DNA of 64,000 bases from Oscillospiraceae bacterium. GTDB taxonomy: Bacteria; Bacillota; Clostridia; Oscillospirales; Oscillospiraceae. The notes under the pieces are model-generated. The model did not search any database, had not been told where the DNA came from, and saw nothing but the letters and a program-made list of their open reading frames with translations. Made by a program: the position numbers and the translations under genes. Every line of letters starts with the position of its first letter. The first letter of the stretch is position 1. The DNA is taken from assembly GCA_902778275.1 (NCBI GenBank), contig CACYXE010000001.1, forward strand, positions 223,062 through 287,061, in the 5' to 3' direction. Below, piece by piece: positions 1 to 64,000 of the stretch.

Positions 1-1
1 T

Positions 2-313
2 GACACGGAAGGCGTGCTGCAGGATATGCATTGGTTCAGCGGCTATATCTGCTATTTCCAGAGCTATATGCTTGGCAATTGCTACGACGGTCATTTCCTT
101 TACGCCATGAAGAAAGACGTTCCCGCTATGTTCGATCAAATCCGGCACGGAGATTTTTCGCAGATATTGAATTGGAATGTGTCCCATATCCATCGCTTCG
201 CGTCCACAAAGACGCCCCATCAGGTGCTGTGGGATGCAGCAGGCGAGGAGCTTTCGGCCGGACCCTATCTGCGGTACTTAACAGAAAAATATACAGATAT
301 TTACAGACTGTAA
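2..313 (+). CDS. M32 family carboxypeptidase, C-terminal end (partial)
   Basis: The gene enters from before the window; about 103 codons are visible up to a TAA stop. The segment GVLQDMHWFSGYICYF followed by YMLGN matches the C-terminal signature of M32 (Taq-type) metallocarboxypeptidases, whose consensus is GVLQD-HWS-G--GYFP-Y-LGN. The metal-binding HEXXH motif would lie upstream, outside the window. The family removes single residues from peptide C-termini in the cytoplasm. The stop lies 24 bases before the next gene's start, so the two are probably co-transcribed, which fits the peptide-catabolism theme of the following genes. The family assignment is fairly sure even without the catalytic core. 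Confidence 0.85.
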   Translation, partial: DTEGVLQDMHWFSGYICYFQSYMLGNCYDGHFLYAMKKDVPAMFDQIRHGDFSQILNWNVSHIHRFASTKTPHQVLWDAAGEELSAGPYLRYLTEKYTDIYRL

Positions 314-337
314 TTCGGCTATATTCAGGAGTATGAA

Positions 338-1606
338 ATGAACGGGAAATATACACGTATTCGATGCGGCCGCTTGTATGACGGTGTGACAGAGGAGTGG
401 AAGAACGATCAACAGATCCTTGTAGAGGATGATCGCATCGTCGCTGTTGGCTCATCGGTCCCGGTACCCGAAGGGACCGGAGAGATCGATCTGAGCGCCT
501 ATCAGGTGACGCCCGGCTTGATCGACGCCCATATGCATATGGACTTTCTGGACTGGCATACGATCCGGGAAGAGGTCTATTCCACTTCCGAAGAGGCAAA
601 AACCTTAGCCATTGCACACTGCGCCAAAAAAGCGCTGCTGCGAGGCTTTACAACGGTTCGCCATGTGGGCGGCATCACCAGCAAGGGTTACGGTGTGCTG
701 GATGTTAAACGGGCGATCGCGGCAGGGTATCTGGAAGGAGCGCGCATCGTAGCGGCTCCGCTGTTTTTGTGCTCGCCGGGCAGCCACGGAGATCTCTCCC
801 AAGGGTTTTCCAGGAATCCTGAACTGTCTGCGCTGCTCCAACAGCAAAGAACGACACTTGGAAACGGCAAGGATTTTTTTGTTGGCGCTGTTCGGGAACA
901 GATCAAGTATGGGAGCGACTTTATCAAGATCATGGCCACAGGAGGCTTTTTTACTCCCAATGACACGCCTGTGCAGCAGCAACTCAATGACGAGGAGCTG
1001 GAAGCCATCATCCGCACAGCGCATGAGCTTGGCAAGACTGTGACTGCTCATGTATATACCCCGGCGCTCATGCAGAAGCTCATCCGTTTTGGTATTGACG
1101 GCATGGAACACGGCTCCCTTATGGACGATGAGACGGCGGCCATGTTCGAGGAAAAAGGCTTGTATCTGGTGCCGACCTTTTCGCCCTATGAGGAGGCGGT
1201 CCATTATGATCCGGAAGCGCTGAAAGATAAGCAGCCGGAGTTCCGTCAGAAGCTGGAATTGTACAAGGACGCGCTTCAGGCCGCCCGCGAGGTCATTTGC
1301 AGAAGCAACATCAAATTGGGATATGGAACAGACTTCGTAGCCAATCATCAGAACTACGAAAGCGGCTATGAGTTCATGGCCTGGATGAACAGCGGGATGG
1401 ACCCCTTCCGGGCGCTGAAAGCCGCCACCCGTATCAATGCTGAGATTTTGGGGCTTTCTGATGAGATCGGTTCCATCGAGCCGGGAAAAGTAGCAGACAT
1501 TTCCGCATGGCGTCGGGACATTATGCACGATCCGAAAGCACTGCTTGATTGCGCGTTTGTCATGAAGTCCGGTAAGACATATGAGACCGAGTCTTGTCTT
1601 GCATGA
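338..1606 (+). CDS. Metal-dependent amidohydrolase (imidazolonepropionase/Xaa-Pro dipeptidase-like)
   Basis: A 422-residue amidohydrolase-superfamily enzyme with a small N-terminal beta-sandwich and a TIM-barrel. All expected metal ligands are visible: the HxH pair H65/H67 in LIDAHMHMDF, a likely carboxylated lysine K197 in DFIKIMATGG, H238 in TVTAHVY, H258 in GMEHGS and D332 in GYGTD. The motif around K197 is typical of the subgroup annotated as imidazolonepropionase-like or Xaa-Pro/Xaa-Arg dipeptidases, which hydrolyse amide bonds of small cytoplasmic substrates. The start is supported by AGGAG seven bases upstream. It follows the M32 carboxypeptidase closely and ends before a terminator. 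The exact substrate is not predictable; a dipeptide or N-acyl amino acid is plausible from context. Confidence 0.88.
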   Translation: MNGKYTRIRCGRLYDGVTEEWKNDQQILVEDDRIVAVGSSVPVPEGTGEIDLSAYQVTPGLIDAHMHMDFLDWHTIREEVYSTSEEAKTLAIAHCAKKALLRGFTTVRHVGGITSKGYGVLDVKRAIAAGYLEGARIVAAPLFLCSPGSHGDLSQGFSRNPELSALLQQQRTTLGNGKDFFVGAVREQIKYGSDFIKIMATGGFFTPNDTPVQQQLNDEELEAIIRTAHELGKTVTAHVYTPALMQKLIRFGIDGMEHGSLMDDETAAMFEEKGLYLVPTFSPYEEAVHYDPEALKDKQPEFRQKLELYKDALQAAREVICRSNIKLGYGTDFVANHQNYESGYEFMAWMNSGMDPFRALKAATRINAEILGLSDEIGSIEPGKVADISAWRRDIMHDPKALLDCAFVMKSGKTYETESCLA

Positions 1607-1635
1607 GCAATGAATTTGAAGAGAAGATTAGTAAA

Positions 1636-1683
1636 GAGACGGTATCTGTATTGCTGCAGATACCGTCTCATTAAGCATTTTTT
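1636..1683 (+). terminator. Rho-independent terminator after the amidohydrolase
   Basis: A perfect 13-bp stem (GAGACGGTATCTG at 1636-1648, its complement at 1657-1669) with an 8-base loop, followed a few bases later by a T-run at 1678-1683. It lies 30 bases after the stop of the plus-strand amidohydrolase. Confidence 0.85.
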
Positions 1684-1950
1684 CTTGAGATCTTTTATCG
1701 GTGCAACTGCGAAATGGACAAGGTTGTGTCGATGATCGGCCCCGGGATGCTCTTTCAGCGCACGCACAATGGTGTCCGGTCCCTGATCCAGGCAGGCGTC
1801 CCCTCTGGTATGGATCGTGATCTGCATACCATGAGTATGGGCATAAAAGACCGGAGCATTCAGATCCTCATCGAGGAACAGAGAGAACCCGCAATTGCCT
1901 TTGTCGTCCGTACAGGGGACGCTCAGATGCGTGCATCCAACACGAATGAA
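1675..1950 (-). pseudogene. Remnant of a YtcJ-like amidohydrolase (amidohydrolase family 3)
   Basis: Read on the minus strand, about 90 codons resemble the middle of amidohydrolase family 3 proteins. In order one sees LSVPCTDDKGNCG (family pattern L--PY-DDPGN-G), a helix, AHTHGMQITIHTRGDA (family A---G-Q--IHAIGDA) and DHRHNLVHFAV (family D-RHRIEH). The similarity begins abruptly with no start codon or HxH motif upstream and stops at the amidohydrolase terminator, so N- and C-terminal parts are gone. At the metal-binding His the family histidine of the IHAIGD motif is kept. I read it as a decayed gene. It lies between two genes for related substrates, so it may be an old member of the same island. 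The identification is by eye. Confidence 0.6.
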
Positions 1951-2308
1951 TATGTATAATGTTGCAAATGCACCGATCATTTTGCAGCATATCTTGTCGG
2001 TATTTCCAATTGCGTTTTGCTGTTTAGCGTGATAAAGTATACACATGATTGAGGTGCGCCTGCGATGAATCCGCGCAGACAACGGGCAATCGCTGTGCGG
2101 AAAAGGCAAAGGCGCCGAAATCCATGAAAGGCGCCTGAACTTTCATGGGTTGGGACACAGCAGAACATGCTGTGTACTGTCGCGTAAAGCGGAGCGCAGT
2201 CCAATACGATTTCGTTGTATGGCACGCGCGAAAGCGCGTGTTTTTGTTTACACACAGTGCCGGGCGGGAAATGCAGTCCGGTGAACAAAAAAAGAAAGAG
2301 GGACAAAC
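1951..2308. other. Non-coding region upstream of the peptide importer, with two hairpins
   Basis: No gene is supported here. One inverted repeat lies at 2122-2148 (CCATGAAAG, 9-base loop, CTTTCATGG). A second, tighter hairpin at 2223-2240 has a 7-bp GC stem capped by a GAAA tetraloop and is followed by TTTTTG, the form of a Rho-independent terminator. Because it lies only about 65 bases before the importer lipoprotein, it could stop upstream transcription or act as an attenuator for the operon. I found no convincing -35/-10 pair. Confidence 0.55.
2223..2248 (+). terminator. Hairpin with T-run ahead of the importer operon (terminator or attenuator)
   Basis: Stem CACGCGC at 2223-2229, GAAA loop, GCGCGTG at 2234-2240, then TTTTTGTTT. 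Its place in the leader of the following gene makes attenuation possible; the sequence alone cannot decide. Confidence 0.6.
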
Positions 2309-3910
2309 ATGAAGAAGCTACTCTCCATCGCATTGGTTCTGGTACTGGCCCTGGGCTTGCTGGCCGGCTGCGGCAGCAGCAACAGCGGCGCCGCCTCCAG
2401 CGGTACAGCGCCTGCGGCAGATACCAAGATCCTGTACCATGTGCACAACACATCTCCTTATGTGACGTTGGACCCCAGTATCGAATACTCCAACGGCATG
2501 ATGGTATTGCAGAACGTCTATGAGACACTGACCCATTACAATCCCGAGACCGGCGACGTGGATCCCATGCTGGCCACTTCCTGGACACCTAACGACGACG
2601 GTACCGTTTGGGTCTTCCAGATCCGGGACGACGTGGTCTTCCACGACGGCAGCAAGCTGACCGCTCAGCAGGTGGTCAATTCCATTAAGCGTTCCATGGA
2701 TCTGGGACAGGGCGGCGCCTATGTCTGGGATGCGGTCCTGGAGGAAAATGGCGGCAGCATCGAGGCTACCGGCGAGTATGAGGTCACCATCAGCTGCGGT
2801 TATCCCTGCGCCATGGATCTGGTCGCTTCCTCGGCCTATGCGGCCTATATCATGTCCGACAGCGTGATCGACAAGGACACCGCCTGGTTCAATGAGGGCC
2901 ATGACGGCGGCTCCGGCCCCTATGTGATCACTCAGGCTAACGGCGACAGCGTGGTGCTCCAGGCCTTTGCGGATTACCGCGGCGGCTGGAATGACAATCA
3001 GTATCAGAACGTGATCATCCGCGAGGTCGCGGAGTCCAGCGCCCGTCGCCAGATGCTGGAGACCGGTGAGGCCCAGCTCTCCTGCGAGTTCTCCGCCACG
3101 GATCTGGAGGCTTTGGAGGCCCAGACCGGCAAAGTCCATGCTTACAAGGCGGAGACCTTCAACAACGTCATTATGTTTATCAATTCTGAGACTGAGCCGG
3201 GCAGCAACGTGGACTTCCGCCGTGCATTGGCTTACGCCTTCCCCTATGACGAGACGGTCAGCCAGGTCCTCAACGGAAATGCCGAGCAGTCTGTGGGTAC
3301 CGTCCCCACCGGCCTCTGGGGCCACAGCGATGAAATTTTCCAGTACAGCCTGGATATGGACAAAGCGAAGGAGTATCTGGATAAGTCCGGCGTGAATACC
3401 GACGGGCTGAAGCTGACAGTCACCTATATGAGCGGCGACGATGCTTACGCCAGCATGCTGCAGCTCTACCAGGTTAATCTCCGTCAGCTCGGTATCGACC
3501 TGGAGCTCAAGAGCATGGAGTGGGATCAGCAGTGGGCCCAGGCTCAGAACACCGATCCCGCCAACCGGCAGGATATGTTTCTCTTTATCTGGTGGCCCGA
3601 TTACGCCGATCCTGTCAGCTGGTTTACCTCCCTGCTGCACAGCGAGGATGAAATTACCTATAACCTGTCCTATCTGCATGACGAGCAGTTGGATGCACTG
3701 ATCGACGACGCGGTAGCCTTGACCGTTACTGACCGCGACGCGGCAGAGGCCAACTATATCGAAGCGCAGAAGCTGGTAGCCGATCAGGCATACTATCTGA
3801 ATCTCTACGATCAGATGCACACCTATATCATCAGCAACAGCATCGACGGTGTGGCGGAGAACCCCTCCTACTCCTATGCCATCGACTACTACAAGGTAAT
3901 CGCCAAGTAA
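2309..3910 (+). CDS. Peptide-type ABC transporter substrate-binding lipoprotein (SBP family 5)
   Basis: A 533-residue extracytoplasmic solute receptor of the DppA/OppA family. The first 20 residues are a basic, hydrophobic signal peptide ending in the lipobox LLAGC, so C21 should be lipidated and anchor the protein to the membrane. A Ser/Ala-rich linker follows, then the mature fold, with the family signature around DVVFHDGSKLTAQQVVNSIKR. It captures peptides or other small amides outside the cell and delivers them to the downstream permeases. Its start has a good AAAGAGGGA site. The 150-base gap to the permease holds a strong hairpin, a usual device for making more binding protein than permease. 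The ligand class is inferred from neighbours, not from binding residues. Confidence 0.93.
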   Translation: MKKLLSIALVLVLALGLLAGCGSSNSGAASSGTAPAADTKILYHVHNTSPYVTLDPSIEYSNGMMVLQNVYETLTHYNPETGDVDPMLATSWTPNDDGTVWVFQIRDDVVFHDGSKLTAQQVVNSIKRSMDLGQGGAYVWDAVLEENGGSIEATGEYEVTISCGYPCAMDLVASSAYAAYIMSDSVIDKDTAWFNEGHDGGSGPYVITQANGDSVVLQAFADYRGGWNDNQYQNVIIREVAESSARRQMLETGEAQLSCEFSATDLEALEAQTGKVHAYKAETFNNVIMFINSETEPGSNVDFRRALAYAFPYDETVSQVLNGNAEQSVGTVPTGLWGHSDEIFQYSLDMDKAKEYLDKSGVNTDGLKLTVTYMSGDDAYASMLQLYQVNLRQLGIDLELKSMEWDQQWAQAQNTDPANRQDMFLFIWWPDYADPVSWFTSLLHSEDEITYNLSYLHDEQLDALIDDAVALTVTDRDAAEANYIEAQKLVADQAYYLNLYDQMHTYIISNSIDGVAENPSYSYAIDYYKVIAK

Positions 3911-3999
3911 GCCGGTGCCCGGGACGCAAACGCACCTCGGAAGGCGGACGCCGTCTGCCTTTCATAGGGAGCCACACATCCCTGCCCCAGTAAATCAGA

Positions 4000-4039
4000 C
4001 CAAAATGGCTGCCCCGGATCCCGGGGTGGGCCATTTTGG
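4000..4039 (+). promoter_or_regulatory. Large two-part hairpin between binding protein and permease genes
   Basis: CCAAAATGG at 4000-4008 pairs with CCATTTTGG at 4031-4039, and inside it CCCCGG at 4012-4017 pairs with CCGGGG at 4021-4026. There is no T-run after it, so it is more likely an mRNA-stabilising or partial-attenuation element that sets a high binding-protein to permease ratio than a full terminator. Confidence 0.65.
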
Positions 4040-4061
4040 CGCATGATGGGAGAACAACGGA

Positions 4062-5072
4062 ATGCTCAAGTATATCATCAAACGAATCCTCAGCAGCATC
4101 ATCGTGCTGCTGGGCGTCATTACGATCACCTTTTTTATCGCCCGGGTGATCCCCTCCAATCCGGAAGTGAAGTGGGCCGGACAGCGAGCCACCCAAGAAC
4201 AGCTGGAGGCCGCCCGGATCGAGCTGGGCCTGGACAAGTCCCTGCCGGAGCAGTATGTGATCTACCTGCGGGATCTGCTCCACGGCAATCTGGGCATGAG
4301 CCTGAACACACACCAGCCCGTCGCGACGGAACTCAAGCGCTACATGCCCGCCACTCTGGAGCTGGTGCTGCTGGCCTTTCTGCTGGCGGTTTTGATCGGT
4401 ATCCCGTTGGGCATCTACTCAGCCAAGAAGAAGGATAAGATGCTGGACCATGTGAGCCGCTTTTTCTCCATCGGCGCGGTGTCCCTGCCCACCTTCTGGG
4501 TGGCGCTGTTTCTGCAGCTGATCTTCTACAAGAGTCTGAGCCTGCTGCCCATCGGCGGCCGGATCAGTGTGGAAGCCACCATCTTCCAGTCCATGCCCAA
4601 GATCACGGGGCTGCTGTTGCTGGACTGCCTGCTCACCGGCAACTTCGCTCTGATGGGCGACGCCTTCCGGCACATCATCTTGCCCTGCATCACCATTTCC
4701 CTGTATCCCATCGGCCTGGTGGCCCGCATGACCCGCAGCGCCCTGCTGGAGATCCTGGGTGAAGACTACATCACCGCCGGCCACAGCTACGGCCTGCGGG
4801 ACAGCAAGATGCTCTGGAAGTACGCGCTGAAAAACAGCCTGGGTACCACCGCCACGGACGTGGCGCTGTCCATGGGCTATACGCTGACCGACACCTTTCT
4901 GGTGGAGGCCATCTTCTCCTGGCCCGGCATCGGCAGCTATATCGCCAATGCTGTCACTTCACTGGACTATCCCGCCATCATCGGCGTGACCTTGTTCGGC
5001 GCCTGCTGTTACATCATCCTGAACCTGCTGGCGGACATCATCATCGCGTCCGATCCGCGGGTGCGTCTGTAA
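4062..5072 (+). CDS. Peptide-type ABC transporter permease (DppB family)
   Basis: A 336-residue integral membrane subunit. It opens with a membrane segment (residues about 9-29), has a periplasm-like loop with the SLPEQY and DLLHGNLGMS motifs typical of DppB, and five further hydrophobic segments. The cytoplasmic EAA-type coupling loop is seen at LVARMTRSALLEILGEDYITAGHSYGL. The end, ADIIIASDPRVRL, matches the family's usual terminus (Y-LiDPRvrl). It pairs with the DppC-type protein next to it to form the transmembrane channel. An AAC-GGA type ribosome site precedes the ATG. The stop is 12 bases before the next start, so the genes are co-transcribed. Confidence 0.93.
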   Translation: MLKYIIKRILSSIIVLLGVITITFFIARVIPSNPEVKWAGQRATQEQLEAARIELGLDKSLPEQYVIYLRDLLHGNLGMSLNTHQPVATELKRYMPATLELVLLAFLLAVLIGIPLGIYSAKKKDKMLDHVSRFFSIGAVSLPTFWVALFLQLIFYKSLSLLPIGGRISVEATIFQSMPKITGLLLLDCLLTGNFALMGDAFRHIILPCITISLYPIGLVARMTRSALLEILGEDYITAGHSYGLRDSKMLWKYALKNSLGTTATDVALSMGYTLTDTFLVEAIFSWPGIGSYIANAVTSLDYPAIIGVTLFGACCYIILNLLADIIIASDPRVRL

Positions 5073-5084
5073 GGGGGTGGGACG

Positions 5085-5969
5085 GTGAACAATCTGATCC
5101 AGACCCTCAAGCCCAGGATCGAGAGCTTCCGGGAAAGCATGTACCTGCTGGCGCGCAACAAGCTGAGCCTGCTGGCGCTTATCGTGCTGGTGCTGCTGGT
5201 GCTGTCGGCCATCTTCGCAAAAGTCCTTATTCCTTACCCCCAGGATATTGCCGATGCCAGCCATATTGAGATCAAGCTCCAGCCCCCAAGCGCCGAACAC
5301 TGGATGGGCACCGATGAGTTGGGCCGTGATATTTTCAGCCGTGTGGTATACGGGGCAAGGGTGTCCCTCAGCTCCGCGCTGGGTGCCGTGGGCCTTTCCT
5401 TGCTGATTGGGATCCCTCTGGGCGCTATCGCCGGCAGCTTCGGCGGCTGGGTAGATAACGTGATCATGCGGCTGACGGATATCTTCCTCAGCTTTCCGCC
5501 GCTGCTGCTGGCTATCGCCATGGTGGCCATTATGGGCAGCGGGCTCAACAACGCCATTCTGGCCATCTCGCTTTCCTGGTGGCCCTGGTATACCCGTTTG
5601 CTGCGCGGCCAGGCCATCTCTGTCAAGGAGCGCAAATTCGTGCAGGCGGCGGAGACCATTGGCACCAGCCGGCTGAAAATCATTTTCAAGCATATCATCC
5701 CCAACTGCATCAGCCCTGTCATTGTGCAGGCCTCCATGGATATCGGCGGCGTCATCCTGACGCTGGCAAGCTTGTCTTTCCTGGGTCTGGGCGCTCAATT
5801 GCCCACACCGGAATGGGGGCTTATGATTTCTATGGGCCGGACCTATTTCCCGGACAAATGGTGGTACTGTATTTTCCCGGGCGTGGCCATCTTCATTACC
5901 GTACTGTGCTTCAACCTTCTGGGCGACGCGATCCGTGAGATCCTGGATCCCAAGACCCGGAAAAAGTGA
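5085..5969 (+). CDS. Peptide-type ABC transporter permease (DppC family)
   Basis: The second channel subunit, 294 residues, beginning with GTG after a strong AAGGGGGTGGG ribosome site. The N-terminus is cytoplasmic, then a first membrane segment at about residues 26-46, and a loop with HWMGTDELGRDIFSRVVYGAR, the diagnostic DppC motif. The EAA coupling loop is VKERKFVQAAETIGTS, which contacts the ATPase. A further motif SFLGLGAQLPTPEWG is also typical. It ends EILDPKTRKK, as in the family. It sits 12 bases both after DppB and before the ATPase gene. Confidence 0.93.
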   Translation: MNNLIQTLKPRIESFRESMYLLARNKLSLLALIVLVLLVLSAIFAKVLIPYPQDIADASHIEIKLQPPSAEHWMGTDELGRDIFSRVVYGARVSLSSALGAVGLSLLIGIPLGAIAGSFGGWVDNVIMRLTDIFLSFPPLLLAIAMVAIMGSGLNNAILAISLSWWPWYTRLLRGQAISVKERKFVQAAETIGTSRLKIIFKHIIPNCISPVIVQASMDIGGVILTLASLSFLGLGAQLPTPEWGLMISMGRTYFPDKWWYCIFPGVAIFITVLCFNLLGDAIREILDPKTRKK

Positions 5970-5981
5970 GGAGGCTGGACG

Positions 5982-7778
5982 ATGGCATATTTTGAAATCA
6001 ACAATCTGCACATTACCCATAAGTCCTACGAGGGCGAAAAAGATGTGCTGCAGATCGATCATCTGGAGATCCAGCGCGGTGAGACCTATGGCCTGGTGGG
6101 CGAATCCGGCCAGGGCAAGACCGTCTTGGCTTTGGCTGTTCAGCAGCTGCTGGCCTGCCCGCCGGGGAAGATCGTATCCGGTGAGGTACTGCTGGACGGG
6201 CAGGACCTGCTGAAACTGAACCAGAAGCAGATGCAGCGGAGTATCCGCGGCAGCAAGATGGCCATGATCTTCCAAGATCCCATGAGCTGCCTCAACCCGG
6301 TGTTTACCGTAGGCAGCATCATGACCGATGTGCTGCATACCAGAAGGCAGGGACTGGGGCGAAAGGAAGCGACGCGGGAAGCGGTGTCACTTCTGCAGGA
6401 GGTTAAGCTGGCCGATGCGGAGAGCATCCTTTCCAAGTATCCCCACCAGCTGTCCGGCGGGCAGCGGCAGCGTGTGATCATCGCTTTGGCGCTTGCCTGC
6501 GGCGCGGAGTTTCTGATCGCGGACGAACCGACGAGAAATCTGGATGTGACGATCCAGGCCAGCATCCTGAAACTTCTGAAGGAGCTGCAGCTAAAGCGCG
6601 GCATGACAGTTCTTTTTATCGCCAACAACCTGAGTCTGGTCTCCGCCTTCTGTGACCGCGTGGGCATCCTCTATGGCGGCAGGATCATTGAGGAGAACGA
6701 CACCGCCGCTCTGATCCAAAACCCGCAGCAGGAGTATACCCGAGTTCTGCTGGAGGCAGTGAATACGGAGAGCCGTATCGCCGATCCCGTGGAGAGTGGG
6801 GAAGAACTGCTGCGCGTGGATCATCTGAAAAAATATTTCGATATCAACGACGATATCAAGCATCAGAAACACCTGTGTCTCAAAGCTGTGGATGATGTGA
6901 GCTTCACCCTGAATAAGGGCGAGGTGCTGGGCATTGTGGGCGAATCCGGCTGCGGAAAGTCCACGCTTGTCAACACCATCCTCAACCTCTTTGAGCCCAC
7001 CGAGGGTGAGGTTTGGTTTGAAGGCCAGCAAGCCCTGGGGGGCGGGAAGAAAGGCGGCAACGCCTTTAAGAAAAACGTGCAGATCGTTTTCCAGGATCCT
7101 TACTGGTCGCTCAATCCCCGCTGGCTCATCAAAGACATCGTAGCTGAACCCATCGAGGTCTATGAGCATCTTGGAGAGGCGGAGAAACTCACACGTGTCA
7201 AGGAACTGCTTGCCATGGTCGGCATCGGGGAGGACGCCTGCTACAAGTATCCGCATGAGTTTTCCGGCGGCCAGCGCCAGCGTATCGCCATTGCGCGCTC
7301 CCTGGCCTCCCAACCTAAACTCGTGGTTCTGGATGAGCCCACCAGCTCCATTGATGTGTTCAGCCAGGAGCAGATCCTGGCCCTTATCAAGGATCTGAAA
7401 AAGCGTTTTGGCCTGACCAATATCCTGATCAGCCATGACCTGGGCGTGGTTCACGAGCTGGCCAACAAGATCGCCGTCATGTATCTGGGCAAGATCGTGG
7501 AGTTCGGCTCGGCCGAGGATGTGTTCCGCCACCCTATCCACCCCTATACCCGGGCGCTGTTCGATTCCATCCCCACGCTGACGACACGGGGCATGGACGC
7601 CCTCAAGACGCTGGAAGGGCAGATCCCCAGCCCCATCAACCCGCCTCCCGGCTGCGCCTTTCACGAGCGCTGCGCCTATGCCTGCGATAAATGCAGCCAG
7701 TGCGCACCACAGCCGGAGGATATGGGCGGCGGGCGCATGGTGAGCTGCCTGCGTGCCCGTGAGTTGGCTGAAGGCTGA
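5982..7778 (+). CDS. Fused double ATPase of the peptide ABC importer (DppD-DppF)
   Basis: A 598-residue protein carrying both nucleotide-binding domains that are usually two genes. Domain 1: Walker A GESGQGKT (K46), signature LSGGQRQR (about 158-165), Walker B FLIADEPT. Domain 2: Walker A GESGCGKS (K326), signature FSGGQRQR, Walker B LVVLDEPT, switch ILISHDLG. In domain 1 the switch motif, normally THDL, reads ANNL, so the catalytic histidine is N215; this half is probably weak or inactive in hydrolysis while still binding ATP. The C-terminus has the cysteine-rich PPGCAFHERC motif of oligopeptide ATPases. It drives the importer on the cytoplasmic face of the membrane. Confidence 0.93.
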   Translation: MAYFEINNLHITHKSYEGEKDVLQIDHLEIQRGETYGLVGESGQGKTVLALAVQQLLACPPGKIVSGEVLLDGQDLLKLNQKQMQRSIRGSKMAMIFQDPMSCLNPVFTVGSIMTDVLHTRRQGLGRKEATREAVSLLQEVKLADAESILSKYPHQLSGGQRQRVIIALALACGAEFLIADEPTRNLDVTIQASILKLLKELQLKRGMTVLFIANNLSLVSAFCDRVGILYGGRIIEENDTAALIQNPQQEYTRVLLEAVNTESRIADPVESGEELLRVDHLKKYFDINDDIKHQKHLCLKAVDDVSFTLNKGEVLGIVGESGCGKSTLVNTILNLFEPTEGEVWFEGQQALGGGKKGGNAFKKNVQIVFQDPYWSLNPRWLIKDIVAEPIEVYEHLGEAEKLTRVKELLAMVGIGEDACYKYPHEFSGGQRQRIAIARSLASQPKLVVLDEPTSSIDVFSQEQILALIKDLKKRFGLTNILISHDLGVVHELANKIAVMYLGKIVEFGSAEDVFRHPIHPYTRALFDSIPTLTTRGMDALKTLEGQIPSPINPPPGCAFHERCAYACDKCSQCAPQPEDMGGGRMVSCLRARELAEG

Positions 7779-7835
7779 GAGATAACGGATATACGGATAT
7801 GGCTTATTGATATTGGAAGAGAAGGAGATGCGGAT

Positions 7836-8933
7836 ATGAGAGTTTTGACGCGTGAAGAATTGTTGGATATCCTGTGGGGCTGCACCATCCTAGGTACAGG
7901 CGGCGGCGGCAGCCTTGAAGAGGGGATCAAACAGATCGACGAGGCTTTGGCAGCAGGGAAGCAGTTCAAGCTGGTTAGCTTTGACGAGCTGCCGGACGAC
8001 GCCGTGATCGGGACCCCCTATGCCTGCGGCGCGATCAGCCCGCTAACCGAGGAAGAGACCAAGAAATACGCCCGCCTGAAGGAATTGGAGGAGAGCTTCT
8101 ATCTGGCCAATATGCGCCAGCTGGAGAGCTTCCTCGGTAAAGAAGTGTCCGCTGTGATCTCCACAGAGCTGGGCGGCGGCAACACCGCTACAGCCTTTTA
8201 CGTGGGCGCTATGACGGATCGGTTGATCGTGGACGGCGATCCGGCCGGGCGCAGCGTGCCCGCGCTGCAGCACTCCACTTACTACCTGAAGGGCGTTCCC
8301 ATGTGCCCTATGGCGGTGATGAATGAGTTTGGTGAGGGCGCAGTGTTCACGAACGTGTTTGACGACGAGCGGGGCGAGGACCTGGTCCGGGCTCTGGCTG
8401 TGGTCAGCCGAAATACGATCGCGGTCATGGATCACGTCAATACTGCGGCGGTGCTGAAGGATGCCGTGATCCGCGGCGCCATCAGCTATGCGGAAGCCAT
8501 CGGGAAGGCCTATCGTCGAACTCTTGCACAGGGCGGGGACTATGTCCAGGCTGTCACTGACACGGGAAAAGGTAAGCTGATGTTCTGCGGTATGGTGACA
8601 GAGAGCGCCTTTGAGACCCGGGACGGCTATACCTACGGTGACACCCTTATCGAGGGCGAGGGCAACTGGGCCGGTCACAAGCTGCATCTCTGGTATCAGA
8701 ACGAGAACATCATCAGCTGGCTGGACGGCGAGATCTTCGTCACGGTGCCGGATCTGATCTGCCTGTTCAACCTGGACAAGGCCGAGCCGCAGCTCAATCC
8801 CTATGCCGTCGTTGGCGAGCATGTGGCCGTCACGGCCCTGCCGGCCCCGGCGGAGTGGACCACGCAGCGCGGGCTTGAGGTCTTCGGCCCCCGCAGCTTC
8901 GGCTTTGACGTGGACTACGTCCCTTATTGCTGA
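7836..8933 (+). CDS. DUF917 family protein
   Basis: A 365-residue cytoplasmic protein with the DUF917 pattern: an N-terminal glycine-rich stretch LGTGGGGSLEEG (about residues 19-30), GAISPLTEEE, and ELGGGNTATAF (about 111-121). The length matches the family (about 360). DUF917 proteins are often encoded near hydantoinase/oxoprolinase-like genes and transporters; some annotations call them hydantoinase subunits, but I know of no settled biochemical role. The ATG has AAGGAG nine bases upstream. Here the gene sits between a peptide importer and two hydrolases, suggesting a role in using the imported compound, perhaps a cyclic amide. That is inference from context. Confidence 0.85.
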   Translation: MRVLTREELLDILWGCTILGTGGGGSLEEGIKQIDEALAAGKQFKLVSFDELPDDAVIGTPYACGAISPLTEEETKKYARLKELEESFYLANMRQLESFLGKEVSAVISTELGGGNTATAFYVGAMTDRLIVDGDPAGRSVPALQHSTYYLKGVPMCPMAVMNEFGEGAVFTNVFDDERGEDLVRALAVVSRNTIAVMDHVNTAAVLKDAVIRGAISYAEAIGKAYRRTLAQGGDYVQAVTDTGKGKLMFCGMVTESAFETRDGYTYGDTLIEGEGNWAGHKLHLWYQNENIISWLDGEIFVTVPDLICLFNLDKAEPQLNPYAVVGEHVAVTALPAPAEWTTQRGLEVFGPRSFGFDVDYVPYC

Positions 8934-9011
8934 GGGCAGCCGACGATCCTTATCCCGTCCGCCGTCTCGTCGGCGGAGACGCCGGGAAAAACGAATCAGG
9001 AGTGTACGGTT

Positions 9012-10295
9012 TTGGACAGAGAAGAATTTTTGAGAGACCTGCGGGGCCTGATGGCCATCGAGAGCGTGGCCATGCTGGACCCGGACGAGGCGCATCCCTA
9101 CGGCAGCGCCCCGGCGGCGGCTCTGGACTATGTGCTGGCGCTGTGCGAGCGCTTCGGCATCCGCACCGAGAACCGCGGCGGCAAGGTAGCCTGGGCCGAG
9201 ATCGGTCAAGGTGAGGAGATCGTTGGGATTCTGGGCCACCTGGACGTGGTGCCCGCGGGAGACGGCTGGCAGCATGACCCCAGGGGCGAGATCTGCGGCG
9301 ACCGGCTCTACGGCCGGGGCGCAGTGGACGACAAGGGTCCCACCCTGGCGGCGCTCTATGCCATGAAGGAGCTCCAGGACGCGGGAGCGCCCCTGAAGCG
9401 CCGGGTACGGCTGGTTTTCGGCCAAAGCGAAGAGACCGGCGGCTGGGACGATATGGAGTACTACAAATCCCATGAACAGCTTCCGGTGTTTGGCTTTACG
9501 CCGGATGCTGATTTCCCCGCAATCTATGGGGAAAAAGGGATTCTGAACTATGAACTGCGCTTGCCCCTGGCGGGCAGCGGACTGCTGCAGGTATCCGGCG
9601 GCGACGCCTCCAACATGGTGCCGTCCTGGGCGGAGGCAGTGCTGGACAGCGCCGAGGGCCCGGTGACTCTGCACACCGAGGGGCGTTCCGCCCACGCCAG
9701 TACCCCGGAAAAAGGGCTGAACGCAATCAGCCTGCTGATGGAGAGGCTGGCCGACGAGGGCGCCGACAGCCCGCTGGTCCGCTTTTATCAGGAGCATATC
9801 GGCTTTGACAGCACCGGCGGAAAAATGGGCTGCGGCTTTGCCGACGCGCAGAGCGGCCCCCTGACTCTGAACGCGGGGCTGCTGCGCACCGAGGGGGATC
9901 AGATCGTCCTGACCCTGGATATCCGCAGCCCGGTAACGACAGCGGAGGCGCAGGTGCGCGCCGCCATTGAGGCGGCTTGCGCGCCCTACGGCATGGAGCT
10001 TCAATGCCGGGAGGCCATGGAGCCTATTTACATGGACAAGGACGGCCAGGTCATTCAGACCATGCTGGAGGTATACCGCCAGGTGACGGGGGACCATTCG
10101 GAGCCGACCGTGATCGGCGGCGGTACCTATGCGCGGGCTATGCCGGGGATCGTGGCTTTTGGCCCCATGCAGCCCGGGCGAGAGTGTACCGAGCATCAGA
10201 AGGATGAATATATCCTGCTGGAGGATCTGTTCCAGGCAGAAGAAATCTATCGTATGACTATTGAGAAGCTGGCCAATCTGGAGGCAACGCCATGA
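9012..10295 (+). CDS. M20 family dipeptidase (PepV/Sapep-like)
   Basis: A 427-residue dinuclear zinc peptidase starting at TTG, with CAGGAG upstream at the right distance. Family motifs in order: GHLDVVPAGDGW (first metal His and the catalytic Asp), GRGAVDDKGP (bridging Asp), and FGQSEETGGWDDMEYY (general-base and metal-binding glutamates). The FT-DADFP and final TEHQKDEYI segments match PepV-like dipeptidases. It should cleave dipeptides in the cytoplasm, a fitting partner to a peptide importer. Its last four bases overlap the next start (ATGA), so the two are translationally coupled. Confidence 0.92.
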   Translation: MDREEFLRDLRGLMAIESVAMLDPDEAHPYGSAPAAALDYVLALCERFGIRTENRGGKVAWAEIGQGEEIVGILGHLDVVPAGDGWQHDPRGEICGDRLYGRGAVDDKGPTLAALYAMKELQDAGAPLKRRVRLVFGQSEETGGWDDMEYYKSHEQLPVFGFTPDADFPAIYGEKGILNYELRLPLAGSGLLQVSGGDASNMVPSWAEAVLDSAEGPVTLHTEGRSAHASTPEKGLNAISLLMERLADEGADSPLVRFYQEHIGFDSTGGKMGCGFADAQSGPLTLNAGLLRTEGDQIVLTLDIRSPVTTAEAQVRAAIEAACAPYGMELQCREAMEPIYMDKDGQVIQTMLEVYRQVTGDHSEPTVIGGGTYARAMPGIVAFGPMQPGRECTEHQKDEYILLEDLFQAEEIYRMTIEKLANLEATP

Positions 10296-11320
10296 ATATC
10301 GAACTGAAACAGGCAGCGGACAAGCTGATTTGTGAGATTTTCGCCGTAAAGCCCGGCGAGACCGTGACCATCACCACCGATTACGACAGCAATATGAATG
10401 TCACCCGGGCCGTGGCGGATGCCGTGCAGGAGGCCGGTGGTTTTCCATTGATCCTGCAGCATCCCACGCCAGGCAGCGTAGGTAAAGCAGCAGACCCGGA
10501 TCTGCCGGTGGACGTGTTGAGCGCCGCCCTCAGCGTCACAGATGTATGGATCGAATTCAATCATCAGTGGCTGCTGTATTCCACACCTTATGAGCGGGCC
10601 AGCGCTGAGAACAAAAAACTGCGCTACATGTGCCTGGTGGATTTTAACGAGGATCTTCTGATTCGCACTGTGGGGCATGTAGACACCCCGCGGCTTCAGG
10701 TTTTCATGCGCCGTGTTGCGGATCTTACCCGTCAAGCGAAAACGATGCATGTGACTACACCTGCGGGGACGGACGTCCATTTTGAAATCGATCCGATCCA
10801 CTATGTGGCCTGTGACTGCGGCGACGCTTCTTCCCCGGCGATTCATATGCTTACGGGGCAGATCAATGTGGTGCCCCGCTTTGGCAGTATCCAGGGGAAG
10901 ATCGTGTTTGACGGCTGTGTTACACCACCCTTTGGGCGGGTGCCAGACAAGCCTGTGGAGTTGACCGTTGAGGACGGCGTTATCACCGCTGTAACAGGCG
11001 GAGAGGATGCCCGTATCTATGAGGCATATCTGCGGCAGTTCAATGACCCTGGCATGCTGAAGATGGCCCATATTTCCTATGGTTTTAATCCTGGCGCCCG
11101 GCTGACAGGCAACATCGTTGAGGATGAACGGGTCTGGGGTGCTACCGAATGGGGCATCGGCTATGTGAGCGATGTGGACGCGCCGCCCTGCGGGCAGGAT
11201 GCGGTCAGCCACAGCGACGGGATTTGCCTTCGTTCCACGGTATGCTTGGATGATCGCTGCATCATGCGTGACGGCGTGATCATCGATCCGGAGCTTGTCG
11301 TCCTGGATCCGACAAGATAA
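10292..11320 (+). CDS. M29 aminopeptidase-like / NicX-like metalloprotein
   Basis: A 342-residue protein of the fold shared by M29 aminopeptidases (AmpS/AmpT) and the 2,5-dihydroxypyridine dioxygenase NicX. The stretch GSIQGKIVFDG followed by VELTVEDGVITAVTGGEDA is the shared core. The M29 metal site GEVFTAP is missing and its second glutamate is replaced (KMAHISYGFNP has His, H260, at that place). H260 with H307 and D309 (in SHSDGIC) matches the His-His-Asp iron ligands described for NicX. So it may be a mononuclear metal enzyme rather than a classical aminopeptidase. It starts inside the stop of the dipeptidase gene. Function is uncertain; a ring or amide-processing step on the imported compound is possible. 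Confidence 0.75.
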   Translation: MNIELKQAADKLICEIFAVKPGETVTITTDYDSNMNVTRAVADAVQEAGGFPLILQHPTPGSVGKAADPDLPVDVLSAALSVTDVWIEFNHQWLLYSTPYERASAENKKLRYMCLVDFNEDLLIRTVGHVDTPRLQVFMRRVADLTRQAKTMHVTTPAGTDVHFEIDPIHYVACDCGDASSPAIHMLTGQINVVPRFGSIQGKIVFDGCVTPPFGRVPDKPVELTVEDGVITAVTGGEDARIYEAYLRQFNDPGMLKMAHISYGFNPGARLTGNIVEDERVWGATEWGIGYVSDVDAPPCGQDAVSHSDGICLRSTVCLDDRCIMRDGVIIDPELVVLDPTR

Positions 11321-11360
11321 AGGGACCATTATCATCAATCCGAGTTGCTGAAAAAACGAA

Positions 11361-11404
11361 ATGAGACAGTGCCTGCATGAAAAGCAGATGCTGTCTCATT
11401 TTGT
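11361..11404. terminator. Bidirectional terminator between convergent operons
   Basis: ATGAGACAG at 11361-11369 pairs with CTGTCTCAT at 11391-11399, with an inner CTGC/GCAG pair. TTTTG follows on the plus strand and an A-rich stretch (11351-11360) gives T-rich sequence on the minus strand. It can end both the peptide island and the minus-strand molybdenum operon. Confidence 0.8.
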
Positions 11405-11430
11405 TTATGTCTTGTATGCAGGGTTTTCTG

Positions 11431-12846
11431 TCAGGCAAGGATGCGGATCGCGTCAGCTTCATCCAAATGTTCGATTGCCTTTTTTGCCTCAAGCAGATTG
11501 GGGCAGAGAAGCCCCCGATAGCTATGCCCTTTTTTGCTGAGTTCCATCTCCGTCAAGCTGCCGTGTATGCTCCAGACCGATTCGGAGAGAAAGTCTTTAT
11601 ATAGAGCGGATATGGGCTCCACAGGAATGTGTTTCACTTTGACTGGATGTCGACGAGACGGCGCGCCGCCTGTGCGGAGGAAGATCCGGTACAGCTCGCG
11701 GGGATTGATGAAATAGTCCACCGCTCCGGTTTCCAAGGCCTCTGCTCCGCAGCCGTTTTCTGCGCTGATATAAATCAGCTTTGCGTCGGGGAACTTTGCC
11801 TTTGCAAAGTCCGAAAAGCACTTGAGCGGTGAATCATAGAAAGCAAACCGCTCAGATAAGTCCGGAAAACGGGTTTGCAGATAAGATTTGGCTGCATATT
11901 TTTCCGACAGCAGCAGCGGGGCTTTCCCAAGACGCCCGTTCAGAAGCTCCACAGCTTTTTCTTGTGACAGAGCTTCCGCATCCCGACCGTCAAAGACGTG
12001 GTCGATCCCGATCTTTTTCAGCGCTGCGGCCACCTGTTCGAAGCTGAAGCCTGCGCCGTATAGCTTCTCCAGCGGTTCCACTGCATCAGGACAGAGGAGC
12101 GCCACGGTTTGCGTCCCATACTGATGAGCATAATACAGGATCTCGTCTTTATGCTCTGCCATGAACAGCGCGCCCGTGGGGCAGACCTCCACGCAGCGGC
12201 CGCAGCGAATGCAGCCATCGTTGCGCATATCCGTTTTCGCGCCCACAGTTTGGCCCTTTTCCCGTTTGCGCAGTCCGAGGATTCCCACACCCTGGCGCTC
12301 GCAGACCTCCACGCAGCGGCGGCACTTGATACACTTGTCCATGTTGCGGATCACCGAACCGGTGGAGCTATCCATCCCGAAATCATGTTCCTGTATTTCA
12401 AAGGGCAGTTTGTCAACACCGAAGCGAAGGGCAAGACTCTGCAGCTCGCAGAAGCCGTCCCGTACACAGTCGCAGAAAAAGCAGCTCTCACAGAACTTGG
12501 GATCGAAATGCTCTGCTTTCGTGGAGCCGATGCGCAGGCAATGGTGGCAGTCCACCGTGTGCTGACGGAACATTTCTTCGATCAGCGCCTTGCGCTTGGA
12601 AAACAGGGAAGGGGAATCCGTGGCAATACACATGCCGGGCTTTACCTTTGTGGCGCAGGCCAGCTTTTCCTGCTCCTCACCCTCAATTTCTACCATACAG
12701 AGTTTGCAGGCCGCCTTGGGCTTCAGACCCTCCACGGCACACAGGGTGGACATCTCGATCCCGTTCAGACGAGCCGCTTCCAGAATCGTCGAGCCTTCGG
12801 GGGCTACGACATGTTTGCCATTAATGATCAATTCCACTTCGTTCAT
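11431..12846 (-). CDS. Iron-sulfur electron-transfer subunit with a degenerate [FeFe]-hydrogenase-like domain
   Basis: A 471-residue protein. Domain 1 is a NuoG/HydA-type [2Fe-2S] ferredoxin with C36, C47, C50, C64. Next comes the His-Cys3 [4Fe-4S] region (H96, C100, C103, C133), interrupted by about 25 extra residues carrying four more cysteines (C119, C122, C125, C127). Two bacterial-ferredoxin motifs follow, CIKCRRCVEVC and CIRCGRCVEVCP. From about residue 240 the sequence resembles the catalytic domain of [FeFe] hydrogenases (AALKKIGIDHVFDGRDAEAL), but the H-cluster motifs are gone: TSCCPAW is replaced by LLSEKYAAK and the MPC motif by ISAENGCGAE. It most likely passes electrons to or from the neighbouring molybdoenzyme. 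Hydrogenase activity is not expected. Confidence 0.82.
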   Translation of the reverse strand: MNEVELIINGKHVVAPEGSTILEAARLNGIEMSTLCAVEGLKPKAACKLCMVEIEGEEQEKLACATKVKPGMCIATDSPSLFSKRKALIEEMFRQHTVDCHHCLRIGSTKAEHFDPKFCESCFFCDCVRDGFCELQSLALRFGVDKLPFEIQEHDFGMDSSTGSVIRNMDKCIKCRRCVEVCERQGVGILGLRKREKGQTVGAKTDMRNDGCIRCGRCVEVCPTGALFMAEHKDEILYYAHQYGTQTVALLCPDAVEPLEKLYGAGFSFEQVAAALKKIGIDHVFDGRDAEALSQEKAVELLNGRLGKAPLLLSEKYAAKSYLQTRFPDLSERFAFYDSPLKCFSDFAKAKFPDAKLIYISAENGCGAEALETGAVDYFINPRELYRIFLRTGGAPSRRHPVKVKHIPVEPISALYKDFLSESVWSIHGSLTEMELSKKGHSYRGLLCPNLLEAKKAIEHLDEADAIRILA

Positions 12847-12859
12847 GTCCGCCCCTCCC

Positions 12860-15154
12860 TTAAACCGCCTCTACCCGGCAGGGCGTATAGCGCCAGCGGG
12901 CGTTGCCGGTCAGCGTGTCGATATCCTTGTGGTCAGTCAGAAAGTTGATATGCGTGCCGTAGGTTCTCCCCTCATAGGTCAGGCCCATGTGATGAGGGAT
13001 CAGGCAGTAGCCTCTGCAGGTCTGCCATGTGGTTTCTACGGGAATGGTCAGCGAGCCCTTGCTGGTGCTGACACGAACCAGTTGCCCGTCTGTAAAGCCA
13101 AGTTCTTTAGCGTCCTCCGGGTTCATGGCCAGTGTATACGTCTCGCGGTATCGGTGGGTGGCGGGATTTCTCATGGAGGTGTTCATGCCGCCGTCCGAGT
13201 GCCTGCCGGCGGAGAGGATCATGTTGAAGCCATCTTTCAGGCGCAGAGCCTCCGCTTCTTTCTCCGGTGTGATATCCTTGAGAGCGCTATCGATCTCTTC
13301 GCACCACAGGTGGAACTTGCCATCTTTGTGTTTGATGTGTCGCCGCATCAGGTGCTCCGTATCACTGTAAGCGATGACTGCTCCCTCCGGGTGCTCGTCC
13401 ACCATCTGGAAGGCTGCGTCATAGATGCAGAAATCCTTGAGCATTGGTATTTTTGAAAGCAGCGGATGCTGCTTTGTGTCCGGTCCTACGGCCATGATAG
13501 CACGATTGGACAGCTTGGAGATCATAAGGGCAGCCCAGTTCATAGCATGTCCGGCAGATCCCATAGCCTTACCCAGGGTCAGAGCAATAACGGTGGCAGC
13601 CTGATCAAAGTATTTCATGCCACCCGCTGCGATCCAGCCGACGACTTTCATGAAATATTTGATCCGGTCGCCCGTGCGGACGGATTCCTCAGCCGCATCA
13701 TAGAGAAACTGTGGGATCTTGGGGATCAATCCCATGGCCTGGGTCAGCTCCGCATAAATCATGGCGTCTTCTTTCGCTTCACCAGGCGCCTTGACGACCG
13801 CTCTGCGGGAGGCATACATCACTTCCGGATAGTGAAAAGCGAACACATCAAAATCACCTCCTACTTCATACACGCTGGGACTGGGCAGCACATAATCCGC
13901 AATACGAGTGGTTTCCGTTTCCTGACAGTCAATGGCCACAAAAAGCTCCAGCTTTTTCAGAGCCTCCTCCATTTTTTGAGAGTCCGGATAGCTGCGCAGG
14001 GGGTTTGAGAGATTGCAGGCAGCAAAGCGGATGCGATCCGGGTTGTCGCCCAGGATTTCATCCGGCAGCGCGCCCTCCGGGTACATTCCCGCAACAGGAA
14101 AGCGCTTTGTGACAGGAAGCCGCCACACCTTGGGATCGTGTTCGTCGGAGTTTTCCAGCGTCACGATCCGCACCGGCGGGACATTGCCGCTGGGCACTAA
14201 AAGTGTGCCGCACACAGCCATCAGCACCAGACAGAGGTAACTCGACAGCGTGGATTGCCGCCCGAAAAAGAGCCCCAAATCCTGATGCATGCCCCATTTC
14301 TTCGTTGTGAGAATATACGCGAATTCCTCGGCCTGGCCGCGGGGAATGCCGCAAATACGCAATGCGCCGTCTATGTCAAAGTCCGCAAACCAGCCGCGCG
14401 TCTGTGTCCAGTCCTTTGTATATCGGTATAGAAAGTCTCGATCCTGCCAGCCCTTTTCCAAAATGAGTGCGATCAAAGCACGCAGGAATAGTACGTCCGA
14501 TCCCGGCACCGGCATGATGTGCATATCCGCCATGCGAGCCGTTTCCGAAAGACGCGGATCGACAACAATGACCATCTTCTCGGGACTCTCAGAGAACGCC
14601 CTGATGATTTTCTTCGCGTTTGGGATCTGGTGGCTGACGTAGGAGTTGCTTCCCCAATAGATGATGACCTCGCAGTTTTTGTCGTCCGGCTCAAGAGGGT
14701 GGAACTGGTCGCCGAAGATACGGCCGCAGCTCCAGTAAAAGCCCATGAATTCCACGCCGATCGGATTAAAAATATTTTGGGTCCCGATGGCTTTCATAAA
14801 GGACAGCACCGGTGCGGCTGCTGCGCCTGTGGCGCCTCCACCTCCGCCGATGATGGCAGCGGAGCGGGGACCATGGGCCTTAAGGATTGCGTTGGCCTTT
14901 GCGGCAATTTCCGCATAGGCCTGTTCCCAGCTGATGCGTTCGTAATGATCGCCGACCCTTTTCTGCGGGTACAGGAGCCTCTCGCTGCTTTCCACAAAGT
15001 ATTTTGCTGTCCTGCCCTTGCGGCAGCAATAGCATTCACTGCTGGGGCTGTCAGGATCCGGGCGGACACTGATAATTATGTTGTCCTCCACTTCCATTTC
15101 CAAACCGCAGGTCATAGCGCACAGATTGCATAATGTTTTCTTCCATTCACCCAT
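12860..15154 (-). CDS. Molybdopterin oxidoreductase (formate dehydrogenase/DMSO reductase family)
   Basis: A 764-residue member of the bis-molybdopterin guanine dinucleotide family. C9, C12, C16 and C44 (the last in CCRKG) form the N-terminal [4Fe-4S] site. The residue aligned by eye with the Cys/Sec metal ligand of formate dehydrogenases (NVDCCARV-U) is E135 in NIFNPIGVE; a cysteine, C143, follows eight residues later. The C-terminal dinucleotide-binding domain is seen at NPATHRYRETYTLAMNP. No twin-arginine signal is present, so it is cytoplasmic. Its start overlaps the end of mobA by eight bases, and the iron-sulfur gene follows after 13 bases. Substrate unknown; formate dehydrogenase is the nearest familiar label but key residues do not prove it. 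Confidence 0.85.
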   Translation of the reverse strand: MGEWKKTLCNLCAMTCGLEMEVEDNIIISVRPDPDSPSSECYCCRKGRTAKYFVESSERLLYPQKRVGDHYERISWEQAYAEIAAKANAILKAHGPRSAAIIGGGGGATGAAAAPVLSFMKAIGTQNIFNPIGVEFMGFYWSCGRIFGDQFHPLEPDDKNCEVIIYWGSNSYVSHQIPNAKKIIRAFSESPEKMVIVVDPRLSETARMADMHIMPVPGSDVLFLRALIALILEKGWQDRDFLYRYTKDWTQTRGWFADFDIDGALRICGIPRGQAEEFAYILTTKKWGMHQDLGLFFGRQSTLSSYLCLVLMAVCGTLLVPSGNVPPVRIVTLENSDEHDPKVWRLPVTKRFPVAGMYPEGALPDEILGDNPDRIRFAACNLSNPLRSYPDSQKMEEALKKLELFVAIDCQETETTRIADYVLPSPSVYEVGGDFDVFAFHYPEVMYASRRAVVKAPGEAKEDAMIYAELTQAMGLIPKIPQFLYDAAEESVRTGDRIKYFMKVVGWIAAGGMKYFDQAATVIALTLGKAMGSAGHAMNWAALMISKLSNRAIMAVGPDTKQHPLLSKIPMLKDFCIYDAAFQMVDEHPEGAVIAYSDTEHLMRRHIKHKDGKFHLWCEEIDSALKDITPEKEAEALRLKDGFNMILSAGRHSDGGMNTSMRNPATHRYRETYTLAMNPEDAKELGFTDGQLVRVSTSKGSLTIPVETTWQTCRGYCLIPHHMGLTYEGRTYGTHINFLTDHKDIDTLTGNARWRYTPCRVEAV

Positions 15155-15728
15155 TCTTGCTTTCCCTCGTTTTCAGCTCCAGCAGCATAATATAATCTTC
15201 GGGCGTGTTGCAGTTGGTCAGCAACGCTGCTTCACCCTCGTAAACCAGTGATGCATAGCTTATCTCTTGACAGAAGCGGCGCACGGATACTTTACCGCTT
15301 CGGAGCGCCTCCTCACAGACTCCGGCCAAGGATTTGTCGTAGACGCCGATCAGCGGTTCCGGCTCATCAGCGCAGGTGACGAGCGTGATCCCCGCCGTGT
15401 GGGTATCGATCAGTTCCCGCAGCAGCTCCAAAGGCACCAGCGGCGTGTCCACGGCCAGGACAAGGGCGGCATCTTCCTTGATCGTCAACAGCCCTGCGTG
15501 AATCCCGCTGAGCGGACCGCGGTGGGGATAGATATCCGGCACGCTTCGGCAGCCCGCCGGTGCATCCACACTGCCGGCGACGACGATATCTTCAATGCCA
15601 AGGCTGCGCAGCTTGTTGATTTGATGCTGCAAAAAACTCACACCGTGAAAATCAAGCCCCGCTTTGCAGCACCCCATGCGGGAACTGAAGCCGCCGGCCA
15701 ACAGGACGGCGGATGCTGGTTTGTCCAT
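15147..15728 (-). CDS. mobA: Molybdenum cofactor guanylyltransferase MobA
   Basis: A 193-residue nucleotidyltransferase that attaches GMP to molybdopterin, making the guanine-dinucleotide cofactor used by DMSO-reductase family enzymes. The GTP-binding signature LLAGGFSSRMG (residues 9-19) with the following CKAGL lysine is at the N-terminus, and DIYPHRGPLSGIHAGL, LAVDTPLVP (metal-binding Asp) and NCNTPEDY match the family. It is the first gene of a three-gene minus-strand operon whose second gene, overlapping by eight bases, is the enzyme that would need this cofactor. A promoter candidate lies just upstream. Confidence 0.92.
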   Translation of the reverse strand: MDKPASAVLLAGGFSSRMGCCKAGLDFHGVSFLQHQINKLRSLGIEDIVVAGSVDAPAGCRSVPDIYPHRGPLSGIHAGLLTIKEDAALVLAVDTPLVPLELLRELIDTHTAGITLVTCADEPEPLIGVYDKSLAGVCEEALRSGKVSVRRFCQEISYASLVYEGEAALLTNCNTPEDYIMLLELKTRESKNG

Positions 15729-15779
15729 TGCAATCCTCTCGCTGCAGTCAGAAATGCTGCCGCTTTCATCGTTTTGATT

Positions 15780-15808
15780 AGAATACCAAATTCCGTAATC
15801 TCTCTCAA
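15780..15808 (-). promoter_or_regulatory. Promoter candidate for the mobA operon
   Basis: On the minus strand TTGAGA (15803-15808), a 17-base spacer and TATTCT (15780-15785), about 52 bases upstream of the mobA start. Good sigma-A type spacing; no operator seen. Confidence 0.6.
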
Positions 15809-15924
15809 TCTGATATAGGGTAATTCTGCAAAATGCACAAAAAAGCCGTCATTTATTTGGCAGCTTTTCGATTTGAGAAGGATGAAATGGGGCAGTAACT
15901 GCAGCCCCTGATTCGGTAAAGCAG

Positions 15925-17385
15925 CTACACCTTCCAGAAAACCTCTGCAGAATCATTGCCCACATCGATCCTACGGATGAACTGTGCGGCAACGATTTTT
16001 TTATCCTCAAAAGAGAGGACATTGAAAATGATTTTGCCGGGAAGGGCTGGATGTGCCGCATGCCTTTTCCTTGCCTCCAGAATCTCCTGGCGTTCCCATT
16101 CAAGGCGGGAAAGCGCGCGTTGAAGGTATGCCGTGTTCAAATTCACACTTTCAGAGAAGGCGTCGATCAAACGGTCAACTCGCCGATCGATCTCATCCAG
16201 TTGGCTGGCATAGTTGTCTATCGTCGCCTCAACGGCTTCTTCGGGCGCTTCATCCAACAACCTCTGGATCTGTGCGGCAATCTCAGCTTCCAAAGCACTC
16301 AGGTCAGCGGCTATCGCAGCACCGCACTTTGCCGCATTATATTTTCCGCTGCACTGCAGATATCGTTTGCCGCTCTCTTTATAGGCGATTTTAAGCGCGT
16401 ATCCGCAGGATGCGCATTTCAGCAGCCCGGAAAGCCAGGTGTGCGAACCCTTGCCGCTGTTGCCGATCTGAGCGTTTCTGAGCAGCTTGTCCTGGCACGT
16501 GAGCCAAAGATCGGAGGATATGAAGCCGACGCTGTTTAAAACGGAAACACAATGATCCTTGACATCTGTATACTTTCTTTCAGACTTGTCCCGTTTTCCA
16601 ACGACCAGAACACCGTGCACACCGTCAAAATCTTCAGGTGGTGAAGATATGACCGCCCCCAGTCCCTGGTAATGCAGCCGGACCTGCTCATCAGCCTGCA
16701 CATAGCAGGGAGTATGCAGCAAACGCGAGAGGGAGACATTGTCCCAGGTTTCCCTCTTAGGCCCGGCTATGCCTTCCCGGTTAAGCGTTTTGGCTATCGA
16801 GCCAAGAGAAGCTCCTTTTTCCGCATACGCCTGAAATATTTTCCGGACGACCTCAGCTTTCTCCGGATCAATGTCCAGGGTGGGGACAGCCCTCCCGGTC
16901 TTGTCCATGCAGCGGCCAATGGTGAAACCGTATGGGGCTGCCCCGCCAGGCCAGGAACCGAGGCTTGCCCGGCGGTAATAGTTGTCCTTTACCCGTTCGG
17001 CCGTAGTTTCCCGCTCCAACTGGGCAAAGACCATGATGATATGCAGCATGGCACGACCCATAGGCGTGGAAGTATCAAAGTTTTCGTTGATGCTGACGAA
17101 CTCCACGTTGTGGGATCGCAGGGTATCCCACAGCTTTCCAAAGTCCGCTACCGAGCGGGAAAAACGATCCAGGCGGTAGACATAGAGCTTTTCAATTTTA
17201 TCGTCCTGGATATCCTTGAAAAGCCTTTGAAAGTCTGGACGCTGGGTATTCTTTCCGGAATACCCGCAGTCCAAATACGTTTTGAGTTCCTGGCCCGCAG
17301 CCTTTTGACAGAATTCGATCTGACTTTCGATGGAGATGCTGTTCTTTTTCTCCACGGATTGCCGGGCGTATACGGCCCATGCCAT
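15925..17385 (-). CDS. Large serine recombinase
   Basis: A 486-residue site-specific recombinase. The resolvase domain carries the catalytic serine S10 in VYARQS, the partner motif SIESQ, and the arginine-rich YVYRLDRFSRSVADF. The recombinase domain starts near residue 160 (GGAAPYGF), and a zinc ribbon (LLKCASCGYAL with a second C-x-C-like part at LQCSGKYNAAKCG) and a C-terminal coiled-coil follow. This is the layout of integrases of phages and integrative elements in Clostridia. Its ATG overlaps the stop of a 40-residue ORF just upstream. No other mobile-element genes flank it, so it is either a relic or acts on a site nearby. The ORF is intact. Confidence 0.9.
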   Translation of the reverse strand: MAWAVYARQSVEKKNSISIESQIEFCQKAAGQELKTYLDCGYSGKNTQRPDFQRLFKDIQDDKIEKLYVYRLDRFSRSVADFGKLWDTLRSHNVEFVSINENFDTSTPMGRAMLHIIMVFAQLERETTAERVKDNYYRRASLGSWPGGAAPYGFTIGRCMDKTGRAVPTLDIDPEKAEVVRKIFQAYAEKGASLGSIAKTLNREGIAGPKRETWDNVSLSRLLHTPCYVQADEQVRLHYQGLGAVISSPPEDFDGVHGVLVVGKRDKSERKYTDVKDHCVSVLNSVGFISSDLWLTCQDKLLRNAQIGNSGKGSHTWLSGLLKCASCGYALKIAYKESGKRYLQCSGKYNAAKCGAAIAADLSALEAEIAAQIQRLLDEAPEEAVEATIDNYASQLDEIDRRVDRLIDAFSESVNLNTAYLQRALSRLEWERQEILEARKRHAAHPALPGKIIFNVLSFEDKKIVAAQFIRRIDVGNDSAEVFWKV

Positions 17386-17507
17386 CAGCCGACCCTCTTT
17401 TCGGAGTTCTTGGGCTGAATCTGCTTTGCGCAGATTTTTTTGATGTCCTTCAAACGTTCCATGCGCTCCTCAGCAGAAGCGGCAGGGTGTGTATGTATTA
17501 CTTTCAT
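17385..17507 (-). CDS. 40-residue ORF coupled to the serine recombinase
   Basis: A short frame beginning MKVIHTHPAASAEERMERLK and ending QPKNSEKRVG. It has a very strong ribosome site (AGGGAGGG at 17514-17520 on the opposite strand) seven bases before ATG, and its TGA overlaps the recombinase ATG (TGATG). The composition is basic and helix-forming. I do not recognise a family. The arrangement suggests it either drives translation of the recombinase or acts with it, for example as a directionality factor or leader peptide. Size and coupling make it likely to be translated. Confidence 0.6.
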   Translation of the reverse strand: MKVIHTHPAASAEERMERLKDIKKICAKQIQPKNSEKRVG

Positions 17508-17590
17508 CGTATTCCCTCCCTGCTCAAAGCTATGAACCTGTCCGGCGGAAGATTCTTCCTAAGAAGCAAGGGACGTTTTAAGAACATAAC

Positions 17591-17620
17591 TTGCGAAGAA
17601 TCTTTGCTTTGGTGTATACT
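17591..17620 (+). promoter_or_regulatory. Promoter candidate for the PHP-domain gene
   Basis: TTGCGA at 17591-17596, an 18-base spacer and TATACT at 17615-17620, 46 bases before the ATG. Confidence 0.5.
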
Positions 17621-17665
17621 GTCGGCAGAAAAAGCTTGAATCAGCAACAGGAGAAAAAGCCTTCC

Positions 17666-18541
17666 ATGAAACAGCATGCTGCAATCGATTTGCATATTCA
17701 TACCACTGTATCCGATGGTACGGAACCGCCGGAAGTCGTACTCGGACGCGTAAAGGCAAAAAGTCTCAAACTTTTTTCCGTTACGGATCATGACGCTATC
17801 AAGGGCTGCCAGATCATGCAGGAGCTGCTGCGGCCCGAAGACCCCCAATTCATTTGCGGCGTGGAGTTTTCCTGCAAGGATGAGCAGGGGCAGTATCATA
17901 TTATGGGCTACAATTATGATCCGATGGCGGCGTCCATGCAGCAGATCATTCAACTTGGGCATTCCTATCGAATGAAGAAAGTCAAGGCCCGACTTGACTT
18001 TCTGAAAGAGCGCTTCCATATTGAATTCCCTGATTTTGAGCTGGAACATCTGTATTCCCTGGACAATCCAGGCAAGCCGCATATTGGGAATCTGATGGTC
18101 AAATACGGGTATGTGAAAACCAAGGAAGAGGCCTTTAAATATTATATGGACAAGATCTCTTTCCGGAATGAGTATGTCCGCCCGGAGGAGGCTATTATGG
18201 GCATCCTGAATGGCGGCGGGATCCCGGTCCTGGCGCATCCTTCCTATGGAAGCGGCGAGCAGCTGATCATAGGGGAGGAGATGGATCGTCGCCTCCGCCG
18301 GCTGATGGATTTTGGCCTGCAGGGTGTGGAGGCATTTTACTCCGGGTTTACTCCAAGCCTGCAGGCGGAAATGCTGGCCTTCGCGGAAAAATATGATCTG
18401 TTTGTAACTGCCGGGAGCGATTATCACGGGACAAATAAACCGGTTATCCTCGGCGAGACCAACCTGAGCTCAGATACTCCAATTCCGGACGGACTCCTGC
18501 GTTTCCTGGAAAAGGTCGGATTTCAAGCCAGAACGCTATAA
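17666..18541 (+). CDS. PHP-domain metal-dependent phosphoesterase
   Basis: A 291-residue protein of the PHP family (YciV/RNase AM-like group). The first metal site is DLHIHTTVSDGTEPPE near the N-terminus, then FSVTDHDAIKG, a histidine in PVLAHPSYG, and the last metal site GSDYHG, in the order seen in stand-alone PHP phosphoesterases. Such enzymes hydrolyse phosphate esters such as 3',5'-bisphosphates or short RNA 5' ends. I chose the ATG at 17666, just before the conserved DLHIHT, with AGGAG 12 bases upstream; the frame is open further upstream but with no conserved residues. It is monocistronic, with its own promoter and terminator. Confidence 0.88.
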   Translation: MKQHAAIDLHIHTTVSDGTEPPEVVLGRVKAKSLKLFSVTDHDAIKGCQIMQELLRPEDPQFICGVEFSCKDEQGQYHIMGYNYDPMAASMQQIIQLGHSYRMKKVKARLDFLKERFHIEFPDFELEHLYSLDNPGKPHIGNLMVKYGYVKTKEEAFKYYMDKISFRNEYVRPEEAIMGILNGGGIPVLAHPSYGSGEQLIIGEEMDRRLRRLMDFGLQGVEAFYSGFTPSLQAEMLAFAEKYDLFVTAGSDYHGTNKPVILGETNLSSDTPIPDGLLRFLEKVGFQARTL

Positions 18542-18590
18542 TCCATAATTCAATAAGCAAGGTGTGCTAAGAAAATATCGCACGATTTAA

Positions 18591-18636
18591 CCCTCCTGAT
18601 TGTTTTTTGAAACACAAGCAGGAGGGGCTGTTTTTA
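18591..18636 (+). terminator. Terminator after the PHP gene
   Basis: CCCTCCTG at 18591-18598 pairs with CAGGAGGG at 18619-18626; GCTGTTTTT follows. Confidence 0.75.
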
Positions 18637-18728
18637 TAGACACAGCGGCAAAACGGTATCCCGCAGCGACAAATCTTAAAAGTTCTTAAATCTGCATGCT
18701 GTCAGGTTCCATTCTGAATGTCGTGTGA

Positions 18729-18734
18729 TATAAT
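18729..18734 (+). promoter_or_regulatory. Extended -10 promoter element for the repeat lipoprotein
   Basis: TGATATAAT is a perfect extended -10 (TGnTATAAT) 65 bases before the start. A weak TTCCAT lies 16 bases upstream as a possible -35. Confidence 0.55.
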
Positions 18735-18798
18735 ACAGCAAACAACAATCAGACCATTTTAGATATAAACTGACAGATGGGTTCAAGGAGAATATGCA

Positions 18799-20151
18799 AT
18801 GAAGAATGTGATCAGCAAGAGGGTATTGCCCATTTTATTGGCAGGGATGCTGCTGCTTAGCGGCTGCGGATCCAGACCAAATGGGGGAAAGGCGGACGTC
18901 GTAGTTGTAATGCCGACTCCGGAGGTGAGCGCGAATCCGGCGGCCTCTGCGCAGATCGTGCCTGAAACCACAGCGACGACGGCACCCACGAATACACCCG
19001 CCCCAACTTCGACGGCGACTCAACAGCAGGCCCCTGCGGCTGCGACAACTCCTGCGCCTACACCCGCGCCTACTCCGGCGCCCACGCCCGCCCCCACACC
19101 CAAGCCTACGCCTGCACCTACTCAGGCTCCAAGCAACAAGCCGGTGGTGACGAAGAACCCTACGGACGAAAAGGTGATTGTTGGCGGCTCCTGTTGGTTC
19201 GTGGCCAAGTATGAAAACGCAGTCTGGGCCGAATGGCATTTTGTAAGCCCGGACGGGTCCCGAGACATCAATTACGCCGATGCGGAGAAAGAATTTTCCA
19301 CCATGGAGATCGTCAAGGGTTATGCCAGCACCATGCAGCTCAAGAACATACCGGAAGCTCTTAACGGGTGGAAAGTATACTGCCGCTTCAGCAACAACAA
19401 CGGTGCCATGACCACAACGAAAGCAACCATTACGGTCACCAACTCCACAGACGGTTCGCCGAGGGTGACCAAAAGCCCAACCGGAGAGACGGTGGATGCC
19501 GGGGGCAGCTGTTCCTTTGTTGCCCGGCACGAAGACGCCATCTGGGCCGAGTGGCACTTTGTCAGCCCTGACGGCTCCCGGGACATCAATTACGCCGATG
19601 CGGCAAAGGAATTCGCCGGGGTGGAGATCATCAACGGCAACACTGGCACCTTGCAACTGAAAAACATCTCAGTTAGTTTAAACGGCTGGAAGGTGTATTG
19701 CAAGTTCAGCAATAACATAGGGTCGGTAAAGACCTCTTCCGCCCAGATCACCGTAAGCGGACAGAAGGATCCCGGGACGGCGGTCGTGACCGTATCCGAC
19801 CAGGACGCTTCTTACTCGGCGCTTTATAATGGATCGTATGTTGAGAGTGTCGCCAAGAAAGGGACTATGACCATCTCCGGCGGGCCGGACATATTCAATG
19901 TTTCCGTCCGTTGGCCAAACAGTGCGTCGGAGTATTCCACCTGGACTTTCAGCGGATCCTTTGATGGAAGGGCGGTCATGCACTACAGCAACTGCACCAT
20001 GAAAACGGTCACTGTGGATGAAAAGGGGAATGAGACCAGCCTTATGAACTATAACAACGGCACTGGATATCTCCAGATGACGGATTCCGGGCTTACTTGG
20101 GCGGACGACGGCCGCAGCGCAAGCGGCGCCGCTTCGTTTGTAAAATCATAA
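18799..20151 (+). CDS. Secreted lipoprotein with Thr-Pro linker and two near-identical Ig-like domains
   Basis: A 450-residue surface lipoprotein of unknown function. The signal peptide ends in the lipobox LLLSGC (C23). Residues about 40-112 form a Pro/Thr/Ala-rich stalk with repeats of APTP, likely to span the peptidoglycan. Two similar domains of about 100 residues follow (about 114-214 and 220-320); each has GGSC--V-, AVWAEWHFVSPDGSRDINYA and LNGWKVYC-FSNN, an immunoglobulin-like pattern with paired cysteines. The C-terminal third (from about 330) is a different beta-rich domain resembling stand-alone secreted domains in gut Clostridia. It is monocistronic with promoter and terminator. Confidence 0.82.
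   Translation: MKNVISKRVLPILLAGMLLLSGCGSRPNGGKADVVVVMPTPEVSANPAASAQIVPETTATTAPTNTPAPTSTATQQQAPAAATTPAPTPAPTPAPTPAPTPKPTPAPTQAPSNKPVVTKNPTDEKVIVGGSCWFVAKYENAVWAEWHFVSPDGSRDINYADAEKEFSTMEIVKGYASTMQLKNIPEALNGWKVYCRFSNNNGAMTTTKATITVTNSTDGSPRVTKSPTGETVDAGGSCSFVARHEDAIWAEWHFVSPDGSRDINYADAAKEFAGVEIINGNTGTLQLKNISVSLNGWKVYCKFSNNIGSVKTSSAQITVSGQKDPGTAVVTVSDQDASYSALYNGSYVESVAKKGTMTISGGPDIFNVSVRWPNSASEYSTWTFSGSFDGRAVMHYSNCTMKTVTVDEKGNETSLMNYNNGTGYLQMTDSGLTWADDGRSASGAASFVKS
19138..19758 (+). repeat. Tandem duplication of a ~303-bp domain-coding unit
   Basis: Two in-frame units at about 19138-19440 and 19456-19758 encode domains with long identical runs (for example WAEWHFVSPDGSRDINYADA) but clearly different third-codon positions, so the duplication is old and the protein sequence has been kept by selection. 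Confidence 0.85.
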
Positions 20152-20164
20152 GCGCGTAATGAAC

Positions 20165-20198
20165 TGCGGGATGCGAACCGGCATCCCGCATGTTTTTT
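20165..20198 (+). terminator. Terminator after the repeat lipoprotein
   Basis: TGCGGGATGC at 20165-20174, loop GAACCG, GCATCCCGCA at 20181-20190, then TGTTTTTT. Confidence 0.9.
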
Positions 20199-20614
20199 GC
20201 AATCAATAGGAGCAGTAAGTCAATTATTTTCGACTTAATCCGAAAAAGACTGGATTATTGAGGCGCTTTAAGATATAATATTCAACTATGATACCAGTCA
20301 AGTTGAAATGATATAGAATCGTTTTGGTTCGGATAAATCACGACTGTATTGATGTTTGGAAATCTTGAGACTGAGGGGAACTGCTAAAGCTGAAAAGTCA
20401 TGAATAATTCCATTCCGTCAACGGAAAGAGACAAATCCTGATCGCAGACGATGACGTCGCGCTCTACCGTGTAAAAGAGGCCGGCAGAACTGTCTGCGCG
20501 ATCTATGAATAAACAAATCTCCGATCCCGGCTGCTGAAGGAAGTACGGATGACTGAAGCTTAACGCCGGAAGATCGGATTTGGATAGGAGTTGGATAGGA
20601 GAGGGGAGTTTGCC
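20199..20614. other. Long intergenic region before the carbonic anhydrase
   Basis: No gene is supported. Features seen: TATAAT at about 20274-20279 with TGGATT 17 bases upstream, a possible promoter; an inverted repeat TTCAACT/AGTTGAA at 20281-20287 and 20301-20307 placed where an operator or early leader hairpin would be. On the minus strand, 20384-20590 reads as an open, protein-like stretch without a start codon of its own, possibly an old gene fragment, but I recognise no family. Confidence 0.4.
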
Positions 20615-21142
20615 GTGGATTTGATCGAAAGGCTTTCTGAAGGCAACAGGCAGTATATCGAACGGAGCGACCAGGCGGTGAGGGAAGATACCGCCGTCAA
20701 CGGCCAGCATCCATATGCTATTGTGATCTGCTGCGCTGATTCCCGTGTAATTCCCGAGCAAATTTTTAACGTGGGCATAGGAGAATTGTTTGTGATACGC
20801 GTGGCGGGCAACGTGCTTGATAAGCATCAGCTTGGAAGTGTTGAGTATGCCGCCGCCCACCTGCATTGCAAGCTGGTCGTAATACTGGGCCATACGGGCT
20901 GCGGCGCAGTAGACGCCGCTGTCAACGGTCATGGCGACGGTTTTATTTCTTATATCACGGAGGATATCCTTGAGGCCGTGGGGGAAGAACGGGATTTGCT
21001 GCAGGCCTGTAAAAAGAATGTACGGCACGGCGTGAACAGGATCCAAAACGAGTTCCATAAGCACCCGGAGAACGGGGATATCGACATACGCGGCGCTGTC
21101 TATGATGTTTTCACCGGCAAGGTCGAGTGGCTGACGGTATAG
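20615..21142 (+). CDS. Beta-class carbonic anhydrase
   Basis: A 175-residue zinc enzyme that interconverts CO2 and bicarbonate in the cytoplasm. The zinc site is visible as ICCADSRV (Cys with the Asp-Arg dyad) and LGHTGCGAV (His and second Cys). IRVAGN between them is typical. Short for the class, as usual for bacterial forms. I chose GTG at 20615 because AGGAGAGGGGAG lies just upstream; an in-frame TTG further upstream is less likely. Monocistronic, with a hairpin after the stop. It may feed bicarbonate to carboxylases or buffer CO2. Confidence 0.9.
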   Translation: MDLIERLSEGNRQYIERSDQAVREDTAVNGQHPYAIVICCADSRVIPEQIFNVGIGELFVIRVAGNVLDKHQLGSVEYAAAHLHCKLVVILGHTGCGAVDAAVNGHGDGFISYITEDILEAVGEERDLLQACKKNVRHGVNRIQNEFHKHPENGDIDIRGAVYDVFTGKVEWLTV

Positions 21143-21803
21143 GGATCCAATACAGGGAAAGAGGGAAGCGGTGAGCATCCCTCTTTCCCTGTATCAGTTC
21201 GGTATTCATTTTTCGTATAACAGAGCTTTCTTCATAGGTTTCAGCCGTATGGGAACGCTCCACGTTCCACTGGATCGGTTCCATCCCCATACCGCGCACC
21301 GCCGCGATCACATGGTCGTCATACTCCCCGTAAGGACAGCGGAAGAGAGTAGGGCGCACACCGGTAATGGCTTCGATCCTTTCGTTGCAGGATGTGATAT
21401 CAGCGACGATCTGATCCCTGGTAAGAGCAGAGAAGTGGGCGTGGCTGGATGAATGGTTCATTACTTCGTTCCCGGCGTCCGCAAGAGCTTTTACGGATTC
21501 CGGATAACGGTCGACCCAATCGCCAACAACGAAAAAGGTGGTGTTCACCTTATACTTGTTGAGGATATCGATAAGCGCTTGGGTGTCCTCATTGCCCCAG
21601 GCCGCATCAAAGGACAGCGCGACCACTTTGTCCTCCCTCTGTACGGAATAGATCGGCAGCTGCCGCTGCGTGGCGGAAGCCCCAACGATCATGGGACTGT
21701 TGACGGTCCAGAAAATGGCCGCCACGATCATAATCATGCCGATCGCTGAAATCAGTTTTCTGTATTTCAACATAAAACTTCTTACGTCAATCAAGTTCAT
21801 CAC
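21111..21803 (-). CDS. Polysaccharide deacetylase (PdaB-like), shortened at the C-terminus
   Basis: A 230-residue NodB-type protein with an N-terminal membrane anchor or signal (about residues 19-40). Motif 1 is ALSFDAAWGNE (catalytic Asp), motif 2 MNHSSSHAHFS (metal His pair) and motif 3 FRCPYGEYD. The sequence up to EPIQWNVE matches sporulation deacetylases such as PdaB, but the later motifs (D--DW and the conserved L-H) are absent; the last 40 codons are unrelated and run through a hairpin. So the protein is probably C-terminally truncated and may be inactive. In sporulating relatives this family edits peptidoglycan. The start is uncertain: AAAGGAG lies right before the first codon, and an ATG ten codons in also fits. 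Confidence 0.75.
   Translation of the reverse strand: MMNLIDVRSFMLKYRKLISAIGMIMIVAAIFWTVNSPMIVGASATQRQLPIYSVQREDKVVALSFDAAWGNEDTQALIDILNKYKVNTTFFVVGDWVDRYPESVKALADAGNEVMNHSSSHAHFSALTRDQIVADITSCNERIEAITGVRPTLFRCPYGEYDDHVIAAVRGMGMEPIQWNVERSHTAETYEESSVIRKMNTELIQGKRDAHRFPLSLYWIPIPSATRPCR
21150..21194. terminator. 17-bp perfect hairpin between convergent genes
   Basis: ATACAGGGAAAGAGGGA at 21150-21166 pairs perfectly with 21178-21194, with an 11-base loop. No T-run follows on either strand, so it may be a processed 3' end or a terminator helped by other factors. The minus-strand deacetylase frame runs through it. Confidence 0.6.
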
Positions 21804-21865
21804 TCCTTTGTACAGCCTATGGCAGGCGCATTGTCATTATGTGCAAGACCGTCGCGCACTTCGCC

Positions 21866-21894
21866 TTGATTTGTTCACAATTACACGGTATACT
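21866..21894 (+). promoter_or_regulatory. Promoter candidate for the CYTH gene
   Basis: TTGATT at 21866-21871, 17-base spacer, TATACT at 21889-21894, 49 bases before the chosen ATG. Confidence 0.6.
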
Positions 21895-21942
21895 ATTTTC
21901 AACAAATCAGGGAATGATATATTGACTGATAAGGTGATCGAC

Positions 21943-22452
21943 ATGAAAAACATCCCTTATGAGATCGAACGCAAATACCTGATCCGATATCCGGATCCGG
22001 ACTGGCTGGAGAGAGCTGCGGACAAGTCGGAGATCACACAGACCTATTTGCATGCGGCTGACGGCGTCACCGCCAGAGTAAGAAAGCGCGCGTGGAAAAG
22101 CAAGTGTGTTTATACCCATACGGTGAAACAAAAAATATCCGATCTGCGTCGTATTGAGCATGAATCGGAAATATCGGAAGCGGAGTACAACAGACTTTTG
22201 AAGAAAGCAGATCCCCGTCGAAATACGATCCGGAAGACCCGATATTGTCTGCCTTATGAAGGACAGCTTTTTGAGATCGACGTCTTTCCTTTTTGGCAGG
22301 ATCGTGCATACCTGGAGATCGAACTGAAAAACGAGGATCAAAGCATTTGCTTCCCGCCGGAGATCGAACTGATCCGCGAGGTGACAGAGGACCCGCGTTA
22401 CACCAACGCGGCGCTTTCCCTGCAGATCCCAATGGATGATATAGATCCCTGA
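21943..22452 (+). CDS. CYTH-domain protein (triphosphate tunnel metalloenzyme)
   Basis: A 169-residue cytoplasmic protein with the family's opening signature EIERKYLI, followed by the charged tunnel strands ARVRKR, YTHTVKQKI, EHESEIS and, near the end, FEIDVFPFW and YLEIELKNE. These alternating Arg/Lys and Glu residues line the triphosphate-binding tunnel. Such enzymes hydrolyse inorganic triphosphate or act on other triphosphates; the exact substrate is not clear. ATG at 21943 fits the EIERKYLI position, with AAGGTG upstream. A lipoprotein gene follows 29 bases later, possibly in the same transcript. Confidence 0.88.
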   Translation: MKNIPYEIERKYLIRYPDPDWLERAADKSEITQTYLHAADGVTARVRKRAWKSKCVYTHTVKQKISDLRRIEHESEISEAEYNRLLKKADPRRNTIRKTRYCLPYEGQLFEIDVFPFWQDRAYLEIELKNEDQSICFPPEIELIREVTEDPRYTNAALSLQIPMDDIDP

Positions 22453-22481
22453 CGGAAGCCGCCCCAGAAAGGATGATGACA

Positions 22482-23813
22482 ATGAAAAGATGGTTTTCCA
22501 TTTTGCTGTGCCTGGCGCTGGTCTTTGCTCTGGGCGCCTGTTCGGCGGTCGATAAGATCCAGAATGTGGACCTGCCCCCATTGCCGGAGGTAACAGAGGA
22601 GCCGGTGGCGCCTGAAGCTACCGAGGCGCCTGCTGTTGACAGCGGAGAAGCGGTATCCACGCCTGAGCCTGTGCAGCCCACAGTCGATGAGACCGCGGCA
22701 AACCGCGTGGTAGTCAACTTTGTGACCACCAGTTACGAGCGCTTCGACCCCCCCTCTGGTCTGCAGAGGATCCTTACGTTTTCTTACGTGACGCCCAAGA
22801 TCCGTATTGATGGACGGGATGAGGCTGCGGATAAGATCAACGAATATATTGCCATGCTGGATGAGACCTATTATACCGGCAATGATTACGGCGACGGCCC
22901 GGCCTGGGGCTTTAACGGCATTCTGGAAGCTGCGGAGGATAACTACGCGTATGCCGTCACCATGGGGGACAGAAGCCTGCCCCTTGAATACTCCGCATCC
23001 CGTTCGGCGAAAGTCGGAAGGGTGGATGACCGCTTGATCAACCTGGTATTCGAGGCCTACGAATACACCGGCGGCGCTCATGGCAATTACGAGGGGCGTG
23101 CCTACGTATTCGACGCTGAGACAGGGGAGCGTGTGCGCTTGGCGGATCTGAGCGAGGACCAGGAGGCTTTCAAGGAGGCCATGGTTGCCGCTATGCTTCG
23201 CCTTGCAGGCACGGAAACGGAATACTATCAGGAGCATATCGATCCCAGCTTTATTGAGAATGAAGACTACGAGGGCGCCTTCGGCAAACTGCTGCGCGAC
23301 GGTTCCTGGTATTTCGATAATGACGGCCTCGTGGTTTTCTCCTCGTTATATGAGTTGGCCTCTTATGCCGCCGGCCTTACGGAATTTCATATTCCCTATG
23401 GGGAGCTGGAGGGGCTGATTCCCGAAAAGTATCTGCCGGCTGAAAGAAAAGGCGCAGGAGAATTCAGTGTTATCCCCCTGGAGGACATCGAAAACGGCAG
23501 CGTGACGCTTCTCGATAAGATTACCGTCAGCGACGGGCAGGAGCTTTGCCTGATGGCCAATGGAACGATTTATGACGTATATCTGTCTGAGGTCACCTAT
23601 GCGGGCCGCTTCTACGAAAAGGATCAGCTCTGGGCCAGCAGCTTTATGACAGATGGCGCGATCCAGATTGTGACCACGGTGCCGGAGGGCATTCCGAACT
23701 TGATGATCAGCTATACCACAGCCGATGGTCAGCGCGTCGGGAAACTACTCTCCCAGAGCGGACTGGACGGCAGATATCTGCTGATCGATGACCAGATCGA
23801 GGTGCTGGGATAA
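22482..23813 (+). CDS. Lipoprotein with DUF4163/DUF3298 domains (RsiV-like extracellular part)
   Basis: A 443-residue lipoprotein. The signal peptide ends at LGAC; a Pro/Glu/Thr-rich linker follows. Residues about 75-260 show the DUF4163-DUF3298 pair: YTGGAHGNY with GRAYVFDAETGE-V-LADL, then a glutamate-rich helix, and LVVFSSLYELASYAAGLTEFHIPYGEL. The same domains form the lysozyme-sensing ectodomain of the anti-sigma factor RsiV, but here they sit on a lipoprotein with no cytoplasmic anti-sigma part. A further beta-rich domain of unknown function ends the protein. Three in-frame ATGs lie close together; the third (22482) has the best spacing to AGAAAGG. Its ligand is unknown. Confidence 0.82.
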   Translation: MKRWFSILLCLALVFALGACSAVDKIQNVDLPPLPEVTEEPVAPEATEAPAVDSGEAVSTPEPVQPTVDETAANRVVVNFVTTSYERFDPPSGLQRILTFSYVTPKIRIDGRDEAADKINEYIAMLDETYYTGNDYGDGPAWGFNGILEAAEDNYAYAVTMGDRSLPLEYSASRSAKVGRVDDRLINLVFEAYEYTGGAHGNYEGRAYVFDAETGERVRLADLSEDQEAFKEAMVAAMLRLAGTETEYYQEHIDPSFIENEDYEGAFGKLLRDGSWYFDNDGLVVFSSLYELASYAAGLTEFHIPYGELEGLIPEKYLPAERKGAGEFSVIPLEDIENGSVTLLDKITVSDGQELCLMANGTIYDVYLSEVTYAGRFYEKDQLWASSFMTDGAIQIVTTVPEGIPNLMISYTTADGQRVGKLLSQSGLDGRYLLIDDQIEVLG

Positions 23814-23858
23814 GCTCCGGGTTTGGTGAAAAAAACTGAAAAAACTCCAGAAAAATTG

Positions 23859-23887
23859 TTGACATTGTTGCATTGACGTGGTATCCT
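23859..23887 (+). promoter_or_regulatory. Strong promoter for rplU-rpmA
   Basis: TTGACA at 23859-23864, 17-base spacer, TATCCT at 23882-23887. The -35 is consensus. The next 80 bases form a leader before rplU. Confidence 0.8.
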
Positions 23888-23970
23888 TTTAAGGCCGCAT
23901 TGAAGGGGTCTCCAAGACGGAGCTATTCCGCACCCCAAGAGCGAGACCTGTAAAGAGGGAGGATATGTTC
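23888..23970 (+). promoter_or_regulatory. rplU leader, possible L21 autoregulatory RNA
   Basis: The 5' untranslated region between the promoter and rplU carries GGGGTCTCC, GGAGC and CACCCC elements that could pair. Firmicutes often place an L21-binding leader RNA here. I can see pairing potential but cannot confirm the known fold by eye. Confidence 0.4.
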
Positions 23971-24285
23971 ATGAAGCATGCAATCATCGTGACTGGCGGC
24001 AAGCAGTACCGTGTAGCCGAGGGCGACGTGATCTTCGTTGAGAAGCTTGACGTTGCTGCCGGTGACTCTGTGAAGTTCGACCAGGTTCTGGCTGTTGTTG
24101 ACGGCGAGACCGCAGTGTTCGGCGCACCTGTCATCGAAGGCGCGACTGTTACGGCCAACGTGGTGAAGAACGGCAAGAGCGCTAAGGTTCGGGTCTACAA
24201 GATGAAGCCGAAAAAGGGCTATCGCAGGACTCAGGGCCACAGACAGCCGTATACCAAGGTCCAGATCGAGACCATCAACGCTTGA
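23971..24285 (+). CDS. rplU: 50S ribosomal protein L21
   Basis: A 104-residue large-subunit protein. It opens [12 protein letters not shown], the family's invariant start, and ends with [17 protein letters not shown], typical of L21. The length fits (about 103). I chose the second ATG (23971): GGGAGGA is then eight bases upstream, while the first ATG (23965) is only two bases from it. It is first in an rplU-rpmA-obg series under a strong promoter. Confidence 0.96.
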
Positions 24286-24324
24286 TTTTCCGCAACTGAT
24301 TATGACTAATGGAGGTGTAACCTA

Positions 24325-24588
24325 ATGGCACATAAAAAAGGTATGGGTTCTACCAAGAACGGCCGCGACAGCGAGTCCAAGCGTCTTGGTACCAAGAGAG
24401 CCGATGGACAGTTTGTCCTGGCCGGTAACATCCTTGTCAGACAGCGCGGAACCAAAATCCACCCGGGTACCAATGTTGGTAAGGGGAAGGACGACACTCT
24501 GTTCGCCCTCGTGGACGGCACTGTGAAGTTCGAGCGCATGGGCAAGGACCGCAAGAAGGTCTCTGTTTACGAAGAAATCGCACAGTAA
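24325..24588 (+). CDS. rpmA: 50S ribosomal protein L27
   Basis: An 87-residue ribosomal protein, starting [16 protein letters not shown] and continuing with [19 protein letters not shown], the L27 core. Its N-terminus reaches the peptidyl-transferase centre. Many Firmicutes make L27 with a short N-terminal extension removed by the Prp protease and encode Prp between L21 and L27. Here neither exists: the protein starts directly at the mature end, and only 39 bases separate the genes. AATGGAGG precedes the ATG. Confidence 0.97.
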
Positions 24589-24598
24589 ATGACCAACC

Positions 24599-24625
24599 AA
24601 GGCCGGACAAGCGTCCGGCCTTTTT
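24599..24625 (+). terminator. Terminator between rpmA and obg
   Basis: AAGGCCGGAC, AAGC loop, GTCCGGCC, then TTTTT. It is strong, so obg probably gets reduced read-through or has its own promoter. Confidence 0.88.
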
Positions 24626-24666
24626 CATGTATCAGCAGCCGTGGATTCGGCAGGAGGGAGGCATCT

Positions 24667-25950
24667 ATGGCCACATCCTTTGTAGATAAGGCGCGCATCA
24701 GCATCCATGCCGGTAAAGGCGGCGATGGTGCGGTCGCGTTCCATAGAGAGAAGTATGTTGCGGCAGGCGGCCCGGATGGGGGCGACGGCGGCCGCGGCGG
24801 GGATATCGTATTTGTCGTGGATGACAACATGTCCACGCTGATGGACTTTCGCTACAAGCGCAAGTACGTCGCCGGCAACGGCGCCAACGGGCAGGGAAAG
24901 CGCTGTTATGGTAAGGACGGTGAGACCCTGTACATCCGCGTGCCCCGCGGAACATTGGTACGGGATACCGAGACCAACGCCATTATCCATGATATGTCTA
25001 CCGGAGAAAACTGGGTTGCCGCAAAAGGAGGCCGCGGCGGCTGGGGCAACATGCATTTTGCTACGCCCACACGCCAGGTCCCGCGTTTTGCCAAGCCGGG
25101 CCTGCCTGGGGAGAGCCATGATATCACCCTGGAGCTGAAGCTGCTGGCAGATGTTGGCCTCGTCGGATTTCCCAACGTGGGCAAATCCACGCTTCTTTCC
25201 GTGGTCAGCAAAGCCCATCCCAAGATCGCCAATTATCACTTTACGACCCTGTTTCCCAATTTGGGCGTGGTCTATGTGGACGAAGGGTCGTCCTTCGTCA
25301 TGGCGGATATCCCCGGTATCATCGAAGGCGCGTCCGAGGGGGCCGGCCTTGGACATGATTTTCTGCGGCATATCGACCGCTGCCGCCTGCTGATCCATCT
25401 GGTGGACGTATCCGGCAGCGAGGGGAGAGATCCCATTGCCGATTTCGACGCCATCAATGCGGAACTGCATGAATATAATCCTGAGCTTGCTCAGCGTCCG
25501 CAGATCGTCGCCGCGAATAAATGCGATCTGCTCTACGGCGACCGGGAGAATATCGAAAAACTGAAAGCACATGTGGAGGCCTTGGGCTACAGCTTCTTTG
25601 AAATGAGCGCCGTGACCCATGAGGGCACCCGAGCGCTGGTACAGGAATGTGCCCGTAGATTGGCCGACCTTCCGCCGATAGCCCATTTTGAGGCTGATTA
25701 TGTGCCGCCGGAGCCTGTGGTGGATACTTCCGAGGAACTGAAGATCGAGCACTTTGACGATATCTGGATCGTGGAGGGACCCTGGCTTCAGCGCCTGGTG
25801 GCCACCGTCAACTTCTCCGATTACGAGAGCCGTATGTTCTTTGACAGGGTGCTGCGGGAAGCCGGCGTCTTCACCAGGATGGAAGAGATGGGCGTCAAGG
25901 ACGGAGACACCGTCAGCATGTATGATCTGATGTTCGAGTACAAAGAATAG
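24667..25950 (+). CDS. obg: GTPase Obg
   Basis: A 427-residue essential GTPase of ribosome assembly and stress control. The glycine-rich Obg fold is at the N-terminus (FVDKARISIHAGKGGDGAV), then the GTPase domain with G1 GFPNVGKS, G2 TTLFPN, G3 ADIPGIIEGA, G4 NKCD, and the C-terminal OCT domain (from about residue 350) with WLQRLV and RVLREAGVF. Start at ATG 24667 after GGAGGGAGG; the open frame upstream overlaps the terminator and is not coding. Order rplU-rpmA-obg is the conserved bacterial one. Confidence 0.96.
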   Translation: MATSFVDKARISIHAGKGGDGAVAFHREKYVAAGGPDGGDGGRGGDIVFVVDDNMSTLMDFRYKRKYVAGNGANGQGKRCYGKDGETLYIRVPRGTLVRDTETNAIIHDMSTGENWVAAKGGRGGWGNMHFATPTRQVPRFAKPGLPGESHDITLELKLLADVGLVGFPNVGKSTLLSVVSKAHPKIANYHFTTLFPNLGVVYVDEGSSFVMADIPGIIEGASEGAGLGHDFLRHIDRCRLLIHLVDVSGSEGRDPIADFDAINAELHEYNPELAQRPQIVAANKCDLLYGDRENIEKLKAHVEALGYSFFEMSAVTHEGTRALVQECARRLADLPPIAHFEADYVPPEPVVDTSEELKIEHFDDIWIVEGPWLQRLVATVNFSDYESRMFFDRVLREAGVFTRMEEMGVKDGDTVSMYDLMFEYKE

Positions 25951-25963
25951 AGCAAGAATAGAA

Positions 25964-25997
25964 AAATTGCAGGAGAGCATGTGCTTTCCTGCAATTT
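25964..25997. terminator. Bidirectional terminator between obg and the spore-protein gene
   Basis: A 16-bp stem with a single G-T wobble: 25964-25979 against 25982-25997, T-rich on both outer sides. Confidence 0.85.
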
Positions 25998-26016
25998 CTT
26001 ATACTTCGCCTGCGGC

Positions 26017-26217
26017 TTACTTCATGCCGTTCTCGTAGGCCTCGATCATCTTCTTGACCATCTGGCCGCCCACGGAACCGGCCTGACGGCTGGTCAGATC
26101 GCCGTTGTAACCGTTCTTCAGGTTGACACCGACCTCAGAAGCGGCTTCCATCTTGAACTTATCCATTGCCTCACGGGCAGCGGGGTTCACAAGCTGGTTG
26201 TTGGAACTGGTAGACAT
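26017..26217 (-). CDS. Alpha/beta-type small acid-soluble spore protein
   Basis: A 66-residue DNA-binding spore protein. It shows the whole family pattern: NNQLVNPAAREAMDKFKMEAASEVG with the germination-protease site at FKMEAASE, then GYNGDLTSRQAGSVGGQMVKKMIEAYE. Such proteins saturate spore DNA, protect it from UV and supply amino acids on germination. It is direct evidence that the organism forms spores. AAAGGAG precedes the ATG. Transcription should depend on sigma-G in the forespore; I see only a weak candidate upstream. Confidence 0.96.
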   Translation of the reverse strand: MSTSSNNQLVNPAAREAMDKFKMEAASEVGVNLKNGYNGDLTSRQAGSVGGQMVKKMIEAYENGMK

Positions 26218-26345
26218 AGATTACATCTCCTTTTCATGAATTGGGTTTTGACCCGTGCTTATCTTTTGCCAAAGCATCAGAGATATGCAAACGGAAAAGA
26301 GGTAATTATTTGCAGTCGATCGTTTTATGATCCGAAACAGCAGCC

Positions 26346-26373
26346 TTGCATTCATTGCTATGAAGAGTATAAT
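26346..26373 (+). promoter_or_regulatory. Promoter candidate for the VanZ gene
   Basis: TTGCAT at 26346-26351, 16-base spacer, TATAAT at 26368-26373, 33 bases before the ATG. Confidence 0.6.
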
Positions 26374-26406
26374 GAATCATGAAAAGCAAAGGAAAGAGTC
26401 AAAGGC

Positions 26407-26898
26407 ATGAAGGATAAAAAACACAAAAGAAGACTCATCCTGTACGCAGTGCTGACGTTTGCCGTCATGTGCTTTATTTTTGCCATGTCCGCACAGGACG
26501 GAGAAAAATCCGGCAGCTTGAGCAACAGTTTTTTGGGCAGCCTTCTGGGCAGCTTTTTGGAAAAGGTTCTTCCGCACTTGAGTGATAAGGGAGCTGCTTA
26601 TGATATTCGAAAGTATGCTCATATGTTTGAGTATCTATGCCTCGGCATCAGCAGCTGCCTGCTGATGGCAGAATGGTTTTTACCGCAAAAGAGCAGGAAA
26701 ATCAAAGCCCCGGCCGCCGCATACCTGTTCTGCTTTCTGTACGCCTGTTCCGACGAATGGCATCAGAGTTTTGTGCCCGGGCGCGTGGGGAAGTTTGCTG
26801 ATGTCCTTGTGGATTCCGCGGGCTTTTTCCTGGGGATCCTCACAATATCTTGTGTTTTTTTGGCAAAGTCGCTTGACAAGAGGAAGGAGAAAGGGTAA
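26407..26898 (+). CDS. VanZ family membrane protein
   Basis: A 163-residue protein with four hydrophobic segments. Family marks: FAMSAQDGEKSGSLSNSFL after the first segment, KYAHMFEYLCLG, and the conserved SDEWHQSFVPGR with DVLVDSAG. VanZ gives low-level teicoplanin resistance in enterococci by an unclear route; most chromosomal homologues have no known role in resistance. Here it lies 50 bases ahead of the P-type ATPase-like gene and is probably co-transcribed with it. Confidence 0.88.
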   Translation: MKDKKHKRRLILYAVLTFAVMCFIFAMSAQDGEKSGSLSNSFLGSLLGSFLEKVLPHLSDKGAAYDIRKYAHMFEYLCLGISSCLLMAEWFLPQKSRKIKAPAAAYLFCFLYACSDEWHQSFVPGRVGKFADVLVDSAGFFLGILTISCVFLAKSLDKRKEKG

Positions 26899-26947
26899 CC
26901 TTTCTATAGAATGGATCGTTTAAGATTTACTATATAGAGGTATGCGT

Positions 26948-28942
26948 ATGGCAAAACACCTGGAACAGGGCGGCGGAAAACACAAAGGCAAAACAGAAGT
27001 CAGGAAAACGCTGAACTTCGGTGATGCAAAGCTTCCCGAGCTGCCTAAGGTTTTTCATAGAAAGAGGAAAAAGAAAAGATATTCCAAAACTTATGACCGG
27101 GTGTTTTCACTGCAGGAAATTCTCCCGGTCCTGTTGGCAGTGGTTTTGTTCCTGGCTTCGTGCTTTGCACCCATGGCCGGCTGGCCAAAGATCGCGGGTT
27201 TTGGTCTTGCTGCGCTTCTTGCGGCATTCCCGCTGCTTCAGCGTCTCGCAGGGAAAGTGCTGGACAGGAAACTGCCTGATGAGGATCTGCTGATCGCGGT
27301 CGCTGTCATTCTGGCCTTCGCATTGAAAGAATATGCTGCGGGCGCTATGGTCATGATCCTGTACCGGACAGGTGAATTGCTGGAGGCCTTTGTGCTGACC
27401 GCCGGCGACGGCGCGCTGGAACCTTTTCACGATCTGCTTCCGGAGAAGGCAAGACTGGAATCGGGCGAAGGACCTTCTGATACAGTGCCTGAGAGCCTTG
27501 CGGTCGGGGACGTGGTTCGGGTACTCCCCAAGGAGGCGTTCCCGGCCGACGGTGTGATCCTGCAAGGAAACACCAAAGCGGATTTTTCTCCTCTCACAGG
27601 CGGGGAAGATGTAAGGATTCTGAGCGCAGGCGGCGAAGTATATGCCGGCTGTTACAATGACGGCGGGGAGGTCCTGGTTCGCGTTACCCGGCTGTTTGAG
27701 GACAGCGCTATGGCGGTACGCCTCAAGCATCTGAGCGCGGTTTCAAAGAGCAGGACCCGCCAGGAAAAGCTCATTGCCAAGGCGGCTACCTTCTATGTCC
27801 CTGCCATTGCAGTGCTGGCCTTGGCCATTGGCGTCATCGTCCCGCTCAGCGGAGGCGAGTGGGCCAAATGGCTGAAACGGGCGGCTGTGATCCTGCTTTT
27901 ATCCTCTCCAAGTGCGCTGGTGCTCTCTGTGCCCCTTGCGTACCGGGGCGCCATTCAGAACGCAGCCAAAAATGGCGTTGCTGTCAAGGCGCAGGAAAAG
28001 ATAGCTGACCTGGCCAGAACAAAGACGATGATCTTCGGAAAGACCGGAACGGTGACCACCGGCGAGTATACCATCACGGATGTATTCCCGGATGGCGTTG
28101 AAGCAAAGGCTCTGCTCTCCATGGCCGCTGCCGCGGAGAGCCATTCCCAGCATCCCATCGCTGTGGCCCTGAAGCGGGCGGCGGGATGGACGGAAGCTGT
28201 GGGCGCCAGCGTTTTGGAGGTAGAGGAGCTTCCCGGCCGCGGCGTCAGTGCCTTTATTGAAGGGCGGCACGTGTACGTCGGAAACGCTTCTCTCCTGGAG
28301 GAGCATGGGATCTGGTACAAGGTGCCCAGCCGCGCAGGCGCTGCGATCCACGTGGCGGTCGAGAACGTGTACTGGGGTCATATCATGGTCAGCGATAAAC
28401 CCCGTGAGAACGCGTTTGACGCGCTTGAAGAGCTTCGGATGCAGGGGATCGGCAATATGGTCATGCTGACCGGCGACGTCCTGTCCGTGTCCAGACCCAT
28501 TGCATCGTCTCTTAACTTCGATATGGTGAAGGCCGAGCTGTCCCAGCAGGGGAAGCTCTCCGCCATCGACTATCTCCAGGCCGCAAAAGGAGACCGGTCC
28601 AGACTTTGCTACGTGGGTGACGGCATCCACGACAGTGAATTGATGCAGAGAGCGGATCTTGGCATCGCCATGAATGCGCTCCGGGCCGAGAATGCCATGG
28701 AATCGGCAGACTTTGCGGTCCTTGGAAACGATATCATGACGCTTGCCGTTTTGATGAAAGTTTGTGTTTCCGCTTACAGGATCGCGTGGACCAATACCTT
28801 CTTCATGGCTGCCGTGAAACTGATCCTCCTGATTTTGGCCGTGACCGGCGTTTTGCCGCTGCTCGTTGCGGCAATCATCGAATTGATTTCCACAGGCCTG
28901 CTGATGTTTTATGCGCTTAGCGCTTATGGGATCCGACGATAA
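26948..28942 (+). CDS. Degenerate heavy-metal P-type ATPase (likely catalytically dead)
   Basis: A 664-residue intact protein with the P1B ATPase layout: basic N-terminal tail without a metal-binding CxxC, paired membrane helices, actuator domain, helices, P and N domains, two last helices. But the hallmarks are changed. The phosphorylated Asp of DKTGT is glycine (GKTGT, G364; codon GGA at 28037). The membrane metal site CPC is SPS (320-322). TGES is TGGE (217-220). GDGxND is GDGIHD (N to H561). The nucleotide HP motif (SHSQHPIA) and general fold remain. It therefore cannot form the phosphoenzyme and should not pump by the usual cycle. The full-length frame implies selection. Role unknown; a regulatory or scaffold job is a guess. 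ATG 26948 fits GAGG seven bases upstream. Confidence 0.88.
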   Translation: MAKHLEQGGGKHKGKTEVRKTLNFGDAKLPELPKVFHRKRKKKRYSKTYDRVFSLQEILPVLLAVVLFLASCFAPMAGWPKIAGFGLAALLAAFPLLQRLAGKVLDRKLPDEDLLIAVAVILAFALKEYAAGAMVMILYRTGELLEAFVLTAGDGALEPFHDLLPEKARLESGEGPSDTVPESLAVGDVVRVLPKEAFPADGVILQGNTKADFSPLTGGEDVRILSAGGEVYAGCYNDGGEVLVRVTRLFEDSAMAVRLKHLSAVSKSRTRQEKLIAKAATFYVPAIAVLALAIGVIVPLSGGEWAKWLKRAAVILLLSSPSALVLSVPLAYRGAIQNAAKNGVAVKAQEKIADLARTKTMIFGKTGTVTTGEYTITDVFPDGVEAKALLSMAAAAESHSQHPIAVALKRAAGWTEAVGASVLEVEELPGRGVSAFIEGRHVYVGNASLLEEHGIWYKVPSRAGAAIHVAVENVYWGHIMVSDKPRENAFDALEELRMQGIGNMVMLTGDVLSVSRPIASSLNFDMVKAELSQQGKLSAIDYLQAAKGDRSRLCYVGDGIHDSELMQRADLGIAMNALRAENAMESADFAVLGNDIMTLAVLMKVCVSAYRIAWTNTFFMAAVKLILLILAVTGVLPLLVAAIIELISTGLLMFYALSAYGIRR

Positions 28943-28953
28943 AGAGCTTGTTT

Positions 28954-29514
28954 ATGAACGTTTACGATTTTGATCAGACCATATTCAATCCGGACAGCTC
29001 CTATGCCTTTGTGCTGTATTGCCTGCGCCACTATCCCCGGGCTGTTCTGCATGCGGCGCCCGGAATGGCCGCTTTTGGCGTTCTGCATCTGGCAAAGAAG
29101 GCGGACACAAGAGCGCTGAAGGAGAAGGTCTTCGCCTTCCTGCCGAGACTGGATGACGTGGACCGCATCGTCCAGGAGTTTTGGAAGGAGAATTGGTCCA
29201 GGCTCGAACCGTGGTATCTGGAGCAAAAGCGGGAGGACGATCTGATCATCTCCGCATCCCCGCGTTTTCTCCTGCAGCCGGTTGCGGACCGCCTTGGCGT
29301 ACAGTTGATCGCTACACCAATGGATAAGCATACGGGAAAGATCATCGGCAAAAACTGTCATGATTTTGAAAAGGTCACGCGCTTCTATGCGGCGCATCCC
29401 GATGGTAAGCCCGAGTCGTTTTATTCCGACTCTTTGTCGGACGCCCCTATGGCCAGGATCTCACAGCAGGCGTTCCTGGTCCGAAAAGGGGAGCGCGTCC
29501 CCTGGCCTCTGTAA
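28954..29514 (+). CDS. HAD-superfamily phosphatase (subfamily IB-like)
   Basis: A 186-residue cytoplasmic hydrolase. Motif I is YDFDQTI (DxDxT), motif II ISASPRF with the conserved Ser, motif III K in the following region, and motif IV SDSLSDAPM (acidic pair). This is the IB group (phosphoserine phosphatase and phospholipid-head phosphatase-like). The start is 12 bases after the stop of the P-type ATPase-like gene, so the two are co-transcribed; ribosome site weak, with an alternative TTG two codons earlier. Substrate unknown. Confidence 0.85.
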   Translation: MNVYDFDQTIFNPDSSYAFVLYCLRHYPRAVLHAAPGMAAFGVLHLAKKADTRALKEKVFAFLPRLDDVDRIVQEFWKENWSRLEPWYLEQKREDDLIISASPRFLLQPVADRLGVQLIATPMDKHTGKIIGKNCHDFEKVTRFYAAHPDGKPESFYSDSLSDAPMARISQQAFLVRKGERVPWPL

Positions 29515-29525
29515 TTGAAAAAAAC

Positions 29526-29559
29526 GTGCGCCTCGAAACCATCTGATTTCGAGGCGCAC
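29526..29559. terminator. Bidirectional terminator between convergent genes
   Basis: GTGCGCCTCGAAA at 29526-29538 pairs with TTTCGAGGCGCAC at 29547-29559, 8-base loop; A-rich to the left, CACTTTT to the right. Confidence 0.85.
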
Positions 29560-29574
29560 ACACTTTTCGTTTGT

Positions 29575-30513
29575 TCAGATCTTTTCCAGCTTCTCGTTCA
29601 GCCAGTTGAGAATATCCTGGTAGACCTCCTGGTTGTTGGTCTCGTTGAGCATCTCATGTCTGCCGTTGGGATAAAGCCGAATGGTCACATCGTGCAATCC
29701 GGCGTCACAGAAGGCCTTATAGGCTTTCTCAACCCCAACGCCGTAATCGCCCACAGGATCCTCTGCACCGGACATAAAGTAAATAGGGGCGTCCTTGTTC
29801 ATCTTATCGATGTTCTTTTGATTGGTCAGGAACTTGATGCCGCCCATCATATCCCGGTAAAGGCTCACTTTGGCGATAAAGCCGCAAAGGGGATCCGCAA
29901 TGTATTTATCCACATTCTCCTCATTGACACTCAACCAGTCAAAGGGAGTACGCGGGTTGTCGATGCGTTTGGTATAGGAGCCAAAGGCCATATCATTGAG
30001 CGCTTTGCCGTCTCCGGCAGAGCCTTTCAGCTTCGTCATCAGATCAGCGGCGGTATAACCGGCAAAAACCAGTGCCTTGCTCTGATGTCCCGTTCCGCTG
30101 AGGATCGCGGCATCGTATTTGTCCGGATGCTGGATGATATAGGTGCGGGTCAAAAAACTGCCCATGCTGTGGCCGAAGAAGATATAGGGCAGTTCAGGGT
30201 ATTCTTTCCGCATCAGATCCCGCAGCTTGTCCATATCTTTTACAACATAGGACCATCCGTCTGCCGGTGCAAAGATGCCCTGTTCAGAGGGCTTGGCAAT
30301 GGACTTGCCGTGACCCAGATGGTCGTTGCCGACGGCAACGTAGCCGTTGGCCGCCAGGAACGCCATAAAATCGTCATAGCGTTCAATGTGTTCGGCGATC
30401 CCGTGGGCGATCTGTACGACGGCCTTGACTTCACCGTCCGGAACACATTTTCGCGCGCGGATCGTATTTTGTCCTGTACTGGATTCAAAAGTAAAATCCT
30501 CAAAACTGGGCAT
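29575..30513 (-). CDS. Alpha/beta hydrolase (monoacylglycerol lipase-like)
   Basis: A 312-residue serine hydrolase of the Hydrolase_4 (lysophospholipase/monoacylglycerol lipase) type. Key parts: HGIAEHIERYDDF, DHLGHGKS, the nucleophile elbow FGHSMGSF, SGAEDPVGDYG (acid) and NGRHEMLNE (catalytic His). Likely cytoplasmic, as no signal is present. ATG at 30513 is chosen because AAGGAGG lies eight bases upstream; an in-frame ATG further upstream would cover that site. Substrate is probably a lipid ester but not proven. Confidence 0.88.
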   Translation of the reverse strand: MPSFEDFTFESSTGQNTIRARKCVPDGEVKAVVQIAHGIAEHIERYDDFMAFLAANGYVAVGNDHLGHGKSIAKPSEQGIFAPADGWSYVVKDMDKLRDLMRKEYPELPYIFFGHSMGSFLTRTYIIQHPDKYDAAILSGTGHQSKALVFAGYTAADLMTKLKGSAGDGKALNDMAFGSYTKRIDNPRTPFDWLSVNEENVDKYIADPLCGFIAKVSLYRDMMGGIKFLTNQKNIDKMNKDAPIYFMSGAEDPVGDYGVGVEKAYKAFCDAGLHDVTIRLYPNGRHEMLNETNNQEVYQDILNWLNEKLEKI

Positions 30514-30624
30514 GGTATTTTCCTCCTTCATGTGTTATGATACCGATACTGTTGTTCCAATTCTACACGGCTTACGGCTTTTCGTCAAGAAAAGCAAAGT
30601 CAAAATGCGAGGAGATTATCAGCG

Positions 30625-31053
30625 ATGAAGATACTCATTAAATATTTTGATCCGGATATCGTTCCTGTTGAAAAGATCGCAAAAGGGGACTGGATCGATC
30701 TTCGCTCAGCGGAAGACATAGAAATGAAAGCCGGGAGCTTTCATCTGATCCGTCTGGGTGTGGGGATGATCCTGCCGGAGGGCTATGAGGCCCATGTAGC
30801 GCCAAGGAGCAGCACCTTCAAGAATTTCGGGATCATCCAGACCAACAGCCCCGGCATCATCGACAACTCCTACTCCGGGGATGCGGATGAGTGGCGCATG
30901 CCGGCCTACGCTCTGCGGGATACCGTGATCCATAAGAACGACCGTATCTGTCAATTCAGGATCGTGGAGAAGCAGCCAACAGTGGAATTTGAGACTGTAC
31001 AGCATCTGAACGATGCCAGCCGCGGGGGCTTTGGTTCCACCGGCGTACAATAA
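30625..31053 (+). CDS. dut: dUTP diphosphatase
   Basis: A 142-residue trimeric dUTPase that keeps uracil out of DNA and makes dUMP. Motifs in order: DLRSAED (motif 1), APRSST (2), [14 protein letters not shown] (3), DRICQFRI (4) and RGGFGSTG (5, C-terminal, closing over the site). All five are intact. GAGGAG is well spaced before the ATG. Monocistronic, facing acetate kinase across a shared terminator. Confidence 0.94.
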
Positions 31054-31089
31054 AAACGCCGTCCGATGCTTGGATCGGACGGCGTTTTT
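31052..31089. terminator. Bidirectional terminator between dut and ackA
   Basis: AAAAACGCCGTCCGAT at 31052-31067 pairs with ATCGGACGGCGTTTTT at 31074-31089, loop GCTTGG. Confidence 0.92.
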
Positions 31090-31102
31090 ATAAATTCATG
31101 GA

Positions 31103-32299
31103 TCAGCCGACGATATCCCGGGTATCGCGGGCAATGACCAGTTCCTCGTTGGTGGGGATGACAAAGACCTTGACCTTGGAATCGGGGGTAGAGATCATGA
31201 TGTCTTCACCGCGCTTGGAGTTGGCCTCATCGTCGATGGTGACGCCCAGATAGCCGAAATACTCGGCAATGGCCTTACGGGAGGATTTGCTGTTCTCACC
31301 CACACCGGCGGTGAACACGATGGCATCCACACCGTTCATGGCAGCCACATAGGAGCCGACCACCTTGCCGACCCAGTAATGGAACATATCCAGTGCCAGC
31401 TTGGCCCGTTCATTGCCCTCAGAAGCGGCGGCGTCCAAATCACGGAAGTCGGAGGACACGCCGGAAACGCCCAGCACACCGGACTTCTTATTGAGGATAT
31501 TCAGGGTCTCGTCGATGCTGTAGCCGTACTTGTTCATCAAGAATTGGATGACGCCGGCGTCCAGATCACCGCAGCGGGTGCCCATGGGAAGGCCGACCAG
31601 AGGCGTGAAGCCCATGGAGGTATCCACGCACTTGCCGCCGTCGATCGCGGCGATAGAAGAGCCGTTGCCCATGTGGCAGGAGATGATCTTCAACTCTTCG
31701 ATGGGCTTGCCCATCAGTTCCGCGCAGCGGGAGGAGACATAGCGATGGGAGGTGCCGTGGAAGCCATAACGGCGGATGCCGTCGTTGGCGTAGTACTCAT
31801 AAGGAACGGCATACATGAAAGCCTTGCCGGGCATGGTCTGATGGAAAGCGGTATCGAACACGGCAACCATAGGTACATCGCCCATGACGGCCTTGCAGGC
31901 GTTGATTCCGGTGATGTTGGCCGGGTTGTGCAGCGGCGCAAAGGGGGTGCACTCCTCGATGGCAGCCATAACGTCGTTGTCGATCTTCACGGAGTTGGCA
32001 AACTTTTCACCGCCGTGGACCACGCGGTGGCCGACAGCGTCGATCTCGCTCATGGAGGCGACCACGCCGTACTCGGCGCTGGTGAGCTTGTCGATAACAG
32101 CGGCAATGGCCTCGGAGTGGGTCGGAAGGGAGATGTCTTCATCATAGACGGGCTTGCCGCCTACAAGGGGGCTGTGCTTCAAATGACCGTCGATGCCGAT
32201 ACGCTCACAAAGGCCCTTGGCCATGACCTGCTCGGTCTCCATGTCGATCAGCTGATACTTGAGGGAAGAACTGCCTGCGTTGATAACCAGAATTTTCAT
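31103..32299 (-). CDS. ackA: Acetate kinase
   Basis: A 398-residue kinase that makes ATP from acetyl phosphate, the end step of acetate fermentation. It starts [17 protein letters not shown], the family opening. Further signs are [28 protein letters not shown] (catalytic Arg/His area), [17 protein letters not shown] and [16 protein letters not shown] is upstream of ATG 32299; an open frame farther upstream has no conserved sequence. No phosphotransacetylase gene is next to it here. A promoter candidate lies upstream. Confidence 0.96.
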
Positions 32300-32359
32300 G
32301 GTATTTGATTCCTTTCTATTGTAAATATGCGTGAAATTAGATAGAATACAGTTGTTAAT

Positions 32360-32387
32360 ATTGTAATACAAATATCAAAAAACGCAA
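32360..32387 (-). promoter_or_regulatory. Promoter candidate for ackA
   Basis: Minus strand TTGCGT (32382-32387), 16-base spacer, TACAAT (32360-32365), 61 bases before the start. Confidence 0.55.
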
Positions 32388-32430
32388 GTATTTTTTCTGT
32401 TTTTCAAGAAATGAGCCGGAGGTGAGGACA

Positions 32431-33666
32431 ATGCAGGCGATCGGTGTGATCTGCGAATACAATCCCTTCCATAACGGACATGCGTACCATCTGCAAAGAA
32501 GCAGAGCTTTGGCAGGGGAGGACTGTACCGTGATCTGCGTCATGTCCGGCGATTTTGTACAGCGCGGCGAGCCGGCGATCTATTCCAAATTTGCCCGGGC
32601 GGAAGCCGCCTGTCTCGGCGGCGCCGATCTGGTCGTGGAACTGCCTTTGCCCTGGTCCCTGTCTTCAGCGGAAGGCTTCGCCCGCGGCGGCGTCTCTTTA
32701 TTGGATCGGCTGGGGGCTGACAGCATCTGCTTTGGAAGCGAGACCGATGATATCGAAAGCTTGAAGGCCGTTGCGGCGATCCTGAATGCTCCTGCGACAC
32801 AGGCTGAGATTCGGGATGCCATGAGTCTGGACGCCACGCTCTCTTACGCCGCTGCGCGTCAGACCGTTGTGAAGGGGCATCTGGGCGAGGCCGCAGGGGT
32901 CTTGTCACGGCCAAATGATATCCTCGGGATCGAGTATATCAGGGCCATCGGGGAATTGGGTTCATCCATGAATGCTATAGCGGTAGAACGCAGAGGCTCC
33001 GAGCACGACGCGTCAAATGGTATGATGGGATTTCATTCCGCGTCGGAATTGCGCAAGATGCTTCTGACCGGCGAGAGCATCGACGGTGAAGTCCCTGCTG
33101 CATGCGCGAAAATTTATAAAAGAGAACGCGAGCAGGGGAAACAGCAGAACAGGATCCTTATGGAGAAAGCGATCCTTTCCCGTCTGCGCATGCTCAATGA
33201 GGAGGCTTTTGCAGAGCTTCCGGATGCGTCGGATGGTTTGGGGAGCCGTATCTATAAGGCGGTACAGAGCGAGAGCAGTCTGGAGGCTGTACAAATGGCC
33301 GCCAAGACCAAGCGATTCGCGCTTGCCAGGGTTCGCCGGATCTGTATGTGCGCCTGTCTGGAGATCAACGTCAAAGCCAATAGGGGAGTACCGCCCTATG
33401 CCAGGGTCCTGGCGATGAATGAAAAGGGCAGAGCTTATCTTGCATTTTTACGCAAAAAAGTGGAGATCCCGATACTGATCAAGCCCGCTGCTGTAGACAG
33501 ATTTTCAAAGGAATGTCAGGCTCTTTTCACCCTTGGCGCAGGGGCTCACAGTTTTTATACCCTGGGATTTGATCCTGATGCAAAGTATAATCCATCGGAA
33601 GATTGGATGAAGAGTCCATCGTTGTATAAAATTGACAATTTTCAGAATCATGATTGGGCAAAATAA
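32431..33666 (+). CDS. tmcAL: tRNA(Met) cytidine acetate ligase
   Basis: A 411-residue enzyme that makes N4-acetylcytidine at the wobble base of elongator tRNA-Met using acetate and ATP. The nucleotidyltransferase HIGH-like motif is in GVICEYNPFHNGHAYHL, followed by VMSGDFVQRGEPAI and SSAEGFARGGVSLL, all typical of TmcAL (YlbM). Start at ATG 32431 with GGAGGTG seven bases ahead. It is divergent from ackA, whose product works on the same acetate pool. No terminator is clear before the transporter genes that follow. Confidence 0.92.
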   Translation: MQAIGVICEYNPFHNGHAYHLQRSRALAGEDCTVICVMSGDFVQRGEPAIYSKFARAEAACLGGADLVVELPLPWSLSSAEGFARGGVSLLDRLGADSICFGSETDDIESLKAVAAILNAPATQAEIRDAMSLDATLSYAAARQTVVKGHLGEAAGVLSRPNDILGIEYIRAIGELGSSMNAIAVERRGSEHDASNGMMGFHSASELRKMLLTGESIDGEVPAACAKIYKREREQGKQQNRILMEKAILSRLRMLNEEAFAELPDASDGLGSRIYKAVQSESSLEAVQMAAKTKRFALARVRRICMCACLEINVKANRGVPPYARVLAMNEKGRAYLAFLRKKVEIPILIKPAAVDRFSKECQALFTLGAGAHSFYTLGFDPDAKYNPSEDWMKSPSLYKIDNFQNHDWAK

Positions 33667-33670
33667 CCAA

Positions 33671-33699
33671 TTGCATTTTTGGGCGGAATCAGTCATAAT
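33671..33699 (+). promoter_or_regulatory. Promoter candidate for the Liv-type transporter operon
   Basis: TTGCAT at 33671-33676, 17-base spacer, CATAAT at 33694-33699, about 73 bases before the first gene; the -35 lies just after the tmcAL stop. Confidence 0.6.
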
Positions 33700-33708
33700 G
33701 AACACATC

Positions 33709-33750
33709 GCCACAGAAAAACATGTGTCCGCCATTCGCGGACATTGTGGC
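33709..33750 (+). promoter_or_regulatory. Nested hairpin in the Liv operon leader
   Basis: GCCACA (33709-33714) can pair with TGTGGC (33745-33750), enclosing TGTCCGC (33725-33731) with GCGGACA (33737-33743). It ends just before the ribosome site GAGGAGG, so it could influence message stability or translation. Confidence 0.5.
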
Positions 33751-33771
33751 AAATAATGAGGAGGAATAACA

Positions 33772-34947
33772 ATGAAAAAGATTTTAGCTCTCGCATTGGC
33801 ATTGATCATGGTCTTTGCTCTTTGCGCCTGCGGCAGCTCCGGCGGCAGTTCTTCCAGCAACACCGTCACGATCGGTGTTTTTGAGCCCGCTTCCGGTGAT
33901 AACGGCGCCGGCGGCAAGCAGGAGACCCTGGGCGTTCAGTATGCCAATTCTGTGCAGCCGACTGTCGAGATCGGCGGAAAGACCTATGATGTCGTAGTAA
34001 AGTATGTGGACAACGAGTCCTCCAACGATAAGGCGCCTTCCGCTGCGGCTGAGCTCGTCAACGCAGGCTGCTCCATCGTTCTTGGCTCCTATGGCTCCGG
34101 CGTCTCTATCGCGGGCGGCCCCACCTTTGAAGCTGCCGGCATCCCGGCCGTTGGCATTACCTGCACCAACCCCCAGGTAACGGAAGGCAACACCTATTAC
34201 TTCCGTATCTGCTTCCTGGATCCCTTCCAGGGCACCGTTCTTGCAAACTATGCGTTCAATGAGCTTGGCGTGACCAAGGCTTACTGCCTCAATAAGCTGG
34301 GCGACGACTATTCCGGCGGTCTTGTCAAGTACTTCATCGATGCTTTCGAAGGCCTTGGCGGTGAGTGCGTGCACGAGGAATTCCCCGATGGCAACTCTGA
34401 CTTCACCTCCTATGTGGCCAATGCAAAGTCCGCTGACTGCGGCGTCTTCTTCAGCCCGGTTTCCACCGAGGCTGCACAGCTGATCATCGACCAGGTCGTG
34501 GCGCAGGACGCTTCCTTCCCGCTTCTGGCCGGCGATACCTGGGACTCCAACGTTATCCTGCAGGCGGCTAAGGGCAAGGACGTGAACATCACCGTCACCA
34601 CCTTCTATCCCGAAGGCGCTGATGCCAGCTTCGACAGCAGCATCAAGGAGTGGATCAATGGCGACTCCACCAACCTGGCCAACAACGGCGGCGACGACAC
34701 TGTCGCGGCTGTGACCGCCATGGGTTACGATGCTTACTTCTTCGCACTCGCTGCCCTGCAGAAAGCCGGTTCCACCGAGCCTGCGAAGGTTATGGAAGCT
34801 CTGTGGAGCACCGAGATCGACGGCGTGACCGGACCCATTGCTCTGGAGCAGACCAATGGCGACGCTATCCGCAACACGGCCTTTGTCAAGCAGGCAGACA
34901 CTGCCACCGGCGCATGGATCGCGCTGGATCCTGTAACGGTCGGCTAA
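33772..34947 (+). CDS. Branched-chain amino-acid type ABC binding lipoprotein (LivK-like)
   Basis: A 391-residue solute receptor of the periplasmic-binding type I (Leu/Ile/Val) family. The signal peptide ends LCACG (lipidated Cys near residue 19), followed by a Gly/Ser linker. The mature part begins VTIGVFEPASGDNGAGGKQ and contains YDVVVKYVDNESSNDKAPSA and AAGIPAVGITCTNPQVT, typical of LivK-like receptors. It lies first in a five-gene operon; a terminator-like hairpin separates it from the permeases, giving excess binding protein. Ligand could be a branched-chain amino acid or a related compound; the family is broad. Confidence 0.92.
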   Translation: MKKILALALALIMVFALCACGSSGGSSSSNTVTIGVFEPASGDNGAGGKQETLGVQYANSVQPTVEIGGKTYDVVVKYVDNESSNDKAPSAAAELVNAGCSIVLGSYGSGVSIAGGPTFEAAGIPAVGITCTNPQVTEGNTYYFRICFLDPFQGTVLANYAFNELGVTKAYCLNKLGDDYSGGLVKYFIDAFEGLGGECVHEEFPDGNSDFTSYVANAKSADCGVFFSPVSTEAAQLIIDQVVAQDASFPLLAGDTWDSNVILQAAKGKDVNITVTTFYPEGADASFDSSIKEWINGDSTNLANNGGDDTVAAVTAMGYDAYFFALAALQKAGSTEPAKVMEALWSTEIDGVTGPIALEQTNGDAIRNTAFVKQADTATGAWIALDPVTVG

Positions 34948-34967
34948 GCTTAAGCTTTTTTGAACCC

Positions 34968-34997
34968 AAAGCGGCGGGGGAATCCTCCGCCGCTTTT
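34968..34997 (+). terminator. Partial terminator between binding protein and permease genes
   Basis: AAAGCGGCGG at 34968-34977 pairs with CCGCCGCTTT at 34987-34996, then TTCGG. With a modest T-run it likely allows read-through to the permeases. Confidence 0.7.
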
Positions 34998-35106
34998 CGG
35001 TGTATGCTCTCCGGCTTGGAGCGACAGGGATAAGGCTGTACGCTCTTTCATGCGTTTCCCGCCAAATCCTGCTTCCAGAAAGAATTCTCCTTAAGGGGGT
35101 ACTTCA

Positions 35107-35991
35107 ATGTCCTTTTTGCAGAACAGCCTGCCCTATATTCTTGCCGGTATTTCGGTTGGCGGGCAATATGCCTTGATCGCCATCGGTTATACAATGGTCT
35201 ACGGTATTCTGCGGCTGATCAATTTTGCCCACGGCGACGTATTTATGGCCGCCGGCATGTTTATGGTTTTCCTCTCGGCAAGCCTTCCCCTGGGGATCTC
35301 CATCCCGCTGGTATTGCTGATCACGGTGGTGCTGGGCTTTATCATTGAGCGTGTGGCATATAAGCCCCTGCGCTCGGCCCCGCGCATGTCTGTTATGATC
35401 TCTGCCATCGGCGTGAGCTATCTGCTTCAAAACTGCGCCCTGTATTTTACCGGTGGTCTGGCAAAGGTGTATCCGCAGCTGCCTTGGCTGAGCGATACGG
35501 TCTCTATTTTCAGCGCAGTGACCAAGCGGGTGACACTGATCACCCCGATCCTGACCCTGGTGCTGGTGATCGGGCTGTCAATGTTTATCAAGCACACCAA
35601 GGTAGGCATGGCCATGCGCGCGGTCTCCAAAGACTTTGAAACCGCCAGGCTGATGGGCATCAAGGTCAACTCTGTTATTTCCACGACATTTGTGATCGGT
35701 TCGCTCCTGGCCGCGGTGGGAAGTCTCCTGTATTTTACAAACTATGCCTCCGTTACACCTACTTCCGGCGGTATGCCCGGACTTAAATGCTTTGTTGCGG
35801 CTGTCTTCGGCGGCATCGGCTCCATCCCCGGCGCTGTGATCGGTGCGTTCATCATCGGCATTGCGGAAAATATCATCAAAGGTCTGGGATGGACCACCTT
35901 TTCCGACGCTTTTACTTTTGCGCTGCTGATCGTCATCCTCCTGGTCAAGCCCACAGGTCTATTCGGTGAAAAGGCAACAGATAAGGTGTGA
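35107..35991 (+). CDS. Branched-chain amino-acid type ABC permease (LivH-like)
   Basis: A 294-residue membrane protein with about eight hydrophobic segments. It shows the LivH marks GGQYALIAIGYTMVYGILRLINFAHGDVFM at the N-terminus, the cytoplasmic loop AMRAVSKDFETARLMGI, and FGGIGSIPGAVIGAFIIG near the end. It pairs with the LivM-like subunit to make the channel. AAGGGGG precedes the ATG. The next gene starts 11 bases after its stop. Confidence 0.92.
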   Translation: MSFLQNSLPYILAGISVGGQYALIAIGYTMVYGILRLINFAHGDVFMAAGMFMVFLSASLPLGISIPLVLLITVVLGFIIERVAYKPLRSAPRMSVMISAIGVSYLLQNCALYFTGGLAKVYPQLPWLSDTVSIFSAVTKRVTLITPILTLVLVIGLSMFIKHTKVGMAMRAVSKDFETARLMGIKVNSVISTTFVIGSLLAAVGSLLYFTNYASVTPTSGGMPGLKCFVAAVFGGIGSIPGAVIGAFIIGIAENIIKGLGWTTFSDAFTFALLIVILLVKPTGLFGEKATDKV

Positions 35992-36001
35992 GGTGACGGA
36001 T

Positions 36002-37153
36002 ATGGAATTGAGAAAAAATAAAAGAAAAGACAGTCTCTACACCGTAATTGCACTGATCGCCATGTTTGCTGTGCTTCTGGTCATGGAATTGACCATGAAG
36101 AGCACATCCATCCTGTTCACTGTGCTGAAAAAAGGCGTGATTTACGCGCTTGTTGCGGTGTCGATGAACCTGCTTAACGGCTTCACGGGGCTCTTCTCCC
36201 TGGGGCAGGCAGGCTTTATGCTCATCGGCGCGTATACATATGCGATCCTTTCCATGCCGGTTTCCGTGAAATTGAGTGAATCGGTGTACAAATACTACGA
36301 CTGCGCTATCGGCTTCGACCTGGGAATCCTTCCCTCGCTCCTGCTGGCGGGCATCATTGCCGCGATCTTCGCCGCGCTGATCGGTCTTCCTGTCCTGCGG
36401 CTGAAAAGCGACTATCTGGCAATCGCTACGCTGGGCTTTGCGGAGATCCTGCGTGCTTTCTTCCAGTGGGACGCCATGGGCCCCGTCACAAACGGCGCAA
36501 ACGTTCTGCGGCAATACCGGGATCTGACCAAGGTGACCATTCCGTTCACAGATATCCCGTTCCCGCCCACGCTGTTTTGCTTCCTAGTGTCCGGGATCTG
36601 TATTGCCATTATCGTTCTGCTGATCAACTCCTCTTACGGACGAGCCTTCAAAGCCATCCGTGATGACGAGATCGCGGCCGAGGCCATGGGCATCAATCTT
36701 TTCAAGCATAAGGAACTGAGCTTTGTGATCAGTTCGTTCTTTGCAGGCATCTCCGGCGCCATGCTCGCTATGTTCCAGTACACTGTGCAGGCTGCCCAGT
36801 TCAAGACAGCCATGACCTATGAGATCCTTCTGATCGTTGTCATCGGCGGCATCGGCTCCATCACCGGTTCCTGCATCGCGTCTTTCCTGTTTATCGCCTG
36901 CAACGAGTGGTGGCTGCGCTTCCTGGATGAATCCTCCAACAACATCCTGGGCTTGAATATCCTGCGTTCGGGCTTCCGTAAAGTCGTATTCTCCATCATC
37001 ATCATGATCATCGTGCTGTTCTTCTCCAAGGGCATTATGGGTGAGCGAGAGTTTTCTTGGAACGGCATACGGGCCTTTTTACACGATCCCTTTGGTTTAA
37101 AGGCAAAGCGTCTGAAAAAAGAGGCCAAGGCAGGGGAGGTGAACGGCAAGTGA
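36002..37153 (+). CDS. Branched-chain amino-acid type ABC permease (LivM-like)
   Basis: A 383-residue membrane protein, the second channel subunit. Signs are SMNLLNGFTGLFSLGQAGFMLIGAY near the N-terminus, the coupling loop FKAIRDDEIAAEAMGIN, and GGIGSITGSCIASFLF. It is longer than the usual LivM because of a basic C-terminal tail. ATG 36002 is chosen with TGAGGTGACGG upstream. The stop overlaps the GTG start of the ATPase gene. Confidence 0.92.
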   Translation: MELRKNKRKDSLYTVIALIAMFAVLLVMELTMKSTSILFTVLKKGVIYALVAVSMNLLNGFTGLFSLGQAGFMLIGAYTYAILSMPVSVKLSESVYKYYDCAIGFDLGILPSLLLAGIIAAIFAALIGLPVLRLKSDYLAIATLGFAEILRAFFQWDAMGPVTNGANVLRQYRDLTKVTIPFTDIPFPPTLFCFLVSGICIAIIVLLINSSYGRAFKAIRDDEIAAEAMGINLFKHKELSFVISSFFAGISGAMLAMFQYTVQAAQFKTAMTYEILLIVVIGGIGSITGSCIASFLFIACNEWWLRFLDESSNNILGLNILRSGFRKVVFSIIIMIIVLFFSKGIMGEREFSWNGIRAFLHDPFGLKAKRLKKEAKAGEVNGK

Positions 37154-37998
37154 GCGAATCCGTCCTTCGTTTGGAAAATGTGACCATGCAGTTCGGCGGC
37201 GTCGTTGCCGTCAACAACCTGTCCCTTGAAGTCAACAAGGGCGAGATCGTGGCTCTTATCGGCCCGAACGGCGCCGGTAAGACTACAGCGTTCAACTGTA
37301 TCACCGGTGTGTACGAGCCTACAAACGGCCAGGTCTTCTTTGAAGATCAGCTGATCGTATCCAATCATCCCTCGGGTAAAATGAAAAAATCCTATCAGGG
37401 CATGAATTCCGAGAAATACGTCAATGTCAAGACACTGGATCCCACACCGGATCAGATCACGAAGCTTGGCATTGCCAGGACCTTTCAGAACATTCGCCTG
37501 TGGAAGGGCATGACTGTTTTTGAAAACGTGCTCACTGCCAAGCATATGCGGGCAAAACAAAACGTTTTTACCGCTACTTTCCGGCTTGCCGCTGCTGAAG
37601 AGCGCAGAATGCGTGAAGAGACCATGGCTCTGCTGGAGGAGCAGAATCTTGTGCAGTTCAAGGATGACATGGCCACCTCGCTGCCCTATGGCCTGCAGCG
37701 TCGGCTGGAGATCGCGCGTGCGCTGGCGACCGAGCCCAAGCTCCTGCTGCTGGATGAGCCTGCCGCAGGCATGAACCCTCAGGAGACCGAGGATCTTGGA
37801 AAGTTCATTGTCCAGATCAAAAAAGAGTATAATCTCACGATTTTCATGATCGAGCACCATATGGATCTGGTCATGAAGTTTTCCGATCGTATTTATGTGA
37901 TCGATTTCGGCAAGCTGATCGCGCACGGGACTCCGGCTGAGATCCAGGCCAATCCCAAGGTGATCGACGCTTATCTGGGGGTGGCGGAAGATGAATGA
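37150..37998 (+). CDS. Branched-chain amino-acid type ABC ATPase (LivG-like)
   Basis: A 282-residue ATPase. Walker A is GPNGAGKT, signature LPYGLQRRLEIARAL (LivG form of LSGGQ), Walker B LLLLDEPAAGMN, and switch IEHHMDLVM. The middle insert of about 40 residues (KMKKSYQGMNSEKYVNVKTL region) is unusual in length. GTG at 37150 overlaps the livM-type stop as GTGA and follows GGGGAGGTG. The next gene overlaps its end by eight bases, so all subunits are coupled. Confidence 0.92.
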   Translation: MSESVLRLENVTMQFGGVVAVNNLSLEVNKGEIVALIGPNGAGKTTAFNCITGVYEPTNGQVFFEDQLIVSNHPSGKMKKSYQGMNSEKYVNVKTLDPTPDQITKLGIARTFQNIRLWKGMTVFENVLTAKHMRAKQNVFTATFRLAAAEERRMREETMALLEEQNLVQFKDDMATSLPYGLQRRLEIARALATEPKLLLLDEPAAGMNPQETEDLGKFIVQIKKEYNLTIFMIEHHMDLVMKFSDRIYVIDFGKLIAHGTPAEIQANPKVIDAYLGVAEDE

Positions 37999-38701
37999 AC
38001 CAATACTCACCATAAAGGATCTGAAGGTCAACTACGGCGGCATCGAAGCTGTTAAGGGGATATCCTTCGATGTGACCGAGGGGCAGATCGTCACCTTGAT
38101 CGGCGCCAATGGCGCCGGAAAAAGCTCCACCCTGAGAGCCATTGCCGGTCTTGTAAAGCCGGCAAGCGGAAAAATCGTTTTTCGCGGCGACGATATCACC
38201 GGATCGGATACCAATGAGATCGTAAGAAAAGGCATCACTCTGGTCCCGGAAGGCCGGCGTATTTTCCCTGACTTGACCGTTTTGGAGAATCTGCGTGTCG
38301 GTGCCTATCTGCGAAATGATGACATTACGGAAGATATCAACTGGGTGTATGACCTGTTCCCGCGCCTGCGGGAGCGTTCCTGGCAGGCCGGCGGTACGCT
38401 TTCCGGCGGCGAGCAGCAGATGCTGGCCGTGGGGCGCGCGCTGATGAGCCGTCCGAAGCTGATCATGATGGATGAACCCTCTCTGGGTCTTGCCCCGCTG
38501 GTCGTCAAAGGGATCTTTGATATCATCAAGGAAATCAACAAGCAGGGCGTGACGGTATTGCTGATCGAACAGAACGCCAACATGGCGCTGAAGACTGCAG
38601 ATATCGGTTACGTACTTGAGACCGGCAAGATCACATTGACCGGAACCGGACATGAGCTTCTGACGAATGAGGCTGTAAAGAGAGCCTATCTGGGCGAATA
38701 G
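37991..38701 (+). CDS. Branched-chain amino-acid type ABC ATPase (LivF-like)
   Basis: A 236-residue second ATPase of the importer. Walker A GANGAGKS, Q-loop LVPEGRRIFPDLTV (a LivF hallmark), signature LSGGEQQMLAVGRAL, Walker B LIMMDEPSLGLAP and switch LIEQNANMAL. It forms the hetero-dimer with the LivG-like protein. It ends in a strong terminator that closes the operon. Confidence 0.94.
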   Translation: MNEPILTIKDLKVNYGGIEAVKGISFDVTEGQIVTLIGANGAGKSSTLRAIAGLVKPASGKIVFRGDDITGSDTNEIVRKGITLVPEGRRIFPDLTVLENLRVGAYLRNDDITEDINWVYDLFPRLRERSWQAGGTLSGGEQQMLAVGRALMSRPKLIMMDEPSLGLAPLVVKGIFDIIKEINKQGVTVLLIEQNANMALKTADIGYVLETGKITLTGTGHELLTNEAVKRAYLGE

Positions 38702-38707
38702 AAAACA

Positions 38708-38740
38708 AATCCGACGTGGTCCCGACCACGTCGGATTGTT
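38708..38740 (+). terminator. Terminator closing the Liv-type operon
   Basis: AATCCGACGTGGT at 38708-38720 pairs with ACCACGTCGGATT at 38725-38737, then GTTATTT. Confidence 0.85.
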
Positions 38741-38741
38741 A

Positions 38742-38770
38742 TTTACATCATCGGCCGCCCGTGGTAAAAT
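38742..38770 (+). promoter_or_regulatory. Promoter candidate for prfA
   Basis: TTTACA at 38742-38747, 17-base spacer, TAAAAT at 38765-38770, 27 bases before the ATG. Confidence 0.6.
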
Positions 38771-38797
38771 GATGTGACTTTGAATTCGGAGCATACT

Positions 38798-39868
38798 ATG
38801 ACGGAACGGTTGAAACGCATCAAAAATCAATATGAGGAACTGCGCAGGCGAATGGAGGAACCGGAGACCTACTCTGATCCTGCGGTCTATGCCCGGTGTG
38901 AGCGGGAAGCCCGGGAACTTGCGCCTCTGGCCGAGGCGTATACCGCCTATGAACAGGCGGGCTTTCGGATGCGATCCGCATATGAGATGCTGCATGACGA
39001 AGAGCTGGGTGAGCTCGCGCAGGAAGAATACCAGCAGGCCAGAGAAGATCGTGACCGCCTGGAAAAGGAGATCCGTCTGCTGCTTTTGCCGAAGGATCCA
39101 AACGACGGCAAAAACGTGATCGTGGAGATCCGCGGCGGCGTAGGCGGTGAAGAGGGGATGCTGTTCGCGGCGGATCTGTTCCGTATGTATACCATGTACG
39201 CCGAATCAAAGGGCTGGCGGATCGACATTGCCAATATCAGCGAGACGGAATTGGGCGGCATCAAAGAGATCAGTTTTATGATTGAAGGCGCAGGCGCCTA
39301 CTCCAGACTGAAATTCGAAGCGGGCGGACATCGTGTCCAGCGGGTGCCGGTTACGGAATCCGGCGGCAGGATCCATACCTCGGCTGCTACGGTGGCTGTG
39401 CTTCCGGAAATCGAAGAAGTTGATTTCAAACTGGATCTCAATGATCTGAAAATCGACACCTACCGATCCTCCGGCGCAGGCGGCCAGCATGTCAACAAAA
39501 CAGAGAGCGCCATTCGTATCACACATCTGCCCAGCGGACTTGTGGTGGAATGCCAGGATGAGCGCAGTCAGTATAAGAACAAAGACCGGGCCATGCAGAT
39601 TCTGCGCTCCAAGCTTTACGAACAGGAGCAGGCCAAGCAGAATGCCGCGGTTGCGGCGGAGCGCAAAAGCCAGATCGGCTCAGGTGATCGAAGTGACCGC
39701 ATCCGGACGTACAATTTCCCCCAAAACCGGGTGACGGATCACAGACTTGTGGGGGACAATAAAAACTTTAATCTGAGCAGCATCATCAATGGCAATCTGG
39801 ATGAATTGATCGACGCCCTGGTCGCGGCGGATCAGGCGGAAAAGCTGAGCAGACAAGCGGAGGCGTAA
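38798..39868 (+). CDS. prfA: Peptide chain release factor 1
   Basis: A 356-residue release factor that ends translation at UAA and UAG. The catalytic GGQ is in SSGAGGQHVNKTESAIR, and the domain-2 region carries the RVPVTES recognition area. ATG 38798 (CGGAG eight bases upstream) gives the normal N-terminus TERLKRI; the frame is open earlier but not conserved. In most Firmicutes the methyltransferase gene prmC follows; here the Sua5-CoaE fusion gene follows with no gap (the stop and next ATG touch). Confidence 0.96.
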   Translation: MTERLKRIKNQYEELRRRMEEPETYSDPAVYARCEREARELAPLAEAYTAYEQAGFRMRSAYEMLHDEELGELAQEEYQQAREDRDRLEKEIRLLLLPKDPNDGKNVIVEIRGGVGGEEGMLFAADLFRMYTMYAESKGWRIDIANISETELGGIKEISFMIEGAGAYSRLKFEAGGHRVQRVPVTESGGRIHTSAATVAVLPEIEEVDFKLDLNDLKIDTYRSSGAGGQHVNKTESAIRITHLPSGLVVECQDERSQYKNKDRAMQILRSKLYEQEQAKQNAAVAAERKSQIGSGDRSDRIRTYNFPQNRVTDHRLVGDNKNFNLSSIINGNLDELIDALVAADQAEKLSRQAEA

Positions 39869-41077
39869 ATGGAGACCACTGTGATTCGGGACAATATCTC
39901 CCGCGCGGCTGAACTGATCAAAGCAGGCGCTCTTGTAGCTGTCCCGACAGAAACAGTCTACGGACTTGCCGGGAACGGTTTGGATGAGCAGGCGGTACGT
40001 GAGATCTATGAGGTGAAGGGAAGACCTGAGGTAAAGCCCTTGTCGCTGATGGTTCCCGGCCCGGAGGCAATAAAGCGTTATTGCGCAGATGTGCCGGCTG
40101 CCGCGATCCGTCTGGCGGAACACTTTTGGCCGGGCCCCCTGACCATTGTTTTAAAAGCCAGTGATCTGGTGCCGGATATCGTACGCGCCGGCGGTGCTAC
40201 TGTTGGACTTCGGTGCCCGGATCATCCGCTGACACTGGAGGCTCTGCGGCTGGCACAGCTGCCTTTTGCCGCCCCTTCGGCCAATCCCTCCGGTGCGCCC
40301 AGTCCCAAAACCGCGGAGGATGTGCTGCGCTATTTCTCAGGAAAAATTGAAGCAGTCATTGATGGAGGTCCCTGCGGGATCGGCTTTGAATCCACCATAC
40401 TGGATATGAGCAAGACACCTTATCAGATCCTGCGGCAGGGCGCCCTGTCGGAAGCTGAGATCAAAAAGGTTCTTGCAGAGCAGCTGATCAAGATCGGCAT
40501 CACCGGCGGTACAGGCTGCGGAAAAACGACAGCCCTTATGGAATTGCAGAAGATGGGCGCTTTGATCCTTGACTGCGACGCTGTGTATCACGAGCTGCTG
40601 AGCAGCAATGCCCGGATGCTCTCTGAGATCGACTTCCATTTTCCGGGAACTGTCATAGACGGGAAGTTGGAACGCAAGGCGCTTGGTGCCGTCGTGTTTG
40701 CAGACCCTGCCGCGCTGGAAACGCTGAACAGGATCACACACCGCTATGTGGGACAGGAGGTTCAGAGCCGCCTGGAAGACTGGGCCATGTCCGGAGGACG
40801 CCTTGCGGCGATCGACGCCATTGAGCTTCTGAGCAGCGGCCTTGCGGAGCAATGCAACGCGACCATCGGGATCATTGCGGATGAGGAAGTGCGCGCATCC
40901 CGCATCATGGCCAGGGACAATATCAGTAAGGAATACGCTTTGCTGCGTATCCGGGCACAAAAGCCCAATCAATACTTTATCGACAACTGCGACTTTACCG
41001 TAGAGAACAACGGCGATGTTTCGCTTTTTGCTGAGAAGTTTCAGGTACTAATGAAGGAGATATTGAAAAATGGATGA
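39869..41077 (+). CDS. Fusion of threonylcarbamoyl-AMP synthase (Sua5/TsaC) and dephospho-CoA kinase (CoaE)
   Basis: A 402-residue two-enzyme protein. Residues 1-205 are a YrdC/TsaC domain: VPTETVYGLAGNG, KGRPEVKPLSLMV, HFWPGPLTIVL, PSANPSGAPSP and GFESTILDM; it makes threonylcarbamoyl-AMP for the t6A tRNA modification. From about 208 a CoaE kinase begins with the P-loop ITGGTGCGKT, then ILDCDAVYHELL and the lid region around SRIMARDNIS; it phosphorylates dephospho-CoA in the last step of CoA synthesis. The CoaE domain's own start has been replaced by a direct join (LAEQLIKIGITGG) with no linker. The reading frame is continuous. It overlaps the next gene by eight bases. Confidence 0.9.
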   Translation: METTVIRDNISRAAELIKAGALVAVPTETVYGLAGNGLDEQAVREIYEVKGRPEVKPLSLMVPGPEAIKRYCADVPAAAIRLAEHFWPGPLTIVLKASDLVPDIVRAGGATVGLRCPDHPLTLEALRLAQLPFAAPSANPSGAPSPKTAEDVLRYFSGKIEAVIDGGPCGIGFESTILDMSKTPYQILRQGALSEAEIKKVLAEQLIKIGITGGTGCGKTTALMELQKMGALILDCDAVYHELLSSNARMLSEIDFHFPGTVIDGKLERKALGAVVFADPAALETLNRITHRYVGQEVQSRLEDWAMSGGRLAAIDAIELLSSGLAEQCNATIGIIADEEVRASRIMARDNISKEYALLRIRAQKPNQYFIDNCDFTVENNGDVSLFAEKFQVLMKEILKNG

Positions 41078-42455
41078 TCTGAGAAGCAAGCTGTTTTACG
41101 AGCAGAAGAATGGTTATGACCTGATCGGTACGGAGGAGCGTCTGGCGCTTGAGGACTATGCCAAAGACTATATGGCGTTTTTGAACAATTCCCGTACAGA
41201 GCGGGAAGCGGTGATAAAAGCCGTGGAAATGGCCGAAGAGCGGGGCTTTATTCCTTTCGTGCCCGGGATGGACCTGGAGCCCGGGATGAAGGTCTATAAA
41301 AATAATCGGGGGAAAGCGCTGCTTCTTGCGGTGATCGGCAAACGCCCGCTGTCGGAGGGCGGTGTGATCGCGGGCGCCCATGTGGACGCGCCCAGGCTCG
41401 ATCTGAAGCAGGTCACCATGTATGAATCTGACGAATTGTGCTACTTCAAGACTCACTATTACGGCGGGATCAAAAAGTATCAGTGGGTGACCATCCCTCT
41501 GGAACTGCACGGCGTGGTGGCTCTGAAAAATGGGGAGCTTGCCGAAATTACGATTGGCCGCGAGCCGGATGAACCCCGTTTTGTGATCACAGACCTGCTG
41601 CCGCATCTGGCGCAGGATCAAATGAAAAAGACCATGGCGGAGGGCATCACCGGCGAAGGGCTGAATATACTGATCGGCAGCACCCCTTATGCGGACGACG
41701 GCAAGGACCGGGTCAAGCTGGCGGTCATGAGCCTGCTGAATGATATGTACGGCATTACCGAAGAGGACTTCCTCTCCGCGGAGTTGACTGCCGTTCCGGC
41801 TTTTGACGTGTGCGAAATCGGTCTTGACCGCTCTCTGATCGGCGGCTATGGCCATGACGACCGGGTATGCGCCTTCGCCGAATTGAAAGCGATCTTCGAT
41901 GTGGAAGCGCCTGAAAAGACCTGTGTCTGCATCCTGGCCGACAAGGAAGAGATCGGCTCTGAGGGCGTAACCGGTATGCAGAGCGCTGCCTTCGACACTT
42001 TCATGGAGGATCTGTGCGCTGTCCAGGGAGTCGAGCTGCGGCGCTGCCTGGAGAACAGCTTTTGCCTCTCCGCAGACGTGACCAATGCCTTTGATCCCAT
42101 CTACCCGGAGGTCTCCGAAAAACGCAGCGATTCCAAAATCAACTACGGTATGGCCCTTTGCAAATTCACCGGCGCAAGGGGCAAGTCCGGTACCAGTGAC
42201 GCCTCGGCGGAAGTGGTCGGATATCTGCGCGGTCTGTACGCAAGGGAAGGCGTGGTCTGGCAGATGGCTGAGCTTGGCAAGGTCGACCAGGGCGGCGGCG
42301 GAACCATCGCCAAGTTCATGGCCAACCGCAATATCGACACCATTGACGCAGGCGTTCCTGTGCTCAGCATGCACGCCCCCTTTGAGGTGGTCGCCAAATT
42401 CGACTGCTATATGACCTATAAGGGTGTTCTTGCCGCATATCGCGATAACAAATAA
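41070..42455 (+). CDS. M18 family aminopeptidase
   Basis: A 461-residue zinc aminopeptidase (aminopeptidase I type). Signs are AGAHVDAPRLDLKQ (metal His and Asp), HYYGGIKKYQWV, LADKEEIGSEGVTGMQS (catalytic and metal glutamates), GYGHDDRVCAFAE, and VPVLSMHAPFEV near the end with the last metal His. It removes N-terminal residues, preferring acidic or hydrophobic ones, in the cytoplasm, usually as a large oligomer. Co-transcribed with prfA and the fusion gene; a strong terminator follows. Confidence 0.93.
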   Translation: MDDLRSKLFYEQKNGYDLIGTEERLALEDYAKDYMAFLNNSRTEREAVIKAVEMAEERGFIPFVPGMDLEPGMKVYKNNRGKALLLAVIGKRPLSEGGVIAGAHVDAPRLDLKQVTMYESDELCYFKTHYYGGIKKYQWVTIPLELHGVVALKNGELAEITIGREPDEPRFVITDLLPHLAQDQMKKTMAEGITGEGLNILIGSTPYADDGKDRVKLAVMSLLNDMYGITEEDFLSAELTAVPAFDVCEIGLDRSLIGGYGHDDRVCAFAELKAIFDVEAPEKTCVCILADKEEIGSEGVTGMQSAAFDTFMEDLCAVQGVELRRCLENSFCLSADVTNAFDPIYPEVSEKRSDSKINYGMALCKFTGARGKSGTSDASAEVVGYLRGLYAREGVVWQMAELGKVDQGGGGTIAKFMANRNIDTIDAGVPVLSMHAPFEVVAKFDCYMTYKGVLAAYRDNK

Positions 42456-42473
42456 AGAGTTGCGCATTTTTTG

Positions 42474-42507
42474 ACCGACGCTTCTTCCGGGAAGCGTCGG
42501 TTTTCTT
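42474..42507 (+). terminator. Terminator after the M18 gene
   Basis: ACCGACGCTTC at 42474-42484, loop TTCCGG, GAAGCGTCGGT at 42491-42501, then TTTCTT. Confidence 0.88.
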
Positions 42508-42548
42508 ACACACATCTGGGCAAGCTATAGCCGAGGTGACATGAACGT

Positions 42549-43172
42549 ATGGAAGAAATAAGAGAATTGGGCAGCTCAAGAGCAGGGGAGATCCACTGTC
42601 TGAGCATTGTCGGGCAAATCGAGGGTCATCAGCTTTTACCGGAGGATGCGAAAACCACGAAGTATGAGCATGTCCTGCCCTTGATCGCGGCCATTGAGGA
42701 ATCCAGCGAGATCCAGGGGCTGCTGATTCTTTTGAACACTATGGGCGGCGATGTGGAGGCTGGACTTGCCATCGCGGAGCTGATCGCAGGAATGCGAAAG
42801 CCCACGGTCTCTCTTGTTTTGGGCGGCGGACATTCGATCGGGGTCCCGCTGGCCGTAGCCGCCAAGAGGAGCATGATCGCACCTTCTGCGGCGATGACGA
42901 TCCACCCGGTACGGATCAACGGCGTCGTCATCGGCGTGCCGCAGACCTATCGCTACTTCTCCAAAATCCAGGATCGGATCGTAAGCTTTGTTACCGACCA
43001 TTCCGCGATCAGCCGGGAAGAATATCTGCGGCTGATGAACAACACGGATGAACTGGCAAATGACGTGGGCACGGTGATCCACGGAGAAGAGGCGGTCAGT
43101 TGCGGACTGATCGACTGTATCGGCAGCCTGTCAGATGCCCTTTCCTACCTGCATAATGAGATAGAAAGCTGA
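42549..43172 (+). CDS. tepA: ClpP-family serine protease TepA
   Basis: A 207-residue ClpP-fold protein like Bacillus TepA (YmfB). The serine is in GGGHSIGVPLA (corresponding to ClpP G-S-A-S-M), and the catalytic His in AAMTIHPVR. The NTMGGDVEAGLAIAE segment is a ClpP/TepA mark. TepA is linked to protein secretion and spore-protein turnover in Bacillus. Its position just ahead of the spoIIIE/ftsK gene is conserved in Firmicutes, here with uppP between. The ATG has weak ribosome-site support (GAGGTGACATG upstream). Confidence 0.88.
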   Translation: MEEIRELGSSRAGEIHCLSIVGQIEGHQLLPEDAKTTKYEHVLPLIAAIEESSEIQGLLILLNTMGGDVEAGLAIAELIAGMRKPTVSLVLGGGHSIGVPLAVAAKRSMIAPSAAMTIHPVRINGVVIGVPQTYRYFSKIQDRIVSFVTDHSAISREEYLRLMNNTDELANDVGTVIHGEEAVSCGLIDCIGSLSDALSYLHNEIES

Positions 43173-43219
43173 AGGAGGGCGATGGTCCTCCTTTCGCTGT
43201 ATATAGGGGACTATCGCAC

Positions 43220-43248
43220 TTGTTTTTATCATAAATTTATGGTAAACT
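43220..43248 (+). promoter_or_regulatory. Promoter candidate for uppP
   Basis: TTGTTT at 43220-43225, 17-base spacer, TAAACT at 43243-43248, 31 bases before the ATG. Confidence 0.6.
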
Positions 43249-43279
43249 AATTTTCATGATTACCGTGGGGGTACAGGCA

Positions 43280-44113
43280 ATGACCATTTGGAATGCGATC
43301 ATTCTTGGCCTGGTGCAGGGAATAACGGAGTTCCTTCCGGTTTCCAGTTCCGGCCATCTGTCGATCATTGACAATCTGTTCAAATTGTCAATGCCGGAAG
43401 AAGGTCACATGTTTTTTGATGTCCTGGTGCATCTGGGAACGCTTATCTCGGTATGCGTGGTGTATTGGGGCGACATTGTGGATATGTTCTTTGAGGTGCT
43501 CGGCTTTGTCAATCTCGGGCCAGCGGCAGGGGAGAGACGCCGCAGATATCCTGCGGCACGACAGTTTTTTATGATCGTGCTTGCCACGCTGCCGCTGTTC
43601 CTGGTCCTGCCTATCAAGGATCGACTGGAGACTTTATACTACAACAATTATTTTATAGGCATTGCGCTTGTACTGACCGGCTGTATGCTCTACGTGTCCG
43701 ACCGGATGATCGCAGGGAAAAAGAACAGCAACAGCATGACGATATTTGACGCGATCATCATCGGCCTGTGCCAATGTGTGGCAACGATTCCGGGTCTGTC
43801 CCGCTCGGGAACAACGATCACGGCAGGGATCGCAACAGGTCTCCGGCGGGATTATGCGGTCAAGTTTTCGTTCCTCTTATCCATTCCCGCAGTATTGGGC
43901 GCCAATATTTTAAATCTTGTGGACGCGATCCAAGCGGGTGTAAATCTGGCAAATGTACCTGCATATCTGATCGGCATGATCGCCGCTATGGTTTCCGGCA
44001 TTGCAGCGATCTCCCTGCTCAAGTATATTGCGGATCGCGGCAGGTTCGGCGGCTTTGCCTATTATTGCTGGGTCGTCGGCGTTCTGTCCATTATTCTTAC
44101 AATGATTTTCTAA
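43280..44113 (+). CDS. uppP: Undecaprenyl-diphosphatase
   Basis: A 277-residue membrane enzyme (BacA family) that converts undecaprenyl diphosphate to the monophosphate lipid carrier for wall synthesis; also gives bacitracin resistance. GLVQGITEFLPVSSSGHL (first conserved motif) and IPGLSRSGTTI (second) are intact. About eight hydrophobic segments are present. ATG 43280 with GGGGGT upstream. ftsK follows 20 bases after its stop. Confidence 0.95.
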   Translation: MTIWNAIILGLVQGITEFLPVSSSGHLSIIDNLFKLSMPEEGHMFFDVLVHLGTLISVCVVYWGDIVDMFFEVLGFVNLGPAAGERRRRYPAARQFFMIVLATLPLFLVLPIKDRLETLYYNNYFIGIALVLTGCMLYVSDRMIAGKKNSNSMTIFDAIIIGLCQCVATIPGLSRSGTTITAGIATGLRRDYAVKFSFLLSIPAVLGANILNLVDAIQAGVNLANVPAYLIGMIAAMVSGIAAISLLKYIADRGRFGGFAYYCWVVGVLSIILTMIF

Positions 44114-44133
44114 ACAGGGAAAGGACTCTGTTC

Positions 44134-46797
44134 ATGGCACAAAGCAAATCTACGAGCAATACGAAAAAAAGTACATCGACAGCAAAGAAAAGTTCTGCGA
44201 AGACGGCGAAGAATACCAAGACCACACGCACCAAGCAGACGTCCCGTTCGGCATCTGCGCCCCCCTCCGCGCCGCCGCGGCCCATCCGGCGGGAGGTCAC
44301 AGGCTTTGTATTCCTCTGCCTTGCGATTTTTCTTGTGATCAGTCATTTTAATTCTGACGGAGCTTTTGTCTCTTTCTTTGCCAATCTGGTCAAGGGCCTT
44401 GCAGGCTGGGGTTTTTGGATCACGCCGCCGGTCTTTTTGTTGATTGCGATCATTCTCTTCTTCCACAGGGGAAAGCCTGTGGCCTTTCGTGTGTTTTCCG
44501 CCTTGATGCTGCCGATCCTGTTTGCAGCTATAGCGGAGCTGCTTACAAATCCCAAGCTCTCCAGCGATCCGTTCAATCTGAAGGACTCGGTCGAGAAGTA
44601 TTTCGTCAGTGGGCAGAAATTAGATTCCGGCGGCGTTGTAGGAGGACTGATTGCCCGGGGATTGAACAGCGCGTTCAGTCACATAGGGGCGGGCTTTCTG
44701 CTGGTCATCGCCTTCCTTTTCTTCCTGATCATCGCTCTGCGCGGCGGATTCTCCGGCTTTTTCAAAGGCTTCAAGAAGCCCAAATTGCAGCCCTATGATC
44801 CCGCGCTCTATGAGGATCCCGAGCCGGCGCCCATGCCCGAGAGGACAGCTGCCGGCAGAAAGACCGCAAAGAAGATCGAACGGATCGAACGGCCACAGTA
44901 TGATATGGATATCCCCCTGGGCACCGATGAAGAACCTTTGCCGCTTACAGGGCCTTCCGGGTTCAATACGGATCCGTACGTGGCTGAGACGAAAAAAGCA
45001 AGACGCGCCCCTGTCCGTAAAAAGCCAAAGGACGTCACTGCCGATGTTGCACCGCTGCCGGCCCAGGATGCCGCGAAGATCGCCGGTGTGGATCTGGAGG
45101 AGGAATTCCGTCCTGTGGCTGTAAAGCCCAGCGTACAGAAGCCTGTGACGGTCACTGCGGCGATATCCGATCCGCCCAAAAAGATCAAGAAGGAAGACGT
45201 GGAGGCGGAAGCCCAGGCCGTTGCGGCCGCCGTGGACGCGGCCACCGGCGGACAGGAGTATGTGTTCCCGCCGCTGAGCCTTCTGCGCAGCAGTACGGTT
45301 GGCGCGGTCGATGCCCGGGATGAGATCCGTCTGAACCGGGAGCGTCTGGAGGGTGCCATCCGCAGCTTTGGCATCAATGCCGGCATCGTCGGTGTAACCC
45401 GCGGTCCCACCGTAACACGCTATGATATTGAACTGGAGCAGGGCGTGAAGCTGGCACGGGTCACCAACCTGGCCGGCGACCTGGCCCTTGCGCTGGGTGT
45501 GGTGAATGTTCGTATCGCGCCCATTCCGGACAAGATCTCCACCGTGGGCATCGAGGTGCCCAACAGGATCGTCAGTACGGTCGTTCTGCGTGATATTTTG
45601 GAATCCTCCAAATTCATTACAGCAAAGTCTAAACTCAGTTTTGCTTTGGGTAAAGATATCAGCGGCGACTGCATCGTGGGCAATATCGCCAAGCTCCCTC
45701 ATATGCTGATTGCCGGTACCACCGGCTCCGGCAAATCGGTGTGTATGAATTCTCTGATCCTGAGCCTGCTGTATAAGGCGCGTCCGGATGAGGTGCGTCT
45801 GATCATGATCGATCCTAAAATGGTCGAGCTTGGCGTATACAACGGGATCCCGCATCTGTATGTCCCGGTAGTCACCGATCCCAAAAAAGCAGCAGGCGCG
45901 CTCCAGTGGGCTGTGGTGGAAATGCTCAAGCGCTATCGGCTGTTTTCTGAGATCGGGGTAAGAGACCTGGAAGCCTATAACAGGCATTGTGCGGCCTCTG
46001 AGGAGCCCACGTTGCCTCAGGTGGTCATTGTTATCGACGAGCTGGCAGATCTGATGCTGGTCGCCTCCAAGGAAGTGGAGGAGAGCATCTGCCGCGTGGC
46101 CCAGATGGGACGAGCTGCCGGCCTTCATCTGATTATTGCCACCCAGCGGCCTTCCGCGGATGTGATCACAGGTCTTATGAAGGCCAATATCCCTTCACGT
46201 ATTGCTTTCGCTGTCTCTTCCGCAATGGAAAGCCGCATCATTCTGGACCAGGGCGGCGCGGAGAAACTGGTCGGCATGGGCGATATGCTGTATTCTCCTT
46301 TGGGCAGCGGAAAGCCCACCCGCATCCAGGGCGCTTTTGTCTCCGACGAAGAGCGCGAGGACGTGATCCAGTTTATCAAGGAGAACTCCGGAGAGACCAG
46401 TCAAAACCAGGAGATCATCGCTGCGATGGAAGGTGCAGCGGCAGAGAAAAATGCGGCTGACAACGGAAAAAACAGCAAGGATGATGAGATCGCAGGCGGC
46501 TACGATGAAATGCTGCCGCAGGCGGTGGAAGTGGTTCTGGAAATGGGGTCATGCTCTGTTTCCATGCTGCAGCGCCGTGTGAAGCTGGGCTATTCCCGGG
46601 CGGCCCGGATCGTGGATCAGATGGAGGAGCTTGGGATCGTGGGGCCCTATGAGGGAGCCAAGCCCAGGCAGGTCGTCATAGACCGCAGCGGCTGGCACGA
46701 GATCCAGGTCCAGCTTGGACTTATCCAGGAGGATGATCTCGCGCTTGCGGCAGAGATGAACGCGGTTGACGAATTCAATTCGGACTCTGATGAATAA
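44134..46797 (+). CDS. ftsK: DNA translocase FtsK/SpoIIIE
   Basis: An 887-residue double-strand DNA pump used in chromosome segregation at the septum and, in spore-formers, into the forespore. A Lys/Thr/Ser-rich N-terminal tail of about 50 residues leads into four membrane segments (to about 210), an acidic-basic linker, then the motor: alpha/beta domains with Walker A AGTTGSGKS, the KMVEL and VIDELADLM (Walker B) motifs, and the C-terminal gamma winged-helix (SVSMLQRRVKLGYSRAARI) that reads orienting DNA sequences. ATG 44134 chosen after AGGGAAAGGA; the open frame upstream is an overlap with uppP. Next to tepA, as in Bacillus, so SpoIIIE is the likely equivalent. Confidence 0.95.
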   Translation: MAQSKSTSNTKKSTSTAKKSSAKTAKNTKTTRTKQTSRSASAPPSAPPRPIRREVTGFVFLCLAIFLVISHFNSDGAFVSFFANLVKGLAGWGFWITPPVFLLIAIILFFHRGKPVAFRVFSALMLPILFAAIAELLTNPKLSSDPFNLKDSVEKYFVSGQKLDSGGVVGGLIARGLNSAFSHIGAGFLLVIAFLFFLIIALRGGFSGFFKGFKKPKLQPYDPALYEDPEPAPMPERTAAGRKTAKKIERIERPQYDMDIPLGTDEEPLPLTGPSGFNTDPYVAETKKARRAPVRKKPKDVTADVAPLPAQDAAKIAGVDLEEEFRPVAVKPSVQKPVTVTAAISDPPKKIKKEDVEAEAQAVAAAVDAATGGQEYVFPPLSLLRSSTVGAVDARDEIRLNRERLEGAIRSFGINAGIVGVTRGPTVTRYDIELEQGVKLARVTNLAGDLALALGVVNVRIAPIPDKISTVGIEVPNRIVSTVVLRDILESSKFITAKSKLSFALGKDISGDCIVGNIAKLPHMLIAGTTGSGKSVCMNSLILSLLYKARPDEVRLIMIDPKMVELGVYNGIPHLYVPVVTDPKKAAGALQWAVVEMLKRYRLFSEIGVRDLEAYNRHCAASEEPTLPQVVIVIDELADLMLVASKEVEESICRVAQMGRAAGLHLIIATQRPSADVITGLMKANIPSRIAFAVSSAMESRIILDQGGAEKLVGMGDMLYSPLGSGKPTRIQGAFVSDEEREDVIQFIKENSGETSQNQEIIAAMEGAAAEKNAADNGKNSKDDEIAGGYDEMLPQAVEVVLEMGSCSVSMLQRRVKLGYSRAARIVDQMEELGIVGPYEGAKPRQVVIDRSGWHEIQVQLGLIQEDDLALAAEMNAVDEFNSDSDE

Positions 46798-46803
46798 AGG
46801 ATA

Positions 46804-46831
46804 CAAAAGGGCGTAGAAATGCGCCCTTTTG
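46804..46831 (+). terminator. Terminator-like hairpin between ftsK and mrnC
   Basis: CAAAAGGGCG at 46804-46813 pairs with CGCCCTTTTG at 46822-46831. It ends 12 bases before the mrnC start, so it overlaps the leader and could also affect mrnC initiation. Confidence 0.65.
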
Positions 46832-46843
46832 TGGTATGGAACG

Positions 46844-47257
46844 ATGAACTACTTTTCCCCGGAAATGAATGTGCAGGATGTGAACAAGATCAGCATGCTG
46901 GGCCTTGCCCACATCGGAGACGCCGTTTATGAGCTGCTGATCCGTACGATGCTGTGCAGCAAGGGCCACTCCAATGTGACACAGCTGCATAATCTTACCG
47001 TGTCCTATGTAAAAGCGCCCGCCCAGGCGAAAGCCCTGGAAAAGATCCTGCCTCGGCTGACTGAGGAGGAGAATGTGATCTATAAACGTGGCAGGAATAC
47101 CCACGTGCATTCCGTTCCCCATAACGCAGCCGTGAGTGAGTATCATACGGCGACAGGACTGGAAGCTCTCTTCGGCTGGCTTTATCTTCAGGGCAAGCGG
47201 GAACGGATCCAGGAATTGTTCGCGGTGATTATGGAGGATGAGGATCATGCCTCTTGA
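46844..47257 (+). CDS. mrnC: Mini-ribonuclease III
   Basis: A 137-residue RNase III-fold protein lacking the double-strand RNA-binding domain. The catalytic motif is GLAHIGDAVYELLIR, and GRN-HVHSVPHNAAVSEY with TGLEALFGWLYL completes it. It matures the 5' and 3' ends of 23S rRNA. ATG 46844 gives the normal N-terminus; the ribosome site is weak (TGGAACG). Its last 11 bases overlap the rqcH start. Confidence 0.93.
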   Translation: MNYFSPEMNVQDVNKISMLGLAHIGDAVYELLIRTMLCSKGHSNVTQLHNLTVSYVKAPAQAKALEKILPRLTEEENVIYKRGRNTHVHSVPHNAAVSEYHTATGLEALFGWLYLQGKRERIQELFAVIMEDEDHAS

Positions 47258-48968
47258 TGCGATATGTATATCTGCGCTGAACGCTGAGCTGCAGCAGCGC
47301 ATTGCCGGTGGGCGGATCGATAAGATCCAACAACCGGAGCGTGACATGCTGCTGTTTTCTCTGCGGGCCAATGGAGAGAACCTGCGTCTGCTGATCGCCG
47401 CAGGTACCGGGAATGCCAGGGTCCATATCACGAAGGCAGGCTTTGAAAACCCCGCTGAACCGCCTATGTTCTGTATGCTTATGCGCAAGCACCTCACAGG
47501 CGCGCATATCGTTTCCGTTTCACAGCCCGATCACGAGAGAATGCTGATCATAGATCTGAATTCCCGGGATGAACTGGGCGTTGAGGCCCGCAAGCAGCTG
47601 ATCGTGGAGATGATCGGACGCAGCTCCAACGTGATTTTGGTGGGGGAGGATGGCCATATCATCGATTGCATGCGGCGGGTGGATTTCGCCGGAGATCCCA
47701 TGCGGCGGCTCCTGCCGGGCATGATCTATCGTTTACCTCCCAAACAGAGCAAACCGGATATTTGGGAGACAAGTTCGGAAGAGCGCAAAGCGCTGCTCTC
47801 TGCAGCGGATCAGGAGCAGGCTGTCGATCAGTGGCTGCTGGACCATTTTTCCGGGCTGTCACCGCTGGTCTGCAGGGAGCTTGCCTATCGCAGCGGAGGC
47901 GATTATGAGCTGCTGCCCGCACAGCTTGATGCGCTTCTGGAAAGTGTAAAAGCAGGGGAGATGGAAGCTTATATGCTGCTGCAGGATGGCAGACCAAAGG
48001 ATTTCAGCTTTCTTGCGGTCTCTCAATACGGCAGCGGGACAGAATGCCGGCGCTTTGACAGTTTCTCGGAGCTTCTGGATGCCTACTATACCCAGCGCGA
48101 CCGGGAAGAGCAGCAGCGTCGGCGCAGCCATGAACTGCAGCGCAGTATCAAAACCGCGCGGGATCGTGTGGCAAGAAAGCTCAGCAGTCAAAGGGAAGAA
48201 CTGAAGAGGACAGAGAGCCGGGAGGAGGTACGCCGCCAGGCAGAACTGGTCACAGCCAATATCTACCGCATAAAAAAAGGCGACCGAGTCTTAAACTGCG
48301 AAGATTACTACCAGGACGACTGCCCGCAGGTTGCCATTCCCTTGGATCCGCTGAAAACGCCGCAGCAAAATGCGGCGGCGCTGTACAAAGATTATAACAA
48401 GCTCAAAGCGGCTGAGAAGCATTTGACAGTCTTAACCGCCCAGGCGGAGCAGCAACTGGATTATCTCAACAGTGTGCTGGATATGATCGGCCGCGCCGAG
48501 TCAGAAAAAGACCTTTCGGATATCCGCAAGGAGCTGACAGAGACCGGGATACTGCGCAGAAAAAAAGCGGCGAAGACTGAAAAAGGGAAGGCGCAGGCGC
48601 CGTATTGTTTTGTATCCGACGACGGATTTGAGATCCTGGTCGGACGGAGCAATCTGCAAAACGATGAGTTGACACTGAAAACAGCGCGCCGAACAGACTA
48701 CTGGCTGCACACGCAAAAGATCCATGGAAGCCATGTGATCATCCGCTGTGAAGGACAGGAACCGCCGGAGCGCACATTCCTGCAGGCGGCAGTGATCGCC
48801 GCCTATTATTCACAGGGCAGGAACGGCGGAAAACTGCCCGTGGATTATACGATGGTCCGTTTCGTGCATAAGCCTTCCGGCGCACTGCCGGGCAAGGTGA
48901 TCTATTCCGACTATAAAACCATCGCCGTCGAGAGTGATGAAGAACTTGTCAAACGGTTAAAGCATTGA
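47247..48968 (+). CDS. rqcH: Ribosome quality control protein RqcH (NFACT family)
   Basis: A 573-residue protein that binds stalled 50S subunits and adds C-terminal alanine tails. Parts: NFACT-N domain with MPLDAICISALNAEL and FENP-EPPMFCMLMRK; a long coiled-coil centre (about 270-430); and the NFACT-R domain with IDGFEILVGRSNLQNDELTLK-like pattern (here DDGFEILVGRSNLQND), DYWLHTQ and GSHVIIR. ATG 47247 has GGAGG nine bases upstream. Coupled to mrnC; a 19-bp terminator begins within the stop region. Confidence 0.92.
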   Translation: MPLDAICISALNAELQQRIAGGRIDKIQQPERDMLLFSLRANGENLRLLIAAGTGNARVHITKAGFENPAEPPMFCMLMRKHLTGAHIVSVSQPDHERMLIIDLNSRDELGVEARKQLIVEMIGRSSNVILVGEDGHIIDCMRRVDFAGDPMRRLLPGMIYRLPPKQSKPDIWETSSEERKALLSAADQEQAVDQWLLDHFSGLSPLVCRELAYRSGGDYELLPAQLDALLESVKAGEMEAYMLLQDGRPKDFSFLAVSQYGSGTECRRFDSFSELLDAYYTQRDREEQQRRRSHELQRSIKTARDRVARKLSSQREELKRTESREEVRRQAELVTANIYRIKKGDRVLNCEDYYQDDCPQVAIPLDPLKTPQQNAAALYKDYNKLKAAEKHLTVLTAQAEQQLDYLNSVLDMIGRAESEKDLSDIRKELTETGILRRKKAAKTEKGKAQAPYCFVSDDGFEILVGRSNLQNDELTLKTARRTDYWLHTQKIHGSHVIIRCEGQEPPERTFLQAAVIAAYYSQGRNGGKLPVDYTMVRFVHKPSGALPGKVIYSDYKTIAVESDEELVKRLKH

Positions 48969-49012
48969 AAAGAGCAGGCGAAGCTGCAAAGCTGCCTGCT
49001 CTTTTCAATGCT
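48961..49012. terminator. 19-bp bidirectional terminator overlapping the rqcH stop
   Basis: AGCATTGAAAAGAGCAGGC at 48961-48979 pairs perfectly with 48994-49012, with a 14-base loop. It covers the rqcH stop codon and lies between convergent genes. Confidence 0.85.
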
Positions 49013-49017
49013 TGCTG

Positions 49018-49413
49018 TCAGGAAAAATGTCTGCGTTTTCCGTCAGCCGGCGGAATATATCCATACTGAATATGCGGATGGGCTTCTTGGAGGCGCGTAT
49101 GGATGAGATCCACTTCTTCCTCTTTGTTGAAGATCAGATTGGCGAACTCCTTGTCCCCGTGTACGAGGATGAGCCGATAATAATAATAGGCCGGGCTGTC
49201 GTCTGGCTGGCACTCACTGATGCGGGTAAAGGCCCGATCAATATAATCATAGGGGACATAGTATTTCTTTCCCAGGTCCCGATAGAAAAGGCAGAGCTTT
49301 CCCAGCCGGACGCGTCCGATCTCTTCCGCCGTGTTATAGTCATCGATATGTTCCTGGTCGTTTATATAGATCTTATCGACGCCTCTGAATCTCAGCTTGC
49401 CAAATCCGAACAA
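49018..49413 (-). CDS. Conserved-looking protein of unknown function
   Basis: A predicted cytoplasmic protein of about 131 residues, rich in Tyr, Asp and Glu, with no signal or membrane segment. Notable stretches are GKLCLFYRDLGKKYYVPYDYID and YYYRLILVHGDKEFANL. I do not recognise a family. I chose TTG at 49413 because GAGAGGG lies seven bases upstream; an ATG twelve codons earlier is also possible. Either way it overlaps the end of the upstream PAP2 gene, so the two are translationally linked on the minus strand. Confidence 0.65.
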   Translation of the reverse strand: MFGFGKLRFRGVDKIYINDQEHIDDYNTAEEIGRVRLGKLCLFYRDLGKKYYVPYDYIDRAFTRISECQPDDSPAYYYYRLILVHGDKEFANLIFNKEEEVDLIHTRLQEAHPHIQYGYIPPADGKRRHFS

Positions 49414-50042
49414 GATTCGTCCCTCTCTCTCTTTTTGAACAGATCCCATTTATACCATTTCCGCGGCAGATTGATGGCGATCAGTGTTCCGATCATGCCG
49501 GCGATCGTGCCGGTGATCAGACCACCGATCACGTCTGTGGGGAAATGCACGACCAGATAAATGCGTGAAATGCCCATCAGGACACCAAACACCAGCGCCA
49601 GCCAGCTGACTTTCTTGTTCCCGAGGATAAACAAGGGCACCATGGCGGCAAAAGCGGCATTGGTATGTCCGGAGGGGAAGCTCATATCGCTTTCCATATG
49701 CTGTCCCATCATCACCCAGAGGGGATAGAAAAAGCCGTTGATATCCGCATAGGGACGAGGCCGGGCGATAGCGACTTTCAAAAACAGATTGACGAAGATC
49801 GCACCGATGGCAAGCCCGAGGCACATGGCGGTTCCGAAGCGGCGTGTCTTTTTCAGAAACGCGAGGATAAGCGATAAAATGATCAAAAAGATGCCGCCCT
49901 TGCCCATTAGAGAAATCACTTCCATGATCGGGGTAAAGAAGCCCCCCGCAGCTTCATATAGCTTATGTACAACCGCTGTGACACCTTGATCAAAGCCGGC
50001 AAACGCTGTGTTGAGCCACAAGGCTGTTGCAGTCAATTCCAT
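49392..50042 (-). CDS. PAP2-family membrane phosphatase
   Basis: A 216-residue integral membrane phosphatase with about six hydrophobic segments. The three active-site motifs are present: KVAIARPRP, PSGH and SRIYLVVHFPTD. Such proteins dephosphorylate undecaprenyl diphosphate or phosphatidic/phosphatidylglycerol phosphates on the outer face. AAGGAG is nine bases before the ATG. A second lipid-carrier phosphatase (uppP) is encoded 6 kb away. Confidence 0.9.
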   Translation of the reverse strand: MELTATALWLNTAFAGFDQGVTAVVHKLYEAAGGFFTPIMEVISLMGKGGIFLIILSLILAFLKKTRRFGTAMCLGLAIGAIFVNLFLKVAIARPRPYADINGFFYPLWVMMGQHMESDMSFPSGHTNAAFAAMVPLFILGNKKVSWLALVFGVLMGISRIYLVVHFPTDVIGGLITGTIAGMIGTLIAINLPRKWYKWDLFKKRERDESCSDLAS

Positions 50043-50168
50043 ATAAATACTCCTTCGATCTTTTGCTTTATTTATATTGTAACATAAAGAGCAAAAGAAA
50101 GTCTACCTGATTTTGCATAAAAAGGATGGCACGGCACAAAATACCGGTACAGGCAGGAGGTGGACTTT

Positions 50169-51080
50169 ATGAAACGCTTGGTCGTATCTCTGATTTCTTT
50201 TTTGATGGCGGCCTTGTATTTTGTCAATGCCGCAGGACAGGGCGCCGCAGTCGGCTCCGCACCTGTTGCGGAAAACCTTGAATTGAAAACCTACACAAAT
50301 GTTTCGGTGGGAGGCATGTTGTCCGCTTTTGATCCGGACGGCGGAGCGCTGCAGTTTGTTATCACCACAGAGCCGGTCAAAGGATGCATCAAGCTGCAGG
50401 AAGACGGAAGCTTTATCTATACCCCCAGGGAAAACAAAAAGGGAAGGGATTATTTCGGATACAAAGCTCTGGATGAAGAGGGAAACTATTCCCAGGAAGC
50501 CACAGTTATCATCCAGATCTTGAAGCAGAAGAAAACCGTCTTCTACGCCGATATGAAGGGCAGCTCTGATGAATACGCGGCAGTCGTGCTCAGTGAAACA
50601 GGACTCTATACCGGAAAACAAATCTGCGGCGTCTATTGCTTTGAACCAGACGCCTACGTTACACGCGGTGAGTTTCTCAGCATGTGCATGGCGTTGACGG
50701 GAAAAGCTCCTGTTACGGGGACTTATCGAACCGGTTATCTGGATGACGACAGGATCCCGACCTGGCAGAAGCCCTACGCGTCCGCAGCGGGGATGCGAGG
50801 TATCTACGATGGCGTCGAAACCGAAGAGGGTTCGGTCTTTTCCGGCGAGGAAGCGATCACCTGCGGACAGGCTGCTGCTTTGCTGGATCACGCACTGGAG
50901 CTGGAAAATGTAAGATATATACCCGGCTATGAGCATATGGATCCGGCACTGGCCCAGGCCTGCGCGAATCTGAATGCTTATGATGTGGTACCGGGTCAGA
51001 TTTCAGAAGATCTTTTATTGCACCGTTCCGAGGCAGCTCAGATGCTGACTGCGGCCCTGGAGCTGATCAACAGCCGATAA
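50169..51080 (+). CDS. Secreted protein with Ig/cadherin-like and SLH-like domains
   Basis: A 303-residue exported protein. A signal peptide (about 1-22) has no lipobox. Residues about 30-125 look like an Ig/cadherin-like bacterial domain (SAFDPDGGALQF, GCIKLQEDGSFIYTPRENKKGRDYFGYKALDEEGN). The rest carries SLH-like repeats: VTRGEFLSMCMALTGK and LLHRSEAAQMLTAALEL have the helix pattern of S-layer homology domains, with FSGEEAITCGQAAALL as a further repeat. It may bind wall polymers. ATG 50169 follows AGGAGGTGG. Monocistronic. Confidence 0.82.
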   Translation: MKRLVVSLISFLMAALYFVNAAGQGAAVGSAPVAENLELKTYTNVSVGGMLSAFDPDGGALQFVITTEPVKGCIKLQEDGSFIYTPRENKKGRDYFGYKALDEEGNYSQEATVIIQILKQKKTVFYADMKGSSDEYAAVVLSETGLYTGKQICGVYCFEPDAYVTRGEFLSMCMALTGKAPVTGTYRTGYLDDDRIPTWQKPYASAAGMRGIYDGVETEEGSVFSGEEAITCGQAAALLDHALELENVRYIPGYEHMDPALAQACANLNAYDVVPGQISEDLLLHRSEAAQMLTAALELINSR

Positions 51081-51083
51081 AGA

Positions 51084-51111
51084 AAACCCACCAATTTTCG
51101 TTGGTGGGTTT
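51084..51111. terminator. Bidirectional terminator before the transglutaminase gene end
   Basis: AAACCCACCAA at 51084-51094, loop TTTTCG, TTGGTGGGTTT at 51101-51111, T-rich on both sides. Confidence 0.88.
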
Positions 51112-51114
51112 CTG

Positions 51115-53346
51115 TTACAGCAGGCCTTTCCAGTACTTCAGGTGAAGTTTGTTCAATGGCTTGAGCTGCGAATAGAGACTATGTATCGCATCTTCCAGAA
51201 GGATCAGATTTTCATCGATCTCCTCTTCTGTTATTTCATGATTGCTGAAGCGCGCCTTTTCCGCTGTGATCTCAATCTGCTCAGGGATAGCAGCGCCCAG
51301 CTTCCTGATATAGACCGCAGAACGATAAACAGCAACAGCCGCCTTGCGGCGATCCTCCTGATGATAGGCACGCTTGAGAATAGCTCTGGCTGTGAGCCGC
51401 CACAGGGGAAGGATCGACACAAGCAGGATCGGGATCAGAAGAAGCAAGATCCTGTTTCTTGCAGTCTTATTGTCCTTGTTCTGTTTGCCGTCAGAGGTGT
51501 TTGCACCGGGAACGATCCCGACCGGCAGCTGTTCCGAGCCGGGCGTCTCTGTTTCATTTCCCCCTGCGGGTTCCGTAGAAGGTGCTTCGCTGCCCTCGAC
51601 GGGAGCATCGGAAAGCACATCACCCGGAGTTTCTGTTTTCTCCAGGCTCATATCGCCATCTGTACAACTTGAAAGATCCCTGGCATCGTTTTGCCCCGTG
51701 ACCTCGACAGGGAGCCAGCCCAAACCATCAGCATAGACCTCTACCCAGGCATGCGCATCCGCAGCGCTTACCTCAACTTCATCGCCGCTCCGCGCGTCCA
51801 GCAGATACCCCAAGGTGACTCTGGCGGGAATGCCCAGAGATCGATAAAGGACCGCAGCCGCGGTGGCAAAATGGATGCAGTAGCCGCGGTGGGCTTCCGT
51901 CAGAAACCATACCGCATAATCATTGCTGGGGTATGGCTCCGTCAGGAGGTCATATGTTCCGGCGTTTTGTACATATTTTGCGACCTTCTGAACAATATCA
52001 GGGTCATTGGCATCCAGGCCGGCTGCATTGCTAAGCTGTCTCATAACAGAGGCAGTTTCGTCAGGAAGGCGGGTATAGTATTGATGGGCAAAAGCCCTGT
52101 AATCACGTTCGCGGCTTTCATATTCTCCGGGGATGGCTAAATGCATGAGATCGCCCGGATAGCTGAAATAGAGGACCTCTTGCTGCCCAGGCCCATCTTC
52201 CATCAGAAAACTGTCGGAAGCATCCTCCCTTAAGCAGTAATAGGGAACGCAGGAGTAGGGCAACGTTGTTTTTACCTGGAGGATCATGCTGTGTCGCTGG
52301 GTGTCGCTCTGATCCTCGATCGCCAGTGCCGTGAGAGGGAGGGAACTTGCGGTTGGCGGATCATCCGAGATCTGCCAGGCGGTACCAGAATAATCCCCAT
52401 ATGAGCTCATGCGCAGATACACGGTCCCATCGGTATCAGCCCTGGCACTCAGCACCGGGTCATCCAGAGCGGCGAAGTCAAAGCTCCGTGTAAGGTCCAT
52501 AGGACCTGCGGCGGATCCCCAGCCGTTTAAGAGAGACGGTTCCAAGGGGCCGCTGTTGGCCCCTGATTGGTCCGACACGATCCCAAACTCCGAATATGAA
52601 TCGTCAGTCCCGGCGCTGTTTCCGAACCAGCGAGATAAAAGAACGGAGATACGGTCAACCTGCTGGCTGAGCAAAATATCCCGCTCGTTGATTTCATACC
52701 GGGCCGGATCATAGATGAGCAGCAGGACACAGAGCAGGATGGTCACGGGAAGGACAGCCGAGAAAAGAGTGCGCCCGGTCCCGCTGTCCTCCATATAGCT
52801 GCTGCCGGTGACCAGCAGTAAAATGACAAAAAGGACGTAAGAGAGCATTATGGGGGAGGAGGGGGTGCCGTTGACGGAAAGACACGCACACATGATCGGC
52901 AGACTTCCCAAGAGGGAGAGCGGGATCCTTCCCCAGCGGGAAGTAAGCGAAGCAGCAATATAGGAAGCCAGAAGAAAGGCAAGAAAAACCAAGAGCAAAG
53001 AATGAGATTCCACCGCGCTGTTAAAGGTGTAACTGCTGCCGGGCGCGTAAAAATGCTCATAATACACGCCTGTGATCCTGTCAAACAGATCCACAAGCTG
53101 TACGGAGGGGTTGGCGTCGTAGCTTCGATAGGCTGCATACAAGGCAAGCGCCGACAAGGGCATGCCGATTAGAAGACCGTTGCGAAAGCACGCCGCGAAC
53201 CATACGAGCGCCCCGAGACCTGCGACCCAGAAGAACAGGGACGGATCAACTTTACAATCCAGCGTTTCGGCAATCAAATAGATCTGCGGGAATACACCCA
53301 GGTAGAGAAGCAGCAGGGCGCCGGCTTTGTTCAGGGTCCTGTTCAT
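51115..53346 (-). CDS. Membrane-anchored transglutaminase-like protein (TgpA-like)
   Basis: A 743-residue protein. The first 230 residues hold about six to seven membrane segments; a long external region follows with the transglutaminase core. The catalytic Cys is in HRGYCIHFATAAAVLYRSLG (around residue 485-490) and the His in AADAHAWVEVY, followed by the conserved LGWLPVEVTG. A Pro/Thr/Glu-rich stretch, another membrane helix (about 630-650) and a cytoplasmic DUF4129-like tail end the protein. In the MoxR-DUF58-TgpA arrangement these proteins act at the envelope, probably on peptides or wall proteins. It starts in the DUF58 stop (ATGA). Confidence 0.88.
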   Translation of the reverse strand: MNRTLNKAGALLLLYLGVFPQIYLIAETLDCKVDPSLFFWVAGLGALVWFAACFRNGLLIGMPLSALALYAAYRSYDANPSVQLVDLFDRITGVYYEHFYAPGSSYTFNSAVESHSLLLVFLAFLLASYIAASLTSRWGRIPLSLLGSLPIMCACLSVNGTPSSPIMLSYVLFVILLLVTGSSYMEDSGTGRTLFSAVLPVTILLCVLLLIYDPARYEINERDILLSQQVDRISVLLSRWFGNSAGTDDSYSEFGIVSDQSGANSGPLEPSLLNGWGSAAGPMDLTRSFDFAALDDPVLSARADTDGTVYLRMSSYGDYSGTAWQISDDPPTASSLPLTALAIEDQSDTQRHSMILQVKTTLPYSCVPYYCLREDASDSFLMEDGPGQQEVLYFSYPGDLMHLAIPGEYESRERDYRAFAHQYYTRLPDETASVMRQLSNAAGLDANDPDIVQKVAKYVQNAGTYDLLTEPYPSNDYAVWFLTEAHRGYCIHFATAAAVLYRSLGIPARVTLGYLLDARSGDEVEVSAADAHAWVEVYADGLGWLPVEVTGQNDARDLSSCTDGDMSLEKTETPGDVLSDAPVEGSEAPSTEPAGGNETETPGSEQLPVGIVPGANTSDGKQNKDNKTARNRILLLLIPILLVSILPLWRLTARAILKRAYHQEDRRKAAVAVYRSAVYIRKLGAAIPEQIEITAEKARFSNHEITEEEIDENLILLEDAIHSLYSQLKPLNKLHLKYWKGLL

Positions 53347-54287
53347 GCCACATGCACCTCCCCGGAGGTGATGAGAAATACACAGCGGGCATTGGCCGCA
53401 TCATAGGAACAAGGTTCCACGATCGGTGTATTGAGAATGCCGCAAAGGGCGCGGATCGTGTCCGTCTGATTCCCAACGGAATACTGTCGGTCGGCAACGA
53501 TCGTATGGGGGACCTCCAAATCACACAGAGCCTGAGAGAGCCAATGCAGGACTTCAAGACCCCTGTCGTTGGCCCCGACGCGGGCCAGGACCACATACAC
53601 GTCCTGGTTTTCCCGCACCAGGGGCTCACGCACGATAACATCATCCATTTTTGAGCTGAGCTTCCAATGGATGCTGTTGACGGTGTCACCGGGACGGTAT
53701 TGCCGCAGATCGTGTTCTTCGGAGTACCCGCCGCCGTATTTTGGCTTGAGTCGAGCAGGCGTCTGCAGGGCGGCATCAACATGGATAGGGGCATCCGGTT
53801 CCCTGGCCTCCGGCAGGACTGTGCAATAGCAATCTTCCGGGCATACGCGCTTAAGTGCGAAAATCCCCAGCACATCCCTGCAATCAAATCGGGTAACGCG
53901 ACAGCACAAGGTCCCGGACAGATCTGTTGGCAGGGGAATGGTTTTTTCCCCGGAACAGACACTGTGAAAAACGTGTGATTCTTTGCTCTTTTCTTCGGCG
54001 AACAGGTTAATAATCTCCACCTGAACTTTTACACTGCCGATGGGGAAATATCGGGATACTTTGAAGACAAGCTGCAAATCCGTATTGGAACCCCGGGCAC
54101 AGTAGGGGACTGCCTCCAAAGCAAGCTTTGCTGACAGCATGACGGGCAGAGAGAGAAGCAGGAGAAGGATAGGAACGAAGATCACCGCTGCCAGAAGATA
54201 AGCTCCAAACCAGCCTAAATAACTGAGCTTGAACAGGTAGGCAAAAAACACGGCGATCATGTAATAAAGAAAATGAACAGTAAGCAT
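53343..54287 (-). CDS. DUF58 domain protein
   Basis: A 314-residue protein with two N-terminal membrane helices (about 1-45) and the DUF58 von Willebrand-like core. The diagnostic DLRQYRPGDTVNSIHWKLSSK is present, with the following MIDAS-like acidic region. It usually works with a MoxR ATPase that remodels it. ATG 54287 is only one base after the moxR stop, and its own stop overlaps the transglutaminase start, so the three are tightly coupled. No clear ribosome site, consistent with coupling. Confidence 0.88.
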   Translation of the reverse strand: MLTVHFLYYMIAVFFAYLFKLSYLGWFGAYLLAAVIFVPILLLLLSLPVMLSAKLALEAVPYCARGSNTDLQLVFKVSRYFPIGSVKVQVEIINLFAEEKSKESHVFHSVCSGEKTIPLPTDLSGTLCCRVTRFDCRDVLGIFALKRVCPEDCYCTVLPEAREPDAPIHVDAALQTPARLKPKYGGGYSEEHDLRQYRPGDTVNSIHWKLSSKMDDVIVREPLVRENQDVYVVLARVGANDRGLEVLHWLSQALCDLEVPHTIVADRQYSVGNQTDTIRALCGILNTPIVEPCSYDAANARCVFLITSGEVHVA

Positions 54288-54288
54288 T

Positions 54289-55233
54289 TTATTTGATGGA
54301 AGGGGCTTTGACCGACATGAAGATTTCAGACAATGCGTCTTTCTTGGCACGATCTCCGAGCAGCTCCTGCTTCCAGATCAAGCGATGTTCGATGCAGTCG
54401 TTGAAAACGAAACGAACGTCTCGGGGAAGCACATAATCCCTGCCTTGAATCCAGGCTGTGGCTTTGGCCAGAGACGTGAGCGCCAGGGACGCGCGGGGAC
54501 TTGCCCCCTGGAGAACGCGGGAATCAGAGCGGGTCTTTTCGCACAGGGAGACGATATAGTCAATGATCTCTTCTTTGATAAAGACTTTTTCCACCTCTCT
54601 GCGGATCTGCAGAAGTCCTTCCCGGTCGACCACCTGCTGCACAGTCTCGGTCGTGACGCCGCTCTGCTTGCGGCGAATCATCTCCATTTCATCTTCGTGA
54701 GCGGGATAGCCCATGGAAAGCCGCATCATAAAACGGTCCATCTGGGAATCGGGCAGCATCTGGGTCCCTTTTGCGCCGGTGGGATTCTGCGTCGCGATCA
54801 CGATAAAGGGCTGGGGGACCGGATAGGTCTTTCCATCTACGGTCACTTCGCCCTCTTCCATCGCCTGCAGAAGCGCAGACTGTGTACGGCTTGTGGCGCG
54901 GTTCAGCTCGTCGGCCAGAAAAAGATTGCAGAGGACCGCCCCTTTCTGATAGTTCATGGTGCCGGTATTCTTATCATAGATCGAGTAGCCTGTGATATCG
55001 GAGGGAAGTACATCGGGAGTAAACTGAACACGGTTGTAGGCTAGCCCAAGCGCCCTGGACATGGCAACGGCCATCGTTGTTTTTCCAACGCCGGGGATGT
55101 CTTCCATCAAAATATGCCCTCCCGCGATGACGGCAAGCAGGATCTTGATCATAGTTTCATCCTTGCCCACAATCACCTTGCTGACCTCTCGCACGATCAG
55201 CCGCGCGTTTCCAATGGAATTGATCGAACTCAT
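54289..55233 (-). CDS. MoxR-family AAA+ ATPase
   Basis: A 314-residue cytoplasmic AAA+ protein. Walker A is GVGKTTMA, Walker B LFLADELNRA, sensor 1 IATQNPTG, and sensor 2 in the C-terminal SPRASLALTSLAKATAW. MoxR proteins are thought to act as chaperones in assembling VWA-domain complexes. It leads the operon with DUF58 and transglutaminase genes. ATG 55233 has CGGAGG eight bases upstream; a start ten codons earlier lacks a site. Confidence 0.93.
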   Translation of the reverse strand: MSSINSIGNARLIVREVSKVIVGKDETMIKILLAVIAGGHILMEDIPGVGKTTMAVAMSRALGLAYNRVQFTPDVLPSDITGYSIYDKNTGTMNYQKGAVLCNLFLADELNRATSRTQSALLQAMEEGEVTVDGKTYPVPQPFIVIATQNPTGAKGTQMLPDSQMDRFMMRLSMGYPAHEDEMEMIRRKQSGVTTETVQQVVDREGLLQIRREVEKVFIKEEIIDYIVSLCEKTRSDSRVLQGASPRASLALTSLAKATAWIQGRDYVLPRDVRFVFNDCIEHRLIWKQELLGDRAKKDALSEIFMSVKAPSIK

Positions 55234-55265
55234 AGTGTTCCTCCGATCACAAAGCTGTTTCAATA

Positions 55266-55294
55266 ATTATATCATGCCGGATACTTCGAAACAA
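55266..55294 (-). promoter_or_regulatory. Promoter candidate for the moxR operon
   Basis: Minus strand TTGTTT (55289-55294), 17-base spacer, TATAAT (55266-55271) preceded by TGA, an extended -10. It lies 33 bases upstream of the moxR start. Confidence 0.65.
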
Positions 55295-55350
55295 GAATCT
55301 TAATAAGAATTAAGAACTGCTCCAAGCGCTTCCCCATGACGGTCTCCGTC

Positions 55351-55379
55351 TTGTGATTTGCTTTGGAACATGATATAAT
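55351..55379 (+). promoter_or_regulatory. Promoter candidate for uvrB
   Basis: TTGTGA at 55351-55356, 17-base spacer, TATAAT at 55374-55379 (TGATATAAT, extended -10), 30 bases before the ATG. No LexA-type palindrome (GAAC-N4-GTTC) is visible. Confidence 0.7.
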
Positions 55380-55408
55380 ATCTTAATTAAACCAGTAGAG
55401 GAGCAGTT

Positions 55409-57373
55409 ATGGACCATTTTAAGCTTGTCTCAGACTATCGGCCGACCGGCGATCAACCGGAGGCGATCGACAGTCTGGTAACCGCAATTGAAAACGGGAT
55501 CGATGAACAGGTGCTTCTCGGAGTCACGGGCTCCGGAAAGACTTTTACGATGGCCAATGTGATTGCCAGATTGAATCGTCCGACCCTGGTCCTTGCCCAT
55601 AACAAGACGCTGGCCGCGCAGTTGTGCAGCGAGTTCAAGGAATTTTTCCCGGAAAATGCAGTTGAGTATTTTGTATCCTATTATGATTACTATCAGCCGG
55701 AAGCTTACATCCCTCATACGGATACGTTCATTGAAAAAGACTGCTCCATCAACGATGAGATCGAGCGGCTCCGGCACAGTGCCACATCCAGTCTTTTTGA
55801 ACGGCGTGACGTGATCGTAGTATCATCCGTTTCCTGCATCTACGGTCTTGGCGACCCGATCGATTACGCCAATATGGTGATCTCGCTCCGTCCCGGGCAG
55901 GTGCGGGATTTCGATGAACTGCTGCGCAAGCTGGTCGAGATCCGCTATGAAAGAAATGATATCGCCTTTGAGCGCAATATGTTCCGTGTGAGAGGAGATA
56001 CCGTTGAGATCTTCCCGGCCTATTCCAATGACAAGGCCATCCGGGTGGAATTCTTCGGCGACGAGGTGGACCGGATCAGCGAGATCAATGTCGTGACCGG
56101 GACTGCGACTCGCTATTTGAACCACACTGCCATCTATCCTGCCAGCCACTACGTGACGACGAAAGATAAAATGGCGGCTGCGATCGAACGTATCAGGACA
56201 GAGTGCGACGAGCGCGTTCGCTATTTCGAGGAAAACAACAAATTGATCGAAGCGCAGCGGATCCGCCAACGTACGGATTATGATATCGAGATGATGCAGG
56301 AACTGGGGTACTGCTCCGGGATCGAGAATTATTCCCGCGTCATCTCCAACCGCGCCCCAGGCAGTCCGCCGATGACGCTGCTGGACTATTTCCCAAAGGA
56401 CTTTCTTTTGTTTGTGGATGAAAGCCATGTTACGCTGCCTCAGGTGCGCGCAATGTACCGGGGAGATCGGGCAAGGAAAGAGTCGCTGGTTAATTTCGGC
56501 TTCCGTCTGCCGTCGGCATTCGATAACCGGCCTCTTAAATTTGATGAATTTACGGAGCGTATCCATCAAAGAGTCTATGTCTCCGCCACACCGGGTGAAT
56601 ATGAGCGCGAAAGAGCGGGACAGGTCGTTGAGCAGATCATCCGTCCGACAGGTCTGCTGGATCCGGAGATCTTTGTTCGTCCCATAGAGGGGCAGATCGA
56701 CGATTTGATCGGTGAGATCCATGCCAAGATCGAAAAAAATCAGCGCACGCTGGTGACTACTCTTACAAAGAAAATGGCAGAGGATCTTTCTGAGTATTTG
56801 GGCAATGCCGGGATCCGCTGCCGCTATATGCACCATGACATCGGCACGATCGAAAGGATGGAGATCATCCGTGATCTGCGCTTGGGCGAGTTTGATGTAC
56901 TGGTAGGGATCAATCTGCTGCGTGAAGGTCTGGATATTCCGGAGGTAGGCCTTGTGGCGATCCTGGACGCGGATAAGGAGGGCTTTCTGCGCAGTGAGAC
57001 CAGCTTGATCCAAACCGTAGGCCGGGCGGCACGAAATGCGGACAGCATGGTCATCATGTATGCCGATACCGTAACGCCTTCCATGCGGGCCTGTATCAAT
57101 GAGACCAACCGCCGCCGGGCTAAGCAGCAGGCCTACAACGAGGCGAATCATATCGTCCCCAGGACGATCGTCAAGAGTGTTCGCGATCTGATCGAGATCT
57201 CCACGGATACGGCTTCTGTAAGCCGCTCTGACGGCGTCAAGATGACGGAGCGGGAACGGCGGGAATTGATCCAGCAGCTTGAAACGAAGATGCGGAAAGC
57301 CGCGCAGATGCTCGAGTATGAGATCGCGGCGCAGCTTCGTGATGAGATCATACGCCTGCGCGGCGTAAAGTGA
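55409..57373 (+). CDS. uvrB: Excinuclease ABC subunit B
   Basis: A 654-residue DNA-damage verification helicase. Walker A is [12 protein letters not shown], the beta-hairpin region [25 protein letters not shown]-like DESHVTLPQ, helicase motifs V-VI in [14 protein letters not shown] and QTVGRAARN, and the UvrC-binding UVR domain at the end ([13 protein letters not shown]). The length fits the family. Start after GAGGAG. polA follows after 10 bases; uvrA is not in the window. Confidence 0.96.
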
Positions 57374-57383
57374 GGGAACTTCC

Positions 57384-59939
57384 ATGAAATTGATGATTCT
57401 GGATGGCAACAGCATTGTAAATCGTGCGTTTTTCGGCGTGCGTCCCTTAAATGCGCCCGATGGGACGCCGACCAATGCGATCTATGGATTCGTTGCCATT
57501 CTGCAGCGTCTGCTGGACGAGCAAAAGCCGGATGCACTATGTGTGAGCTTTGATCTGAAAGCGCCTACGTTTCGCCATAAAAGCTACGCTTTATATAAGG
57601 CGCAGCGCAAGGGGATGCCGGAGGACCTGGCTGTCCAGATGCCGATACTCAAAGGGCTTTTGGATGACATGGGTATTCGCCGTTATGAAATGGAAGGCTA
57701 TGAAGCCGACGATATACTGGGGACTGCTGCTGCTGTCTGCGAGCGCGAGGGTTGGAACTGTGTGATCGTGACAGGGGATAAGGACAGTCTTCAGCTGGTG
57801 ACCGAGCAGACCAGCGTGTGCAATGTGAAGACCCGTATGGGGCAGACCGAAACCGTCCAGTATACACCGGAACGCTTCTGTGAAGAATATGGCTTCGAGC
57901 CGATCCATATGGTGGATCTGAAAGCGCTGATGGGCGATTCCTCCGATAATATTCCGGGCGTACCGGGTATCGGAGAGAAAACCGCTATGGATCTGATCCG
58001 CCGGTATAAAACAATAGACGCTATTTACGGTGACCTGGACGCGCTGGATATCAAGCCCGGCGTGCGCAACAAGCTCGCAGCCGGTGAGGACAGCGCTCGT
58101 ATGTCCTATTGGCTTGCGACCATTGCGAAAGACGTCCCCCTGGATTTTGTGCCGGAAGAAAATCGTTGGGATCATAACTATACACCCGCATTATACGGGA
58201 CCATGAAGCGTCTGGGTTTTCAAAAGTTTATTGAGCGCTGGGGACTGGAGCCAGCTCAAGAGAACCTGCAGATCGACACGCCGGTCTGTGAGCAATTGGA
58301 TGTTCTGGATGCTGAGGGGATCTCAAACCTGCACAAGGTGATTTCAGAGGCAGATTGCATCTCTGTTTATCCCGAGGATGGACTCGACCGGATCTCCGTC
58401 TGTGACGGAACAAAAGTTTATACGGTTGCCTGGGCCAACTGCGGAGAGGAGTATAATGCCTTTCTGCGCTTTCTTTTCAGTGATCAAGTCCAAAAAATCG
58501 GGCACAACATTAAAGATCTTATGGCCCTGCTGCTCAAAGAGGGACTTTCAACGGACGGCTTCCAGTTCGACACCGCTTTGGCAGCCTATCTGCTCGATGC
58601 GACGAGCAGCGACTACGGACTGGAACGGATCAGTATGCGGTATCTGGGAAGAGAACTCCACGGCGCGAGCGCGATCCATGCGCTGTATGAGCCTTTGACG
58701 GAAAAATTGCGGGAAAATGATATGGAGACACTTTATCGCTCCATTGAACTTCCGTTATGTGTATGCCTGGCAGAGATGGAGCAGGCGGGGTTTTACGTGG
58801 ATCGAAAGGCCCTGTATTCTTTTGGTGAAAGCCTCAATACCGGGATCGCGGAACTGCAGGCGAGGATCTGGGAGTATGCCGGGAAGGAATTCAATATCAA
58901 CTCTCCCAAGCAGCTGGGCGAAGTGCTTTTCGATCAATTGATGCTTCCGTCCGGAAAGAAGACGAAAACCGGGTGGAGCACCAATGCGGATGTGTTGGAG
59001 AAACTCCGGGGAAAGCATCCTATTGTGGACGACATCCTGGAATACCGTATGCTCACCAAATTAAAATCCACCTATGCTGACGGACTGCTGAAGGTGATTT
59101 CTGAAGACGGCCGTATCCATACCAGCTTCCAGATGACAGTTACAGCAACCGGCCGGCTTTCTTCCACGGAGCCCAATCTGCAGAATATCCCGGTCCGCAA
59201 GAAACTGGGCGCGCAGATCCGAACCATGTTCGTAGCGGCTCCGGGCATGACGCTTGTAGATGCAGACTACAGCCAAATCGAACTGCGGCTGCTTGCGCAT
59301 ATCTCCGGAGACGAAAACATGCGCGATGCTTTCCTCAGCGGGGAAGACTTCCACGCGGTCACAGCCTCCAAGGTATTCAACGTTCCTTTGGACGAGGTAG
59401 ACTCTTCACTTCGCAGCCGCGCGAAGGCTGTGAACTTTGGCATTGTTTACGGCATTTCCGCTTTTTCGCTGGCTCAGGACATCGGTGTCTGGCCAAACGA
59501 GGCAAAGGCTTATATGGAAGCTTACCTGGAGAAATACCATGGCGTACGCGACTACATGAAGAACATTGTGGAGCAGGCCAAGGAACAGGGCTACGTCTCC
59601 ACGCTTTATGGGCGGCGGAGGGAGCTCCCGGAATTGAAGAGTACGAACTTCAATACCCGCTCCTTTGGAGAACGAGTCGCGCTGAACATGCCCATCCAGG
59701 GTACAGCGGCGGATATCATTAAGCTGGCTATGGTCCACGTATTCCAGCGCTTGAAGGCAGAAGGACTCCGGTCACGGCTGATCCTTCAGGTCCACGATGA
59801 ACTGATCGTAGAATGCGCCGAAGAGGAAGCCGATCATGTTTGCGAAATACTGAAATATGAGATGGAGCATGCAGCAGAACTGGCGGTCCCTTTGACAGTC
59901 GAAGTACACAAGGGGCACAGTTGGGCGGAGGCCCATTGA
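57384..59939 (+). CDS. polA: DNA polymerase I
   Basis: An 851-residue repair polymerase. The 5'-3' exonuclease (FLAP) domain has YEADDILGT and GDSSDNIPGVPGIGEKTA. The central 3'-5' exonuclease domain has lost its catalytic DxE (the aligned strand reads ISVYPEDG), so proofreading is absent, as in Bacillus and Taq enzymes. Polymerase motifs A DADYSQIELR, B (O-helix) RSRAKAVNFGIVYG and C VHDELIVE are intact. GTGAGGG ahead of the ATG. Co-transcribed with uvrB; rimI starts right after its stop. Confidence 0.96.
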   Translation: MKLMILDGNSIVNRAFFGVRPLNAPDGTPTNAIYGFVAILQRLLDEQKPDALCVSFDLKAPTFRHKSYALYKAQRKGMPEDLAVQMPILKGLLDDMGIRRYEMEGYEADDILGTAAAVCEREGWNCVIVTGDKDSLQLVTEQTSVCNVKTRMGQTETVQYTPERFCEEYGFEPIHMVDLKALMGDSSDNIPGVPGIGEKTAMDLIRRYKTIDAIYGDLDALDIKPGVRNKLAAGEDSARMSYWLATIAKDVPLDFVPEENRWDHNYTPALYGTMKRLGFQKFIERWGLEPAQENLQIDTPVCEQLDVLDAEGISNLHKVISEADCISVYPEDGLDRISVCDGTKVYTVAWANCGEEYNAFLRFLFSDQVQKIGHNIKDLMALLLKEGLSTDGFQFDTALAAYLLDATSSDYGLERISMRYLGRELHGASAIHALYEPLTEKLRENDMETLYRSIELPLCVCLAEMEQAGFYVDRKALYSFGESLNTGIAELQARIWEYAGKEFNINSPKQLGEVLFDQLMLPSGKKTKTGWSTNADVLEKLRGKHPIVDDILEYRMLTKLKSTYADGLLKVISEDGRIHTSFQMTVTATGRLSSTEPNLQNIPVRKKLGAQIRTMFVAAPGMTLVDADYSQIELRLLAHISGDENMRDAFLSGEDFHAVTASKVFNVPLDEVDSSLRSRAKAVNFGIVYGISAFSLAQDIGVWPNEAKAYMEAYLEKYHGVRDYMKNIVEQAKEQGYVSTLYGRRRELPELKSTNFNTRSFGERVALNMPIQGTAADIIKLAMVHVFQRLKAEGLRSRLILQVHDELIVECAEEEADHVCEILKYEMEHAAELAVPLTVEVHKGHSWAEAH

Positions 59940-59940
59940 G

Positions 59941-60399
59941 ATGGGGTATCAAATCACAGACGCAAAAGAAAAACACCTGGAGGATCTGGAACGCCTTGAA
60001 AACAGTTGTTTTTCCTGTCCCTGGACGCGAGAGCAGCTGCTGATGGAGTATCCGGACGACCGGCATGTTTTTCTTGTAGCGGAAAACGAAATGGGAAGCG
60101 CCGTCGCCTATGCAGGTATGATGCACGTACTCGATGAGGGCTATATTTCCAATGTTGCAGTCGACCGCAATTACAGAAGACAGGGGATCGCTGATATGCT
60201 GATCGACGCCGTTCTTGAGCGGGCGGAAGCTCTGCTGCTCTCTTTCGTGACACTGGAGGTCCGGGAAAGCAACACTGCTGCGAAAGCGCTGTATGCAAAG
60301 CACGCATTTGCTGAGGTGGGCAGAAGAAAGAACTATTACGAGCGACCCAGGGAGGATGCGATTTTGATGACTACTTTTTTTAAGAGAGGTCAAGTATGA
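59941..60399 (+). CDS. rimI: Ribosomal protein alanine N-acetyltransferase RimI
   Basis: A 152-residue GNAT acetyltransferase. It shows CFSCPWTREQL at the N-terminus, the acetyl-CoA loop SNVAVDRNYRRQGIADML (RRQGI), and the C-terminal LEVRESNTAAKALYAKHAF typical of RimI. It may acetylate the ribosomal protein S18. It starts one base after polA and overlaps tsaD by four bases (ATGA), the conserved rimI-tsaD pairing. Confidence 0.92.
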   Translation: MGYQITDAKEKHLEDLERLENSCFSCPWTREQLLMEYPDDRHVFLVAENEMGSAVAYAGMMHVLDEGYISNVAVDRNYRRQGIADMLIDAVLERAEALLLSFVTLEVRESNTAAKALYAKHAFAEVGRRKNYYERPREDAILMTTFFKRGQV

Positions 60400-61397
60400 A
60401 GATCCTTGCGTTTGAATCTACTTGTGATGAGACCGCTGTAGCTGTCGTAGAGGACGGCAGAAGGGTCCTGACGGATCAGATTTTTTCCCAGGCCGACCTG
60501 CATGCGGTATACGGCGGCGTCGTGCCTGAGATCGCCTCTCGCTGTCACGTGGAGTCCATCTCCATCCTGGCGGAAAAGGCCGTGCAGGATGCGGGAATCG
60601 GCAAAGACGAGATAGACGCAGTAGCGGTATCCTATGCCCCGGGCCTGATCGGAGCGGTGCTGGTCGGCGTCAATTTTGCCAAATCCTGCGCGCTGGCTCT
60701 GAATGTTCCGCTGATCCCAGTACATCATATCCGAGGCCATATAGCGGCCAACTACCTGGCGTATCCCGATCTGGAACCGCCTTTCCTATGCCTTGCGATC
60801 TCCGGCGGAAACACTTTGCTTGTTGATGTCAGGACCTATACGGATATGAAAATCCTGGGCGCCACAAGAGACGACGCAGCAGGGGAGTGCTTTGATAAAA
60901 CCGCCAGAGTCCTCGGCCTCCCGTATCCCGGCGGGAAACCCATCGATGAACTGTCTCAGGGAGGAGACGATTGCAAATATCGTTTTCCGCTGGCACATGT
61001 TGCTGGCAATCCGTATGATATGAGTTTTTCAGGACTGAAAACCGCCGTCATCAATCTGGTCCACAATGCTGAACAAAAAGGGGAGGAGATCGACCGTCCG
61101 GCGCTGGCCGCATCTTTCACAAAAGCGGTTAGTGACAGCCTTGTACCCCGTACCATGCAGGCAGCCAGAGAACTGGGCTATTCGAAAATCGTTGTTGCCG
61201 GCGGCGTTGCTGCCAATTCCCGCATCCGCGCCGATTTTCAAAAAACAGCCGAAGCCGGGGGATATCAACTCTATATTCCTCCCCTGCGTTTGTGCGGCGA
61301 TAACGGGGCCATGATCGGAGCCCAGGCATATTATGAATATCTTGCCGGGGCACGAGCCGGCAGTGATCTAAATGCATATGCCACAATGGACCTATAA
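60396..61397 (+). CDS. tsaD: tRNA N6-adenosine threonylcarbamoyltransferase
   Basis: A 333-residue Kae1/TsaD protein. FESTCDETAVAVV opens it, followed by VPEIASRCHVE, HHIRGHIAAN (metal His pair), ISGGNTLLV, and GGVAANSRIR with D--NGAMIGA at the end. It transfers the threonylcarbamoyl group made by TsaC onto A37 of tRNAs reading ANN codons. TsaC is encoded 20 kb earlier as a CoaE fusion; TsaB and TsaE are not in the window. AAGAGAGGT precedes the start. Confidence 0.96.
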   Translation: MKILAFESTCDETAVAVVEDGRRVLTDQIFSQADLHAVYGGVVPEIASRCHVESISILAEKAVQDAGIGKDEIDAVAVSYAPGLIGAVLVGVNFAKSCALALNVPLIPVHHIRGHIAANYLAYPDLEPPFLCLAISGGNTLLVDVRTYTDMKILGATRDDAAGECFDKTARVLGLPYPGGKPIDELSQGGDDCKYRFPLAHVAGNPYDMSFSGLKTAVINLVHNAEQKGEEIDRPALAASFTKAVSDSLVPRTMQAARELGYSKIVVAGGVAANSRIRADFQKTAEAGGYQLYIPPLRLCGDNGAMIGAQAYYEYLAGARAGSDLNAYATMDL

Positions 61398-61422
61398 GCA
61401 AGAGAATTGATGGAGTATAAAA

Positions 61423-62103
61423 ATGGGCGTTCATGATGGACACAGAGATAGGTTGCGTGATCGTTTTCGGGAGCATGGGCTTGACACTTTCAACGATCTG
61501 AATGCTTTGGAGCTGGTGTTGTTCTATGCGATCCCACGGCGAGATACCAATGAGATCGCTCATGCTCTGTTGGAGCATTTTGGTTCTCTTCACGCGGTGT
61601 TTGAAGCATCGGAGCGGGAATTGTGCGCAGTTCCCGGTGTCGGAATCCATGCGGCAACACTGCTGCGGCTTTTTCCGCAGGTTATGCGCAAAAGTGCCTG
61701 CTCCAAGGCGGACACAATAAAGACGATCCACGGATCCGCCGAGGCGGGAGAATACCTGATCCCACGCTTCTTATATGAACAGGACGAGGTGATTCTTCTG
61801 CTGTGTCTGGATTCCCAGAAGAGAGTTATCACTTGTGCGGAAGTAGGCCGCGGCGTAGTCAACGCATCGGAGACAAGCATCAGAAGGATTGTCGAGACAG
61901 CCTTGAAAAACAGGTCCTCCTCTGTTATCCTTTCGCATAATCATCCCAACGGTCTGGCATGCCCCTCTGTAGAGGATGACCGGATGACAAAGCAGGTTTT
62001 TCGCTCTCTAACTCTTGTCGGGATCCCCTTGGAAGATCATATTATCGTAGCAGGGGAGGACTATGCCTCGTTCCGGGATATGGGAATGCTCACTCCTTAT
62101 TAA
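61423..62103 (+). CDS. radC: RadC family protein (JAMM/DUF2466)
   Basis: A 226-residue protein with an N-terminal helix-hairpin-helix (LCAVPGVGIHAATLLRLF) and a C-terminal JAMM metal site, SHNHPNGLACPSVEDD (HxHx10D), with an upstream glutamate. RadC proteins were long tied to repair and recombination but the true role is unresolved. The ATG at 61423 has AATTGATGGAG upstream. The last gene of the uvrB-polA-rimI-tsaD block by position. Confidence 0.92.
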   Translation: MGVHDGHRDRLRDRFREHGLDTFNDLNALELVLFYAIPRRDTNEIAHALLEHFGSLHAVFEASERELCAVPGVGIHAATLLRLFPQVMRKSACSKADTIKTIHGSAEAGEYLIPRFLYEQDEVILLLCLDSQKRVITCAEVGRGVVNASETSIRRIVETALKNRSSSVILSHNHPNGLACPSVEDDRMTKQVFRSLTLVGIPLEDHIIVAGEDYASFRDMGMLTPY

Positions 62104-62486
62104 TCATAGTTTTATGTAAACTGTTTTTTGTTATTATTTCGTAACCTCACTTCATTTCCGCTTCTGACATTTTTGGACAAAAAAACCGGAAACCTTTGAT
62201 AATTCATCAAAAATCGAGTGTGGGAAAAGCTGTTGAAAATGTTGATAACTATTTGCAGAATAAATATTCTGTGAAATTATGTTACTGATTTGACCAAAAA
62301 TGCGGCCATGTTTTTTTCCTTGTTTTTCTCGATTTTTTCGGATATTGTAAACAAAAAAGAGGCTTTTAGCCCGAAATGATCTGAAACCAATTGTAAGATC
62401 CTGTAATCTATACAAATAGTAATTTGACTTTTGCATTCGATGTGTATATATCGGCCGGAAGGAACAAAAATAATTGCATGCATTTA
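62104..62486. other. AT-rich spacer with DnaA-box-like repeats
   Basis: No gene is supported. Four sites in one orientation resemble the DnaA box TGTGGATAA: CTTTGATAA at 62194-62202, TGTGGGAAA at 62219-62227, TGTTGAAAA at 62231-62239 and TGTTGATAA at 62240-62248 (one mismatch to consensus). An inverted repeat CAGAATA/TATTCTG follows at 62256-62271. The flanks are very AT-rich. dnaA itself is not nearby in the window. Confidence 0.4.
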
Positions 62487-62515
62487 TTGACTAATTTGAT
62501 TACTTATGATAAACT
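62487..62515 (+). promoter_or_regulatory. Promoter for tRNA-Thr
   Basis: TTGACT at 62487-62492, 17-base spacer, TAAACT at 62510-62515, 26 bases before the tRNA 5' end. Confidence 0.7.
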
Positions 62516-62541
62516 ACAACACGCTTTCAGTGAATCTATAT

Positions 62542-62617
62542 GCTGGTATAGCTCAGTCGGTAGAGCAGCTGATTCGTAATCAGCAGGTCGTGTGTTCGAG
62601 TCACATTACCAGCTCCA
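62542..62617 (+). tRNA. tRNA-Thr (anticodon CGT)
   Basis: A full cloverleaf: acceptor GCTGGTA/TACCAGC, D-arm GCTC/GAGC, anticodon stem GCTGA/TCAGC with loop TTCGTAA (anticodon CGT, reading ACG), TTCGAGT T-loop, discriminator T and encoded CCA at 62615-62617. It has its own promoter and a strong terminator. Confidence 0.96.
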
Positions 62618-62620
62618 CAG

Positions 62621-62662
62621 AAAAAGTCCGAAGATCCCATTGGCGGGATCTTCGGACTTTTT
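62621..62662 (+). terminator. Terminator after tRNA-Thr
   Basis: An 18-bp perfect stem (62621-62638 with 62645-62662) with loop ATTGGC, ending in TTTTT. Confidence 0.92.
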
Positions 62663-62941
62663 ATCTTTAAATGCTTCAGTATTGCTGGATTTTCGCGGCT
62701 ATTTCCCTTCAACCCTTGACATCAAAACAACCGTCTCGACATGCTTTGGAACTCTCATATCCGTGTCCGATATGCCCCGACTGTTCAAGGAAATAAGTCA
62801 ACCGACTGTGCGTGTTCAAGGAAACATATCTTCGAACCGTGCTCCCCGCCGCCGATGATGGCAGTGTGGGAGCCGGATTTATCACTTTTTACTTGATGTA
62901 CTGGGTCAATCCGGCCAGAAGGTTGTCCATTTTTTCCGGGC
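62663..62941. pseudogene. Decayed sequence, possible integrase tail beside tRNA-Thr
   Basis: No intact gene. One plus-strand frame contains LDIKTTVSTCFGTLISVSD, reminiscent of the tyrosine-recombinase C-terminal box (LDIKTVS-LGH-SIS), with a shift needed to recover the LGH part. Being just after a tRNA gene, a usual integration site, supports a relic, but the match is weak. On the minus strand 62890-62945 has a short protein-like end (MLSPEKMDNLLAGLTQYIK) in a frame different from the upstream hydrolase. Confidence 0.25.
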
Positions 62942-63616
62942 TCAGCATATCTCAAAAACAATGCTTGATGAAGTCTTTGAATATGGATGCCACTGCACTG
63001 CCCACAGGAAACAATGTCCGGGCATATAAACCGCTTCTATAGTGCCATCCGGCGCTTCAGCCATCACTTTCAATCTTTCTGCAAGCGTTTTTACAGCCTG
63101 ATGGTGGTAACTGTTCACAAAAAGCCTTCCCGTTTTCAGGCATTGGTACAGCGGAGAATCTTTTACAATCGCCACTTCGTGAACAGGAATGTCATATGGC
63201 GGACTCTGGTGGTGTTCTATATCCGAAGAGTGCTGAAGTGGCAGATCCTGATACAGCGTCCCGCCCAAAGCAGCATTGATAAACTGAATCCCTCTGCAAA
63301 TACCGAGCACTGGCTTGTTTGCGCTGATCGCTTCATTCAAATAGACCATTTCCATGCGGTCGCGTACTTCACAACAGGATACCAGTCCATCCAACGGTTC
63401 CTCATTGTACAGCTTTGGAGAAACATCATGGCCTCCGGTAAATAGGAATCCGTCACACAGTCCTGCCAGCCTTTTAATCTCCGTTTCGTCAGTTGAGAAC
63501 GGTAATATGATGGGAATACCCCCTGCATGATGTATTCCGTCAATATACCCCGGAAGCATCCATATGCTTTCTTTCTCGTCATCCCACAGGGGCATAACTC
63601 CTACAATCGGTTTCAT
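62942..63616 (-). CDS. Class I glutamine amidotransferase-like hydrolase (peptidase C26, PuuD-like)
   Basis: A 224-residue protein of the gamma-glutamyl-GABA hydrolase family. The nucleophile is in LGICRGIQFINAALGG and the His in AVQWHPYS; GFLFTGGHDVSP is another family mark. The usual third member, Glu after WHP, is Tyr here, and the last 20 residues do not resemble the normal tail (F--F---), so the C-terminus looks damaged or shortened. The start overlaps the NAD synthetase stop (ATGA). Such enzymes cleave gamma-glutamyl compounds. Activity is doubtful. Confidence 0.75.
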   Translation of the reverse strand: MKPIVGVMPLWDDEKESIWMLPGYIDGIHHAGGIPIILPFSTDETEIKRLAGLCDGFLFTGGHDVSPKLYNEEPLDGLVSCCEVRDRMEMVYLNEAISANKPVLGICRGIQFINAALGGTLYQDLPLQHSSDIEHHQSPPYDIPVHEVAIVKDSPLYQCLKTGRLFVNSYHHQAVKTLAERLKVMAEAPDGTIEAVYMPGHCFLWAVQWHPYSKTSSSIVFEIC

Positions 63617-64000
63617 TTCATCACATCCTTCAGATCATCCAGCCATAAGTTTACTGATGCATCGCTCGGCATACGCCAATCTCCTCTCGGTGACAACGAA
63701 ACACTTCCGACTTTGGGGCCGTCCGGCAGACAGCTCCTTTTAAACTGCTGTGAAAAAAATCTGGTGTAAAAACGTTCTGCCGCTTCGATAACGTTCTTCC
63801 TTTCCAGTTCCGGATACGCACTCATTGCATATGCGGCAGAACGGGAAGGTTCGAAACCATATCGAAGCGTATAATACAGGAAGAAATCATTCAAATCGTA
63901 TTTTCCGATTTTTTCCTCTGTCATCTGGCTGATCTTTCCCGCATTATTTGGCGTAAGTTCCGGCGTGATCGGTGTATCACATACAGCAAAGATCACTTTC
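63613..64000 (-). CDS. nadE: Glutamine-dependent NAD synthetase, C-terminal part (partial)
   Basis: The gene continues past the window; about 128 codons are visible on the minus strand. The end region is diagnostic: TPITPELTPNN, KYDLNDFFLYYTLRYGF, FFSQQFKRSCLPDGPKVGSVSLSPRGDWRMPSDA, typical of the long glutamine-hydrolysing NadE. It makes NAD from deamido-NAD, ammonia and ATP. The C26-family hydrolase gene starts in its stop codon, suggesting a shared transcript. Confidence 0.92.
   Translation of the reverse strand, partial: KVIFAVCDTPITPELTPNNAGKISQMTEEKIGKYDLNDFFLYYTLRYGFEPSRSAAYAMSAYPELERKNVIEAAERFYTRFFSQQFKRSCLPDGPKVGSVSLSPRGDWRMPSDASVNLWLDDLKDVMK

Follow-up and report, generated by a model that had tools for sequence, protein, structure and literature searches.

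The aspartyl-phosphate is the defining feature of P-type ATPases. The closest described relatives of the gene reported here are the P1B heavy-metal ATPases of the ZntA/CadA kind (represented by NCBIfam TIGR01525 and the solved structures 7qbz and 4umv/4umw), with which it and its relatives share the fold, the order of domains and detectable homology. They differ from these pumps in that none of the 91 members examined keeps the CPC, DKTGT, TGES and GDGxND motifs together, the transmembrane helices have diverged, and nine members lack the actuator (A) domain.

Two eukaryotic proteins resemble this family as they are described. Human TMEM94/ERMA has a P-type architecture with a DKQGI loop, GSSANL in place of GDGVND, and no TGES, according to excerpts of two papers (PMC12134183, PMC13322241). 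Its function is disputed: the excerpted text of one reports bound nucleotide and no ATPase activity and argues against its status as a pump (PMC12134183), whereas that of the other reports Mg2+ transport (PMC13322241). It also differs from the bacterial family in being a eukaryotic ER protein that keeps the Asp and has ten transmembrane helices. The ATPase domain of Plasmodium PfGCbeta is described as degenerated in an excerpt of PMC6592433; that protein differs in being a eukaryotic P4 type with guanylate cyclase domains. In the literature that we searched, outside whose scope lay most subscription journals and bioRxiv, we came across no account of a pseudo-P-type ATPase in bacteria, and no papers that use 'P-type ATPase' together with 'pseudoenzyme'. 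Pseudoenzymes are known, and what is new here, within that literature, is the class, a P-type ATPase in bacteria.

An intact P1B-ATPase gene with altered catalytic and metal-site motifs

The window (the whole 64,000-nucleotide stretch of Oscillospiraceae DNA that was analysed) contains an uninterrupted plus-strand frame of 664 codons at 26948..28942, running from an ATG at 26948 to a stop codon at 28940–28942, and the gene is thus as complete as an earlier note on this sequence had held. A second in-frame ATG, two codons upstream at 26942, could also be the start. The four motif changes claimed in that note are present at the places it gave. TGES of the A domain (residues 165–262; 27440..27733) is replaced by TGGE (217–220; 27596..27607), the metal-site CPC by SPS (320–322; 27905..27913), and GDGIND by GDGIHD (557–562, with H561; 28616..28633), and a GGA codon at 28037..28039 places Gly364 where DKTGT has its phosphorylated Asp, giving GKTGT; all of these are on the plus strand. 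The nucleotide-binding N domain (residues 373–483; 28064..28396, plus strand) includes E397, H402, G430, G432, G445 and N446, and the HP motif, said to remain as a fold-level feature, is found at residues 402–403. The limits of the A, N and other domains are approximate and were set by us. We refer to the predicted product as a pseudo-P1B-ATPase, or pseudo-pump.

The class of the protein is clear from profile and structure searches. Pfam E1-E2_ATPase and Hydrolase match with E-values of 4.5e-29 and 4.8e-19, and the protein scores 362.8 bits with TIGR01525 'heavy metal translocating P-type ATPase', above the cut-off of 346.25, and 311.8 bits with TIGR01512, slightly below the cut-off of 313.5. 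A phmmer search of the PDB places the cadmium ATPase 7qbz (E 1.2e-53) and the zinc ATPase 4umv as the nearest solved relatives. Two other copies in the same genome are canonical, a ZntA-like pump adjoining an ArsR-like gene (L002) and a further one (L001), and canonical metal pumps are therefore still encoded there.

An AlphaFold2 model of the window protein has the full P-type fold (pLDDT 84.6, pTM 0.79), with low confidence for residues 1–51. In a Foldseek search with this model the best E-value is for the zinc P1B-ATPase 4umw (E 2.9e-39), and the best TM-score among the 50 matches listed is 0.80, for the copper-type P1B-ATPase 7r0g. A relative that lacks the A domain (L151; it and L335 are probably one gene) is also modelled confidently (pLDDT 87.7, pTM 0.83), and the nucleotide part of its predicted structure matches the ATP-binding domains of CopA and CopB. 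The alignments behind the models include canonical pumps, so the models indicate that these sequences suit the fold and do not bear on function. A simple hydropathy scan, run on five members, merged neighbouring helices and yields no count of them.

Distribution of the family

Searching 102 genomes of the window's genus with a profile of residues 425–548 built from 19 members yields relatives of the pseudo-pump in 92 genomes, with scores (144.6–212.9 bits) that separate from those of canonical pumps; the next genus match scores 131.6 bits, and ten genomes have nothing above 140 bits. Identity to the window protein ranges from 67% down to about 32%. We examined 91 of the 92 members, omitting one with a cut match and a 235-aa frame (G339). 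Restricting the count to genus genomes with a completeness of 90% or more and a contamination of 5% or less leaves 34, of which 33 encode a member, the exception being G312.

Outside the genus we saw canonical pumps. With segment profile A2, 394 genomes of the order gave scores of at most 131.6 bits outside the window's own genome, with no other genome of the genus among the matches listed, and the 29 outside loci returned from this search all have DKTGT. Among 300 genomes of the taxonomic family, a search listed further matches at 31–37% identity; the ones we inspected from the same genus (L007–L009 and L030) are degenerate too, with other letters. A scan of named genomes listed at least 80 loci, of which seven are pseudo-pumps (L125–L130 and L151), all in metagenome-assembled genomes of Oscillospiraceae/Ruminococcaceae with titles that include Sheep_Omasum and Roe_deer_Abomasum. 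These seven are probably the same records as G358, G326, G378, G362, G394, G374 and G317 and not independent evidence. In the other 73 of 80 listed loci the Asp and the TGE Glu are both present, and 67 of these loci have CPC as well. No pseudo-pumps were found in other genera, either in the order search of 394 genomes or among the named-genome matches listed. As read from the sequences, this is a genus-wide family of uncultured gut bacteria in which nearly all sampled species keep an intact gene for what is predicted to be a pump without its pumping parts.

Motif loss differs between clades

Position 364 is occupied by Asp in 29 of the 91 members, and by Gly in 26, Ser in 14, Asn in 11, Glu in nine, and Cys and Thr in one each. 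TGE is intact in two members (L079, L080), CPC in one (L087) and GDGxND in 20, and in no member does the Asp occur together with an intact TGE. All 29 Asp-keeping members are without an intact TGE, 28 are without CPC, and 25 are without GDGxND. In nine members (L122–L124, L331–L336) the whole A domain has been lost in frame; L263 is cut by its contig, and we scored its missing A domain as a gap, outside the nine losses. A canonical comparison set keeps Asp, TGE, CPC and GDGxND in 16 of 16 sequences. The CPC motif by itself is not decisive, as six of the 73 listed canonical loci from named genomes lack it while Asp and Glu are in place. In three members with the Asp, the TGE Glu is found among altered neighbours (TAET for L090 and L342, VGES for L102), so residual autophosphorylation may persist in some members.

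The nearest relative, L065 (67% identity), comes from another genome and carries the same GKTGT, SPS and GDGIHD. The earlier note had proposed that close relatives be inspected for DKTGT, and they do not keep it: the 18-row clade that includes the window protein has 16 Gly and two Ser, and the 29 Asp keepers belong to a more distant part of the family. The Gly and SPS changes, which the note had proposed to test for sharing, are present in L065, together with GDGIHD; in the family as a whole the letter at 364 depends on the clade, and a single Gly common to the family is rejected. The likelihood that the changed motifs come from an error of sequencing or assembly, or from a wrong base in the window, is vanishingly small. 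We found nothing that speaks for such an error, and with the identical letters of L065 and 90 further members degenerate in other genomes we reject both a base error and a recent loss.

Conserved residues and domains

Six positions are invariant in all 91 members (T366, E397, G432, G445, P460 and K536), and K365 and D510 (90/91 each), N446 (89/91), H402 (84/91) and G430 (83/91) are nearly so. We take E397, H402, the GxG and N446 to correspond to the ATP pocket positions of ATP7B and CopA, and T508 and K536 to match the HAD-fold motifs II and III, which bind phosphate. The window protein has all of the nucleotide-pocket residues (E397, H402, G430, G432, G445 and N446).

The mean pairwise identity of the N domain is 0.49 in the family versus 0.51 in 18 canonical pumps (means that exclude L001). 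In the membrane part the family is much less conserved than these pumps, with 0.25 versus 0.69 for M1-M2, 0.30 versus 0.70 for M3-M4, and 0.27 versus 0.64 for M5-M6, and the A domain gives 0.37 versus 0.60. The P domain is intermediate, with 0.52 versus 0.72 in one part and 0.47 versus 0.64 in another (residues 484–606). Positions that are invariant in canonical pumps are retained on average at 0.77 in the N domain, 0.28 in M1-M2 and 0.41 in M3-M4. This pattern is as expected if selection held nucleotide binding but not transport. The family has also fixed letters that are absent from canonical pumps, namely (among 61 members) H4 in 58, P460 in 61, E494 in 61 and Y542 in 59, and 66 of 91 members begin with M-[AGSP]-[KRE]-H. 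F490 and F524 are further residues specific to the family.

An alternative explanation is that the protein is still a transporter by other chemistry, either as a facilitator that is passive or gated by ATP or, among members that keep the Asp, as a pump with an altered cycle of the kind claimed for ERMA. The 29 Asp keepers are compatible with this, as is the fixation of new ion-site letters in some clades (for example SQxY[SA]), and the excerpted report on ERMA describes Mg2+ movement by a protein with DKQGI and no canonical TGES (PMC13322241), a claim that PMC12134183 disputes. We regard this explanation as improbable, given the low identity and poor retention of canonical-invariant positions in M1-M2 and M3-M4, the nine members without an A domain, and the repeated changes between Asp and other residues at position 364 (see below).

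Selection on the gene

Nei-Gojobori dN/dS values for the 40 closest pairs among 61 members are 0.060–0.328, far from the value near 1 that the earlier note had named as contrary to its proposal. The window gene and L065 give 0.136, at a dS of 1.86 that is near saturation. We also pooled dN/dS by domain over eight hand-picked close family pairs and two canonical pairs from the genus, which are few. The family values are 0.133 for the membrane part, 0.142 for the A domain, 0.106 for the N domain and 0.047 for the P domain, and the canonical values are 0.117, 0.108, 0.105 and 0.141 respectively. On these few pairs the constraint on the gene is roughly that on a canonical pump, and in the P domain it is stronger. 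Because the canonical control pairs have similar values, dN/dS indicates constraint and not which function is constrained.

These data also bear on whether the gene is simply being lost, a relic under weak or no selection. Branches within the family are long and the motif letters vary by clade, as a relic might show; one member (L330, in genome G332) has FGMTGT at its phosphorylation loop and no HAD gene detected, and ten of the 102 genomes are without a match above the 140-bit level. For the family as a whole this is contradicted by the dN/dS values, and it fits poorly with the 92 matches, in which there are no internal stop codons, the invariant positions, the family-fixed H4, P460, E494 and Y542, and the near-universal presence in good genomes. 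We reject a neutral relic for the family on dN/dS and consider the wider form of the explanation very improbable. The conservation suggests instead that the pseudo-pump is retained for another purpose.

Probable descent from a metal pump

In a quick maximum-likelihood tree, from which the four motif columns were excluded, all 56 family rows fall to the same side of a branch with an SH-aLRT of 100. The tree has no bootstraps, was rooted on a long branch, and leaves out six near-duplicate family rows and C_L010 (the same gene as L252). Branches within the family are the long ones noted above, and at least six changes between Asp and non-Asp, and at least nine changes of the letter at 364, are required. 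With its rooting on a long row and open forks deep among the canonical pumps, the tree singles out no canonical group as sister of the family.

A second genus of the same taxonomic family (g102) provides a comparison for gene order. In four g102 loci (L252, L255, L253 and L235) an ATPase adjoins a homologous HAD gene in the same order as at the pseudo-pump loci; these ATPases differ in that their motifs are complete, with TGES (TGEA in L255), CPC, DKTGT and GDGxND. An ArsR-like gene is located upstream in L252 and L255, none was detected upstream in L253, and the contig of L235 begins inside the ATPase gene. Since the ATPases are complete, the pairing with HAD probably predates the loss of motifs, and the two genes may thus be an operon that was inherited, as opposed to a newly formed partnership. 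Eight of the 91 pseudo-pump loci also have an ArsR-like gene directly upstream, and together with the g102 context this suggests that the family descends from an export operon under metal regulation.

The HAD-IB phosphatase and other neighbours

The earlier note had pointed to an upstream VanZ gene and a downstream HAD phosphatase gene as possible partners, and Pfam/NCBIfam matches and the reading frames confirm that both genes are real. The HAD-IB type phosphatase gene (28954..29514, plus strand) starts 11 bases after the ATPase stop codon, and its product matches Pfam HAD above the cut-off and has all catalytic positions. D5, D7, T9, S102, K140, D159 and D163 (numbered from the ATG at 28954) are identical in 88 of 88 proteins, and we take these to be the DxDxT, Ser, Lys and DSxxD catalytic motifs of HAD-IB enzymes. 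The score with NCBIfam TIGR01490 is 53.3 bits, below the cut-off of 98.3, and a sequence search of the PDB with the HAD protein found no convincing relative (best E 0.4).

In 88 of the 91 loci a HAD gene follows downstream in the same orientation and ends no more than 1120 bases after the pseudo-pump gene; in 23 loci the two are separated by a gene for what we take, from its sequence, to be a nitroreductase-like protein. The exceptions are L112 and L115, in whose genomes (G109 and G264) a HAD homologue is encoded elsewhere and the pseudo-pump is retained, and L330, where none was detected. Of the 102 genomes of the genus, 91 encode both proteins, eight have neither, one (G332) has the pseudo-pump alone, and two (G312 and G355) have a HAD gene alone (40% identity), and these absences are partly due to contigs missing from incomplete genomes. 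This HAD is found in 26 of 150 genomes of the taxonomic family at an E-value of 1e-15 or better and is thus not universal there.

The other neighbours shift between clades, and the HAD gene hardly does. The proposed VanZ–ATPase–HAD order holds for its HAD part; the VanZ-family gene (26407..26898, plus strand) is a weak candidate for a partner, as it is present upstream in 25 of 91 loci (22 of them within 800 bases), and a general VanZ partnership is unsupported. Divergent from the VanZ gene is one for what is presumably a small acid-soluble spore protein-like product (26017..26217, minus strand), and such a gene is near the pseudo-pump gene in 39 loci (upstream in 38). The obg gene is a neighbour in 30 loci and a SpoIIIAA-like gene is downstream in 41. 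All of these counts are over 91 loci, some of which have short flanks.

It could also be that the pseudo-pump acts on its own, as a membrane scaffold or a binder of lipid or another ligand, and that the HAD gene is just a co-inherited operon neighbour. The pair with complete ATPases in g102 and the two genomes that keep the pseudo-pump with a HAD homologue elsewhere lend this some weight, and TMEM94, a eukaryotic protein of the same fold, carries a buried lipid according to the excerpted text of PMC12134183. It accounts less well for the persistence of the pair in 88 divergent loci while VanZ, ArsR-like, nitroreductase-like, SpoIIIAA-like and obg genes come and go, and for the membrane part being the least conserved, and we consider it rather unlikely.

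Discussion

Our preferred interpretation, which we regard as somewhat probable from comparison of the sequences, is that a zinc/cadmium-type P1B-ATPase became a membrane-anchored, ATP-binding pseudo-pump, whose ATP-bound domain docks or controls the HAD-IB phosphatase encoded next to it. The pump cycle would have been lost; this can be read directly from the members without the Asp and probably extends to those that keep it. The metal path would also have been lost, with the fold and the nucleotide pocket retained. ATP binding is predicted to persist, from the pocket formed by E397, H402, G430–G432 and G445–N446 together with the phosphate-binding K365-T366-G367, T508 and K536, such that the cytosolic N and P domains would hold ATP yet could neither form nor clear an aspartyl-phosphate. 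The helices, which are present in the models and poorly conserved, may serve mainly as an anchor. The ATP-bound domain would then present a nucleotide-dependent surface at the membrane for docking or control of the HAD-IB phosphatase, as the pairing of the two genes and the complete active site of the phosphatase suggest.

A more extended version, which we put forward tentatively and consider doubtful, is that a metal-export operon of the order ArsR–pump–HAD became a sensor of ATP, bound to the membrane and in control of the HAD phosphatase, with stages from a near-complete pump to a protein without an A domain still preserved among the living species of one genus.

The window protein scores above the NCBIfam threshold for heavy-metal pumps, and predictions of metal resistance for these species may therefore count a protein that is not a pump. 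The family also offers about ninety natural variants, with D, G, S, N, E, C or T at a single position and with or without the A domain, for dissecting the functions of the parts. If the interpretation of the pseudo-pump is true, the P-type fold would be reusable in bacteria, with the N domain conserved while the phosphorylation site, the metal site and the A domain decay.

Genes near the pseudo-pumps and other P-type ATPases

Among the 91 loci of this family of pseudo-P1B-ATPases, a spore-protein-like gene lies upstream of the pseudo-pump in 38, and in 41 (L065, L071–L077 and others) the gene for the HAD-IB type phosphatase is followed on its 3' side by a SpoIIIAA-like and further spoIIIA-like genes, as named from their sequence; the pseudo-pump may have a link to sporulation. 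The same type of HAD gene was also seen with two other P-type ATPases, L232 (genome G041) and L233 (genome G130), where it is located upstream and the gene order is reversed; both ATPases have DKTGT and GDGVND, and CPC is absent by the pattern used. The pairing of HAD genes with P-type ATPases may have arisen more than once. The window's own genome (G000) encodes two more P-type ATPase homologues, at C57 and C2 (loci L003 and L005), one of which scores below the Pfam cut-off.

Domain loss and altered motifs

Five members (L118–L121 and L338; 702–953 aa) have long N-terminal extensions ahead of the first helix, that of L118 being acidic; their start codons are uncertain. The whole actuator domain is missing in frame from L122–L124, L331–L336 and L151 (the last probably the same gene as L335), and the N and P domains are still conserved. 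The furthest-eroded family member observed is L330 (genome G332), which has FGMTGT, TGN in place of TGD, and no GDGxND; no HAD gene was detected for this locus. Three members (L324, L326 and L329) have NKTCT in place of DKTGT.

Replacement of CPC or TGES is also seen where the aspartate of DKTGT is kept (L097, L101, L102, L106, L111, L116, L117, L340 and L343). In one group of these the CPC site reads SQxY[SA], and in a second SGQRSP replaces TGES; these newly fixed letters may hint at a new function.
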